A DNA stretch of 64,000 nt, taken from Hysterangium stoloniferum. Its lineage: Eukaryota > Basidiomycota > Agaricomycetes > Hysterangiales > Hysterangiaceae. The notes beneath the pieces were generated by a model. It did no database searches. It saw only the letters and a list, made by a program, of their open reading frames with translations, and was not told where the DNA came from. The stretch's first letter is position 1. Each line of letters opens with the position of its first letter. A program made the translations under genes and the position numbers. Below, piece by piece: positions 1 to 64,000 of the stretch. The stretch is from the NCBI GenBank assembly GCA_015178975.1, contig WHVD01000043.1, forward strand, positions 310,001 through 374,000, read 5' to 3'.

Positions 1-232
1 CGGAAGAGACTAACCGTTTCCAGTCCCACTCTACGACTAAAAATCGCAGCTGTCCTCAGCCTGAGCGAGTTTCATACCGATCGCTGTATAATATCTGGCC
101 CGACAAACTAATTTCTGACCAATTCCTGAACCCTGACGTCCCGATAATGTAGCTATGTCAGTTCAAGTTGACAATATAAAATAGCAAATCTTGCAATCCA
201 CCATATTAGAATACTCATGAATTTCCTCTGCA
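1..232. other. Unassigned sequence
   Basis: No convincing reading frame, RNA gene or repeat is visible. The stretch ends at a CTGCAG that could be a splice acceptor just before the RNase H relic, so it may be the upstream part of that relic. Little else can be said. Confidence 0.3.
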
Positions 233-652
233 GTGTTTGACACTACTGTGGATGATATAGACACCAGTACATCCATTGGATTAGGTAGTCAACAGCCAGT
301 GGGCAGCTACTTCACTGTGGGCCCGCGTTGCCAGTGCGACATTGGTTGGGCAGAAGCAGTCGCAGTAGAAATGGGTCTGGGAGTAGCTGTGCAGAGTGGA
401 TCGATGCATCAGCAAAACCCATCACAATCAATTTTCATGGTTCGGTCAGACAACAGCTGAGTGGTGACAGTGTTAAACAAAGGGTTGATCGCGCAACAAG
501 GAATCGAACAGGATACTAAAAGAAATTTACAAGTTATTAGCCACGAATCGAGTACAGCTAGTAGCGGAATATGTACCATCGAGGGACAATATTTCAGACA
601 CCCTCATCAGGAAAGTGGGAAGATCCGTAAGTATGCCGTCTATATTATCTAG
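233..652 (+). mobile_element. Fossil RNase H region, DIRS-like retroelement
   Basis: A broken retroelement relic. The translated stretch contains DIGWAEAVAVEMGLGVAV followed downstream by MVRSDN and a VVTVLNKG-like segment. This spacing is what I recall of the RNase H domain of tyrosine-recombinase (DIRS-type) retrotransposons of basidiomycetes: a WAEAVAVE core, then a RSDN motif carrying a catalytic Asp, then the NKG stretch. Only this domain remains. No reverse transcriptase, recombinase or terminal repeats were found next to it, so it is an old fragment with at least one break. Family assignment rests on motif memory, not a search. Confidence 0.5.
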
Positions 653-751
653 AGCCATCTAGGAGAGCTAGCTAGCTGGGCTATACACGGCTATACACAC
701 TACCTTTGCGAGATCCCTATTTACTAGTCGGTATAAAAGCTTACTATAGAT

Positions 752-777
752 CTAGGGAGGCTAGGGAGGCTAGGGAG
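752..777. repeat. Short tandem repeat, unit ctagggagg
   Basis: Three adjoining copies of a 9-bp unit, just before family-B backbone sequence begins at about 781. It may mark an old insertion or recombination junction. Confidence 0.6.
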
Positions 778-780
778 TCA

Positions 781-1342
781 ACTCGCACGGTGTGAAGGCC
801 CTTGGTTGTAAGATCATGGATCTTGTCGATTGAACACTGGCCTGAAGGTATGATGAGCCTGAACGAGATATCTATTGAAATGGCGACGCGGGAGCCATTT
901 TTCAGACCTCCATTGATATTTTATTTGAAACGAGTGTCGTTAATGATTGGGATGCTAGTCTGGCCAAGGCTAGTGCCCCAAAATGTATTCAACGCATGTA
1001 TGAGTAAAAGCTGCAGAGTTCATGGCGATGGCAAAAAGTGACTATATGCTCTTACATTGGCTCAAACTATATATCTTAATAAATTTTTTCAAATCTGGTT
1101 GCAAAGTGAATTAATTAAAGGGCGACGGGATTGTGCTCCTGTTGGTTTGGTTGAGATGTATCAGCATAATTGAAGAGAAATGATTAGGAAGCGTATCGAA
1201 TTGATGGTGCAAGACCTTTGTCAGGGCAACTATGCTCCTCCAACACTAATATATGGGGGTCTAATTAGACCCCACTGACACACGGGTGGCAGGTGTGGCG
1301 ACTACGCAAAGGAAAGAACGCACGGTGAAATCTAAACGCTCG
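781..1342 (-). pseudogene. Family B fragment, 3' half, inverted
   Basis: This stretch is the reverse complement of the 3' half of the multi-copy family B gene described at 47056. Read on the minus strand it runs from the exon ending near ATPSTRVSVGSN through the first AYSHF-type module. At about 1343 the orientation flips abruptly to plus, so the fragment ends in an inverted junction with the next copy. It is not an independent gene and has no start codon of its own. Confidence 0.6.
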
Positions 1343-3530
1343 CGATCAGAGGTTACTTCGAATTCTGGTTACAACCGTGCATCACGACCTTACATCATTT
1401 CATCTTTCCCACCAAAAGCATAACAGACAAAGTCTCCGGCGACTAATTCTCCCACCTATACGGCTTCTCGTGTGTTGCATCCACCAAGATGCATAGTTTC
1501 GAGATTTTGCTGCAGCGGCATTGAGGGTTATATTGGACGACATAAACATGCATATAGAGTAATTGACACTTCATCTTGATTTGGAGACATCAGAGTTATT
1601 GTGGGGGAGTATTTGCTCCTTGAAAACCTTCTTCGACGACAGCACCCTTCTCACCGATCACATCAACCAGCTGAATGTGGTTTCTTCGTTCATTGGCCCG
1701 TCGTACGGTACGTTCACAATATTTTACCTACCTGCACCGTCTTACATCCGCCTATGAAACTGTCCTACCAGTCTGGCTCTGACGCACACGAGTCCTGATT
1801 AATATCTCCTGGCGTCTAGCGAAGCAATAATCGAGTTGACTCTGAAGCTGATAACTGCATCTTCCGAGCCCGAATCTGCATGTACCACAGTACGCAGCCT
1901 GGATGCCATCGCCACGGTCGTTTCTCTTCAATAATGCCGATACATCTCAACCAAACCAGGAGGAGCACAACCGTCCCCCTTTAATTAATTCACTTTGCAA
2001 CCAGATTTGAAAGAATGTATCAAGATATATAGTTTGAGCCAATGTGAGAGTGCATATAGTCATTTTTTCCCACCGCCTCGACCTCTGCAGCTTGTACTCA
2101 TACATGCGTTGACTCCTAGATTCTGTTGAGCGCATAATCACTTTGACTCTGAAACTGATAGCTGGGTATTCCCACCCCGAATCCGCGTGTTCCACAGTGC
2201 GCTGCCTCAATCCCATCCCAATTCTCGTTTCTATCCTCCACAGTGTGACACCCTGCACGGCTCGACCAATAACCAATACATCATTTACCGCCTTGAGCGT
2301 TTAGATTTCATCGCCCGTTCCTTCCTTTGCGTGGTCGCCACACTTTCCACTCGAGTGTCGGTAGGGTCTAATTAGACCCCCATATGAGTGTTAGAGGAAC
2401 ACTGTTGCCCTCACGAAGGTCTTTCACAATCAATTGGACACACTTCCCAATCATTTCTCTTCGATAATGCCGACACATCTCAACCAAACCAGGAGCCCAA
2501 TAGCGCCGGCCTTTCTTCAACCCACCTTGCAGCCGGTTGCAGATGTTATAAAGCTAGGATTTGAGCCGATGTAAGAACGCATATAGTCACTTTGTATTGT
2601 CCCCCCGAGTTCTTCAGCCGTCTCCATACGTGTTTTAAATACATTTGAAGGCACTAGTCATTCCTGGACCAACCCCGAATGAAGATTTTATTGAAGGTCT
2701 GAGAAAGGCCCCCCCCCGTCTCCATTTCGATGCATGTGTCGTTCAGGCTCATACTACCTTCACTCCAGTGTTCAATCGACGCGATCTATGATCTTATAAC
2801 CGACGACATTCACACCGTGCGAGGAACTGTTCGGCGAATTCCTTAAACTAATTCTACTTCATTGAAAAATTGAGTAGAGATGGCAAGATATAAGAGCGCA
2901 TACAGTGACTTTGCACTGTCGGCACGAGCGTTGCAGGTTCCACGCGTTTATGGCCATACATCTGTTGAATACACTTGCGGACACCAGTGGCTAGATTGAC
3001 ATCCTATTTATCAACGGGAATCATTTCAAACAGAACGCGGATTTGAAAGTTGTATGAAGCTACACAATTTGACTCAATTTAATGGCGAAGATAGTTACTT
3101 GTGATGATAGCTGCGAGTTTCACACCACTTGTGTTGAATATATTGCGAGCACTGACCATGGCGGGAGTCAAATCGGATTTACTAGCCAATTGTCATGTTC
3201 GACTGATTTCATTTCGAGTAGTCACTAAACAACCACTTGATTCAATCTAATATTAAAGAGGGCATCGACTAGATCCGTGGGCTTCTTGCACGTTAGTTGT
3301 CGCCACCTGTTCCTTCCTGTGCATAGTCGCCACACCTTTAACTGGTCTGTTGATGCGTCGACGATTCGAGTTACATCTCCGCTTTCCGGAATATAACGCC
3401 TGTAAGGTAACTATGAGGCTTCCAGAGCGTTGCATCAAACACAATGTTGGTGAGTTGGTCGCCGGAGGGTTGCTAGCCAAGGAGACGCCGCCTCAATTTC
3501 AACATTGGCAATGACTCATGGTTTTGTCAC
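1343..3530 (+). pseudogene. Family B fragment, rearranged 3' part
   Basis: A plus-strand piece of family B beginning in exon 3 (near TAIRGYFEFW) and running through the exon with LHLDLETS and LLTDHINQLNVVSSF, the exon encoding SSEPES, the internal AYSHF-type modules and the C-terminal exon (HNVGELVAG). The order is partly scrambled: near 2120 the sequence jumps back to the SDSD exon, giving a partial internal duplication. It stops at about 3530, short of the usual VHSAG end, where it joins the upstream region of the next B copy. Confidence 0.6.
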
Positions 3531-4954
3531 AAAAATCCAAAAAGCCTGATGAACTTGATAAGCGACAAAAGCCGCTGAATAGGTCTGGAGTAGCAAGGTA
3601 TCCAAGTCCACTGGTTCCTAGATAGTTCAAAGAAGGTGAGGGGATTTCGCTTCCGAAGGCAGGGATGACATGCTGTGAATGCTGTGTAAGCAAAGCCACA
3701 AGTCAATAGAAGACTCCGACTGGCTGCGCCATAAAAACCCGGCACCCCTTCTAGTGTAAGTACGACTGCTACGCACAAATGTCTGCTTTCAACGAGACAG
3801 CTCTGGGGAATCACGATGAGGCAACGGTTCAGACCCACCTTGAAGGCGTTGAGGAGCTACCCCCCTTGGTTTCCCCTGGTGTATTGAGTTCAGAGCAACG
3901 GGACCAGATCATTAAGACGGGGATGAGAGAGATATTCCGGGCGAAGCTCCGAGAACGATGGGGTTGTAACGAACCCGGCCATGATTTATGCTATCGGGGT
4001 CCTGATGACGAGCAGCACATACAACTATCTGCAGACCATATAGAGGTCTGGGTTGACGAGTGGGTGAGTAAAGTATAATGCTATTTCCATGTGATCCGTG
4101 TCACATGCGGCATATTTCAGTGTCAAGGAGAAACGACCTGCCATGACCCACCCACAGTTGTTCAGATATCCACCAATACGACATCCAACCTCAGCCCGTA
4201 TCATTGTCATGCCGATGACTGGGGAATGATCTCACGGAGTCTTGCGACATCTTCAAGTATTGGAATTAGCCCCGGGTATTACTGTGGAGTCGGTTTGGAA
4301 AGGGTTGGGATGAAAGTCCTCCACAGTGCAAAGAAAGCTTCACTGATGGCAAAGCTGACAATATACGGGCAAATAATGAGTCAATTGTCTCAAGACAACG
4401 GTGCCTTTAGCAAGATTCTACACAAGCGTCTCACCCTGCCAAGATTGGGAAGACTAATTCAAGACATTATTGATTTAGCGAGGTAAGGGATACCTCATCG
4501 TCGATCATTGAACACACTCATGTCTGAGTCGTAGACCTACATACCCGCCTCAAATTCGGGGAAGAGCGACGAAAGTTTTATGGAGTGTCCCGATATTTTT
4601 ATCGCAGCGGAGTACCAAAGGGCTCATGCTACGTTTGGCTTGGGCCTTCTCTTTCTGCCCCGGTGTCAATTGGCCAGCTAGAAATGCGTCAACTGCGATT
4701 ACGTCATCACTTTACAACGTTTTAGTCAAGTCACCGCTGCACACCAACTTGGTGTTGGATGACAGCGTAAGGAAAACGGACAAGGTTTATGTACAATGAC
4801 TAAGCTACTGTAAAGTACGAAATAGCCGAGCGTAAAACGCATCAATGGCTTGCAATACAACGTAATCTAACACGCCCACTTTGCAAGTCATTGAAGTGTG
4901 CAGTAAGACCATACACACGAAAAATGAGAAATAAACCAGTTTTAACACAAAATA

Positions 4955-5072
4955 TTGCGCCCACTCGATGCAAAACCCATCCGAAAATTGACACGAAAAA
5001 AAAAACGCTGCGCCCACTAGACGCAGAATCCACTCGAAATTTTTGAGAAACCCGCTGCGCCCACTAGACGCA
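4955..5072 (-). repeat. Three spaced copies of a 17-nt motif in the gag-only element
   Basis: TGCGCCCACTAGACGCA or a one- or two-base variant occurs at 4955, 5009 and 5056, between the gag frame and the 3' LTR. The ends of each unit (TGCG and CGCA) can pair. The second element copy has the same arrangement at about 58465-58590. Confidence 0.7.
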
Positions 5073-5211
5073 ATATTCGTCTGGTACATTTGGCGTCGAA
5101 CCGAACCTCAGAGCATCCTCGCTCTTAGAACGCGTTCCCCCAACCTCCCAGATTACAAACAAATGCTGGACCTTGGAGCTCTACCCGCAACTCCTAGTCC
5201 ACGCAATAATT

Positions 5212-6006
5212 TCAAGTGCGTAAAATATAAGCACTCCCTGCACTATCAGTGGGGATCTCCTGGTTTTCGGTAGGTAATCCACTTGAAGACGAAACAACCG
5301 GCCTCGGCGCGGGACAAAAACGCGCAATGTGACCTTCGCTGTTGCATCTATAGCAATTCTTCGGCTGTCGCATATTTGGTGAGTCAACTTTCATTTTCAT
5401 GGCAATTTGACTCTCATTTTCTTTCCCCCCTTTTAGATGGCTTTCTTCTTCTACCAGCGCCACGGAAATTTCTTCGACTGTAAGTGATCCCACACGCTGC
5501 ATAAGAGCAGTTGCTACCGCACCAAATTCCGGAGCCAAACAATAGATGAGGACATCCGGCACATCCTCATCACGTAACTCGACTCCAATCGCTCGAAGCT
5601 GCGAAGCCAGAGTCAAAATGCCATGGACATATTCCATCACTGGATTTTTGACATCGTGCTGGTACATATAGAGCTGGCGTTTCAACGAAATCCGATTGGC
5701 CCGATTATTTGCCTGATAGATTTTTGCAAGCGCTTGCCATGCCTCTGGTCCAGTGGTGCAATCCCGAATATACGATTGTTGGCTTGACGCAATTGTCAAT
5801 CCAATTGCCGTGTAACCATCCTCCGAATGCTTTGCCCAATCCAAATACTCCTTGCTATTCTCATCCTTAGGTGCCTTTGTTCCACCATTAACAACACTCC
5901 ATGATCCAGCACGCCGCAAAACCATTGACAGTGAAAACTTCCATTCGTGGTAGTTATCACCCGAGAGTTTTGGGATACTCGCAAGTAAGGCGTTGATATT
6001 AGACAT
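5212..6006 (-). CDS. Copia-type Gag protein with zinc knuckle
   Basis: The sole protein of the 1431-bp element. I take the start at MSNINALLASIPKLSGDN, because the longer frame begins inside the LTR. The N-terminal part (GDNYHEWKFSLSMVLRRAG) and central YMYQHDVKNPVMEYVHGILT match the UBN2/DUF4219 capsid region of copia Gag. Near the C-terminus, CYRCNSEGHIARFC is a CX2CX4HX4C zinc knuckle that would bind RNA. Length, about 265 residues, is usual for such Gags. It would form the particle that packages element RNA in the cytoplasm. A close copy lies at 58668-59528. Confidence 0.85.
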   Translation of the reverse strand: MSNINALLASIPKLSGDNYHEWKFSLSMVLRRAGSWSVVNGGTKAPKDENSKEYLDWAKHSEDGYTAIGLTIASSQQSYIRDCTTGPEAWQALAKIYQANNRANRISLKRQLYMYQHDVKNPVMEYVHGILTLASQLRAIGVELRDEDVPDVLIYCLAPEFGAVATALMQRVGSLTVEEISVALVEEESHLKGGKENESQIAMKMKVDSPNMRQPKNCYRCNSEGHIARFCPAPRPVVSSSSGLPTENQEIPTDSAGSAYILRT

Positions 6007-7938
6007 AAGATGATGAGATAGTATTAGTGTGACTTTTAAAGCAACGGGGCGGGGCCCATAACCTGTTCGATGACAGCGTAAGGAAAACGGACAAGGTTTA
6101 TGTACAATGACTAAGCTACTGTAAAGTACGAAATAGCCGAGCGTAAAACGCATCAATGGCTTGCAATACAACGTAATCTAACACTTGGATGAGGTTGCAT
6201 CAAAATTTCTCATACAAATCGCCGGTTCTCGTGATCTCTCACTCATTTCCGGCCCTAGGTTTATCGTGGAAGCGATCTGCCGCGAGCGTCAACTATCTGT
6301 AGAGGAGCTCACGGCGATCAGAGGTTACTTAGAATTCTGGTTACAAGCGTACGTCGCGACTTCACATCATTTCATCTTTCCCACCAAAAGCATAACAGAC
6401 AAAGGGACCGGCGACTAATTCTCCCATTTATACGGCTTCTCGTGTGTTGCATCCACCAAGATACATGGTTTCGAGATTTTGCTGCAGCGGCATTGAGGGT
6501 TATATTGGACGACATAAACGTGCACATAGCGTCATTGACACTTCATCTTGATTTGGAGACATCAGGTTTACTGTATTCGAGTATTTCCTCCTTGCAAACT
6601 TTCTTCAACGACAGCACGCTTCTCACCGATCACATCAACCAGCTGAATGTGGTTTCTTCGTTCATTGGGCCCATCGTACGGTACGGTCACAATATTTTAC
6701 CGTTTACACGCCTATGAACCTTTCCTACCAGTCTGATTCTGACGCACCCGATTCCAGACCGGGATCTCCTGTGGTCTGGCGAAGGAATAATCGAGTTGGC
6801 TCGGAAGCTGATGGCTGGATCTTCCGAGGCCGAATCTGCATGTACCACAGTCCGCAGCCTGGATGCCATCGCCACGCTCGTTTCTCTTCTTCCGCATTGT
6901 GACATCATGCGCAGCTCGAGCAATGACCACTCCATCAGTTACGCGCTGCAGGATTTAGATTTGACCACACGTTCCTTCCTTTGTGTGGTCGCCACACCTG
7001 CCACTCGTGTGTCGGTGGAGCCTAATCAGACTACTATATCACTGTTGGAGGAACATGGTTGCTCTGACAAAGGTCTTGCATGACCCATTGGACACATTCC
7101 CCAATCATAATGGATACATCTCAACCAAACCAGCAGACCACCATCCCGCCCCCCTTTAATTAATTCAGTTTGCAACCAGATTTGCAAAAATGTACTAAGC
7201 TATATAGTTTGAGCCCATGTAAGAGCGCATATAGTCACTTCTTACCATCGCCGCGAACTCTGCAGTTTGTACTCATACTGTACACGCGTTGAATACATTT
7301 TGGGGCACTAGCCTTGGCCAGACTAACATCTGAATCATGATCGATACTTGGTGTAAATAAAATCTCATTGAATTTCTGAAAGATCTTCCCCATCGCCATT
7401 TCGATCCATGTTTTGTTCAGGCTGATCATACCTTTAGACCAGTGTTCAATCAACAAGATCCACGATCTTAAAACCGAGAGCCTTCACACCAAGCGAGTCA
7501 ATCTGTTGCGCGAATTCCTTAAACTAATTCTCTTCCATTGAAAACCTGACAATAAGGCAGTAATGAGAAATGGAGTTAATCACAATCTCTCGATAGAGAG
7601 AGTAGCTACCGTTCTTGAGAAATGTCCTTGGGAATATATCTTTCGTGGAACAATGGAGTGGCCAGTTGTAATGGAAAGCTTGTAATGTCCATCTATAGAT
7701 GGAGGTAACAATGATGAAGAACTGGGATTGGATGGACCAGAAGGCTCGTCACTGGTGGTGAGGTCAATGACATCGGCGCAGGGAGGGGGGACTACATACA
7801 TATTGGTAATTTCACTTAATTTCCGAGTTTGACCAACCCAACCTGGATACTGCACCGTCGCAAATGCCTGAAGCTTCCAATCACCCTTGCACCACCGACA
7901 TTCGGGTAATTTGGTGCATATATTGTTGTTGGATTACT

Positions 7939-8427
7939 TAGGTCTTACTTTCTAACCGGTGGACATGACTAATTGCTTTTCTCCACGTCCCCATTAGTGC
8001 TAAATGGTCTGCACCGTCCTTGCTTCTCTGGGCGATGAAGGCATCCGATAATTATTAACCGTTCTTAGGCCTAGCAAGCTCGCAGACCCTCCATCTCACC
8101 TCAGCTTGAACTACAATTTAATCGAAAAGAGTTCCTGCAGAAATTGTGCCGAAACTCGCAAATCACTGACACATATAATATACATATTATCCTTTAAATA
8201 CCGCGGCGCATATGAAACTTTTCTGAATATCTAATCCATATATTTGGCAAGGCGTGGGGCTCGCAATATTGTCCAAGTCGTATCGCCCAACTTTTAGTAC
8301 TCCACTGACCTACCACGGTTGGGGAAGTCTTATTGGAATCAAACTTTGTATTAAATTAACACGCTACAAGCTGGGAAAACTTCAGAATAACTAAACAATA
8401 AATGAGCCCAAAGCAAATATAGACCTG
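7939..8427. mobile_element. 489-bp insertion with short inverted ends
   Basis: This block is absent from the family C copy at 50063-51206. It is bounded by tact on both sides (7935-7938 and 8428-8431) and has inverted ends TAGGTCT / AGACCTG. Its first 18 bases (taggtcttactttctaac) equal the last part of the LTR of the copia element at 8539. The same block, at the same site but truncated on its right, occurs at 40530-40885. It could be a MITE-like element or an old copia LTR remnant; no coding capacity is seen. Confidence 0.5.
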
Positions 8428-8538
8428 TACTCGCGAACGGATTCCAACTCCCCCAACTTTCTGGGTCTTCTTTCTCCGCATGCAGCGAGTTCCACAATTG
8501 CTTCCCATGCTCAGTCATGCACTGATCAGACTGCCTTC

Positions 8539-8798
8539 TGTTTGACGACACCGTAGAAATCCCATTACCACATATGGACGAACAATAATATGCAGGGTTG
8601 AAACTGTATGATTGAGACTATACAAAGAGGCACAAAGGGTGAGACATTCCTTTGTGCCACTTTTCCTTTGTTCTTTACTACACTATTATTGTTCTCTGAT
8701 TGTTATATACGTAACATACTCACATGCAGAGAACACACCTCAGTCCGTTATACACTTATACGAGACTGAGTTTTATTATTAGGTCTTACTTTCTAACA
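8539..8798 (+). repeat. 5' LTR of copia element 1
   Basis: Begins TGTTTGACGACACC and ends CTTTCTAACA. It carries one copy of the CTCAGTC...GACTGAG hairpin that appears twice in the 3' LTR. Confidence 0.9.
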
Positions 8799-8809
8799 GG
8801 TTATGGGTC
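8799..8809 (+). promoter_or_regulatory. Primer-binding site of copia element 1
   Basis: ggttatgggtc directly after the LTR is complementary, with one mismatch, to the anticodon region of eukaryotic initiator methionine tRNA (GGCCCATAACC). This is the half-tRNA priming known from Drosophila copia. Confidence 0.75.
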
Positions 8810-10528
8810 TATATTTTTGAGTAGACCTTCAACAACCTCATTCTTCCTTATGGCCACCCCAATTTCTACAGATGCTCTTGCACCTTCCATCACCCTTGTC
8901 CATACTAATATTACCTACATGGGACCCAAACCCGACAAGCTTAAATCAAACTATCATCCTTGGCTTCATGCTGCAGACCTCTTTCTTACCCTCACTGGAC
9001 TTTCTGGTTACACTGATGGCACAATTCCAGAACCCAGTGATACTGAGCCTCACGCCAAGGCTAACTTGTTGACAAATAACTCCTTGGCTGCAGCACTCAT
9101 TGCCTCCACAGTTGAAACAACTGAGCAAGACTATCTTGACCGCAAACTAGGTGCAAAGGCCTGCTGGGAGGCTATCCAGAAATGTCACCAGAGTGAGGGA
9201 CCCATTCGTCAAGTGCAATTACTACAGGAAGCCCTCACAACTCGTTGTGTCTGTTCCACTCCCTTGCCTGTGACTGCCGAGAAAATTTGTTCCTTAATTG
9301 ATCGTGCCTATGATATGGGTGACATTTCTAAAGATCTCTTGAAATGTATTGCTCTTTTGGGTTCTCTTGGCAATGATTTCGGGAATGTACGATCTATCAT
9401 TACTTGGGATATATCTGCATCTACTGACTCTACTCCTTTCACATCCACCCAACTCCGTACCTACTTAGATAATGAGCAGAACCTCATCAACTCTGACAAG
9501 GTACACCCCACCGAGTCAGTTGCAATGTCTGCTCAATGCTCTTCCAAGTCCAGCTCTGTGATCTGCTCAAATTGCAAGCACAATTATCATGAAGCAGAGT
9601 TCTGTATCTGACCCAGTGGTGGCATGGCAGGAAAGACTCTTGATGACTCCAAACAGGCATGCCGCCTTGCCCTTGGTTTGAAGTCAGGTAATTCTGTTGT
9701 AACGACTGCCGGTCCCACTACTCCTGCTTCTACTGTGTCGAAGGTTCCCGTTCAATTGCAGGGTGCTGATGGTCGAGTCTACATCATCAATATGGACTCA
9801 TCAGAATTCTCCTCTTCAGACACTCCTATTGCCAATTTGGCCATTTCATCCCCTACTCCTATCTCCTTGCCCTCTGCCCCCCCTCTATGTTACTGCAAGA
9901 CACCATTGAATATGATGGATGGCTCGTCATTGAGGAGGAGTTAGTCACCAATATAGATTGGTCCAAACATAGCCAATCTACAATGGCTGCCATTAATACT
10001 ACTGATATTACCCCCATATCTCAATCCAATCGTACACCCATCTCCACTGACTCACATCCATTTTGGTTGGACACTGGTGCCTCCGTTCATATATCTCCCA
10101 ATCACACTGATTTTTTGACTTTGAATGCTGTTACACCTCGCTCCGTTAGGGGCTTGGGTGGTACCTCTGTATGGGCAATAGGCATTGGAGATGTAAAACT
10201 TCGAATTGGTCATGGTTCACATCTAATCCTACAAAATGTCCTCTACATCCCAGATGCCACAGTACGATTAATCTCAATTCATTGTCTTACAAAGGATTCA
10301 AGTGTCATTGCACACTTTGACAACACCTCCTGTTGGCTAACTGCAAAATCATCTGGAACAGTCATCGCTCAGGGTCAATTACTTCCACAGAAAAACCTAT
10401 ACTCTCTAAACATCTACTCAGTCCAAGCTGAGCATGCTTTAATCACTCATCGCACACCTACAATTGAAACCTGGCATCATCGACTTGGCCATGCGAACTA
10501 TCAAGCCCTTCGTGATATGTTCAATAAT

Positions 10529-11093
10529 TGTTAAGTGCCGTGTCGGGAACTTATTCCGGAACTATCGGGAAGTCACTGGGAAGTCAGAAACCTATCGATA
10601 GGGTCAGGACGTCGGCTTCAGCTTATGTGCTGCACCTCTACGCAAACGCTCAATGTCCTTAATTTCGGAGGTGAGACTTATAATGGAAGATATGGATATT
10701 CAGAGTTCCGAAGAGTTCCGAATATTGAGCGTACAGAAAGACGGGAGGAGGAATAAGAAACTAAGTCGATATCAGATCTAAGGTAAAGTACAAATTCGCG
10801 GAAACTAATATAAGTCTACTCGTTATTGTACTACAAACTAAGACCATAATAAGACGGAAATGGAAGTGTTCTTAAAACGGAAATACAATAAGACATATTA
10901 GGAAGACAATATTCCGAAATGGGAATATAACAAACAAACGAGTGAATACTTGTCAATGGACAAATTACCAAATGCGGAACAAGGGAAGAATGCGGATGAT
11001 ATGGTAATTATGATGTTCCATAGTCGGAGATCGGAGGTTGGAAGTCAGAAGTCGGAAGTCGGATATTGGAACATCTGGGAACGGGTTGTAACA
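10529..11093 (+). mobile_element. Solo LTR nested in copia element 1 (TGTTAAG family)
   Basis: A 565-bp block running from TGTTAAG to GTAACA, flanked by the 5-bp duplication ataat (10524-10528 and 11094-11098). No internal region remains, so it is a solo LTR, formed by recombination between two LTRs. It shares cttcagcttatgtgctgc with the 975-bp solo LTR at 30252 in the other copia element. The copia sequence continues on both sides. Probably Ty3/gypsy by its long LTR; that assignment is inference. Confidence 0.85.
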
Positions 11094-12460
11094 ATAATGG
11101 CCTTATCGAAGGTGCAACCCCCCCCTATCCTTCCATTACTCCCACTAAATGCGACTCCTGTATTCTTGGCAAACAGACTAAGTCATCTGTTCCAAAAAGA
11201 CGGGAGGAGGGACCAGGGCATAGGGCAATGAGAAGATTAGAAAAAGTTTGGATTGACTTGTCTGGGCCCAGTCCCATCACTTCAAGGACTGGGAATAATT
11301 ATATTATGAATATTGTAGATGATTTCTCAAGTTTTTCCTGGACTATTCTACTTAAACTGAAAAGTGATGCTTTCTTGCAACTTCAAGTTTGGGAACGTGC
11401 ATGGGAAGTCAAAACAGGATTAAAAGTTGCCATTTACCATACCGACAATGGAGAGCTCAAAAGTCATGAAATGGCTAATTGGTTAGCATCCAGAGGCACT
11501 GATCATCAATTTACAGCTCCATATACATCAGCACATATCAGACGAGTAGAGCGACTGCATCGCACTTTAATGGCCAAGGCCAGAACTATGCGTATTTATG
11601 CAGGACTACCTGCATACTTGTGGGATGAATTTTACCTCACTGCCACACATCTGCATGTCAAAATGACAACAAAATCTTTGAAAAGTAAGACACCCTGGGA
11701 ATTGTGGTATGGCTGAAAACCGGATTACTCTTACCTGAGGGAGATTGGTTGTCGTGCCTTTGTCTTGATTCAAAATCGGACAAACCCAAAGATTTATGAA
11801 CGATCAATTGAGTGCATCCTTATTGGATACCATAACAAATCTAAAACATATAGGTGCTATGACCCAAAAGCATGGCTAATATATAGTTCTTATCACATTC
11901 AGTTCCTTGAAAGCCATGATGGTCATCCACACACTCCCATCAATGAACCTATGGATCTTTCTAACGTGCACTCGGAACTGACCCCTTCCTCTAATGAGCA
12001 CTATTCCTCTGGCATACCCATTGAGCTTCCCGACTCAGCCCCCACTATCCTGCCACTGCAAGAACCACCTTGCATTGAGGCAACCAGCAACTTACCAGAA
12101 CCACCTCTTCGACATTCCAGTAGAACTACAGCCAGACAACCTACTTCAACTGCTAGGCTTGATCATGCTATTCAAGAGTCTAAGGACAGTGCTGAGCATT
12201 TACGGTTACAATGACAAGAACGTTCAACTGCTATCAATGAGTTGCATGCTGCCGCTACTGTCTCACCATCACCTACTGTTAACCATGATGAACTACGGAA
12301 TATCTTGTTATCCCTTCAATTTGACATGGACTCACCCATGGACTCACTAAATACAGAATTTGGTTTGGCAGCTATGCCTGATACACTTGGGATTGATCCA
12401 TTAACATGCAATGACGAACCACAGACTTGGGCTGAAGCCATGCATTCGGGTGACGCTTCT

Positions 12461-12890
12461 TGTCACAACTGTCACACATCACGATATTGTCACAAACAAT
12501 CAAAGGTAACTTTCGACAACGTTTCCACTTATCGAATTCGACTTGACAAACTGAACATTATTCGACACCATCAAATCTCTTTCGACATGTCTCATTTCGA
12601 CATCATATATGATTTCATAATTAGTTCATAACATAGTCATAACGATATGACGAAAAGCATAAAAGGGCTACGAAAGGAGCGAGGGAAGTCAGTTGAAATA
12701 TCTGTGTATTAGTGATATTAGTAATCTATCTTGTCGTAACTTCTTCGACAAATACTTCCGTGAGTTCTCACGACTGGTAATAGCCTCTTACTTCATCGAC
12801 AGGGTGAATATATACTTCGTCGAACGAGGCTTTCAAGTTCGATTAATAGAATATTATTCGACTTTATCAAAAAATAGTCAATTCGTGACA
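12461..12890 (+). mobile_element. Solo LTR nested in copia element 1 (TGTCACAA family)
   Basis: A 430-bp block starting TGTCACAACTGTCACA and ending CGTGACA, flanked by cttct (12456-12460 and 12891-12895). A TATA-like cataaaagggc lies near 12657. The ends suggest a Ty3/gypsy LTR. It lies between the integrase and reverse transcriptase regions of the host copia element. Confidence 0.85.
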
Positions 12891-14445
12891 CTTCTCAATG
12901 GTGGGCTGGATTCCAGGAGGAGTTAGACTCACTGAAACAGATGGGTGTCTACAAACTAGTCCCCCATTCCGAAGTTCCTCAGGGATGCAAAATTAGGAAA
13001 GGGCACCCTGTCTTTCAGATCAAGCGGGATGAGTCTGGTAAGGCAGTTCGATGGAAGGTGCGGTTGGTCTTTAAAGGTTTTGAGAAAATTTTTGATAAGG
13101 ACTATCACAAGACGACCTCACCAACTCCATGCATGGAGTCCTGGCACATTTTACTTCATATCACCACTACTCTCAGCTGGGATGCACAACAAATCAACAT
13201 CAAGACTGCCTTTCTCTATGGTCTTCTTCCTGATGATGAAGTACAGTATATGGCACAACCACAGGGATTTGAGGAACCAGGGAAAGAGGATTACATATGA
13301 TGATAGTCCGGGGCCTATACGGTATGAAGCAAAGTGGCAGGATATGGAATAAAACAATGAATGAACAGATGCTGGCTTGGGGTTTCACTCGACTCACATG
13401 CAAATCTTGCATTTATTATAGGCATACTGCCAGTGGTATTATCATCACCACAGTACATGTTGATGACTTTCTTTCTATTGCAAGCACTACCGCTGAGAAC
13501 ACTGCCTTTAAGGATCAAATGAGTCATGTGTGGACCATTTCTGACCTTGGCTCTGTCCGTTTCGTTGTCGGTATTGCGGTGGAATGGGATCGGCCCAATC
13601 ACTCTGTATACCTCTCCCAAACTGCCCTGATTGACAGGATTGTACGTCAATTCGGTCAGAGCACTTCTTCTACCTTTTCTACACTCATGGATCACAGCCT
13701 TAAACTTCACCGATTTAACCGTACCTCACTGTCCTCCATCGAGGTTAATGAATTACTTAAGATACCATATCGATCCTTAGTTGGCTGCCTACTTTACTTG
13801 GCTATTTCTACACATCCTGACATTTCTTATGCCGTTCAGCAATTGTCACAATTCCTTGACAGTTATTGCACACTTCATTGAACCACCGCTATTTGTGTTG
13901 TTCATTATCTGAAAGGCACAAGGGACCTTAAATTATGCCTGGGTGGCTTGAGTGGTATCAAGCTTGCAGGATATATGGATTCTGATTGCCAATTGTCTTG
14001 ACACCTGCCGCAGCGTTAGCAGCTATGCCTTCACTTTGGGATCTGGTGTTATCTCGTGGGCCACGAAAAAGCAGAAGACCATCGCTGCTTCATCTTGTGA
14101 GGCCGAATACATTGCTGCATTTGAGACCGTCAAGGAGGGTAGCTGGGTCTGGGCACTATTCACGGGGATTAATTTTCCTTGCACCAAATCCATGCCTATC
14201 CTTTGTGACAACAATGCAGCTATCACTTTATCTAAAGATCCCCTTTTGCACTCTCGGGTCAAACATATCAACATCAAATACCATTTCCTTCATGAACGTG
14301 TCCACACTGGGGATTTTTCCTTACGTTATATCAACACTGCAAATAACCTTGCCAATATCTTTATCAAAGCTCTAGAGCCATTGAAATTTCTCTACCTTCA
14401 CAATTTCCTGGGTCTTAAATGACAGGACTTCCATGTGAGGAGGAG

Positions 14446-14818
14446 TGTTGGACGACACCGTAGAAATCCCATTACCACATATGGACGAACAATAATATGC
14501 AGGGTTGAAACTGTATGATTGAGACTATACAAAGAGGCACAAAGGGTGAGACATTCCTTTGTGCCACTTTTCCTTTGTTCTTTACTACACTATTGTTCTC
14601 TGATTGTTATATAACATACTCACATGCAGAGAACACACCTCAGTCTGTTATACACTTATACGAGACTGAGGTGAGTTTGTGCCACATAACATCTATTATT
14701 CATTATACATACTTAATGTATACTGTATGTATTAGTTTTATTATTAGGTACATAAAATATTAGTCCATTATACACTTATATGAGACTGAGTTTTATTATT
14801 AGGTCTCACTTTCTAACA
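14446..14818 (+). repeat. 3' LTR of copia element 1
   Basis: 373 bp, TGTTGGACGACACC to CTTTCTAACA, preceded by the purine-rich tract gtgaggaggag. It has two copies of the CTCAGTC...GACTGAG hairpin, about 110 bp apart. Confidence 0.9.
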
Positions 14819-15454
14819 CCTTCCAGTTCCTGAGCCTCCTAATTTGTCAGAAAACCAAGCTTTTGAAGTCCCATGCTTGAGGCAATTCTTCATGAAGTTC
14901 TGCCAATCACTTCACATCCAGAACTTGACATCAGAAACTCTCCTTGACTTGATTTTGCAGGTCATAGAGGATCAGCGAGCTTCCCAGATGTTTTAACCTG
15001 TGTGGAAGCAACACTTGGCTGACTTTGTACCATAGTGTTTAATGTGACAACCAGATCTTTGCATAAAAAATGAAATGAGTGTATATATGCATCTCAGACA
15101 ATATCAAAATTTCTCCTTTGTGTATCCAGTTGGCATCCCAGGACATAAACTTGGTACACATAGTGTTAAATGCCATATTTTGGGGTTGGAAGAGATCGTA
15201 TTTGGTAGCTTTCATGAGGATGTCGAAACATGCATGATCAAGGTTCTGAGTGGAATTGCATAGCAATTGATTAAAATCCGAAAAAATATCCTAAAAAATA
15301 TCCAAGATGAATGTATTAAAGCTCTACTTACTTCCCCAGACCCATTTAGTTGACTAGAGTTCCCAATTGTTATTTGTGACCACTGCGCCTGGTTTGGTTG
15401 GAGAAAAGATTGAGGGAAGCAATATGGCGATGAATGTGGATTGTAGGTTGACAT

Positions 15455-15659
15455 GGTGGTACAAAGAAACGGGACTGCATTAGAGCATGTCTGGCGAGAC
15501 ACACGGACCGATCACAGGACCACCTCAATGGGCTGCAAGCAGTCACACCGCGATGTTCTTTTTTAATCTGTCTGTTCTGTAAAATTATTCATTGGTAATC
15601 TGGCGAATTCCAGCTGTGCTCAAACAGGATTTAGTAATCCCTTTCCTGTTGTCGGTCTC
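15455..15659. promoter_or_regulatory. Upstream region of family C copy 1
   Basis: This stretch precedes the family C start at 15454 and is conserved with 51207-51360 upstream of copy 4, including gcgatgttcttttttaatctg. It probably holds the C promoter. No clear TATA box is visible. It ends where a truncated family B exon 3 begins. Confidence 0.4.
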
Positions 15660-15747
15660 TTGGTTATTGTGGAAGTGATCTGCCACGTGCATCAACTATC
15701 TGTAGAGGAGCTCACAGCGATCATAGGTTACATTGAATTCTGGCTAC

Positions 15748-17044
15748 TGTGAGGTATCAGCATTATCTCATAATGTTCTCTTAATTTTCTTTGAATTAGT
15801 TAATATTTTCTCGAATTTTTATTGTATTTTTACTATGTTTATTGTGAAAAATAGGCCTTATTCCTTTTAACTTCACATAAATAATAGCATATATGGACTC
15901 ATATTATGCTATTATTACTTAATTTATTTATTATAATTCTTAACTAATTATTTATATTTTATTTACTTAGTTATTACCTTTCGGCACCTTGCTGCAGCTT
16001 GTTTGCGCATTTTTGAAGTCATGTGACCTATTAGATAAGCGTCCGGTGGTCGGGATGTCACACAAGTCACAGTCCGATGTCGGGATGTCACACAGGTCAC
16101 GGATGTGACTACCCGAGTCATTAATTGATTCCGCCGACTCATCGTTTGCTTCCGTCCCGGGACCGCGGCCTTGAACCTTCATGTTCAAGCAAGAGGTTAG
16201 AACCCTTGTCTCAGAGAAGGGAATCACATGATAAATAAAGGGTAAATAATGAGTAGAATATGAGGTCATTATGATCTAACTAATGACCTCATAAACTAAA
16301 TAATTAGCTAATCATTGAGTTATCAAAATGTATATAAGGAGGGCCAAGTTTCCAATAAAATCATCTTATCACACACATATTTTACAGTACAGCACAGAAG
16401 CTTACCTCATTATCCTAAGTACAATAATAGCCTTAGTCTGATACACTCACTGCAAGCACCTACACTTGCAGCATCTTGAATCTTTGTCAGCAACTCTTGG
16501 ACTTAGCTAATCATCTAAGTTCCCCAGCCTCACAGCTACCCTTTAGGCTTATTAATTAGATAATAAACCTAATAAGTATCTAAGTATCCTTACTGAAATC
16601 CCTGCCAATACTAGATTACTCAAGGCCCAGCCCTAAGTTTATTGAATTAATCAAGTACAAGCACTCAGATAATCCAATACATATTATTTTCTCTATTAAT
16701 AAATTATTTAACACCTTGTTAAATAACTATTAATAGTTACAAATAAGCATACAAGAATCCGAAGCTCTTATATCAAGTCTCTGCCAAGTTACTGCGCATA
16801 TATTTAGCTTTCAGCCCCTATTCTCAAGGAATAGTTCTTTTATTTGCTAAAAGAGTCATACACAGTTCTATTGAACCTTTCAATAATCAAAATAAGCATT
16901 GATTTGAGTTGTTTAAGCTTCATAGCGCAGCTCATTAATCTATCAGTATTTAAATTACTGGACCTTTGCTTGTTTTGTTGTTGAAGCTCTGTGACACTAT
17001 AGCATATATTGAGCTATCTAAGAGAATCCCCTGAATACATTACA
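15748..17044 (+). mobile_element. Long LTR-like insertion, 1297 bp, in family B
   Basis: Runs from TGTGAGGTATCAGC to ACATTACA with the target duplication gctac (15743-15747 and 17045-17049). Other family B copies show the empty site. It is AT-rich and has a TATA-like tatataagga at 16331 and a pair of short direct repeats with gtcgggatgtcacaca (about 16050-16095). No coding region is convincing. The TG/CA ends and 5-bp duplication fit a long solo LTR, probably Ty3/gypsy; a small non-autonomous LTR element is the alternative. Confidence 0.75.
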
Positions 17045-17641
17045 GCTACAAGCGTGCGTCACAACCTCACACCATTTTATCCTTTCCACCACAACCATAA
17101 CAGACAAAATCACCCCAATGACTTTACTCGTATGGATATCCTACACAGTCTCTCATGTGTTGCATCCAAGATGCTTGGTTTCGAGATATTGCTGCAGCGG
17201 TATCAAGGGTTATCTTGAAGGACATAAACATCCATATAGCATCACTGACACCCAATATTTATTTGGGGGCATCACATCCACTGTATCGGAATATTCACTC
17301 CTTGAAAACCTTCTTCAAGGACAGCACACTTCTCACTGAACACATCAACCAGCTGAATGGGGTTTCTTTGTTCTATGAGCCCATTGTACAGTACATTCAC
17401 AATATTTTCCCTTATAGCACTGTCTTACATGCACCCATGCAACTGTCCAACCATTCTGATTCTGATGGAAGCGAGTCCAAATTACCTGCTCTTGCATTCT
17501 GTGGAGATAGTCATGGTGGTTACTCTGAAGCTGATGGCTGGATCTTCTGAGCCTGAATCTACATGTACCACAGTGTGCAGCCTCGATACCATGGCCATGC
17601 TCATTTCTCTTCTTCCACAGTGTGACAGAATGTGCAGCTCG

Positions 17642-17894
17642 TGTTGAAACAGTTGAATAATACTTTGCAGAACACCCCTGTGAGTGTGATTGGAAAGTAA
17701 ACAATAAGGAGACTTTCCCACACCCACAGTGGATTATACTACTAGGTGCTTATTTAAGCACCTATACAGTAGTTACTGACCTAAGGTAACTCACTCAATA
17801 CTGCACCTACAGTGCTGGGAAAAATACTACAAATATCAGAAAAATATGGAGATCATAATAGACTATGATAGAGCTGTAGTATCATACTCTAACA
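17642..17894 (+). mobile_element. Solo LTR, 253 bp, copia-like
   Basis: TGTTGAAACAGTTG to ACTCTAACA, flanked by gctcg (17637-17641 and 17895-17899). It contains a near-perfect 20-bp palindrome, aggtgcttatttaagcacct (17744-17763), whose centre may serve as a TATA element. The host exon continues directly on both sides. Confidence 0.85.
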
Positions 17895-19659
17895 GCTCGA
17901 ACAATGTCCAATCCATCAGTTACTGGATTGAGATTTTAGGTTTCACCACACATTCCTTCCTTTGTGTAAACACCACACCTTCCACTCGTGTAGGGTATAA
18001 TTAGACCTCCATGTCAGTGTTGGAAGAACATGGTTACCCTGACAAAGGTCTTTCACCATCAATTGGACACACTTCCTAATCATTTCTCTTCGATAATGCT
18101 GACACTTGTCAACCAAATTAGGAGGAACCCAATAGTGTCACCCGCTATTCAACTCACTTTGCAGCCAGGGTTGCAGATATTAGAAAGCTATATGATTTGA
18201 GCATGTGTAAGAACACACTTAGTCATTTTGTATTATTGCCAACCAGCTCTGCAGTTGTCCCCATCAATGTATTGAACACATTTGGCTTTGCCTAGACTAA
18301 CATCCGAATCATGAACGATGCTTGTTTTAAATTAAGATATCACTAGATGTCTGAAAATGCCCTCCCTCGTCGCCAGTCGATCCATTTCTCGTTCAGGCTC
18401 ATCATACCTTCAGGCGAGTGTTCAACCGACAAGATCCATGATCTTAAAATCGAGGGCCTTCATACCGTGTAAGTCATTGTGTTGGGCGAATTATTTAAAC
18501 CAATCCTCTTCCATTGAAAACTTCACAATACCAGCTACATAGGTCGAGCAAAGATGAGAGCGCATACAGTCACTTTTCACCACCGCCACGAGCTCTGCAT
18601 GTTCCACGCATTGATGCCATACATGCATTGAACACACTTTTGGGCACCACCCGTGGCTAGACTGACATCATAGTTATAAATTACAATCATTTCAACTAGA
18701 ACACGGACTTAGGAGTCGTATGAAGCGACATAATTTGACACAATGTCAAGCAGCCATGGTCAGTTGTAATAATCGCTGCGAGATTTTCTAGACTGGTGTA
18801 GAATATATATTCCGAGGACTACTCGCTGAAATCACATCGCATATATACTAGGACGTATCAAAGAAGGTGGTCCGCCTCGCTATTCTCCTGCCATTTGTTT
18901 GGGAGAACAGGAAGCCGGGCCAACCCAGTGGACAACTCCATGATCAAGACACCGACACTTCTTCACATGTCGCGATCTTTCACCTTGGATAAGAGAAACG
19001 GAGCTCGTGGTCATTTCAGGTGGAATAACATATCAACTAAGAGCTGAAGACCACCCACGGCCCGCCGCATGGAGCAGGCAATCCACGAGAAATCTCATTT
19101 ACTGTGTTTCAATGTTTCGCTTGCTAGCGTCACACTACACACCACGAATTTATTTTATTTACTATCCCGACATTTCCTTTACTCCTTGCATTTATACTGA
19201 CTGGGGTACATTCCGCCAATTGTCATGTTCAACTGATTTTATGTCGAGTAGTAGCGAAACAGGTACTTGATTAACGCCAATATTAAAGAGGGCATCGACA
19301 AGATCCGTGGGCCTCTTGCACGTTAATTGTCGTCACCCGTTCCTTCCTGTGCGTAGTCGCCACACCTTTCACTGGTGTATTGGTAGTGTCGACGATTCTA
19401 ACTACTTCTCCGTTTTCCGGAATGTAAAGCATGGAAGAAAACTTTGAGGCTTCTAGGCCGTGTCATCAAACACAATGTTGGTGAGTTGGTCGCCGGAATG
19501 GTGTTAGCCAAGGAGACACCGCCAGATGTGAATTTCAACATTGGAAAGGACTCACAGTGCTTCACAATTCTTAATCTACCTTGCCATCGTCGAATCGAAT
19601 GGCCACAGAAATTGATGAAGAGTGTGAGGTTGGGGCGAACGGTTCACTCTGCAGGATAG

Positions 19660-20095
19660 ACAATAATATGACTAGTTGTACTTAATTATGACGGATTATG
19701 AATTATAGGCACAATTATTTCATGAAAACTGCGTTTGACTTCTCTCAAATTATCAAACTTGGTTTCTTCTCATTGAAAGTCTTGAGATAGAATTCAACAT
19801 GAAGCCCATAAAGACGCTAGCTGTAACAGGCACTGAAGCAGCAAACCACTCAGCGTCACTCTGGATAGCATCCACTCCATTTATGATATATGATATCCCA
19901 GAATGTAACCTCCCAAATGACAGAAAAGAGATCGGAAAAGATGGAAGGCCCTGACATCTGGTACTCAAGAATTCTGCAATTACTACATTATGCAACGATG
20001 AAATAATTAGGGTTACTCTGCCCCTCATATCTGGATCTCTCACCCCCAGACCCACGCCACAGTGTGCAGCTTCAAAGCCATCACCATTCTCGGTC
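19660..20095 (-). other. Spacer after a VHSAG end; diverged family A-like piece
   Basis: Begins with the conserved spacer that follows VHSAG ends (gattatgaattataggcaca, compare 25480 and 45640). A 100-codon minus-strand frame (19753-20055) follows. The DNA around 19755-19800 (ggtttcttctcattgaaagtcttgataga-like) resembles the family A exon 1 region at 26410-26450 but is much diverged. I cannot say whether the frame is coding. Confidence 0.3.
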
Positions 20096-22190
20096 TCTCC
20101 TTATACATTGGGACGCGGTCCGTGCCTTAATCAACGAAGGATCCATGGTTGACGTCATCACTTTACAACGTTTTAGTCAAGTCACCGCTACACACCAAAC
20201 TGTGATGAGGTTGCATCAACATTTATCATACAAATCACCGGTTATCGTGATATCTCACTCATTTTCGGCCTTGGGTTTATCGTGGAAGCGATCTGCCGCG
20301 TTCGTCAACTATCTGTAGAAGAGCTCACGGCGATCGGAGGTTACTTTGAATTCTGGTTACAACTGTGCGTCGCGACATCACATGATTTCATCTTTCCCAC
20401 CAAAAGAATAACAGACAAAGTCATCAGCGACTACTTTTCCCATCTAAATATCCTATACGGCTTCTCGTGTGTTGCATCCACCAAGATGCATGCTTTCGAG
20501 ATTTTGCTGCAGCGGCATTGAGGGCTATATTGGACGACATAAACGTGCATATAGCGTCATTGACACTTCATCTTGATTTGGAGACATCATATACACTGCA
20601 TCGGAGTATTTACAGCTTGAAAATCCTTTTCGACGACAGCACGCTTCTCACCGATCACATCAACGAGCTGAATGTGGTTTCTTCGCTCATTGGGCCCATC
20701 GCACGGTACGTCCACAATATTTTACCTACCTACACCGTCTTACATCCGCCTATGAACCTTTCCTACCAGTCTGATTCTGACGCACACGAGTCCTAATTGG
20801 TATCTCCTGCTGTCTGGCGAAAGAATAATCCAGTGGACTATGAAGCTGATAGCTGGATCTTCCGAGCCCGAATCCGCATGTACCACAGTACGCAGCCTCG
20901 ATACCATCCCCATGCTCGTTTCTCTCCTTCCACATTGTGACACCATGCGCAATGACAAATTCATCAGTTACTGGCTTAAGGGTTTAGATTCCACCGCGCG
21001 TTCTTTCCTTTGCGTGGTCGCCACACCTTCCATTCGTGTGTCGGTAGGGTCTGATTAGACCCCCATATATCAGTGTTGGAGGAACATAGTTACCCGACAA
21101 GGGTCTTGCACCATCAATTGGATACAGTTCCTAATCATTTCTCTTCAATTATGCCGACAGATTTCAACCAGACCAGGAGGAGCACAATCCCGTCTCCCTT
21201 TAATTAATTCACTTTGCAACCAGATTTGAAAAAATGTATTAAGATATATAGCTTCAGCCAATGTAAGAGCGCATATAGTCACTTTTGCCATCGCCGCGAA
21301 CACTGCTGCTTGTACTCATACAGGCGTTGAATACATTTTGGGGCACTAGCCTTGGCCAGACTAACATCTCAATCATTAAAGACATTCGGTTCAAATAAAA
21401 TATCAATGGAGGTCTGAAAAATGGCTCCTTCGTCGCCCTTTCGATGCATGTCTCGTTCAGGCTGATCATACCTTCAGGCCAGTATTCAATCAACACGATC
21501 CATGATCTTAAAACCGACAGCCTTCACCCCAAGCGAGTCAATCTGTTGCGCGAATTCTTTAAACTAATACTCTTGCATTGAAAACTTGACAATACAGCTG
21601 CCATAGGTCGATCAAATATAACAGCGCATGCAGTCACTTTTCATCATTGCCGCGAGCTCTGCATGTTGCACGCATTGATCCCATACATGCATTGAATACA
21701 GTTTAGACTGACATCCCATTTATGAATGACAATCATTTCGAACAGAACGCGGACTCCAGAGTTGTATGAAACTGAATAATTTGACAAAATGTAAAAGCGG
21801 AGATAGTTACTTGTAATGATCGTTGCGAGGTTCTCTAGACTGGTGTCGAATATATTCCGAGGAACACCCGTCACTGAAATCACATCGCAGATTTAGCGAC
21901 AACAATTTCAATAGAATACCACTAGGACGTCTCAAAAAAGGCGGCCCCACCGTTATTCCGTGTCATTTGTTTGGGAGAACAGGAACCCGGGCCAACCCAA
22001 TGGACAACAATAATCAAGATACCGACACTTCTCCACATGTCGCGAGCTTTCACCTTGGATAAGAGAAAAGTACCTCTTGGTCATTTCAGGTGGAATCAGT
22101 TATCAACTAAGAGCTGAGGAATACCCACGACGACTGTAAGGTCGTCGAGTGACCTCATTCGGTCGGTACAGACAGGAATAGGTCATTTTT
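20096..22190 (+). pseudogene. Family B, 5'-truncated copy
   Basis: Opens inside exon 3 (DVITLQRFSQV region) and continues VRQLSVEELTAIGGYFEFW, then the exon HIASLTLHLDLETS, an intron beginning near 20708 and ending CCTACCAG at 20769, SDSDAHES, SSEPESACTTVRSLDTIPML, VATPSIRVSVGSD and the internal AYSHF-type modules (about 21240-21860). It ends in the CHLFGRTGTRANPMDN segment and the cgactgtaaggtcgtcgag stretch that precedes family C 3' ends. Exons 1-2 are missing. Unlike the VHSAG type, this copy ends convergent to a family C remnant at 22194. Confidence 0.55.
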
Positions 22191-22193
22191 ATT

Positions 22194-22382
22194 TTAAGGG
22201 AGTAATGAGGAGTACAGTAAATCGCGAAACATCTCGACAGAGAGAGTAGCTACCGTTCTTGAAAAGTGTCCTTGGTAATATATCTTTCGTGCAACAATGG
22301 AGTTGCCAGTTGTAATGGAAAGTTTCCAATGTCCGTCTATAGATGAAGGAAACAATGATGAAGAACTGGGATTGGATGAACT
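22194..22382 (-). pseudogene. Family C remnant, last exon
   Basis: Minus-strand SSSLFPSSIDGHWKLSITTG and GHFSRTVATLS match the end of family C. The VIDLTSDE region that should precede it is replaced at about 22382 by a copia fragment, so only the last 60 or so codons survive. Confidence 0.6.
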
Positions 22383-23480
22383 AGGGTTACAATCTGCCAT
22401 CCCGAACCGTTCTAAAACTCTTTCCAGGTAAGCCCGTTGAGACATACTTATTGTTCCAGCAGTTCGGTCCCTGTCCATTCGTATGCCCAGGACCATATTC
22501 GCGTCCCCCAAATCCTTTTTCTCTCGTATGTCCATCCCAACTCCTCCATTGCCATCTGCGCTTCCTCCCTGGTTGATGTGGTGTCGCATGTGTATGTGCT
22601 AATGATAGTGATATGCCCATTATTATGTCGCGAGCGTACTGCTGGGTCAGCGTTGGACCTGTAATATCCTAATTCCTCCATCTCTGTATTCAGAGCCTCT
22701 GCCCAGTTGAAAGCGCCGTCCATAGTCCCGTATAGCGTCTTGTGGAGCTGTCCCACCTTTCCCTCTACCTTTGCCCCATTTGATAATTCGATGTATGTGA
22801 TCGCCTGGGGGTGTGAATTTAAGTACGCTGCCACATAGTCGATCTGTCAGGCCTCCATAGCGAACAACTGATGCGTAAATTTCGAAAAAATCTACACCTG
22901 GGATATGTGTAAAACCCTTCGCCACCAAATGTGCTTTGCGAGCTGTAAGATTTCCATCTGCGTCGTACTCATTTACGAAGGTCCACCACGTTTGTATGAG
23001 TCGGACATCTGAGGGCGGGTCAATTACCTTCCATACGTTTCTGCCTTTCATGACTGCTAATTCCTTTGCTATGGGTGCTTCCCAGATATCTGGACGCGTC
23101 ATCGCTTCAGTGTATGAGTTCGGGAGCCAATAGTTCTGTGGATCTGGGAGCTCAGCTGTCGGTACTTCCCCCACAGTGACGGCTTGGATGCTGTTAACGT
23201 TGGTAGGCCTTTTCCCATCCATTGCCCAATCTGCCCCAGCATGTCTCGCTTTTTCAGTGTTACGTTCGGAATCCTGTGAATCGAGGATCACCTGTGTTGG
23301 AGTGCGGATACGATTTGAGGTACGAGGTGCAGCTGGCAAATCAACTACAGGAGCCGGGTGAGTATCAGTTGTATTATCTGTCAAATCAGCATTGTCATTT
23401 AGTTGTCCTTGGTCCGGCGGCGTGACGTGGCCCTCATCCTCACTCGATGACAGTGATGGGAGGGGAGTTAATGTTTTGCT
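22383..23480 (-). mobile_element. Copia retrotransposon fragment (reverse transcriptase region)
   Basis: A broken fragment on the minus strand. It shows the proline/serine-rich linker (SSSEDEGHVTPPDQGQLN), the start of the copia reverse transcriptase (YTEAMTRPDIWEAPIAKELA, NVWKVIDPP, HLVAKGFTHIPGVDFF) and more C-terminal reverse transcriptase blocks (KTLYGTMDGAFNWAE, DLGDANMVLGIR). It differs from the two large copia elements in the window. No LTR or target duplication is visible, and the flanks belong to non-adjacent parts of the A-B-C backbone. An old relic with several breaks. Confidence 0.8.
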
Positions 23481-25470
23481 GGTTACAACCGTGCATCGCG
23501 ATATCACATCATTTCATCCAGCCCACCAACCCATAACAGACAATATTACCGACAACCACCTTACTTGTATGAAGATCCAATACAGCTTCTCATGTGTTGC
23601 ATCCGAGATCCATGATTTCGAGAGATTTCTGAAGCCGTACTGAAGGTTTTAGTGGGCGACATACATGTACATATAGCGTCATTGTCACGTCATATTGATT
23701 TGAGGACATCACATTCCCTGTTTTGGAGTATTTCCTGCTTGAAAACCTTCTTCGACGACAGCACGCTTATCGCTGATCATATAAACAAGCTGAATATGGT
23801 TTCTTCGCTCATTGGGCCCATCGTGCCGTACGTTCACATTATTTTACTTTCAGCACCGTCTTACATCCACCTATGAAACCTTCCTACCAGTCTGACTCTG
23901 ACGCACACGATTCCAAATTGGGTTCTTCTGTGGTATGGCAAGCGCATAATCGCGTTGACTCTGAAACTGATAGCTGGATCTTCTGAGCCCGAATTCCGGT
24001 GTACCACAGTGTGCAGCCTCGATACCATCGCCATTCTCATTTTTCTCTTTCCTCATTGTGACATAATGCGTAGCTCGACCAATGACAAATACATTAGTTA
24101 CCACCTTGAGCGTTTGTATTTCACCGTGCGTTCCTTCCTTTGTTTCTACGACACCTTTCACTCGTGTGTCTAATTAGGCGCCGATATGAGTGTTGGGGAA
24201 ACACGGTTGCCCTGACAAAGGTCTTGCACCATTGATTGGACACAATTCCTAGCCCTTTCTCTTAGATCATGCCGACACATCATCTCAACCAAAGGGAGGA
24301 GCCCAATTGCGTCGCCCTTTATTCAACCCACTTTGCAGTTGGGGTTCCAGATGTTATAAAGATATATGATTTGAGCAGATGTAAGGACGCATATAGTCAC
24401 TATGTATTGTCCCCGTGAGCTCTTCAGCCGTCCCCATACGTGTGTTAAATACATTTGAGGGCACTAGGCATTCCTGGACTAACCTCCGAATGAACAACAC
24501 TTGTTTAATCAAGATATTATTGAAGGTCTGAGAAAGGCCCCCCCTCCGTCTCCATTTGGATGCATGTGTCGTTCAGGCTCATGCTACCTTCACTCCAGTG
24601 TTCAATCAACGCGATTCATGATCTTATAACCGACGACCCTCACACCGTGCGAGGAACTGTTGGGCGAATTCCTTCAACTAATTCTACTTCATTGAAAATT
24701 TGACAGCAAAGCTGGCAGAGATCGCAAGAGATAAGAGCGCATACAGTGACTTTTCACCCTCGGCGCGAGCGTGGCAGGTTCCACGCGTTTATGGCCATAC
24801 ATCCGTTGAATACACTTGCGGACACCACCAGTGGCTAGACTGACATCCTATTTATAGACGACAATCATTTCAAAAAGAAGGCGGATTTGAGAGTTGTATG
24901 GAGTTACTCAATGTGAATAATTTGAGGGCGAAGATAGTCACTTGCGATGATAGCTGCGAGGTTCTCACCCTGGTGTTGAATATATTGCGAGCACTGACCA
25001 TGGCGGGAGTCACATCGGATTTACTAGCCAATTGTCATGTTCGACTGATCTCATTTCGAGTAGTCGCGAAACAGCCACTTGATTCAATCTAATGTTAAAG
25101 AGGGCATCGACTAGATCCGCGGACCGCTTGCACGTTAGTTGTCGCCACCTCTTCCTTCCTATGCATAGTCGCCACACCTTTCACTGGTGTGTTGGTGCGT
25201 CGACGATTCGAATTACATCTCCGCTTTCCGGAATATAACGCGTGGAAGAGAACTATGAGGCTTCCAGACCGTTTCATCAAACACAATGTTGGTGAGTGAG
25301 TTGGTCGCCAGAATGGTGCTAGCCAAGGAGACACCGCCAGATGTCAATTTCAACACTCACAGTGCTTCTCAATTCTTAATCTACCTTGTCATAATCGAAT
25401 CGAATGGCTACAGCAATCGATGAAAAGTGTGAGCTTGGTGCGAACAGTTCACTCAGCAGGATAGACAATT
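23481..25470 (+). pseudogene. Family B, 3' part with the VHSAG-type ending
   Basis: Begins inside exon 3 (ggttacaaccgtgcatcgcg) next to the copia fragment. It carries the exon with HVHIASLSRHIDLRTSHSLF and STLIADHINKLNMVSSLIG, the intron from about 23831, SDSDAHDSKLGSSVVW, SSEPEFRCTTVCSLDTIAIL, the internal modules, and the C-terminal exon ending in the GTVHSAG-like segment with a stop near 25468. It is followed by the same 60-bp spacer and a convergent family A gene as at 45630. Decayed. Confidence 0.55.
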
Positions 25471-25499
25471 ATATTATATGACTGATTATGAATTATAGG

Positions 25500-26557
25500 C
25501 ACAATTTGTTTATACGAACTCCAATGGACTTAACTGATGGATTGGTTATTGCTCGAGCCGCACAATATGGAAGAAGGGAAACGAGCATGGCGATGGTATC
25601 GAGGGTGCACACTATGGTACACGCAGATTCTGGCTCGGAAGATTCAGCTATCAGCGAGTAACCACCATTATTATCCCGGCAGAATGTGTTAAAATACGCG
25701 TGTCTCTATCACGTACTCAGGTAGCAGAAGACCTTCGCAATCACGCAGGGAGCTATATTCTCATGTCGCTACGTATATAAACACTAAGAACAATAGGAGA
25801 CTATATGGGGAAGGCAATGGAAATGTAAAAAAAAGGGGGAATAATGGAACAATAGGGAAGGGAACAAAGGAACATGACCTTGGATGATGCTCGAAATCCA
25901 ACAGAATGCAAGAACGGGCAATTGGGCTCGTTTCCATCGGAATCAGACTTGTACGACAGTTTCATAGGTAGATGCAAGGCGGAGCTGTAATGTAAAACAA
26001 TGTGAACGTACATTACGATGGACCCAATGAGCGAAGAAACCCACATTCAGCTGGTAGATGTATTGCAATTAAGGGCCTACGTGTGCTCAATACTTGGGGG
26101 GCTATCTATGATCCCTCAAGCAAAGAATCAATTTCATTCGGCCATCCAGGTAATGGTATATCTTGCTGTACGTAGGTACGATGTGATTCGCAATTATATG
26201 TACAATTTGTTAATCCAAATTCTGATGGACACGCAAAAATCAAAATATTTCCAAGCCAGACCTCATATACCACATTAAAATCTACAATGAGAACTTTGGA
26301 CTTACGTCACTCTTTGTCTGGCTCAGACCCTGCACAAAATTCAAGCTGATTGATATGGCAAGGGTGAAGGAAGAAATCACGTTGCTTACCATTAACCCGA
26401 CTAGACCATCACTTGGTCTGGGTTTCTCCTCAGTGAAAGTTTTGATAAAATTAAACAGTCGGCGCGCACTCTCACCAGAAAAGGTTCCATGTTGACACTG
26501 CCAACTTGAAAGCCGCAGCGGGTAAGTATAGCTCTGGACTGCATTTGTATTATTCAT
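25500..26557 (-). pseudogene. Family A gene, copy 1
   Basis: Unknown function. It starts at 26557 with MNNTNAVQSYTYPLRLSSWQ, then TFSGESARRLFNFIKTFTEE and a GTAAGC donor. A 24-nt exon (LSQTKSD) follows before a second GTAAGT donor. Further downstream are LPGWPNG-type and VSSLIGSIVMYVHIVL segments; the latter is homologous to the family B exon NVVSSFIGPIVRYVHNIL, so A and B share 3' exons and are paralogues in part. The start faces family B copy 2 across a 335-bp gap. Several exons look decayed, so I score it as a probable pseudogene. Confidence 0.5.
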
Positions 26558-26892
26558 GGCAATGCCACTTCTCGAATATCAGAAAAGCCATTTTGCTTTC
26601 ATCCCTGACGCTCAACAACGCCTTGAATACTATATTATGGGGTGACAATTGTCAAAACTATTATTAGATGCTGTGTGAGCCTTCAGCGGAAGGCATAAGA
26701 AAGTAGCAACGTAACCAAGTCCACTGGTTCATATATAGTTCAAAGAAGGTGAGGGGATTTCGCTCACGAAGGCAGGGATGACATGCTGTGAATCCTGTGT
26801 AAGCGAAGCCACGAGGCAATAGAACACTCCGACTGACTGCACCATAAAAGCCCGGCACCCCCTTCTAGTGTAAGTACAACTGCTACGCACAA
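26558..26892. promoter_or_regulatory. Shared upstream region between divergent A and B genes
   Basis: 335 bp between the two start codons, conserved at 46723-47055, 42226-42558 and, inverted, 60808-61141. A TATA-like cataaaag (26843-26850) lies about 43 bp before the B start. Conservation across copies suggests a bidirectional promoter; this is inference. Confidence 0.5.
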
Positions 26893-27708
26893 ATGTCTGC
26901 TTTCAACGAGACAACTCTGGGGAATCGCGATGAGGCAACGGTTCAGACCTACCTTGAAGGCGTTGAGGAGCTACCACCCTTAGTTTCCCCAGGCGTATTG
27001 AGTTCAGAGCAACGGGACCAGATCATTAAGACGGGGATGAGAGAGATATTCAGGGAGAGGCTTCGAAAACGGTGGGGTTGTAACGAACCCGGCCATGATT
27101 TATGTTATCGGGCGCCTGATGACGAGCAGCACATAGAGCTATCTGCAAGCCATATAGAGGTCTGGGTTGATGAGTGGGTGAGTAAAGTAAAATGCAATTT
27201 CCATGCGATCGTTGTCACATGCGGCACATTTCAGTGTCAAGGAGAAGCGACCTGCCATGACCCACCCACTGTTGTTCAGATATCCACCAATACGACATCC
27301 AACCTCAGCCCGTATCATAGTCATGGCGAAGAGTGGGGAATGATCTCACGGAGTCTTGTGACATCTTCAAGTATTGAAATTGGCCCCGGGTATTACTGTG
27401 GAGCCGGTTTGGAAAGGGTTGGAATGAAAGTCCTCCAGAGTGCAAAGAAAGCTTCATTGATGGCAAAGTTAACAATATACGGGCAAATACTAAGTCCATT
27501 TTCTCGCGACAATGGTGCCTTGAGCAAGATTCTACACAAGCGTCTCACCCTGCCAAGATTGGGAATACTAATTCAAGAGTGTGTTGATTTAGCGAGGTAG
27601 GGATACCTCAGTGTCAATCATTGGATACACTCGAAATACTTATGTCTGAATCGTAGACCTACATGTTGAAGACAAAAGGCACCGCATATATGTGGCAGGG
27701 TCAACATA

Positions 27709-29320
27709 CAGTAGGCAACAAAACCCTTACAGTGTTTTGCACTTTTTGAAAGACATAGCTATTCCTCCAGAAATAAATTCTGAAAATTGCTGAAAATATT
27801 ATGTAATATACTTCAAAATCATACCTTCCAGAAATGCACAGCCACAAGGCACCATGTCCTTATTTGGTAAGTCCACATCACACACAAACCAATAGCTCAT
27901 TGTAAGGGTTTTGTTGCACACTATTTTGAGACTATTATTACAAGAAATTAGTATTTAGTATGGCCCCCCTTTGCTCTAATCACTGCTGCAAGTCTTCTAG
28001 GCATACTCTCAATAAGCTTCTGACACTCCTCCTTTGGAATCTCTTCCCACACCTTCTGCACCCTCTCCCACAGTTCATGAACACTATTTGCAGGCTGTTC
28101 ATACTCCCCCAGCTTCTTTTTGACATGATTCCACAGATGTTCAATAGGATTCATGTCAGGAGATTGTGCAGGACACTTGAGGACTGTAACATCATGGTCA
28201 GTGAACCTTTTCTGAGCCTTTTTGCTGGTGTGTTTGGGGTCATTGTCTTGTTGAAACACAATGTCAGCCACTGTCTGTTTTGTGTTTTGTTGTAATATTT
28301 GAGGTTTTGCTGGAGTTCATCATCCAGGATCTCCACATAAAGCTCAGCATCCATCCTCCCATCAATTTTGGTTGCAAACCCAACCCCATGCCAGCCCATG
28401 CATCCCCGCATCATCAGGTTTCCTCCTCCAAACTTGACTGTTCCCTCTACTAACCTATCATTTAACCCCTCACCCACATTTTTCCACACATTTTTCCTTC
28501 CATCTGATCCCAGCCTATTAATCTTAGTCTCATCAGACCATATGACCCTCTTCCAGTCCTCCAGGGTCCATTCCAAATGCCTTTCTGCAACTCCAATCGA
28601 GATTTCCAACAATGAGGTTTGAGAAGTGGCCTTTTTCTCTTTACCACAGCCCTCATGCCTATGGTTTTGAGGTGGTGACGCACTGTTTGTGAATTAATAG
28701 GAGTGTTGATGATGTTTATAAGTTTCTTGGTTGCCTGTGTGGCATTATTAACCTTCCCCATGCAAATTATTCTTCTAGCATAGGCAATATTGGCTGTGGT
28801 AAGCTTTGTAGGACGGCCACCAGAGCATTTGGGGAGGTCAGAGTGATGCTCAGAGCAAATATGACTGATGGTGGCACTGCTGAGATGAGTTTGGTAACAT
28901 ATTTGAGCTCCAGAAATGCCAGAGTCAAATAGAGTAAGAATATGTTGGATTTGGCTGGAGGAGAGCTTTTTCATTGTGAGTAGGGTAATTGTGGGATTCC
29001 AACTGGTTGCTTTCATCTTATATACATTGAGGAAGAGTGGTCACATGACTTTGTTGAACTTTATAAACAAATTCATGTGACTAGGACCCATTTTGAACTT
29101 TAAAAATGTGTGCAACAAAACCCTTACAATGAGCTATTGGTTTGTGTGTGATGTGGACTTACCAAATAAGGATGTGGTGCCTTGTGGCTGTGCATTTCTA
29201 GAAGGTATGATGTTGAAGTATATTACATAATATTTTCGGCATTTTACATAATTTATTTCTGGAGGAATAGCCATGTCTTTCAATAAGTACAAAACATTGT
29301 AAGGGTTTTGTTGCCTACTG
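27709..29320 (-). mobile_element. Tc1/mariner DNA transposon inside a copia LTR
   Basis: 1612 bp with inverted repeats of about 213 bp (27709-27921 and 29108-29320) starting CAGTAGGCAACAAAACCC. It is flanked by the TA duplication (27707-27708 and 29321-29322). The undisturbed 3' LTR at 35198 shows a single TA at this site, so the insertion is exact. Each inverted repeat holds a second, oppositely oriented copy of the 20-bp tip (27898-27921 and 29108-29131). The inside encodes a transposase on the minus strand. This is the youngest layer of the nest. Confidence 0.95.
27948..28974 (-). pseudogene. Tc1-type transposase, frameshifted
   Basis: The start is best placed at MKKLSSSQIQHILTLF (28974). 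The N-terminal part has the two helix-turn-helix DNA-binding subdomains (ISGAQICYQTHLSSATISHI, GGRPTKLT) of Tc1 transposases. The catalytic core follows: WSDETKINRLGSDGR with the first Asp, FQQDNDPKHTSKKAQ with the second Asp, and NPIEHLWN with the Glu. 34 residues separate the second Asp from the Glu (DD34E), the Tc1 signature. The C-terminus ends RAKGGHTKY. The frame changes twice, near 28600 and between about 28270 and 28300, so the present copy would not make an active enzyme although its ends are well kept. Confidence 0.9.
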
Positions 29321-29638
29321 TATTTGGGGACTGTCTGAATAACGGTGATACCGGTGTGGTAACAACATGATCGGTCATCACGATCAGGCTCCACTCATCC
29401 ACACGTCTCACATATGAGCACATGGTCCTTTTGTTTATGTAGAATATATAAAGGGATAACCTACATAGCTTAACCTCAGTCCGTTATACTTATACGAGAC
29501 TGAGGTGAGCACAGAATGATCCTTCCACTCTTAGTATATGTGCTTACTGTATACAATAGCTCTTCTTAGGTACACATTATATCAGTCCGTTATACTTATA
29601 CGAGACTGAGCTCTTCTTAGGGACTATATATTTTAACA

Positions 29639-29649
29639 GGTTATGGGCC
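29639..29649 (+). promoter_or_regulatory. Primer-binding site of copia element 2
   Basis: ggttatgggcc lies directly after the 5' LTR and matches the complement of the initiator-tRNA anticodon region (GGCCCATAACC). It is shared with copia element 1 and both gag-only elements. Confidence 0.8.
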
Positions 29650-29692
29650 TTTGTCCCTACTGAAACACTTACCCAATTTTTTTCCCGCCGCC

Positions 29693-30251
29693 ATGTCTAT
29701 GCCGGCCTCTACCCCGTCCATCCCTCTGTTGCGCATGTCTGTTGTTTATGCAGATACTAAGCTCGATAAGGATGTGGGAAACTACTCTGAATGGTACCGC
29801 AGTGCTCGGCACTACCTCACGGTCACTGGCCTCATTTCCTATGCCCTTGGCACTGCCCCCTCCCCAGTATCTTCCGACCCTCTTGCTATGCAGAACTGGG
29901 CTGCAAATGATGGCCTCGCCCATGCTTTGATCCTCTCGACCCTGTCCAGGGCTGAGTGGGACTTCGCCGAGCCCATTCAGGGTGCGAAGACCTGTTGGGA
30001 CGCCCTTCTGCTTCGCCATCGGAATGAGGGGCCCATTCGCCAGGTGCAACTGATCCAGGAGGCCCTCACTCTCCAGTGTTCCAAGTCGATCTCTCTCTCT
30101 ACTACCGCCTCTCAAATCTGCCGTGCCATCTCCCGTGCGTTCGAGATGGGCCAGCTCACTGAGGACCTTTTTAAGTGCATTGCCTTATTGAACTCCCTTG
30201 GGGATTTTCCCCATTTACGCTCCTTGATCACACGAGACCTTTCTGAGTCCT
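29693..30251 (+). CDS. Copia element 2 Gag, N-terminal part
   Basis: The first ATG in good context (gccgccATGtct) is at 29693; the open frame upstream of it has no ATG. The protein starts MSMPASTPSIPLLRMSVVYA and continues DVGNYSEWYRSARHYLTVTG and RHRNEGPIRQVQLIQEALTL, typical of the capsid region of copia Gag. A 975-bp solo LTR enters at 30252. A parallel Gag in copia element 1 (about 8851-9611) has the same blocks, such as EGPIRQVQLLQEALTTR. The role would be particle formation. Confidence 0.85.
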
Positions 30252-30448
30252 TGTTAAGAGCAGAAACTGACGGATGTCGGCAGACCGACGGGGACCGAAC
30301 GGAAGGACTTGGCTTCAGCTTATGTGCTGCGCCCTCGCAAGTTACCGTCAGGTGTCCTTAAATTTCGGGCAGGCGAAAACTAGTCCTGTCAAGTAAACCT
30401 CTCGGTAAACTACCGATCGGAAACCGAAGGATAAGTTGAGGGTTGGGT

Positions 30449-30600
30449 TGAGGGGTCGGAGACCAAGAGTCGGAGACTGAGAGAGTCGGAGACTGAGAGT
30501 CGGAGACTGAGACAGTCGGAGACTGAGACTGAGACAGTCGGAGACTGAGAGTTGGAGACTGAGAGTGTCAGGGACTGAGAGTCGGAGATTAGAGGTTGAA
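30449..30600. repeat. Minisatellite, unit near gtcggagactgaga
   Basis: Seven or more imperfect copies of a 14-bp unit, with gtcggagact at the core, inside the 975-bp solo LTR. The smaller family member at 10529 has only a short, degenerate version (agtcggagatcggaggt, about 11022), so the tract has probably expanded here. Confidence 0.8.
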
Positions 30601-30682
30601 GTCGTAAATGTAGGTTGAATCGTAAATCGGATGGAGTCGGAATGTGGTGGTCGTGAATAGATAATGGAGTCGGAAATTAGAG

Positions 30683-30776
30683 GGTATCTAAGTCGATCTA
30701 AGTCGATCTAAGTCGATATTCTAAGTCGATATTCTAAGTCGATATTCTAAGTCGATATTCTAAGTCGATATTCTGA
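30683..30776. repeat. Minisatellite, unit ctaagtcgatatt
   Basis: About eight copies of a ctaagtcgat core with spacing of 10 to 13 bp, in the same solo LTR. Confidence 0.8.
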
Positions 30777-31269
30777 TTGTCTAGTAGTTACATTACAATG
30801 GGTCTTATATACGAGTTATCGGCGTCTAGAAACTACTAACTAAGGGAAGAGCGGAAAACGGCATTGACAAATAAGCTTGACTAGGAACCAGAAAGTTACG
30901 ATAAGTTCGGAAGCCGAGATTTAGCCGAGAGCGGAATTACGAGAAAAGGGAATAGTCCACGGGCTACAGGTATATATGGGCATATGTGAAACATAGAGTA
31001 AAACGGATCATCATAATGAAAGGGGACGTATCAAAGCATAACCAGATGGTAGAGTATATTTTGACAGGGGCGTAAACGAGGTTTGATCGCCGTGAAGGTA
31101 TACGTCAGTGTCGGTGTTCCGAAGGTTGCCGAAATGATGACTTGATCAATAACTTCGAACATTGATAGACTGTAGTATTCTCGGAGACCATCGGGTTGCG
31201 ACATGGGTTACGACACGGTCGTAACAGTCCTCTGCATCTACCCCTTACACTTCCGCTCACATTATCCTC

Positions 31270-34200
31270 TTGCTCGAAAATGAGCAGCGCCTTCTTGCAT
31301 CTGATACCCAGCGTACTGCGCCTGTGGATGCCATCGCCCTTTCAACACAATCCGCTTCCCCGAAACGTCCTGTTGTTACCTGTAGCAACCCGAATTGCCG
31401 CAAACAGGGACACACGATCGCGTACTGTGTTTCAGCTGGGGGGGGGATGGCTGGCAAAAGCATCGAAGAAGGCAAAGCTGCCCGGCGCAGGGATCTGGAA
31501 GTTAAGAAATCCGGAAATTCTACACCTGCACCTGCAGGTAAGTTCCCCATCAGCATCACGGGTGCAAACGGTCAAGTCTTTACCGCATATATGGACACGC
31601 CCCTACCAAATGATGCAGCTTTCGCTGGTACCATGATTGAAGAGCCTGCCATGGTGATGACGCCTTCTGATCAGGCTGAATATGCTGGATGGATAGCCAC
31701 CGATGATAACCCACATGTCACCGTAAATTGGAACCTACATAGTTCTCCAGTGGGCACATCGGCACTGGCCACATCAGTGCTGGCCACATCGGCCCCTCCC
31801 CTTCTCGGCTCACCTCCCATTCCACACCCCTTCTGGCTTGATACAGGTGCCAGTATACATGTATCACCAGACCATACCGACTTTATCTCCTTATGCACCA
31901 TATCCCCACGCCCTGTCACAGGCCTGGGGGGGTCATCGGTCATGGCTATCGGATTGGGCGATGTTCGCCTTCGCATTGAGAATGGGACCCACATTATTCT
32001 CCGTGATGTTCTTTACATCCCTACTGCATCTGTTCGACTTATCTCTGTTAGGTGTATCACTAGAGATTCCAACGTCACTGCTCATTTCAGTCATTCCTCA
32101 TGCTGGCTCACGAGTCCTTCTGGTGCAACCATTACACAAGGCTCACTACTTCCCCACAGGAACTTATATTCCTTAACATTACAGTCTACTGCCTCTGACC
32201 AGGTTTTCTTCTCCCATGGTCATCCTGATCTTGCCACATGGCACCGTCGTTTGGGTCACGCGAATTATCAATCCATCCTGGATATGGTCAAAAATGGTCT
32301 CATCAAAGGTGTGCCACTCTCCACTCACCAGCATCCACCCAAGTGTGATTTTTGCATCCTCGGAAAGCAGACCAAAAATTCTGTACCCAAGGTGAGAGCA
32401 CAGGGGGATGGGCATAAGGCTACAAGGCGCTTGGAAAAGGTCTGGGTGGATTTGGCAGGTCCTAATGATGTTGCATCCCGCACAGGATCATTATATATTA
32501 TGAATATTATTGATGATTACTCACATTACCCCTGGTCAATCCCGCTAACCCATAAAAGTGATGCTTTTCCAGCGCTCCAGACCTGGGAACGTGCACGGGA
32601 GGTGGAGACTGGCCTGAAAGTTGGAGTGTACAGGACAGACAATGGCAAATTAAAAAGTAATCGAATGCAACAGTGGCTCGAGTCTCGTGGGACCCGGCAC
32701 GAATACACAGCACTTTATACATCTGTGCATATAGGCCGTGTCGAGCGCATACACCATACTTTAATGGGGAAGGCACGTACTATGCGTATATATGCTGGCT
32801 TACCTGCCCAATTTTGGGAGGAATTTTACCTTACTGCGACTCATGTACACGCAAAAACTACTACAGTTCAACTTCAGAAACGATCACCTTGGGAACTTTG
32901 GCATGGCCGGTCACCGGATGTCACTTATTTACGGGAGGCAGGGTGTTGGGCATTCGTCCTCATCCTCAGCAAACATAACCCCAAAGTATACGAGCGATCA
33001 ATCGAATGTATTCTTCTAGGATACGAACCCAACATGAAGGTGTATCGATGCTACGACCCAAAAACGAATTTGATTTATGTCTCTTACCACGTGCGATTCC
33101 TTGAAAGTCACGATGGCCACATTAGGCCAAGCCCGGGCTCTAATGGTACGTTACCACCACCGCACATCCCATTAACTCATGATATGAACCCCTCACCACC
33201 GCCGTTGGATGACTCTGAGCCGATCATTCCTACACCTAGTACCTCCAATGTGCCACCAGCTCTCCCTATCCCAGGTACCAATTCGATACCCCCTGTCCCT
33301 CCTGTCCCAGCACTCCCTGTGCCCACTGATACTGACATCCGTCGGTCCAATCGCATAGCCACGCGCATTGCAGATCGCCCCTCCCGGGTAGCTACTGCTG
33401 TCCAGGCCTCCATTGACAGTGCAGCCCATGTGCGTGCACAGAAAGAACAGCGTCGCCTTGCTCTTCAGCAATTGCATGCAGACGTTGCTGACATTCCCGA
33501 GGACACAGAGGAGCCGCGGGGGCTGGCCAAGTCCCATGAGGACGTATTAGCTGCGATCTCTAGTGGTTCAGTGCCCTATGAGATGGACCCACTTACCTGG
33601 GAGGAGGCCAGGGATTCACCTCATGGTGATGCTTGGCGTCTCAGCTACCAGGAGGAACTTGCATCGCTGAAAAGTATGGGAGTATACAGGTTAGTTCCAC
33701 TGTCTGATGTCCCCTCAGGCACCAAGATCCATAAGGGCAAGCCCGTTTTTCATGTAAAACGGAATGCCCTAGATGAGGTGACTCGGCGCAAGACTAGGCT
33801 GGTGTTTCGGGGGTATGAGCAGGTTCATGGCCGGGATTACACTAAAACGACCTCACCTACAGCTCGGATGGAGTCGTGGCGACTTCTCCTGCATATCGCA
33901 GCGCATTTTGGTTGGGATGCACAACAGATTGATGTCAAGACCGCTTTCCTATATGGCCTACTCCCTGACGATGAGACTCAATACATGTATCAACCAGCGG
34001 GCTTTGAAGAAGCAGGAAAGGAGTCTTGGGTTTGGCATCTTATCCGGGGTTTGTATGGCATGAAACAAGCTGGCCGCATCTGGAATCGGACCTTGCACGA
34101 CAAGATGGTGGAATGGGGATTCACACAATTGTCCAGTGAATCATGTATATATTACCGCCACACCTCACAGGGCACAATAATCGCTGCTGTCCATGTGGAC

Positions 34201-35160
34201 GATTTTTTGTCCATTGCATCCTCCCAGGCCGAGAATGAACGGTTCAAAGCACAGATGCGAGAAGCTTGGACCATTTCTGACCTTGGGGAAGTCAGTTTCG
34301 TTGTCGGTATTGCGGTTGAATGGGACCGGTCAAATCACACCGTTAAACTCTCCCAGACTGCACTTATCGATCGGATTATTTCCCAGTTTGGCCAGTCTGA
34401 CTCTTCTCCTCTTTCCATCCCCATGGTCCCTGGCCTGAAATTGCGGCGCGTCCTTCGATCTGCCCTTCCCCCAGATGATCAGGAGCACCTCTCTAAACTC
34501 CCATATCGCTCTCTCGTCGGGTCCCTCCTCTATTTAGCTATTTCCACCTGGCCCGACATCTGTTATGCTGTCCAGCAACTCTCCCAGTACCTTGACTGCT
34601 ACTCATACGAACACTGGAATGCTGCCGTTCGGGTCATACGCTACCTCAAAGGCACTCGGACCATGCAACTCCACCTTGGGGGCCCTTCCCCCATACAGCT
34701 GGTGGGTCACAGTGATTCGGATTGGGCCAACTGCCTCAACACGCGTAGGAGTGTGGGGGGGTTTGCATTCTCCTTGGGCTCTGGCGTCGTGTCTTGGAAT
34801 GCCCGAAAACAAAAAACAGTTGCTGCGTCTTCCTGCGAAGCCGAGTACATCGCAGCCTTCACTGCTGCAAAAGAAAATGCATGGTTGCGGTCAGTCTTTT
34901 CTGGTATTAACCTCCCTTTTAGGGACCCTACAGTAATCCATTGTGACAATAACGCCGCCATTTGCCTCTCAGAGGATCCACTGCTACACGATCGAGTCAA
35001 GCACATCGACATAAAATACCACTTTATTCGAGAATGTGTAGAGTCCGAAGCACTAAAACTCAAGTACATAAACACTAAGAACAACCTGGCTGACATATTC
35101 ACTAAGGCACTAGAGAGCCCACAATTTGTGCGACTTCGAGGACTCCTAGGCCTACAATAG
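31270..35160 (+). CDS. Copia element 2 Gag C-terminus and Pol polyprotein
   Basis: An open frame of 1296 codons with no ATG of its own at the left, since a nested LTR lies just upstream. In order: a zinc-knuckle-like CSNPNCRKQGHTIAYC (about residues 37-52, CX4CX4HX4C spacing); the protease site FWLDTGASIHVS (about 189-200); GAG-pre-integrase (TWHRRLGHANY, CDFCILGKQTK); the integrase core (VWVDLAG, YRTDNGK, then the Glu in VERIHHTLMGKA); reverse transcriptase (WDAQQIDVKTAFLYGLLPDD and the active-site variant HVDD); and RNase H (SDSDWANCLNTRRSVGGFAF, SSCEAEYIA, CDNNAAI). It would be cut by its own protease into the enzymes for reverse transcription and integration. Confidence 0.93.
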   Translation: MLENEQRLLASDTQRTAPVDAIALSTQSASPKRPVVTCSNPNCRKQGHTIAYCVSAGGGMAGKSIEEGKAARRRDLEVKKSGNSTPAPAGKFPISITGANGQVFTAYMDTPLPNDAAFAGTMIEEPAMVMTPSDQAEYAGWIATDDNPHVTVNWNLHSSPVGTSALATSVLATSAPPLLGSPPIPHPFWLDTGASIHVSPDHTDFISLCTISPRPVTGLGGSSVMAIGLGDVRLRIENGTHIILRDVLYIPTASVRLISVRCITRDSNVTAHFSHSSCWLTSPSGATITQGSLLPHRNLYSLTLQSTASDQVFFSHGHPDLATWHRRLGHANYQSILDMVKNGLIKGVPLSTHQHPPKCDFCILGKQTKNSVPKVRAQGDGHKATRRLEKVWVDLAGPNDVASRTGSLYIMNIIDDYSHYPWSIPLTHKSDAFPALQTWERAREVETGLKVGVYRTDNGKLKSNRMQQWLESRGTRHEYTALYTSVHIGRVERIHHTLMGKARTMRIYAGLPAQFWEEFYLTATHVHAKTTTVQLQKRSPWELWHGRSPDVTYLREAGCWAFVLILSKHNPKVYERSIECILLGYEPNMKVYRCYDPKTNLIYVSYHVRFLESHDGHIRPSPGSNGTLPPPHIPLTHDMNPSPPPLDDSEPIIPTPSTSNVPPALPIPGTNSIPPVPPVPALPVPTDTDIRRSNRIATRIADRPSRVATAVQASIDSAAHVRAQKEQRRLALQQLHADVADIPEDTEEPRGLAKSHEDVLAAISSGSVPYEMDPLTWEEARDSPHGDAWRLSYQEELASLKSMGVYRLVPLSDVPSGTKIHKGKPVFHVKRNALDEVTRRKTRLVFRGYEQVHGRDYTKTTSPTARMESWRLLLHIAAHFGWDAQQIDVKTAFLYGLLPDDETQYMYQPAGFEEAGKESWVWHLIRGLYGMKQAGRIWNRTLHDKMVEWGFTQLSSESCIYYRHTSQGTIIAAVHVDDFLSIASSQAENERFKAQMREAWTISDLGEVSFVVGIAVEWDRSNHTVKLSQTALIDRIISQFGQSDSSPLSIPMVPGLKLRRVLRSALPPDDQEHLSKLPYRSLVGSLLYLAISTWPDICYAVQQLSQYLDCYSYEHWNAAVRVIRYLKGTRTMQLHLGGPSPIQLVGHSDSDWANCLNTRRSVGGFAFSLGSGVVSWNARKQKTVAASSCEAEYIAAFTAAKENAWLRSVFSGINLPFRDPTVIHCDNNAAICLSEDPLLHDRVKHIDIKYHFIRECVESEALKLKYINTKNNLADIFTKALESPQFVRLRGLLGLQ

Positions 35161-35197
35161 GTATAGAATACAGGAGGAGTACTGCAGTGAGGAGGAG

Positions 35198-35558
35198 TGT
35201 TGAAGACAAAAGGCACCGCATATATGTGGCAGGGTCAACATATTTGGGGACTGTCTGAATAACGGTGATACCGGTGTGGTAACAACATGATCGGTCATCA
35301 CGATCAGGCTCCACTCATCCACACGTCTCACATATGAGCACATGGTCCTTTTGTTTATGTAGAATATATAAAGGGATAACCTACATAGCTTAACCTCAGT
35401 CCGTTATACTTATATGAGACTGAGGTGAGCACAGAATGATCCTTCCACTCTTAGTATATGCGCTTACTGTATACAATAGCTCTTCTTAGGTACACATTAT
35501 ATCAGTCCGTTATACTTATACGAGACTGAGCTCTTCTTAGGGACTATATATTTTAACA
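35198..35558 (+). repeat. 3' LTR of copia element 2
   Basis: 361 bp, preceded by the purine-rich tract gtgaggaggag. A TATA-like atatataaaggg lies at about 35364, followed by two copies of the hairpin CTCAGTC...GACTGAG. Confidence 0.93.
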
Positions 35559-35588
35559 CTACATACCCGCCTCAAATTCGGAGCAGAG

Positions 35589-35859
35589 TATTAAAAATAG
35601 TATGAGTTGACTCTATTGCAATACACAATATACAAGGGTTTAATAAGCTTGTAATAAAAGTATTTGTGTCTCAATATCTTGTGTCAGTTAGTGTAGCACC
35701 TCCTGACAATATAGGTTGGATGCTCTGGGAGGTGTATAGTGGTTCTGACACACATTAACCTCCAAAAGCATGGTCCACAATTAGCATCTTCATATGAAAA
35801 GTTGCAATAATTGGTGGACTCCCCCTATAAAAAGGTGTGTTTCATCATCAAATTTAACA
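35589..35859 (+). mobile_element. Solo LTR-like element, 271 bp, copy 1
   Basis: Starts TATTAAAAATAG and ends AAATTTAACA, flanked by cagag (35584-35588 and 35860-35864), the empty site being seen at about 47845. A TATA-like ccctataaaaagg lies near 35822. An inverted copy at 41481-41752 has its own duplication. One end is TA rather than the canonical TG. No coding capacity. Confidence 0.8.
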
Positions 35860-38121
35860 CAGAGCGAGCAGGATTTTGAGTAATTCCTATGTGTCTTCAT
35901 TTCGCATGCAGCAGAGTAGCAATGGCTATACTTCCCAACTTATGCTGTGTTTGGCTTGGGCCTTCTATTTCTGCCCCGGTGTCTATTGGCCAGCTAGAGA
36001 CGCGTCAACTGGGATTACGTCATCACTTTATAACGTTTTAGTCAAGTCACCGCTGCACACCACCTTGGATGAGGTTGCATCAACATTTGTTATACAAATC
36101 GCCGGCTATCGTGATCTCTCACCCATTTGGGGCCTTGTGGATATCGTGGAAACGATTTCCCACCTTCGTCAACTATCTGTAGAGGAGTTCACGGCGATCA
36201 GAGGTTACTTTGAATTCTGGTTACAAGCGTGCGTCGCGACCTCACATCATTTCATCTTTCCCATCAAAACCATAACAGACAAAGTCACCGGCGACTAATT
36301 TCCTTATCTGAACATCCTATACGGCTTCTCGTGTGTTGCATCCACCAAGATGCATCGTTTCGAGATTTTGCTGCAGCGGCATTGAGGATTATATTGGACG
36401 ACATAAACGTGCATATAGCATCGTTGTTACTTCATCTTGATTTGGAGACTTCAGATTTACTAGGTGGGAGTATTTCCTCCTTGCAAACCTTCTTCAACGA
36501 CAGCACGCTTCTCACCGATCACATCAACGAGCTGAATGTGGTTTCTTCGTTCATTGCGCCCATCGTACGGTACGTTTACAATATTTTACCAACCTGCACC
36601 GTCTTACGTCCGCCTATGAACCTTTCCTACCAGTCTGATTCTGACGCACACGAGTCCTAATTGGTATCTCCTGGCGTCTGGCGAAGGAATAATCGAGTTG
36701 ACTCTGAAGCTGGTAGCTGGATCTTCCGAACCCGAACCTGCGTGTACTACAGTGCGCAGCCTCGATACCATCCCCATGCTCGTTTCTCTCCTTACACATT
36801 GTGACAAAATCCGCGGCTCGACCAATGACCAATACATCAGTCTCTACCTTGAGCGTTTAGATTTCCCCGCGTGTTCTTTCCTTTGCGTGGTCGCCACACC
36901 TGCCACCCATGTGTCGATGGGGTCTAATTAGACCCCCATATATCGGCGTTGGCGGAACATAGTTACCCTGACAAAGGTCTTGCACAAACGATTGAATACA
37001 CTTCCTTATCATTTACCTTCAATTATGCCGATAAATCTCAACCAAACTTGGAGGAGCACAATCCCGTCGCCCTTTAATTAATTCACTTTTCAACCAGATT
37101 TGAAACCATGTATTAAGATATATAGTTTGAGCCAATGTAAGAGCGCATATAGTCACTTTTTGCCATCGCTACGAACTCTGCAGCTTGTACTCATACATGC
37201 GTTGAATACATTTTGGGGCACTAGCTTTCGCCAGACTAACATCCCAATCATTAACAACACTCTGCTTAAATGAAATATCAATGGAGGTCTGAAAAATGAC
37301 TCCCCCGTTGCCATTTCGATGTCTTGTTCAGACTTATCATACCTTCAGGGTAGTCTTCAATCAACAAGATCCACGGTCTTAAAAACCGAGAGCCTTCACC
37401 CCAAGCGAGTCAATCTGTTGCGCGAATTCCTTAAACTAATACTCTTGCATTGAAAACTTGACAATACAGCTGCTATAGGTCGATCAAATATAAGACCGCA
37501 TACAGTCACTTTTCATCATTGCCGCGAGCTCTGCATGTTGCACGCATTGATCCCATACATGCATTGAATACAGTTTAGACTGACATCCCATTTATAAACG
37601 ACAATCATTTCAAACAGAACGCGGACTCGAGAGTTGTATGAAACTAAATAATTTCACAAATTGTAAAAGCGAAGATAGTTACTTGTAAGTCGTTGCGAGG
37701 TTCTCCAGGCTGGTGTCGAATATATTCCGAGGACCACCCGTCGCTGAAATCACATCGCATATTTAGCGACAACAATTTCAATAGAATACCACTAGGACGT
37801 CTCAAAAAAAGGTGGCCCCACCGTTATTCCCGTGTCATTTGTTTGGGAGAACAGGAAGCCGGGCCAACCCAATGGACAACACCATGATCAAGACACCGAC
37901 ACTTCTCCACATGTCACGAGGTTTCACCTTGATTAAGAGAAAATTACCTCGTGGTCATTTCAGGTGGAATAACCGATTAACTAAGGGCTGAAGAATACCC
38001 ACGAGAACTGTAAGGTCGTCGAATGACCTCACTCGGTCGGTACAGACAGGAATAGGTTACTTTTATTTTAAGGGAGTAATGCAGAATACAGTAAATCGCG
38101 AAACGTCTCGATAGAGAGTAG

Positions 38122-38439
38122 TGTAATCCTGGTCGTCTTACCACAAGCACACATCATCAATCAGTTCCACATGGACTCACACAACCCTCCTTCCTATCCA
38201 TCAGACCGCCTCTTAATTCAACCGGACCGCCCTCTGTTTCCTAACCTACAGCACAGCCCCAATTACCCTGGGTTCACCACGCCGGTATCAGATGCCCGTC
38301 GAAGGTATATAACTCTTGATCAAGGATAATTATGAGTAGAGATCGATTTTTGTATCTTACACTAGCTGTGAACACTCAACAGAGAAAACCTAGTCCTGTC
38401 CGCTACCGACCGAGTGAGGCTGATACCAACAGCCTTACA
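38122..38439 (+). mobile_element. Solo LTR, 318 bp, gypsy-like
   Basis: TGTAATCCTGGTCG to AGCCTTACA, flanked by agtag (38117-38121 and 38440-38444). The TATA-like ggtatataactc is at about 38304. It is inserted in the last exon of family C copy 2. Ends and size fit a Ty3/gypsy LTR. Confidence 0.82.
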
Positions 38440-38444
38440 AGTAG

Positions 38445-39102
38445 CTACCGTTCTTGAGAAGTGTCCTTGGTAATATACCGAACAATGGAGTTGCCAGTCG
38501 TAATCGAAAGCTCGCAATGTCCGTCTATAGATGGACGTAACAAAGATGAAGAACTGGGATTGGATGAACTAGAACGCTCGTCACTGGTGAGGTCAATGAT
38601 AACGGCGCAGGGAGGGGGGACTACAAATAATAATTTCACTTGATTTCCGAGTTTGACCAACCCAGCCTGGATACTGCACCGTCGCAAATACCTGAAGCTT
38701 CCAATCGCCCTCACATCACCGAAATTCGGGAAATATGGTGCACATCTTGTCACTGAAATACTCACTCGCAAACGCATTCCGACTCCCCCGCCTTTCTGGG
38801 TCTTCTTTCTCCGCATGCAGCGAGTTCCACAATTGCTTCCATGGACAGTCAAGCACTGATCGGACTGCCTTCCAGTGCCTGAGCCCCCTCATTTGTTAGA
38901 AAACCAAGCTGTTGAAGTCCCGTGCTCGAGGCAATTCTTCATGAAGTTCTGCCAATCGCTTCGCATCCAGAACTCGACATCAGAAACTCTCCTTGACTTG
39001 ATTTTGCAGGTGATAGAGGATCGACGAGCTTCCCTTAGCTTGTGTGGAAGCAACGCTTGGCTGACTTTGTAGCATAGGTTTTAATGTGACAACCAGATCT
39101 CT
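38445..39102 (-). pseudogene. Family C gene, copy 2, partial
   Basis: The minus strand gives DVEFWMRSDWQNFMKNCLEH near 38975, then QLWNSLHAEKEDPESWG-type sequence, YPGWVGQTRK-type sequence and finally PPPCAVIIDLTSDERSSSSN near 38585, followed by SIDGHCELSITTGNSIV. The SUMO-interacting-like IIDLTSDE is kept. The first two exons are absent: at about 39103 the sequence switches to a plus-strand family B fragment. The end of the last exon is separated by the LTR at 38122-38439. Confidence 0.55.
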
Positions 39103-40130
39103 GCATACGCTCGTTTCTCTTCTTCCACAGTGTGACAGAATGCGCGGCTCGAATAATGTCCAATCCATCAATTACTAGCTTGAGCTTTTAGGTTTCACCG
39201 CGCGTTCCTTCCTTTGTGTAATCGCCACACCTTCCATTAGTATATCGGTAGGGTATAATTAGACCCCCATATCAGTGTTGGAAGAACATGGTTACCTTGA
39301 CAAAGGTCTTGCATCATCAATTGGACAAACTTCCCAATCATTTCTCTTCGATAATGCCGATGCATGTCGACCAAATTACGAGGAACCCAATAGCGTCGCC
39401 GGTTATTCAACTCAATTTGCAGCCAGGGTTGCAGATGTTATAAAGCTATATGATTTGGCCTATGCAAGAACACATAGTCATTTTGTATTATCGCCGCCAG
39501 CTCTGCAGTTATCCCCACAAATGTATTGAACACATTTGGCTGTGCCTAGACTAACATCCGAATCATGAACGATACTTGTTTTAAGCTAAGATATCACTGA
39601 ATGTCTGAAAACGGCCTCCCCCGTCGCCACTCGATGCCTTGAATACACCTGCGGGCACCACCCGTGGCTAGACTGACATGCTACTTATAAATGACAATCA
39701 TTGCAAATAGAACGCGGACTTAAGAGTCGTTTGGACCTACATAAGTTGACTCAATTTAAAAGCAACCATGGTCACTTGTAATGAGCAGTGCGAGGTTTTC
39801 TAGACTGGTGTTGAATATATTCCGAGGACTACTCGCTGAAATCACATGGCATATTTAGCGAGAACAATTTCAATAGAATACCAGTAGGACGTCTCAAAGA
39901 AGGCGGTCTCGCTGTTATTCTCGTCATTTGTTTGGGAGAACAGGAAGCCGGGCCAAACCAATGGACAACACCGTGATGAAGACACTGACACTTCTTCACA
40001 TGTCGCAAGCTTTCACCTTGGATCAGAGAAAGGTAGCTCGTGGTCATTTCAGGTGGAATCACCTATCAACCAATAGATACCCACAACGACAGTCAGGTCC
40101 TCGAGTGACCTCATTAGGCAAGTACTGGCA
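39103..40130 (+). pseudogene. Family B fragment, middle to 3' part
   Basis: Begins in the exon with SLLPQCDRMRGSNNVQ-type sequence and continues through a 38-nt GT-AG gap to LEEHGYLDKGLASSIGQTSQ and FLFDNADACRPNYEEPNSVA, ADVIKLYDL, the internal modules (one fewer than usual) and the CHLFGRTGSRAKPMDN-type segment. An 84-codon frame at 39275-39529 shows this region open. The copy is shortened within the modules (junction near 39635). Confidence 0.5.
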
Positions 40131-40133
40131 GGA

Positions 40134-41325
40134 CTAGGTTATTTTTCCTTCAAGGCAGTAATGAGAAATGCAGTTAATCAAAATGTCTCGATAGAGAGAG
40201 TAGCTATCGTTCTTGAGAAATGTCCTTGGGGGATATCTCTTTCGTAGAACAATGGAGTGGCCAGTTGTAATGGAAAGCTTGTAATGTCCATTTATAGATG
40301 GAGGTAACAATGATGAAAAACTGGGATTGGATGGACCAGAAGGCTCGTCACTGGTGGGGTCAATGACACCGGCGCAGGGAGGACTACATACATATGATAA
40401 TTTCATTTGATTTCCGAGTTTGACCAACCCAACCTGGATACTGCACCGTCGCAAATGCCTGAAGCTTCCAATCACCCTTGCACCACGGACATTCAGGTAA
40501 TTTGGTGCATATATTGTTGTTGAAATACTTAGGTCTTACTTTCTAACCGGTGGACCTGACTAATTGCTTTTCTCCACGTCCCCAGTAGTACTAAATGGTC
40601 TGCACCGTCCTTTCCTCTATGGGGGATAATGGCATCCGAGAATTATCAGTCGTTCTTAGGCCTAGCAAGCTCGCAGACCCTCCATCTCACCTAAGCTTGA
40701 ACTACAATTTAATCGAAAAGAGTTCCTGCAGAAATTGTGCCGAAACTCGCAAATCACTGATACATATATACATACTATCCTTTAAATACCAGGGGCGCAT
40801 ATGTAACTTTTCTGAATATCTAATCCATATATTTCGCAAAACTGCACATCGATGCTGGCAAGGCGTGGGGCTTGCAACAAGAGGATTGGCGAGCTTCCCA
40901 GATATTTTACCCTGTGTGGAAGCAACAATTTGACTTTGTACCATAGCGTTTAATGCGACAACCAGATCTTTGCATAAAAAATGAAATGAGTGTATATATG
41001 CGTCTCAGACAATATCAAAATTCCTCCTTTGTGTATCCAGTTGGCATTCCAGGACATAAACCTTGGTACACATAGTTTAAATGCCAGATTTCGGGCTTGC
41101 AAGAGATCGTATTTGGTGGCTTTCATGAGGATGTCGAAATATGCATGATCAAGGTTCTGAGTGGAATTGCATAGCAATTGATTAAAATCCGAAAAAAGAA
41201 TATCTCAAAATAAGCTCTACTTACTTGCCCAGACCCATTTAGTTGGTTAGAGTTAATTGGTATTTGTGACCACTGTGCCTGGTTTGGTTGGAGAAAAGAT
41301 TGAGGGAAGCAATATGGCGATGAAT
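40134..41325 (-). pseudogene. Family C gene, copy 3, partial
   Basis: The minus strand has the exon NLDHAYFDILMKATKYDLLQ (about 41162 to 40950), then a rearranged stretch containing the block shared with 7939-8427 (40530-40885). YPGWVGQT-type sequence and SPPCAGVIDPTSDEPSGPSN follow, ending near 40134. Here the motif reads VIDPT, which should weaken SUMO binding. The first exon is cut at about 41325, near its ATG, where a plus-strand family B piece begins. The exon with DWQNFMKN is missing. Confidence 0.5.
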
Positions 41326-42185
41326 GTTGTTTCTTCGTTCTATGGGCCCATTGTACGATACGTTCACAATAGTTTACCTTATAGCACCGTCTTACATGTG
41401 CCCATAAAACTGTCCAACCAGTCCGGTTCTGGTGGAAGCAAGTCCAAATTACCCGCTTTGCATTCTGCTGAGACAGTCATTGTTAAATTTGATGATGAAA
41501 CACACCTTTTTATAGGGGGAGTCCACCAATTATTGCAACTTTTCATATGAAGATGCTAATTGTGGACCATGCATTTGGAGGTTAATGTGTGTCAGAACCA
41601 CTATACACCTCCCAGAGCATCCAACCTATATTGTCAGGAGGTGCTACACTAACTGACACAAGATATTGAGACACAAAGTACTTTTATTACAAGCTTATTA
41701 AACCCTTGTATATTGTGTATTGCAATAGAGTCAACTCATACTATTTTTAATAGTCATGGCGGTTACTCTGACTCTGATAGCTGGATCTTCCGAGCCCGAA
41801 TCTACGTGTACCACAGTGCGCAGCCTCGATACCATGGCCACGGTCGTTTCTCTTCTTCCACAGTGTGACAGAATGCGCAGCTCGAACAATGTCCAATCCA
41901 TCAGTTACTGGCTTGAGCTTTTAGGTTTCACCACGCGTTCCTTCCTTTGCGTAATCGCCACACCTTCCACTCGCGTATCGGTAGGGTATGCTTAGACCCC
42001 CATATCAGTGTTGGAAGAACATGGTTACCCCGACAAAGGTCTTGCACCATCAATTGGACACACTTCCTACTCATTTCTCTTCGATAATGCCGATACATCT
42101 CAACCAAATTAGGAGGAATCCAATAGCGTTGCCCGTTATTCAACTCACTACACAGCCAGATGTTATAAAGCTATGTGATTTGAGT
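41326..42185 (+). pseudogene. Family B fragment with an inserted LTR
   Basis: Plus-strand exon pieces: NVVSSFYGPIVRYVHNSL, an intron starting near 41358 and ending CCAACCAG, SGSGGSKSKLPALHSAET, then the 272-bp LTR at 41481-41752. The exon SSEPESTCTTVRSLDTMATV, FLCVIATPSTRVSVG and LEEHGYPDKGLAPSI-type sequence follow. It ends near 42185 in the IKLCDLS segment, where it joins the start region of a family A gene. Confidence 0.5.
41481..41752 (-). mobile_element. Solo LTR-like element, 272 bp, copy 2
   Basis: The inverted counterpart of 35589-35859: TGTTAAATTTGATG to CTATTTTTAATA on the plus strand, flanked by gtcat (41476-41480 and 41753-41757). Sequence identity with the first copy is very high by eye, so both moved recently. 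Confidence 0.82.
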
Positions 42186-42558
42186 AAGCATCGCTCTGGA
42201 CTGCATTTGTATTGTCCATGGCAATGCCACTTCTCGAATATCAGAAACGCCGTTTTGCTTTCAATTCTGACGCTCAATAACGCCCTAAATACTATATCAT
42301 GTGGTGACAATTGCCATAACTATTATTAGATGGTGCATGGGCCTTCAGCGGAAGGCGTAAGAAAGTAGCAAGGGAACCAAGTCCACTGGTTCCTATATAG
42401 TTTAGAGAAGGTGAGGGGATTTCGCTTTCGAAGGCAGGGACGACATGCTATGAACCCTGTGTGAGCCCAGCCACAGGTTTGTAGAACACTCCGACTGACT
42501 GTGCCATAAAAGCCTGGCACCCACCTCCTTCGAGTGGAAGTACGACTGCTACGCACAA
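42186..42558. promoter_or_regulatory. Truncated family A start and shared A/B upstream region
   Basis: Contains the first codons of a family A gene on the minus strand (ending near 42192, where it is cut) and the conserved intergenic region before family B copy 3. TATA-like cataaaag lies near 42507. Confidence 0.4.
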
Positions 42559-45500
42559 ATGTCTGCTTTCAACGACACAACTCTGGGGAATCACGATGGG
42601 GCAAAGGGTCAGACCTACCTTGATGGGGTTTAGAAGCTACCACCCATAGTTTTCCTAGGTGTATTGAGTTCAGAGCAACGGGAGCAGATGATTAAGACGG
42701 GGATGAGACACATGTTTAGGGAGAAGCTCCGAAAACGATGGGTTTGTAACGAACCCGGCCATGATTTGTGTTATCGGGCTCCCGATGATGAGCAGCACAT
42801 ACAACTATCTGCAAATCATATAGAGGTCTGGGTTGACGAGTGGGTGAGTAAAGTAAAATGCTATTTTCATGTGATCTGTGTTATATGCGGCACATTTCAG
42901 TGTCAAGGAGAAACGACCTGCCATGACCCACCCACTGTTGTTCAGATATTCATCAATGCGACATCCAACCTCAGCCCGTATCATAGTCATGGCGAGGACT
43001 GGGGAATGATATCACCAAGTCTTGTGACATCTTCAAGTGTTGAAATTGGCCCCGGGCATTATTGTGGAGTCGGTTTAGAAAGGGTTGCGATTAAAATCCT
43101 CCACAGTGCAAAGAAAGCTTCTCTGATCGCAAAGCTGACAATATACGGGCAAATAATGAGTCAATTGTCTCAAGACAATGGTGCCTTGAGCAAGATTGTA
43201 CACAAGCGTCTCACCCTGTCAAGATTGGGAAGACTAGTTCAAGAGAGCGTTGATTTAATGAGGTAGGGATACCTCAGCATCAATCATTGGATACGCTCGA
43301 AATACCTAAGTCTGAGTTGTAGACCTACATACCCGCCTCAAATTGGGAGAAGAGCGAGGAGGATTTTAGATGATTTCCAGGTCTCTTCCTTTCACATGCA
43401 GCAGAGTAACAATGGCCATACTTCCCAACTTATGCTATCTTTGGCTTCGGCCTCTAAGTGGTGTCCCGGTGCCTATTGGCCAGCTAGAGAGGCGTCAACT
43501 GCGATTACATCATCACTTTTTAGTCAAGTCACCGCTGCACACCAATTTGGATGAGGTTGCATCAACATTTATCATAAAAATCGCCGGTTATAATGATCTC
43601 TCACCCATTTTCGGCCTTGCGAGTATCGTGGAAGGGATCTGCCACGTGCGTCAACTATCTGTAGAGGAGCTTACGGCGATCAGAGGTTGCTTTGAATTCT
43701 GGTTACAACCGTGCGTCGCGACTTCACAAGATGTCCTCTTTCCCACCAAAAGCATTACAGAGAAAGTCACCGGCGACCAATTCCCCTATCTGCAGATCCT
43801 ATACCGATTCTCGTGTGTTGCATCCACCAAGATGCATCGTTTCGAGATTTTGGTGCAGCGGCATTGAGGGTTATATTGGACGACATAACCGTGCACATAG
43901 CGTCATTGACACTTCATCTTGATTTGGAGACATCAAATTTACTGTATTGGAGTATTTTCTCCTTGCAAACTTTTTTCAACGACACCACGCTTCTCACCGA
44001 TCATATCAACAAGCTGAATGTCGTCTCTTCGCTCATTGGGCCCATCGTGCCGTACGTTCACATTGTTTTACCTTCAGCACCGTCTTACATCCGCCTATGA
44101 AACCTTCCTACCAGTCTGACTCTGACGCACATGAATCCAAGTCGGGATCTCCTGGATTCTGGTGAGCGCATAATCGCTTTGACTCTGAAACTGAAAGCTG
44201 GATATTCCCACCCCGAATCCACGTGTACCACAGTGCGCTGCCTCGATACCATCGCCATTCTCCTTTTCTCTTTCCACATTGTGGCATAATGCGCAGCTCG
44301 ACCAATGACGAATATATTAGTTACCACCTTGAGCGTTTGTGTTTCACCGTGCGTTCCTGCCTTTGTTTCGCCATGACACCTTCCACTCGTGTGGGTCTAA
44401 TTAGGCGCCCATATGAGTGTTGGGGAAACACGGCTGCCCTGACAAAGGTCTTGCACCATTGATTGGACACACTTCCTAGTCCTTTCTCTTTGATTATGCC
44501 GACACATATAAACCAACCCAGGAGGACCCCAATTGCGTCGCCTTTGATCCAACCCACTTTGTAGTCGGGGTTCCAGATGTTATAAAGATATATGACTTGA
44601 GCCGATGTAAGAACGCATATAGTCACTTTGTATTGTCCCCGCGAGTTCTTCAGCCGTCCCCATACGTGTTTTAAATACATCTGAAGGCACTAGTCATTCC
44701 TGGACCAACCTCCGATTGAAGATATTATTGAAGTCTGAGAAAGCCCGTCTCCATTTCGATGCATATGCCGTTCAGGCTCATGCTACCTTCACTCCAGTGT
44801 TCAATAGACTCGATCCATGATCTTATAACCGACAACCTTCACACCGTGTGAGGAACTATTGGGCGAATTCCTTAAACTAATTCTACTTCATTCGAAAATT
44901 GACAACAAAGCTGGTAGAGATCGTAAGATATAAGAGCGCATACAGTAGCTTTTCACCCTCGGGGCGAGCGTTGCAGGTTCCACGCGTTTATGGCCATACA
45001 TTTGTTGAATACACTTGCGGACACCACCATTGGGTAGACTGATATCCTATTTATAAACGACAATCATTTCAAACAGAACGGGGATTTGAGAGTTGTATGA
45101 AGTTATACAATTTGACCTAATTTAATGGCAAATATAGTCACTTGTGATTAAAGCTGCGAGGTTCTCACCACTGGTGTTGAATATATTGCGAGGACTGACC
45201 ATGACGGGAGTCACATCGGATTTACTAGCCAATCATCATGTTCGACTGATCTCATTTCGAGTAGTCGCGAAACAGCCACTTGATTCAATCTAATATTAAA
45301 GGGGGTATCGACTACATCCGCGGACCTCTTGCACGTTAGTTGTCGCCACCTGTTTCCTATGCATAGTTGCCACACCTTTCACTGGTGTGTTGGTGCGTCG
45401 ACGATTCGAGTTACATCTCCGCTTTCCGGAATATAACGCCTCGAAGATAACTATGAGGCTTCCAGACCGTTGCATCAAACACAATGTTGGTGAGTTGGTC

Positions 45501-45630
45501 GCCGGAGGGTTGCTAGCCAGGGAGACGCCGCCTCAATTTCAACATTGGCAATAACTCACAGTGCTTCTCAATTCTTAATGTACCTGTGAGCTTGGTGCGA
45601 ACAGTTCACTCAGCAGGATAGACAATTATA
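42559..45630 (+). pseudogene. Family B gene, copy 3, with the VHSAG ending
   Basis: Exon 1 (42559-42843) starts MSAFNDTTLGNHDGAKGQ but has an in-frame stop after about 25 codons (gtt tag), so this copy is dead. The 57-nt intron 42844-42900 and exon 2 (CQGETTCHDPPTVVQIFINA, to 43262) follow. Exon 3 contains LDEVASTFIIKIAGYNDLSP and VRQLSVEELTAIRGCFEFWL. Next come the exon with ILDDITVHIASLTLHLDLET, the intron near 44052-44112, SDSDAHESKSGSPGFW, the modules (about 44580-45240) and the C-terminal exon with HNVGELVAGGLLA, ending in LVRTVHSAG. This copy shows the complete exon order of the VHSAG type in one piece. Function unknown. Confidence 0.65.
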
Positions 45631-45639
45631 TTATATGAC

Positions 45640-46722
45640 TGATTATGAATTATAGGCACAATTTGTTTATACGAACTCCAATGGACTTAACTGATGGATT
45701 GGTTATTGCTCGAGCCGCACAATATGGAAGAAGGGAAACGAGCATGGCGATGGTATCGAGGGTGCACACTATGGTACACGCAGATTCTGGCTCGGAAGAT
45801 TCAGCTATCAGCGCCCGAGTAACCACCATTATTATCTCGGCAGAATGTGTTAAAATACGCGTGTCTCTAACACGTACTCAGGTAGCAGAAGACCCTCGCA
45901 ATCACGCAGGGAGCTATATTCTCATGTCACTACGCATATAAACCCTAAGAACAATAAATAGGAGACTATATGGGGAAGGCAATGGAAATGTAAAAAAAGG
46001 GGGAATAATGGAGCAATAGGGGAAGGGAACAAAGGAACATGAGCTTGGATGATGCTCGAAATCCAACAAAATGCAAGAACGGGTAATTGGGCTCGCTTTC
46101 ATCGGAATCAGACTTGTACGACCCTTTCATAGGTAGATGTAAGACGGAGCTGTAATGTAAAACAATGTGAACGTGCATTACGATGGACCCAATGAGCGAA
46201 GAAACCCACATTTAGTTGGTAGATATGTTGCAATTAAGGGCCTATGTGTCCTCAATACTTGGGGGGCTACCTATGATCCCTTAAGCAAAGAATCAATTCC
46301 ATTCGGCCATCCAGGTAATGGGATAGCTTGGTGTATGTAAGTACGACGTGATTCGCAATTATATGTACAATTTGTTAATCCAAATTCTGATGGACATGTA
46401 AAAATCAAAATATTTCCAAGCCAGACGTCATATACCTCATTAAAATCTATAATGAGAACTTTGGACTTACGTCACTCTTTGTCTGGCTCAGACGCTGCAC
46501 AAAATTCAAGCTGATTGATATGGCAAGGGTGAAGGAAGAAATCACGTTGCTTACCATTAACCCGACTAGACCATCACTTCCCCTTGGTTTCTCCTCAGTG
46601 GAAGTTTTGATAAAATTAAACAGTCTCCGCGCACTCTCACCAGAAAAAGTTCCAGGTTGACACTGCCAACTTGAAAGCCGCAGCGGGTAAGCATAGCTCT
46701 GGACTGCAGTTGTGTTGTTCAT
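45640..46722 (-). CDS. Family A gene, copy 2
   Basis: Unknown function. Exon 1 is 46722-46555 (56 codons, MNNTTAVQSYAYPLRLSSWQ to GLVGLM). The GTAAGC...GTGCAG intron is 46554-46495. Exon 2 is 46494-46471 (RLSQTKSD) and is followed by GTAAGT. A third exon is suggested by VYDVWLGNILIFTCPSEFGL and RRTYIHQAIPLPGWPNGIDS, with its exact acceptor unsettled. Further downstream VSSLIGSIVMHVHIVLHYSS is homologous to a family B exon. The gene faces family B copy 4 across 333 bp and converges with the VHSAG end of copy 3. Splice sites and frame are better kept in the first half than the second; it may be a pseudogene. Confidence 0.5.
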
Positions 46723-47055
46723 AGCAATGCCACTTCTCGCATATCAGAAAAGCCGTTTTGATTTCAACTCTGACGCTCAATAACGCCCTAAATACTATAT
46801 TATGGTGTGATAATTGTCAAAACTATTATTGGATGCTGTGTGAGCCTTCAGCGGAAGGCGTAAGAAAGTAGCAAGGTAACCAAGTCCACTGGTCCCTATA
46901 TAGTTCAAAGAAGGTGAGGGATTCGCTTCCGAAGGCAGGGATGACATGCTGTGAATCCTGTGTAAGCGAAGCCACGAGGCAATAGAACACTCCGACTGAC
47001 TGCACCATAAAAGCCCGGCACCCTCTTCTAGTGTAAGTACAACTGCTACGCACAA
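46723..47055. promoter_or_regulatory. Shared upstream region of A copy 2 and B copy 4
   Basis: 333 bp between divergent ATGs, closely matching 26558-26892. TATA-like cataaaag at 47005-47012 precedes the B start by about 45 bp. Confidence 0.5.
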
Positions 47056-50050
47056 ATGTCTGCTTTCAACGAGACAACTCTGGGGAATCACGATGAGGCA
47101 ACGGTTCAGACCTGCCTTGAAGGCGCTGAGGAGCTACCACCCTTAGTTTCCCCAGGTGTATTGAGTTCAGAGCAACGGGACGAGATCATTAAGACGGGGA
47201 TGAGAGAGATATTCAGGGAGAAGCTTCGAGACCGATGGAGTTGTAACGAACCCGGCCATGATTTATGTTATCGGGCCCCTGATGACGACCAGCACATAGA
47301 GTTATCTGCAACCCACATAGAGGCCTGGGTTGACGAGTGGGTGAGTAAAGTAAAATACTATTTCCATGTGATCTCTGTGACATGCGGCACATTTCAGTGT
47401 CAAGGAGAAACGACCTGCCATGACCCACCCACTATTGTTCAGATATCCACCGATGTGACATCCAACCTCAGCCCGTATCATAGTCATGGTGAGGACTGGG
47501 GAATGATCTCATGGAGTCTTGTGACATCTTCAAGTATTGAAATTGGCCCCGGGTATTACTGTGGAGTCGGTTTGGATAGGGTCGGGATGAAAATCCTCCA
47601 CAGTGCAAAGAAAGCTTTGCTGATGGCAAAGCTGACATTATACGGGCGAATAATAAGTCCATTTTCTCTCGACAACGGTGCCTTGAGCAAGATTCTACAC
47701 AAGCGTCTCACTCTGCCAAGATTGGGAATACTAATTCAAGAGTGTGTTGATTTAGCGAGGTAGGGATACCTCAGTGTCAATCATTGGATACACTCGAAAT
47801 ACTTATGTCTGAATCGTAGACCTACATACCCGCCTCAAATTCGGAGCAGAGCGAGCAGGATTTTGAATCGTTCCCTTGTGTCTTCACTTCGCATGCAGCA
47901 GAGTAGCAAAGGCTCTTACCAACTTATGCTATCTTTGTCTTCGGCCTTCTATTACTTCCCCGGTGTCTATTGGCCAGCTGGAAATGCGTCAACTGCGATT
48001 ACGTCATCACTTTACAACGTTTTAGTCAAGTTACCGCTGCACACCAACTTGGATGAGGTTGCATCAACATTTGTTATACAAATCGCCGGTTATCATGATT
48101 TCTCAAGCACTTTCGGCCTTTGGCATATCGTGGAAGCGATCTGCCGCGTTCGTCAACTATCTGTAGAGGAGCTCACGGCGATCAGAGGTTACTTTGAAAT
48201 CTGGTTACAAACGTGTGTCGCGACATGACACCATTTCATGCAGCCCACTAATAGCCTGACAGACAAAGTTACCGGCGACTTATTTCCCAATCTGAACATC
48301 TTATACGGCTTCTTGTGTGTTGCATCCACCAAGATGCATGGTTTCGGGATTTTGGTGCAGCGGCATTGAGGGTTATATTGGACGACATAAACGTGCACAT
48401 AGCGTCATTGACAGTTCATCTTGATTTGGAGGCATCACGTTTACTGTATTGGAGTGTTGACTCCTTGGAAATTTTCTTCAACGACAGCACGCTTCTCACC
48501 GATCACATCAACGAGGTTAATGTCGTTTATTCGTTCATTGGGCCCATCGTCCGGTACGTTCACGATATTTTACCTACCTGCACCGTCTTACATCCGCCTA
48601 TGAACCTTTCCTACCAGTCTGATTCTGACGCACCCGATTCCAGACCTGCATCTCCTGTGGTCTGGCAAAGGAATAATCGAGTTGGCTCGGAAGCTGATAG
48701 CTGGATCTTCCGAGCCCGAATCTGCATGTACCACAGTACGCAGCCTGGATGCCATCACCTTGCTCGTATCTCTCCTTCCACATTGTGACACAATGCGCGG
48801 CTTGAGCAATGACGAATCCATCAGTTACGCGCTTGAGGGTTTAAATTTGACCACACGCTCCTTCCTTTGCCTGGTCGCCACACCTTCCACTCGTGTGTCG
48901 GTAGGGTCTAATTAGACCTCCATATATCAGTGTTGGAGGAACATTGTTGCCCTGACAATGGTCTTGCATCAATTGGATACACTTCCTATTCATTTATCTT
49001 CAATTATACCGACACATCTGAACCAAACCAGGAGGAGCACAATCCTGTCCTCCTTTAATTAATTAATTTTGGAACGAGATTTGAAAAAACGTATTATATA
49101 GCTTGAGCCAATGTAAGAGCGCATATAGTCACTTTTGCCATCGCCTCGAACACTGCAGCTTGTACTAGTACATGCGTTGAATACATTTTGGGGCACTAGC
49201 CTTGGCCAGACCAACATCCCAATAATTAACGACACTTGTTTTAAATAAAATATCAATAGAGGTCTGAAAAATGGGTCCCTCGTCGCCATTTCGATGCATG
49301 TCTCGTTCAGGCTGACCATACCTTCAGACCAGTGCAATGTTCAATACAAGATCCACGATCTTAAAACCGAGTGCCTTCACACCAAGGTAGTCGATCTGTT
49401 GCGCGAATTCCTGAAATTAATGCTCTTCCATTAAAAACTTGACAATACAGCTGCCATAGGTCCATCAAATATAAGAGCGCATACAGTCACTTTTCATCAT
49501 TGCCGTGAGCTCTGCATGTTGCACGCATTGATCCCATACATGCATTGAATACACTTGGGGGCAACCACCCGTGGTTAAATTAACATCCCATTTATAAATG
49601 ACAATAATTTCAAACAGAACGCGGACTCGAGAGTTGTATCGAACTACATAATTTGACAAAATGTAAAAGCGAAAATAGTCACTTGTAATGATCGCTGCGA
49701 GGTTCTCTAGATTGGTGTTAGATATATTCCAAGGACCACCCGTCGTTGAAATCACATCGCATATTTAGCGAGAACAATTTCAATAGAATTCCACTAGGAC
49801 GTCTCAAAGAAGGTGGTCCCACCCTTATTCTCATGTCACTTATTTGGGAGAACAGGAAGTCAGGCCAACCCAACGTAGAACACCATGATCAAGACACCGA
49901 CACTTCTTCACATGTTGCGAGCTTTCACCTTGGATAATAAGAAAAGTAGCTGGTGGTCATTTCAGGTGGAATCACCTATTAACTAAGAGCTGAAGAATAC
50001 CACGACGGCTGTAAGGTTGTCGAGTGACCTCATTCGGTCGGTACAGACAG
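47056..50050 (+). CDS. Family B gene, copy 4 (reference copy)
   Basis: Best uninterrupted copy; function unknown. Exon 1 is 47056-47340 (MSAFNETTLGNHDEATVQ to VDEW), intron 47341-47397 (57 nt, no stop in frame), exon 2 47398-47759, intron 47760-47819 and exon 3 47820-48228, where an in-frame TGA follows TCVAT. Later exons: DFGAAALRVILDDINVHIAS, the intron near 48554-48615, SDSDAPDSRPASPVVW, SSEPESACTTVRSLDAITLL, FLCLVATPSTRVSVGSN and the tandem modules (about 49090-49790), ending in a TPTLLHM-type segment. Exon 1 has a Cys/His cluster (WSCNEPGHDLCY) and exon 2 CQGETTCHDPP; together they resemble an uncharacterised domain of agaric proteins, from memory. Exon 3 and the end look decayed; convergent with family C copy 4. 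Confidence 0.55.
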
Positions 50051-50062
50051 GTCATTTTTAGT

Positions 50063-51206
50063 TTAAGGGAGTAATGAGGAATACAGTAAATCGCGAAACA
50101 TCTTGGTAGAGAGAGTAGCTGCTGTTCTTGAGAAGTGTCCTTGGTAATATATCTTTCGTGTAACAATGGAGTTGCCAGTTGTAATCGAAAGCTTGCAATA
50201 ACCGCCTATAGATGAAGGGAACAATGATGCAGAACTGTGATTGGATGAACAGGAAAGCTCGTCACTGGTGAGGTCAATGATAACGGCACAGGGAGGGGGG
50301 ACTACATATGATAATTTCACTTGATTTCCGAGTTTGACCAGCCCAACCTGGATACTGCACCGTCACAAATGCCTGAACCTTCCAATCGCCCTTACACCAT
50401 TAAAATTCGGGAAATCTGGTGTACATTTTGTTGCTCAAATACTCACTCGCAAACACTCACTCGCAAACACATTCCGACTCCCCCAACTTTCTGTGTCTTC
50501 TTTCTCCGCATGCAGCGAGTTCCACACTTGCTTCGCATGGTCAGTTATGCACTGATCAGATTGCCTTCAAGTGCCTGACCCTCTTCATTTGCAAGAAAAT
50601 CAAACATTGTCCTGTGCTCGATGCAATTCTTCATGAAGTTCTGCCAATCGCTTCAGGTCCAGAACTTGACATCAGAAATCCTGATTGACTTGATTTTGCA
50701 GGTGATAGAGGATCGGGAGCTTCCCAGATGTTTTAGCTTTTGTGGACCCAACACTTGGCTAACTTTGTGGGATAGGTTTTAATGTGACAACCAGGTCTCT
50801 CCATAAAAAATGAAATGAGTGTATATATTCGTCTCAGACAATCTCAAAGTTTCGCGTTTGTGAGTCCAGTTGGCATTCCAGGACATAAACATTGGTACAC
50901 ATAGTGCTAAATGCCAGATTTCGGGCTTGCAAGAGATCGTTTTTGGTAGCTTTCATGAGGATGTTGAAATATGCATGGTGATCAAGCTTCTGAGTGGAAT
51001 TGCATAGCAGTTCATTAAAATCTGCGAGAAGATCCTAAAAGAGATCTAAGATGAATGTATTTGCAAAATAAAGCTCTACTTACTTTCCCAGACCCATTTA
51101 GTTGGCTAGAGTTCCCAATTGGTATTTGTGACCACTGGGCCTGGTTTGGTTGCAGCAAAGTTTGAGGGAAGTGATATGGCGATGAATGTGAATTATAGGT
51201 TGACAT
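50063..51206 (-). CDS. Family C gene, copy 4 (reference copy)
   Basis: The most complete C copy, without insertions. Exon 1 is 51206-51084 (41 codons, MSTYNSHSSPYHFPQTLLQP to NGSGK), followed by GTAAGT and an intron of about 90 nt ending CAG (50990). Exon 2 starts KLDHHAYFNILMKATKNDLL. Later parts hold ILMKN/DWQNFMKNC-type sequence near 50630, LWN-type and WVGQ-type segments (50560-50330) and PPPCAVIIDLTSDELSCSSN near 50290, ending RTAATLSTKMFRDLLYSSLLP. IIDLTSDE followed by serines and acidic residues fits a SUMO-interacting motif, so a nuclear role is possible. No enzyme domain is recognised. Some frame damage is likely in the middle, so gene versus pseudogene is open. Confidence 0.5.
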
Positions 51207-51410
51207 GGTGGTAAGAAGAAATGGGAGTGCATTAGAGCATGTCTGGCAAGACACCTGGACCAATCACATGACCGCCTCAATGGGGGCTGCAAGCAGTCCC
51301 ACGCGATGTTCTTTTTTAATCTGTCTGTTGTGTAAAATCATTCATTGGTAATCCAGCTGTGCTTAGAATGGCCGATCGCCGTTCGGTTGGTTCTCGACAG
51401 GCAACGGCTC
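51207..51410. promoter_or_regulatory. Upstream region of family C copy 4
   Basis: Conserved with 15455-15600. Between about 51360 and 51427 an unrelated stretch (gccgatcgccgttcggttgg) leads into the next family B piece. Confidence 0.35.
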
Positions 51411-51419
51411 CCGCCGGTT

Positions 51420-52813
51420 GGACCCATAGTCAAGTCACCGCTGCACACCAACTTGGATGAGGTTGCATCGACAGTTATCATACACATCACCCGTTGTCTA
51501 TCATAATTTCATGATAATGAACCCATTATCGACCTTGCGATAGTGGAGGTGATTTGCCACGTACGTCAGCTGTCTGTAGTGGAGCTCACTGCGATTAAAT
51601 GTTGCATTGAGTTGTGGGTTCTACAACTGTGTGTTGCCAGATCACAAATTTATATTCCGCTTAGAAAAACCAGAATAGAGAAAATTGTCAAAAAGTAGAT
51701 GTTTGGTATAAATATCATGTACGGCTTCTTGTGTGTTGTATCCACCAAGATGCATGGTTTCGAGATATTGCTGGAGCCGTGTCCAAGTGCATAGTGAACG
51801 ACGTAAAAATGAATATGGCGTCATTGATACGTCATATTGATTTGGGAGCATCATATTCATTGTGTCAGAGTATCGACTGGAAATCTTCTTCGACGACAAC
51901 ACACTTCTCGCCGATCACCTCAATGAGTTGATTGTGGTTTCTGCGTTCATTTATCCCAACGTACGGTACGTTCACAATATTTTGCCTTTAATCACTGTCT
52001 TTGCATCCGCCCATGAAACCTTTCTACCAGTGCGATTCTGACCCACACGAATCCAAGTTGGGATCTCCTGGATTCTGGTGAGCGCATAATCGCTTTGACT
52101 TTGAAACTGATAGCTGGGTATTCACCCCGAATCAGCGTCTATCACAGTGCGCTGAACCAGGAGGAGCCCAATTGCGCCGGCCTTTCTTCAACCCACTTTG
52201 CAGCCAGTTGCAGATGTTATAAAGCTATATGATTTGAGCTGATGTAAGAACGCATATAGTCACTTTGTATTGTCCCAGCGAGTTCTGCAGTAAATAGATT
52301 TGAGGGCACCAGTCATTCCTGGACTAACCTCCGAATGAACAACACTTGTTTAATTAAGATATTATCGAAGGTCTGAGAAAGGCCCCCCCGTCTCCATTTC
52401 TATGCATGTGTCATTCAGTCTCATGCTACCTTCACACCGTGCGGAGCTGTTCGGCAAATTCCTTAAACTAATTCTACTTCGACAATCATTTCAAACAGAA
52501 CGCGGATTTGAGAGTTGTATGGAGTTATACAATTTGACTCAATTTAATGGCGAAGATAGCCACCTGTGATGATAGCTGCGAGGTTCTCACCACAGGTGTT
52601 GAATATTTTGTGAGCACTGACCATGGCGGGAGTCACATAGGATTTAATAGCCAATTGTCATGTTCGACTGATTTCATTTCGAGTAGTCGTGAAACAGCCA
52701 CTTGAGTCAATCTAATATTAAAGAGGGCATCGACTAGATCCGTGGGCCTCTTGCATGTTAATTGTGACCACCTGTTCCTTCCTATAGTCGCCACACCTTT
52801 CACTGCTGTGTTG
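51420..52813 (+). pseudogene. Family B fragment, truncated by the AT-rich island
   Basis: Starts in exon 3 (tcaagtcaccgctgcacacc), then CCIHQDAWFRDIAGAVSKCI and NMASLIRHIDLGASYSLCQS, the intron near 51968-52029, the SDSD-type exon, a shortened module region and the start of the C-terminal exon (cacacctttcactgctgtgt). It stops at about 52813, where composition changes sharply. It is more diverged from the other copies than they are from each other, and several internal parts are missing. Confidence 0.55.
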
Positions 52814-53019
52814 GTAAATCCTGAAAATAGAAAAGGTTGGATGGTAATAGCTACAACCCTACTGAATAATTATGGTAAGAAGACAACTGAAATTTGGGTA
52901 AATTATTGAGGTAAAAGATCCATTAAGATTAACTGGGGGCTGGGCCCCTAAGCATATGTCACCGCTACTACCCTTTATTAATTTTTAATCTTTATTATGG
53001 GATTTTAAAGGATTTTTAG

Positions 53020-53098
53020 ATTACTTTTAAAAAGAGGATTTATGGGAAATAGGTTAGTTGAAATTACTTTTAAAAATAGGATTTATGGGAAATAGGTT
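53020..53098. repeat. Direct repeat, two 37-bp copies
   Basis: attacttttaaaaa...gggaaataggtt occurs at 53020-53056 and 53063-53098 with one or two differences (43-bp period), just beyond the 3' end of the small ORF. Confidence 0.85.
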
Positions 53099-53117
53099 TA
53101 AATATTGTAGTAATATT

Positions 53118-53429
53118 TTAGGGATCTTCAGTTATTCTTACATATTCAACTAATTTCTCCACTACCTCATCATCTATATTTACCTTGGAAAATAATTTAT
53201 GTTCTAGATCTTTTCCAATATTAAGAAGGAAGAATATAACATCACTACCACAAGATTCCTCATTAAGTTTTGAAGAACCTTTCTTGACAAGTTTGATATT
53301 AAGTTCTACAACTGCTACAAGGATCTTTTTCATTTTAAGATCTAGTGACAATGATAAGACTACTATCTCACATATATTATTTATATGTTGTCCATTGAGG
53401 TTAGTGATATTGGTCTCAAGGAGATCCAT
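53118..53429 (-). CDS. Small protein of unknown function, 103 codons
   Basis: Starts MDLLETNITNLNGQHINNIC and ends VEKLVEYVRITEDP. It lies 31 bp beyond the stop of the 511-codon ORF on the same strand, so the two could be co-transcribed. It has no recognisable motif; the C-terminal third is acidic and probably helical (DDEVVEKLVEYV). The middle has LVAVVELNIKLVKKG. Its AT-rich composition matches the neighbour and differs from the host backbone. A partner of the larger protein is a guess based only on position. Confidence 0.55.
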   Translation of the reverse strand: MDLLETNITNLNGQHINNICEIVVLSLSLDLKMKKILVAVVELNIKLVKKGSSKLNEESCGSDVIFFLLNIGKDLEHKLFSKVNIDDEVVEKLVEYVRITEDP

Positions 53430-53460
53430 TCTGGTACAGAAGTAGTAGACTGAACTTTTT

Positions 53461-54996
53461 TCATTTTATATGTATATCTTTCTGTCCATGTCTTTTTACT
53501 ATTCTACCAGTTCTTATATAAGTCTTATCTTTCATATCCTTTACAGCATTTTGTAAGGATTCTCCACACCTTACCTTTAGTACTTCTGAATTTTTATCTA
53601 AGACTTCTATAACAGTGCAATTCTTTCCCCTATATAAAAGTTGACCTTTTGATATAACTTGATATTTTGAATTTTCTTTAAGAATTGAGTATCCTGCCTT
53701 ATAACTAGATACCCTCAAATCACTCACCTCTTCTAAATTCTTACTAATTTTATGAAGTGGGACAAGGGGAGCTGATTTTTTAGTTATACGAGTATCTACC
53801 CAACCAAGCTTTACTCCTTTGTAATCCACAAGTCCTATATCACTTGGTGAAAATGAACTCTCAATCCTAGGATAGAGTCCTCCTTTAGGACCAGGTATAA
53901 GTGTAATCCCCTTTTGTGACCTTTTGTATTCCTCTACCATGGTTATCCCATCATCAACCCTAACAAGTTTGGTAGTATTTCCATTAAAACTATAGTTAGA
54001 AACTAATTGAATTATATCTTCCTTATTTACATTATTTTGGAAGCCTCCTTGGATCTTTCCTGTTAAAGAATTCCACCAATGGCAATATACAAAAAACTTT
54101 CTATCTTTTAAGTAAACCATTATTGTTGATTTGGAATAGATGCTATCTACAAGTGCTCTCCACTGCTCTTCAAAGGAACTTCTATAGAATCTACATCCAT
54201 TAAAATTATTTCTAATATTAATAAAGTTGTCTATATACCATGATTTTGAAAATACTTTGTCACCATAAAACTTAACTTCAATCCTTGTCATTCCCACATC
54301 TTTTAATCTTTCTAGTGATTGTGACATTGACTCAGTAGGATCAACATATAAATTGTGGATTCTAGATCCTAAAGTAGTCATCACATCACAGCTTTCTAGC
54401 ATTTGTACAAATTTGTTATATACTTTGATCTTACATGAGTGATCTTCATTATAAAAGGATATACAATTATCTCCAACCTTTTTTCTATCATCTATAATAT
54501 CTTCTTTTCTTATTCCAAGATTTAATATATGCTTAAGAACATCTTTTCTAGTAGTAACATAGGATATATCTTGGGAGATATCTATATCATGTAATATAAT
54601 TTCATCACAAATGGTTTCTCTTAGGAATTTTATTATATTTTTGATGGGTACCTCAGATAATGAAATTTTATAAGAAAAGTAAGGAGTATTTGTAGGTGCA
54701 ATATCATTATTCTTGAGAGTATCTGAGTGTAGTGACTTGATCTTAAAGGAAAGTGAGAAATATACTTTACATTTTCCATATATATTATTTCTAAAGTCTC
54801 CTCCAATAGACCATAGAATTATATTATCACAGAAAATATGTGAAGTATTAGCAGATTCAAAAGATAGTCTAATGGCTTCTAAAGGATTGTGGTATTTAGT
54901 ATCCAGAACATCAGGTATACTGAACTCTTTTATAATATCAATACATTCTTTGAGTGCCTCATTTGCCATGGAAGACCACAATAGAAGTACTCTCAT
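53461..54996 (-). CDS. Intact 511-codon ORF, possible rolling-circle replication initiator
   Basis: The ATG at 54969 (MANEALKECIDIIKEF) has better context than the first at 54996. Motifs in order: DIDISQD (residues 137-143), FYNEDHS (181-187) followed by KVYNKFVQMLES (191-202), and MTRIEVKFYG (236-245). In plasmid and phage initiators of the Rep_trans class one finds an aspartate-rich RxDxxxD-like strand, then the nicking Tyr about ten residues before a YxK...E block, then an RxE strand. By that comparison Tyr182 would be the nicking residue. No HUH motif is visible. The C-terminal half has WNSLTGKIQGG and GWVDTRI and matches nothing I know. The function is a hypothesis; that the frame is open is certain. 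Confidence 0.55.
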   Translation of the reverse strand: MRVLLLWSSMANEALKECIDIIKEFSIPDVLDTKYHNPLEAIRLSFESANTSHIFCDNIILWSIGGDFRNNIYGKCKVYFSLSFKIKSLHSDTLKNNDIAPTNTPYFSYKISLSEVPIKNIIKFLRETICDEIILHDIDISQDISYVTTRKDVLKHILNLGIRKEDIIDDRKKVGDNCISFYNEDHSCKIKVYNKFVQMLESCDVMTTLGSRIHNLYVDPTESMSQSLERLKDVGMTRIEVKFYGDKVFSKSWYIDNFINIRNNFNGCRFYRSSFEEQWRALVDSIYSKSTIMVYLKDRKFFVYCHWWNSLTGKIQGGFQNNVNKEDIIQLVSNYSFNGNTTKLVRVDDGITMVEEYKRSQKGITLIPGPKGGLYPRIESSFSPSDIGLVDYKGVKLGWVDTRITKKSAPLVPLHKISKNLEEVSDLRVSSYKAGYSILKENSKYQVISKGQLLYRGKNCTVIEVLDKNSEVLKVRCGESLQNAVKDMKDKTYIRTGRIVKRHGQKDIHIK

Positions 54997-55244
54997 TACA
55001 TTTTTTCAATTTGCAAATCAAGACCTTCATTAAGGAGGGTGTTTATAATTACTATAACCTCAAATATTTACTAATAAAAGTCTTATTTTTACAAAACTCC
55101 ATCTTTAAATAGTGATATCTATTCTGAAACAATTATATCATCAAAAAACAACCATCAGAAATAGTTCTCCATATTACATCTTATACAACCCATAGTTATT
55201 TAACAAATTCCATTGTATATAATTTCCTTCCTTTTACAGATGCC

Positions 55245-55480
55245 TACTAATACTTTTATTAGTACTTTGTTTTTTAAAAGTTGTAATGAAGTTATTTCCA
55301 TGTAAAATATGTAAAATATTATTGGAAATTTTTCATACCACAGCTGTCTTTATTAAGTAAAACCCCCTATATATTCTGGGTATGTTGAATCAAGTAGAAA
55401 TCTGTTTAGATTAACAGATCCATTCCGAAGTAATACATATGTATTTAGAGGTGCCAATGATATACATATGTATGGAATGG
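55245..55480. other. Hairpin cluster upstream of the 511-codon ORF
   Basis: Three inverted repeats: tactaata/tattagta with a 4-nt loop (55245-55264); atctgtt/aacagat with a 6-nt loop (55400-55419); and ccattcc...atacatatgtat paired with atacatatgtatggaatgg (55420-55480). AT-rich DNA forms small palindromes by chance, but the third is long. It could be a replication origin, a terminator or an element end. Confidence 0.55.
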
Positions 55481-55704
55481 ACTATCTAAAGGTATCTATT
55501 TTTTAAAAGTATTAGTGTTTCAAACTACTAATTTTTTTTATTGTCTACTTGTGTCCAGAAAGATTCATTAGTTTGTAATGTATGAGAGAGTTTAAAACTT
55601 TTTGAAAATTTTAAAAACCAAATTATGTTTGAATCACATCCCAGATGTTTAAATGACCTTTAGAGTATATTAGGATTTGGTATACTTAATAGTTTTCAGA
55701 TATC

Positions 55705-56246
55705 CTCCTAAGGGGACCAAAGATGATGGCATTACTTACAAGTCAAGCAATGAAATCGAAATAGAGATCTGTTGATTCAGATTATGCAAATCGGGACGAT
55801 GCACTATCAATTGGCAGTTACGTTGTATTAATTAATGGAGGATGCGTCGCTTGGAGCTGAAAGAAGCAGCGAACCGTGGCATTATCCACAACCGAGGCCG
55901 AATATATTGCCTTAACCGAAGGAGCCAAAGAATTGACTTGGTTGCGGAAATTACTTACCGATTTAGGGTTTGATATCAGCAATGACCCAACAACTATGAA
56001 ATCAGATAATCTAGGCGCAATTTCACTTGCCCATGACGCAACATTTCACACGTGTACAAAGCATATCAAAGTTGCTTATCATTTCATTCGCGAGAAAGTG
56101 GTCTCTAACGAGGCATCACTTACATACACATTCAGTCAAAAGAAAACCCGGTGGATATTATGACGAAAGGGCTGGACTTAAACCAGCATAACTATTTAAA
56201 GAAGAAATTGGGATTTTATTAATAGGGATATCTCATTGAGGGGGAG
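55705..56246 (+). mobile_element. Copia relic, RNase H end
   Basis: The translated region shows TKDDGITYKSS-type sequence, then TVALSTTEAEYIALTEGAKE, LTWLRKLLTDLGFD and HIKVAYHFIREKV, the typical end of a copia RNase H domain. It differs from copia elements 1 and 2. A polypurine tract, ttgagggggag, precedes the LTR. Everything upstream of the RNase H is absent; the AT-rich island lies there instead. A fossil with several breaks. Confidence 0.85.
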
Positions 56247-56472
56247 TATTGGTAATATAATATAATATATTAGTAAATGTTCCCGACGGCTCCATCACAT
56301 TCCAGTGTAACGAGTCAGCGGCTCACTAATGCTATGTTGTGGGGCTGGCAACTTGATATCCCGTATCCGGAAATATTAGTAATTAGTTAATATTTATTTA
56401 GTATAAAAGACATGATAACATCTCGAATATATAACATATTATCATCTTTTGACTACACTTTGAACACCAATA
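56247..56472 (+). repeat. 3' LTR of the copia relic
   Basis: From TATTGGTAATATAA to TTGAACACCAATA, with inverted ends TATTGGT/ACCAATA. A TATA-like gtataaaagac lies near 56400. Family B sequence (minus strand) resumes right after it. A target duplication cannot be tested because the 5' LTR is missing. Confidence 0.7.
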
Positions 56473-56719
56473 TGGGGGTCTAATTATACCCTGCCGATAC
56501 ACGAGTGGAAGGTGTGGCAATTACGCAAAGGAAGGAATGCGTGGTGAAACCTAAAAGCTCAAGCCAGTAAATGATGGATTAGACATTGTTTCGAGCCGCG
56601 CATTCTGTCACACTGTGGAAGAAGAGAAACGAGCGTGGCCATGGTATCGAGGCTGTGCACTGTGGTACATGCAGATTCGGGCTCGGAAGATCAGGCTCTC
56701 AGCTTCAGAGTAACCGCCA
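56473..56719 (-). pseudogene. Family B fragment, inverted
   Basis: The reverse complement of the exon with SSEPES and RSFLCV-type sequence and the intron after it (gggtctaattataccctg). It ends near 56719 where plus-strand family C begins. Confidence 0.5.
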
Positions 56720-57386
56720 TAACCATCAGTCATCCAAGTGTTGCTTCCACACACAAGCTAAACATCTGGGAAGCTCGCTGAACCTGCAAAATCAAGTCAA
56801 GCAGAGTTTCTGATGCCAAATTCTGTACGCGAAGCGATTGGCAGAACTTCATGCAGAATTACATCGAGCCGGGACTTAAAATGTTTGGTTTTCTGACAAA
56901 TGAGGAGGGTCAGGCACTCGAAGGCAGTCTGATCAGTGCATGACTGACCATGCGAAGCAATTGTGGAACTCGCTGCATGCAGAGAGCGAAGACCGGGAAA
57001 GTTGGGGGAGTTGGAATGCGTTTGTGGAGTATTTCAGCAACAATATGTGGACCAAATTTCCCGAATTTCGGTGGTGGGAGGGCGATTTGAAGGTTCAAGC
57101 ATTTGCAACAATGCAGTATCCAGGCTGGGTTGGCCAAACTCAGAAATCAAGTGAAATTATCATATGTAGGCCTCCCCTCACCAGTGATGAGCAATCCCAG
57201 TTCTTCATCATTGTTACCTCCATCCATAGACGGACATTGCACGCTTTCGATTACAACTGGCCACTCCATTGTTCTGTGAAAGATATATTATCAAGGACAC
57301 TTCTCAAGAACGGTAGCTACTCTCTCCATCGAGACACTTCAATTAACTGTATTCCTCATTACTGCCTTAAAGGAACAATAACCTAG
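56720..57386 (+). pseudogene. Family C gene, copy 5, inverted unit
   Basis: Plus strand. A 148-codon frame from 56940 reads MTDHAKQLWNSLHAESEDRE, SWGSWNAFVEYFSNNMWTKF, PEFRWWEGDLKVQAFATMQY and PGWVGQTQKSSEI, the best preserved version of the central C domain. The VIDLT part is lost and the last exon is read in another frame, ending near GSYSLHRDTSIN. The first exons are missing: only a stretch with aagtgttgcttccacac and tcaagtcaagcagagtttc precedes it. Convergent with family B copy 5. Confidence 0.55.
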
Positions 57387-58255
57387 TCCTGTTATGCAAT
57401 TGATGGTGCAGGACCTTTGTCCGGGCAACTGTGTTCCTCCAACACTGATATATGGGGTCTAATTAGACCCCACTGACACGCAAGTGGCAGGTGTGGCGAC
57501 CACGCAAAGGAAAGAATGCACAGTGAAATCTAAACTCTTGAGCGAATAACGACTGATGTCCTGGTCATTGGTCGAGCTGCAGATTATGTCACAATGTGGA
57601 AGGAGAGAAACGAGCATGGGGATGGCATCGAGGCTGCGTACTGTAGTACATGTGGATTCGGGGTCGGAAGATCCAGCTATCAGCTTCATAGTCAATTCGA
57701 TTATTCTTTCGCCAGACGCCAGGAGATAGTAATCAGGATTTGTTTGCGTCAGAATCAGACTAGTAAGAAAGTTTCATAGGCGGATGCAAGATGGTGCAGG
57801 TAAGTAAAAGATTGTGAACGTACCGTAAGATGGGCCCAATTAACGAAGAAACCACATTCAGCTGGTTGATGTGATTGGTGAGAAGTATGCTGTCGTTGAA
57901 CAACGTTTGTGGGGAGGAAATACTCCAATACAGGGCATATGATGCCTTTAAGTCAATATGAGATGTCAATGATGCTGTATGCATGTTTATGTTGTCCAAT
58001 ATAACCCTCAATGCCTCTGCACCAAAATCTTGAAACCATGTATCTTGGTGGATGCAACACAAGAGAAGCTGCATAGGACAGTCATAATGGAGAGATAGTC
58101 GCCAGTGACTTTGTCTGTTATGGTTTTGATGGGAAAGATGAAACGATGTGAGGTCGCGATGCACGTTTGTAACCAGAATTCAAAGTAACCTCTGATCGCC
58201 GTGAGCTCCTCTACAGATAGTTGACGCACATGGCAGATCGCTTCCACGATATACA

Positions 58256-59706
58256 TGTTCGATGACAGCATAAGGAAAATGGACAAGGTTTTATTTACGA
58301 TGACTAAGCTACTGTAAAGTACGAAATAGCCGAGCATAAAATGCATCAATGGCTTGCAATACAACGTATTCTAACATGCCCACTTTGCAAGTCATTAAAG
58401 TGTGCAGTAAGACCATACACACGAAAAAACAAGAAATAAACCAATTTTAACCCAAAAAATATTGCGCCCACTCGACGCAAAACCCATCCGAAAATTGACA
58501 CGAAAATTGACACGAAAACCCGCTGCGCCCACTAGATGCAGAATCCGCTCGAAATTTTTGAGAAACCCGCTGCGCCCACTAGACGCAATACCCATCTGGT
58601 ACATTTGGCGTCGAACCGAACCTCAGAGCATCCTCGCTCCTAGAACGCATTCCCCCAACCTCCCAGATTACAAACAAATGCCGGACCTTGGAGCTCTACT
58701 CACAACTCCTAGTCCACGTGATAATTTCAAGTGTGTAAAATATATGTAAGCACTCATCCCTGCACTATCAGTGGGGATCTCCTGGTTTTCGGTAGGTAAT
58801 CCACTTGAAGACGAAACAACTGGCCTCGGCGCGGGACAAAAACGCGCAATGTGACCTTCGCCGTTGCATCTATAGCAATTCTTCGGCTGTCGCATATTTG
58901 GTGAGTCAACTTTCATTTTCATGGCAATTTGACTCTCATTTTCTTTCCGCCCTTTTAGATGGCTTTCTTCTTCTACCAGCGCCGTGGAAATTTCTTCGAC
59001 TGTAAGTGATCCCACACGCTGCATAAGAGCAGTTGCTACCGCACCAAATTCTGGAGCCAAACAATAGATGAGGACATCCGGCACATCCTCATCACGTAAC
59101 TCGACTCCAATCGCTCGAAGCTGTGAAGCCAGAGTCAAAATGCCATGGACATATTCCATCACTGGATTTTTGACATCATGCTGGTACATATAGAGCTGGC
59201 ATTTCAACGAAATCCGATTGGCCCAATTATTTGCCTGATAGATTTTTGCAAGTGCTTGCCATGCCTCTGGTCCAGTGGTGCAATCCCGAATATACGATTG
59301 TTGGCTTGATGCGATTGTCAATCCAATTGCCGTGTAACCATCCTCTGAATGCTTTGCCCAATCCAAATACTCCTTGCTATTCTCATCCTTAGGTGCTTTT
59401 GTTCCACCATTAACAACACTCCATGATCCAGCATGCCGCAAAACCATTGACAGTGAAAACTTCCATTCGTGGTAGTTATCACCCGAGAGTTTTGGGATAC
59501 TTGCAAGTAAGGCGTTGATATTAGACATAAGATGATGAGATAGTATTAGTGTGACTTTTAAAGCAACAGGGCGGGGCCCATAACCTGTTCGATGACAGCG
59601 TAAGGAAAACGGACAAGGTTTTATTTATGATGACTAAGCTACTGTAAAGTATGAAATAGCTGAGCGTAAAATGCATCAATGGCTTGCAATACAACGTATT
59701 CTAACA
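58256..59706 (-). mobile_element. Gag-only LTR retroelement (TR-GAG type), copy 2
   Basis: 1451 bp with 121-bp LTRs (58256-58376 and 59586-59706) and the target duplication ataca (58251-58255 and 59707-59711) in family B exon 3. The primer-binding site GGTTATGGGCCC lies at 59574-59585 on the minus strand. Organisation is as in 4753-6183. By eye the two LTRs differ at six sites, all of them C/T or G/A changes at CpG, so this copy is older or more strongly methylated than copy 1. The gag frame is open over its main domains. Confidence 0.9.
58668..59528 (-). CDS. Copia-type Gag of the gag-only element, copy 2
   Basis: MSNINALLASIPKLSGDNYH, WQALAKIYQANNWANRISLK and YMYQHDVKNPVMEYVHGILT form the capsid region; CYRCNGEGHIARFC is the CX2CX4HX4C zinc knuckle. 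Nearly identical to the copy at 5212-6006 apart from its C-terminal tail. No enzyme domain follows. It probably acts in packaging element RNA, using enzymes supplied by another copia element with the same primer-binding site. Confidence 0.85.
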   Translation of the reverse strand: MSNINALLASIPKLSGDNYHEWKFSLSMVLRHAGSWSVVNGGTKAPKDENSKEYLDWAKHSEDGYTAIGLTIASSQQSYIRDCTTGPEAWQALAKIYQANNWANRISLKCQLYMYQHDVKNPVMEYVHGILTLASQLRAIGVELRDEDVPDVLIYCLAPEFGAVATALMQRVGSLTVEEISTALVEEESHLKGRKENESQIAMKMKVDSPNMRQPKNCYRCNGEGHIARFCPAPRPVVSSSSGLPTENQEIPTDSAGMSAYIYFTHLKLSRGLGVVSRAPRSGICL

Positions 59707-60807
59707 ATACACAAGGCCGATAATGGTCCAGGGATCACGAAATCCTGTTAGATAACGAACAATGTGTATGATAAATGTTGATGCAACCTCATCCAAGTCG
59801 GTGTGCAGCAGTGACTTGACTAAAACATTGTAAAGTGATGACGTAATTGCAGTTGACGAGTCTCAATATGGCCCAAGGATGCCGGGACACCACCTAAAGG
59901 CAGAAGCCAAAGATAGCATAAGTTGGGAAGTATAGCCTTTGCTACTCTGCTTCATGTGAGATGAAGACCACTGGGAATCATTTAAAACACTCCTTGCTCT
60001 TCCCCGAATTTGAGGCGGGTATGTAGGTCTACGACTCAGATATAAGTATTTCATTCCAAGGATTGACGCTAAGATATCCCTACCTCACTAAATCAACAGT
60101 GTCTTGAACTAGTCTTCCCAATCTTGGTAGGGTGAGACGCTTGTGGAGAATCTTGCTCAAGGCAGTTGCCTTGAGACAATTGACTCATAATTTGCCCGTA
60201 TAATGTTAGCTTTGCCATCAGCGAAGCTTTCTTTGCACTGTGGAGGATTTTCATCCCAACCCTGTCCAAACCGACTCCACAGTAATACCCGGGGCCAATT
60301 TCAATACTTAAAGATGTCACAAGACCCGGTGAGATTATTCCCCAGTCCTTGCCATGACTATGATACGGGCTGAGGTTGGATGTCACATTGGTAAATATCT
60401 GAACAATAGTGGGTGGGTCATGGCAGGTCGCTTCTCCTTGACACTGAAATGTGCCGCATGTCACAGAGATCACATGGAAATAGCATTTTACTTTACTCAC
60501 CCACTCGTCAACCCAGCCTCTATATGGCTTGCAGATAGTTGTATGTGCTGCTCGTCATCAGGGGCCTGATAACATAAATCATGGCCGAGTTTGTTACAAC
60601 CCCATCATTCTCGAAGTTTCTCCCTGAATATCTCTCTCATCCCCGTCTTAATGATCTGGTCCCGTTGCTCTGAACTCTCTGGTCCCATTGCTCTGAACTC
60701 AATACACCTGGGGAAGCTAAGGGTGGTAGCTTCTCAACGCCTTCAATGTAGGTCTGAACTGTTGCCTCATCGTGATTCCCCAGAGTTGTCTCGTTGAAAG
60801 GAAACAT

Positions 60808-61141
60808 TTGAGCGTAGCAGTCGTACTTACATTAGAAGGAGATGTCCCGATTTTATGGCGCAGTCAGTCGGAGAGTTCTAGAGAGTTGTGGCTGGGCTCA
60901 CACAGGATTCACAGCATGTCCTCCTTGCCTTCGTAAGTGATATCCCCTCACCTTCTTTGAACTATATAGGAACCAGTGGACCTGGTTACCTTGCTACTTT
61001 CTTACGCCTTCCGCTGAAGGCTCACACAGCATCTAACAATAGTTTTGACAATTGTCACCCCATAATGTAGTATTTAGGGCCTTATTGAGCGTCAACGTCG
61101 AAACCAAAACGGCTTTTCTGATATTCGAGAAGTGGCGTTGC
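60808..61141. promoter_or_regulatory. Shared upstream region of B copy 5 and A copy 3
   Basis: 334 bp between divergent ATGs, the inverted counterpart of 46723-47055. Confidence 0.45.
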
Positions 61142-61175
61142 CATGAATAATACAAATGCAGTCCAGGGCCCTGAT

Positions 61176-61470
61176 TGTTAAAATTGATACCCTAGAATGT
61201 AGTTCTCAGTCTCGTATATTCGTAGTATAACGGACTCTGCAATAGGTACCTAGAATGTAGTTCTAGTACATGCAAGAATAGTTAACGAAATGGTCTATTT
61301 GATAAATAGACGGCTCACCTCAGTCTCGTATATTCGTAGTATAACGGACTGAGGCAAAGCTATAATTGACGCCCAATATATATGTGTGTGACAGTATTCG
61401 TTTGCCTGGTTTCGGATTCAGTCATCCTTAATGCATGTAGAAGCATATGCGGTGTCTCTCTTCCTCAACA
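61176..61470 (-). mobile_element. Solo LTR, 295 bp, copia type
   Basis: Flanked by ctgat (61171-61175 and 61471-61475). On the minus strand it runs TGTTGAGGAAGAGAGACACC to TTTTAACA. It is related to the LTR of copia element 2 (ACCGCATAT, the TTTTAACA end) and has two copies of the CTCAGTC/GACTGAG hairpin region (about 61214 and 61318), with a longer loop. Confidence 0.88.
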
Positions 61471-61868
61471 CTGATTACCTGTTGTGGCTTTCAAGTTGGC
61501 ATAGTGGCAACCTGGAAATTCTTTTGGCAGTACTGCGCGCTGCCTGTTTAATTTTATTAACCTCTCAATGAGGAGAAACTTAGCGCAAGTGATAGTCGGG
61601 TCAATGGTAAGCAACGTGATTTCACTCTTGCCATATCAGTCGGCTTGAATTTTGTGCAACATCTGAGCAAGACAAAGAGTGACGTAAGACCAAAGTTCTC
61701 ATTGTAGATTTTATTGAGGCACATAAAGGTCTGGCTTGGAAATATTGTGATTTTTGCGTGTCCATCAGAATTTGAATTGACAATTTGTACATATAATCGC
61801 GTATCGCGTCATACTTACATACAGAAAGCTGTATTATTACCTGAATGGCCGAATGGGATTGATCCTTT

Positions 61869-62729
61869 AAATTACAAATTTTACTTATTTGGCCGCAAGG
61901 CTTGTGCTGCTATAATTCGTCCACAGGAAATCAGCATTGTTGTTAGCCCATCCTCTTATACTATATACTCCCCACTGAACCCACTCTGTGAACGGCCATG
62001 ACTTCGAATAAATCTCCGGTATTGTTTTGGAAAAGGTCCAGGGCAAATCATCCTGATGCTTCGTCTACGGCATATGATGAGAAGCCAGGATCGACCAACG
62101 ATTCCATCGACACTAAAGTCACTATTGAAGCAAGGAGAGCTCCGCCAGTGTCCCTAAGACAGTTGTTTCGGTATGCATTTACGTCTCGCATCGCTTTCAG
62201 ATTTCCACGAAATTAGAGTTTGTATTCAACTTTCTCGGACTTATTTGTGCTGCAGGCGCAGGTGCAGCTGGGGTATGCACCCGTTCTTCGTTTTCAACCC
62301 TCTTCCTGACTCTCTAATACCAGCCACTCATGTCCATTATATTCGGCGACCTTATTAATGCTTTTGTGGCCTTCCCAACAAGTACTTCATGTCTCGACTT
62401 CACCATTACTGATCCGAACTTTATAACGGCCGCAAACAACTTCAAGGCTACCGCCGCAAATGACGCTGCTAAGCTAACATACATCGGAATCGTGTTGCTT
62501 GACGGAACATACCTGTACATGTTAATACGGGTGCATACCGGTATGTTTCCTACATGTCTGGTTAGAGGTTGAGGAAATTCACATTCGGTGCAGGCGAAGC
62601 AATGACGAAATGATTGGAGAAAAATATTTGCGCGCCATTCTCCGGCAAGATATTGCCTTCTTCGATAATGTTGGTGCAGGAGAGGTGGCTACGCGTATAC
62701 AAACGGATACGCGTAAGCTCAAGGCACAT
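61869..62729 (+). pseudogene. Captured 5' end of an ABCB-type transporter gene
   Basis: N-terminal piece of a multidrug-resistance (ABCB, P-glycoprotein-like) transporter. The start at 61998 gives MTSNKSPVLFWKRSRAN and APPVSLRQLFR. After GT-AG gaps at 62171-62200 (30 nt), 62273-62323 (51 nt) and 62541-62593 (53 nt) the exons read LGLICAAGAGAA, PLMSIIFGDLINAFVAF, AANDAAKLTYIGIVLL, then YLRAILRQDIAFFDNVGAGE and VATRIQTDT. This covers only the start of the first membrane domain; nucleotide-binding domains are absent. Phase mismatches at the first and third junctions imply single-base shifts. Introns are kept, so capture was at DNA level. About 130 bp of 5' flank, with tatactatatactc, came along. 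No terminal repeats seen. Confidence 0.85.
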
Positions 62730-63159
62730 CTTCGCTCAGGGCATCATAGATATTCCCCCAAGTATTGAGCACACGTAGGCCCCAAATTGCGACACATCTG
62801 CTAGCTGGATGTGGTTTCTTCGCTCATTGGGTCCATCGTAAGATACGTTCACAATATTTCACCTTATAGCACCGTCTTACATCCACCTATGAAACTGTCG
62901 TACCAGTCTGATTCTGATGGAAGCGAGTCCAAATTACCCGCTCTTGCATTCTGCCGAGATAATAATGGTGGTTACTCTGGTGCTGATAGCTGGATCTTCC
63001 GAGCCAGAAGCTGCGTGTAGCATAGTACGCAGCCTCGATACCATCGCCATGCTCGTGTCTCTTCTTTCATATTGTGGCATATGCGAGGCTCGAGCAATGA
63101 CCAATCCATCAGTAAGTCCATCGGAGTTCGTATAAACAAATTTTGCCTATAATTCATAA

Positions 63160-63535
63160 TCAGTCATAATTAAGTACAGCTAGTCATATTATTGTCTATC
63201 CTGTTCGCACCAAGCTCACACTTTTCATCAATTGGTGTGGCCATTCGATTCGACGATGGCAAGGTAGCTTAAAGATTGTGAAGGACTGTGAGTCCTTACC
63301 AATATTGAAATTGACATCTGGCGGCATCTCCTTGGCTAGCACCAGTCCGGCGACCAACTCAACAACATTGTGTTGGATGAAACGCTCTGGAAGCCTCATA
63401 GTTCTCTTCCAGGCGTCATATTCTGGAAAGCGGAAATGTAATTCGAATCGTCGACGCACCAACACACCAGTGAAAGGTGTGGCGACTATGCATAGGAAGG
63501 AACGGGTGACGACAACTAACGTGCAAGCGGTCCAA
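63160..63535 (-). pseudogene. Family B C-terminal exon (VHSAG type), inverted
   Basis: The minus strand reads RSFLCIVATPFTGVLVRRRF, ELHFRFPEYDAWKRTMRLPE, RFIQHNVVELVAGLVLAKEM and PPDVNFNIGKDSQSF, to LMKSVSLVRTG. This is the best preserved copy of the C-terminal domain, with an open frame over 63196-63567. No known domain is recognised. The upstream modules are missing: at about 63536 it joins another family B piece. Confidence 0.55.
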
Positions 63536-64000
63536 AAGTGACTATATGCGCTCTTAAATTGGCTCAAACTAATATATTTTAATACATTTGTGCAAATATG
63601 GTTAGTGACCTTTGTCAGGGCAAGTATGCTCCTCCAACACTGATATATGGGGGTCTAATTAGACTCTACCGACACGCGAGGGGAAGGTGTGGCGACCATG
63701 CAAAGGAAGGAACGCGTGGCGAAATCTCAACGCTCAAGCCTGTAACTGATGGATGCGTCATTGGTCGAGCCGCGCATTACGTCGCAATGTGGAAGAAGAG
63801 AAACGAGGATGGGGATGGTATCGAGGCTGCGCACTGTGGTACATGCAGGTTCGGGTTCGGAAGATCCAGCTATCAGCTTCATGGTCAACTCGATTATTAT
63901 TTCGCTAGACTCCAGGAGATACCAATTAGGACTCGTGTGCATCAGAATCAGACTGGTGGAAAAGTTTGATAGGCGGATGTAAGACGGTGCAGGTATGTAA
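63536..64000 (-). pseudogene. Family B fragment, inverted, runs off the window
   Basis: The minus strand carries the module start, the LEEHT-type segment, RSFLC, SSEPEPACTTVRSLDTIPIL and the SDSD exon, up to the intron (ttacatacctgcaccgtctt) at the window end. The rest of this copy lies outside. Confidence 0.5.

Follow-up and report, generated by a model that had tools for sequence, protein, structure and literature searches.

The AT-rich block in the window (the whole 64,000-nucleotide stretch of Hysterangium stoloniferum DNA analyzed here) is, with a probability of about 0.85, a truncated copy of a composite-like DNA transposon, of which it retains the right half; the complete element has the layout LTDR - genes - LTDR (LTDR, long terminal direct repeat) and a length of approximately 6.4 to 7 kb. 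The preliminary description had proposed an integrated plasmid, a virus-like replicon, or a new class of transposon. The transposon option fits because the element is multicopy, has defined ends, is associated with 3-bp duplications, carries a transposase gene in its fuller copies, and has paralogous empty sites; the plasmid and replicon options are strongly disfavored.

The GC fraction is 0.294 at positions 52811 to 55709 versus 0.447 across the remaining window. The longest open frame in the block spans 514 codons, whereas in 300 mononucleotide shuffles the longest frame averaged 80 codons and reached 134 at most, which bears out the earlier report of an AT-rich island (29% GC) with an intact 511-codon open reading frame (ORF). 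The accompanying statement that nearly all else in the window is decayed was overstated, given that a 1,296-codon copia-like pol frame (named by eye) is open at 31270 to 35160. The 2.9-kb block is indeed distinct in composition, but it is a shortened copy of a larger repeated element. The genome-wide search for further copies, proposed earlier as a way to define the ends, returned 58 matches, eight of them near full length, and placed the right end at 55708 and the left break at approximately 52811. Alignment pieces starting at 52811 were found at 11 of 20 loci around copies, and pieces that reach the terminus have their right ends at 55705 to 55718.

The truncated half (52811 to 55708, minus strand) is bounded on one side by the inner edge of an inverted-repeat arm and on the other by the outer terminus of the right LTDR, and it shares 96.1% identity with the corresponding half of copy L012. 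Its leftmost part is one arm, about 286 bp long, of an internal inverted repeat (52811 to 53095, minus strand), of which both arms are present in L010, L011, L012, L015, L017, and others; the window copy lacks the second arm and the 110- to 130-bp spacer. The second ORF previously noted 31 bp downstream of the 511-codon frame was recovered as a 103-codon frame (ORF D; 53118 to 53429, minus strand) that is retained in fuller copies and has no family match in the Pfam scan. The 511-amino-acid (aa) ORF itself, the earlier Rep candidate, occupies 53461 to 54996 (minus strand) and is a conserved accessory gene of the element. It is followed by the 675-bp right LTDR (55034 to 55708, minus strand), with ends GGAGGGTGT...GATATCCTCC, a unit of 674 to 675 bp that is also found alone. 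The adjoining TAA (55709 to 55711) is presumed, by comparison with the 3-bp duplications at other copies, to be one half of a target-site duplication whose left partner was lost with the left half. The hairpin reported upstream of the 511-codon frame is real as well: it lies within the LTDR at 55405 to 55490 (plus strand), about 410 to 490 bp from the ORF start, and its single-stranded DNA fold has a z score of −5.5, with 0 of 200 shuffles equally stable.

In the fuller copies, a 675-bp LTDR is followed by a transposase with DDE_Tnp_4 and chromodomain, a 159-aa ORF (in some copies), a nuclease-like ORF, a 112-aa ORF, the inverted-repeat arms, the 103-aa ORF, the 511-aa ORF, and the second LTDR. 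The order and orientation of the parts are constant in 10 fuller copies of this family (family 1). Each LTDR carries its own inverted ends, GGAGG...CCTCC, and the unit also stands alone at hundreds of sites. In all, 440 left ends and 823 right ends lie in the genome at up to 2 mismatches. A second family has an equal layout, with 620-bp LTDRs, a transposase 50% identical to that of family 1, and 335 left ends in the genome at up to 2 mismatches. The family 2 LTDR pair differs at 4 of 620 positions. The sole copy examined, L029, is without the 511-aa gene and the nuclease-like gene, both of which may thus be dispensable for the architecture.

Target-site duplications were assessed for solo LTDRs and for composites. 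Among 19 readable solo LTDRs (20 fetched), 17 have identical 3-bp flanks and 2 are mismatched; the duplication is ATA, TAA, or TTA in 12 of the 17 and ATT in one. Matching 3-bp duplications flank six of the seven family 1 composites with both ends readable (10 examined), the flanks of the remaining one, L019, disagreeing (CTT/TAT), and the family 2 composite is flanked by TGG/TGG. These duplications match neither the ANT of Pangu, given as its target duplication in the available portions of the relevant descriptions (PMC4482050, PMC12730594), nor a strict TWA. Empty sites were present for both composites tested, with 313 and 134 matches in the genome at up to 3 mismatches, exact ones included; a backward pattern used as a control gave 0 matches. 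Left and right LTDRs of one element differ by 0.1 to 1.6%, whereas divergence between LTDRs from different elements goes up to about 15%, so that the two repeats of an element must be homogenized. Moreover, the left LTDR was nearest to its own right partner in all five elements with more than 500 comparable bases.

The transposase of family 1 matches DDE_Tnp_4 with an E value of 4.9e-10 (39.7 bits versus a Pfam cutoff of 24.8) and has a C-terminal Chromo domain (2.1e-6, above the Pfam cutoff). The family 2 transposase matches both domains above their Pfam cutoffs (DDE_Tnp_4, 2.2e-7 and 31.1 bits; Chromo, 3.9e-12). On the basis of the DDE_Tnp_4 domain, the enzyme is read as PHIS-like, of the PIF/Harbinger type. 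The 207-aa ORF is probably a PD-(D/E)XK nuclease, as judged from its motif and a subthreshold Pfam match (0.038). The Pfam scans gave no match to a Myb/SANT second protein among the other ORFs scanned and no match to a His-Me finger nuclease among the ORFs scanned of both families, and the C/DxxH motif of Kolobok is missing from the transposases of both. Neither the transposase nor the nuclease-like protein has a confirmed relative in viral contigs. A paralogous relationship between ORFs C and D was considered and is unsupported (BLAST E value of 0.38; hhalign, 0.2%).

The 511-aa ORF is a real gene under purifying selection: pN/pS is 0.20 to 0.41 in the 24 copy pairs, out of 28, whose pS is at least 0.05, and it lies at about 0.2 where the copies have diverged. 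Many copies are fragmented or contain stops. The residues DIDISQD, FYNEDHS, VYNK, and TRIE are found as they were first quoted. The interpretation built on them, in which the protein is a rolling-circle initiator of the Rep_trans type that nicks through Tyr182, is unsupported, both the HMM and the profile-profile tests being negative. No Rep family was matched in Pfam, NCBIfam, or PHROGs scans of the protein, and PF02486 has no match in the genome at an E value of 1 or less; this profile's cutoff is exceeded by all eight sequences checked among the 15 of the Rep_trans alignment used as the hhalign target. The profile-profile comparison with that alignment, which holds RstA-like members only, gave a local probability of 0.2 to 0.4% and a score of 14.9, below the 95% point of shuffles (19.7), for a shallow query alignment (Neff of 1.1). 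In the positive control, all seven left-out Rep_trans members scored 99.86% or more. Structure prediction yielded models (pLDDT of 35.4 and 47.8) too poor to speak for or against the five-stranded sheet of a Rep fold. Fold searches with the better one (pLDDT 48) returned no PDB match at an E value of 0.001 or less and a viral match, A0A811A921 (E value of 3.2e-4; an unnamed 1,289-aa protein); given the quality of the query model, neither outcome was given weight. Phages and plasmids held no confirmed relative, and neither did the contigs of viruses and prokaryotes, which were scanned with two short peptide patterns each. The one phage match, H5 (E value of 6), is attributed to chance, the H5 protein having an HTH_36 domain and O-like relatives; Tfb5, ribosomal protein S4, TNFAIP2, uridylate kinase, Tn7_TnsA-like_N, and ERCC4, among others, gave weak matches, under cutoffs where any exist. 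The Cf1c phage Rep was dropped as a comparison sequence, being unlike Rep_trans in appearance. Among the 10 matches listed, of 64, in a literature search on rolling-circle Reps and fungal transposons, nothing was relevant.

A few motifs do stand, by eye, in an order like that of Rep_trans (PF02486) proteins such as the RstA-type protein of phage phiSMA9, with no statistical similarity, so that any kinship suggested by motif order would be very remote. This resemblance in strand-like motif order leaves some room, though not much, for a highly diverged rolling-circle or HUH-like initiator that would nick the LTDR, perhaps at the hairpin, and copy a one-LTDR circle into concatemers to be cut by the transposase. 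Such an intermediate would account for the pairing of the LTDRs, and the selection on the gene and the position of the hairpin upstream of it are in keeping with this proposal. The hairpin arm motif is retained at 18 of 20 single-LTDR loci and in 7 of 9 checked family 1 composite LTDRs, but it is absent from the family 2 LTDR, and L029 has the same layout without the gene. The nonsignificant HMM and profile-profile signals and the absence of a confirmed relative within the phage, plasmid, and contig searches also count against an initiator.

An integrated plasmid or virus-like replicon with a Rep_trans initiator, for which a compact, AT-rich, multigene block with an open frame might be taken, is very improbable in view of the exact transposon ends, the 3-bp duplications, the empty sites, the internal DDE transposase, the hundreds of further LTDR termini, and the negative Rep_trans tests. 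No better placed is a derivative of an LTR retrotransposon with captured genes, in which the LTDRs would be true LTRs. Near-identical terminal repeats within each element and many extra repeat copies would be expected of it, but LTR retrotransposons have TG...CA ends and duplications of 4 to 6 bp, whereas these elements have GGAGG...CCTCC ends and duplications of 3 bp, contain a DDE_Tnp_4 transposase, and show no reverse transcriptase or gag among their listed ORFs. That two independent MITE insertions flank unrelated genes by chance is hardly credible, even with the LTDR found alone at many sites: part order is constant, the outer duplications match in six of seven composites, the LTDRs pair by element, a second family repeats the design, and the empty sites refute the idea for both composites that have them. 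An assembly artifact or contaminant is negligible as an explanation, since the copies are spread over many contigs, their flanks differ, and both tested composites sit in sequence present elsewhere in the genome without them. Two adjacent copies close to one end of contig C441 do, together with their flanks, make up a 4.55-kb palindrome (99.96%) that has the look of an artifact.

For the composite-like transposon, we infer a cycle in which the transposase would cut at the GGAGG ends. A cut at the two outermost ends would move the whole element, and a cut at both ends of one LTDR would move a solo LTDR. The homogenization of the pair would be explained most simply if every cycle copied one LTDR to both ends, by way of a hypothetical circle of one LTDR plus the internal genes, its concatemer, or recombination between repeats. 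The most likely role of the 511-aa protein is a putative aid in this DNA-processing cycle. It is more doubtful still than the diverged initiator itself that the element's own initiator, the 511-aa protein, copies the LTDR-plus-genes circle into concatemers from which the PHIS transposase inserts LTDR-genes-LTDR units or single LTDRs. If true, plasmid-like replication and DDE transposition would be united in one eukaryotic element, with LTR-like ends kept via a self-copied circle. The 20 ten-kilobase regions around copies contained neither a circle nor a tandem multimer of the form (LTDR-INT)n-LTDR.

The closest likeness is to KolobokP, which the accessible text of its description (Kojima and Bao 2022, PMC9587614) presents as unlike any other DNA transposon owing to its long terminal direct repeats. 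According to that text, KolobokP shares the LTDR-INT-LTDR layout: its LTDRs measure about 450 or 660 bp and are each bounded by short inverted ends, the termini read RR...YY, solo LTDRs flanked by short duplications are numerous, and an accessory nuclease accompanies a DDD/E transposase. It belongs, however, to a lineage of Kolobok from animals that has a His-Me finger nuclease together with a C/DxxH motif between the second D and the last E, whereas the element described here lies in a fungal genome, in keeping with 42 Zn_clus matches, combines DDE_Tnp_4 with a chromodomain, is without C/DxxH, has more genes and 3-bp duplications, and, compared with what that text reports, shows no tandem multimers in 20 loci. 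The available portions of the PHIS descriptions (PIF/Harbinger, Pangu, Nuwa, and PHISTA; PMC4482050, PMC12730594) share with it a transposase of the DDE_Tnp_4 type, duplications of 3 bp for several groups, and, for Pangu, ends starting with GG. The families described there encode two or three proteins between inverted ends, and those portions mention no chromodomain, nuclease, or long terminal direct repeats; a Myb/SANT second protein is there a subgroup feature of canonical PIF/Harbinger and Nuwa and is unreported for Pangu. In bacterial composite transposons and TIME-COMP, as far as the accessible sections describe them (PMC4133298, PMC13367494), two short elements with inverted ends likewise flank and can move a core, but TIME-COMP is bacterial, Tn3 derived, and without its own transposase gene. 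Among the literature matches listed for composite-like or LTDR-bearing Harbinger elements, with Repbase and most subscription papers outside reach, KolobokP is the only eukaryotic case.

Judged by its sequence features, the element has a KolobokP-like composite architecture with a PHIS-type transposase, present in a fungal genome as two families. This suggests that the composite-like design can originate repeatedly among DNA transposons and persist, and the tight pairing of the LTDRs makes the survival of the layout, despite each repeat moving alone, directly testable.

The 29% GC block of the window proved to be present as the preliminary description had it, with a 511-codon open reading frame (ORF; 53461 to 54996, minus strand), a 103-codon ORF 31 bp downstream (53118 to 53429, minus strand), and a hairpin upstream of the larger ORF. 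At 514 codons, the longest open frame of this block lies far beyond chance; none of 300 mononucleotide shuffles exceeded 134 codons. The genome-wide search for further copies proposed at that stage, made with the 511-aa protein over 111 Mb in 554 contigs, returned 58 matches at 41 to 100% identity, which makes the block a repeat. Eight loci are near full length for this protein, seven of them stop-free, and the remaining matches are mostly fragments. The same genome has 42 Zn_clus matches, versus zero in 14 genomes used as controls, in support of a fungal origin.

The layout of the element was read from twenty 10-kb regions around copies, and it is identical in all ten regions complete enough to show the order (loci L010 to L013, L015, L017, L019, L020, L021, and L027), some of which are truncated or interrupted, the transposase of L021 lying just beyond the fetched stretch. 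A long terminal direct repeat (LTDR) is followed by a 451-aa DDE transposase, a 159- to 167-aa ORF in some copies, a 203- to 207-aa ORF, a 111- to 112-aa ORF, an inverted repeat, the 103-aa ORF, and the 511-aa ORF, and the element closes with another LTDR of the same orientation. The inverted repeat has arms of ∼290 bp around a 110- to 130-bp spacer, with other arms in L013 and L020, where the spacer is also unlike that of other copies. By eye, the spacer of L016 and L017 runs in the reverse orientation to that of seven other copies compared, as if flipped through recombination between the arms. The other ten regions hold fragments or rearranged copies, including a palindrome near the end of contig C441 (L014, 41 to 9901). 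Two copies lie there inside a 4.55-kb palindrome (99.96%, flanking DNA included), which is probably an assembly artifact that doubled a single copy. At L009, the 103-aa ORF is interrupted by an LTDR of opposite orientation.

Pfam assigns DDE_Tnp_4 and Chromo domains to the transposase, both over the cutoffs, and its catalytic residues were recognized by eye in IDGHD, LDGGY, and KIEATFGEL. The 207-aa ORF carries an IPDFVV...YLIVENKR signature and is read by motif as PD-(D/E)XK nuclease-like, Tn7_TnsA-like_N appearing in Pfam only as a hint below the cutoff. In L011, L012, and L013, the transposase genes are nearly identical (100% after rounding), and in the nuclease-like protein L012 shares 65 to 66% identity with L011 and L013. 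The divergence is strong in the middle of this ORF, and its ends are nearly identical, like the transposase. Judged from these sequences, internal modules are shuffled among copies, and the pattern suggests cassette exchange in the middle of the nuclease-like ORF.

The window copy starts on its left at 52811 (minus strand), where the right inverted-repeat arm has its inner edge, and retains both ORFs (103 and 511 aa) and the right LTDR (55034 to 55708, minus strand); the rest of the 64-kb window yielded no piece of the left half. Its right flank (55712 to 56163, plus strand) resembles by eye a copia RNase H (ALSTTEAEYIAL), and the copy therefore probably sits in a copia element. The window is not wholly decayed, since a 1,296-codon copia-like pol frame, named by eye, is open at 31270 to 35160 (plus strand; ∼50 to 53% GC over most of its length). 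The window also holds an ORF of 200 to 235 aa in three copies (26893 to 27600, 42664 to 43266, and 47056 to 47763, plus strand; CNEPGHDLCYRAPDD...) and two closely alike gag-like ORFs with a CCHC-like motif, by eye (5212 to 6171 and 58668 to 59528, minus strand).

The transposase search also brought up relatives at ∼40 to 50% identity. This second family is described from one examined copy, L029, which has 620-bp direct repeats with ends GGAGGATAG...TTATCCTCC, of the same kind as in the first family, and TGG on both sides. Its ORFs are a DDE-chromodomain protein of 467 aa, a repetitive ORF of 394 aa, and a 163-aa ORF related to the 159-aa one of the first family; the 511-aa ORF and the nuclease-like ORF are both absent from it. 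The 394-aa ORF (2749 to 3933 of L029) begins with a charged stretch resembling a coiled coil and contains NNTDED repeats, with no significant family match. The left terminus of this family occurs 335 times in the genome.

The LTDRs of the first family end in GGAGGGTGT...GATATCCTCC (diverged copies vary somewhat), and their termini occur within 2 mismatches 440 (left) and 823 (right) times. From 1,100 first-look LTDR candidates, 20 of the 40 best-scored matches were fetched; 19 were readable, at 674 to 675 bp, and 17 of these solo LTDRs carry the same 3 bp on both sides, mostly ATA, TAA, or TTA. Their mean divergence of 1.0% (171 pairs) shows recent spread of this subset only, because the 19 were picked as best matches. 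Of ten first-family composites examined, seven were readable at both outer ends, and the flanks match in six (L010 to L013, L020, and L021) and not in L019; L015, L017, and L027 lack one outer end. The joined flanks of L012 and L029 were found 134 and 313 times, respectively, within 3 mismatches, exact examples included, and the backward-sequence controls had no match in the genome. These sequences recur without the element, and thus the whole LTDR-genes-LTDR unit inserted as one piece. Both insertions lie in repeated sequence, which by its ORFs resembles a gypsy retrotransposon.

Repeats merely travelling together would cluster by side, left LTDRs with left ones and right LTDRs with right ones. 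More than 500 bases could be compared in five elements (L010, L011, L012, L017, and L020, the identical halves of the L014 palindrome being left aside). In these, the two LTDRs differ by 0.1 to 1.6%, and within the set compared every left LTDR is closest to the right LTDR of its own element; across loci, LTDRs differ by 0.1 to 15.7%. The LTDR pair is therefore homogenized. The L013 pair has no differences over 67 comparable bases. A circle with one LTDR, or a concatemer of it, would homogenize the pair, and gene conversion or unequal crossing-over would do so too. Circles are among the routes discussed for KolobokP, an animal composite-like transposon, by Kojima and Bao (PMC9587614); neither circles nor tandem multimers were seen among the copies examined.

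The 511-aa protein had been proposed as a Rep_trans-type rolling-circle initiator. Searches of Pfam, NCBIfam, PHROGs, PDB sequences, phages, and plasmids gave no significant match to it, and scans of viral and prokaryote contigs with two short peptide patterns each gave no confirmed relative. Its hhalign probability against a Rep_trans alignment was 0.2 to 0.4% in local mode and lower in global mode, and the score of residues 125 to 275 (14.9) falls inside the range of 100 column shuffles (median, 12.9; 95% point, 19.7; maximum, 21.9). All seven left-out members of the alignment reached at least 99.86%. At the sequence level, this excludes Rep_trans membership within detectable range, remote kinship being beyond reach, because the controls are nearer relatives than the hypothesis requires, the query alignment is shallow, and the 15 targets (a phage phiSMA9 protein and relatives; 8 of 8 checked exceed the PF02486 cutoff) lack Gram-positive Rep_trans proteins. 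AlphaFold gave low confidence (pLDDT 35 overall, 48 for residues 98 to 322). By a crude uncorrected count, pN/pS is 0.20 to 0.41 in the 24 pairs, of 28, that have pS of at least 0.05 (eight loci, one with a stop) and 0.32 to 0.97 in the four close pairs; the range across diverged copies therefore places the protein under purifying selection during the spread of the element. The upstream hairpin motif was retained in 18 of 20 single LTDRs and, among the first-family composite LTDRs checked, in 7 of 9; the family 2 LTDR lacks it.

According to PMC9587614, KolobokP matches this design in its LTDR-genes-LTDR layout, solo LTDRs, and an accessory nuclease, and its LTDRs, ∼450 or 660 bp long, likewise have inverted ends. 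By the single Kolobok motif tested, C/DxxH, which is absent from the present transposases, the element is not Kolobok. The DDE_Tnp_4 transposase and 3-bp duplications, judged against PMC4482050 and PMC12730594, point to the PIF/Harbinger-type superfamily (PHIS). No PHIS element of this design was among the literature matches listed, whose coverage leaves out Repbase and most subscription papers. Because it combines DDE_Tnp_4 with 3-bp duplications and lacks C/DxxH, the element is filed as PHIS-type and as one that probably works like KolobokP.
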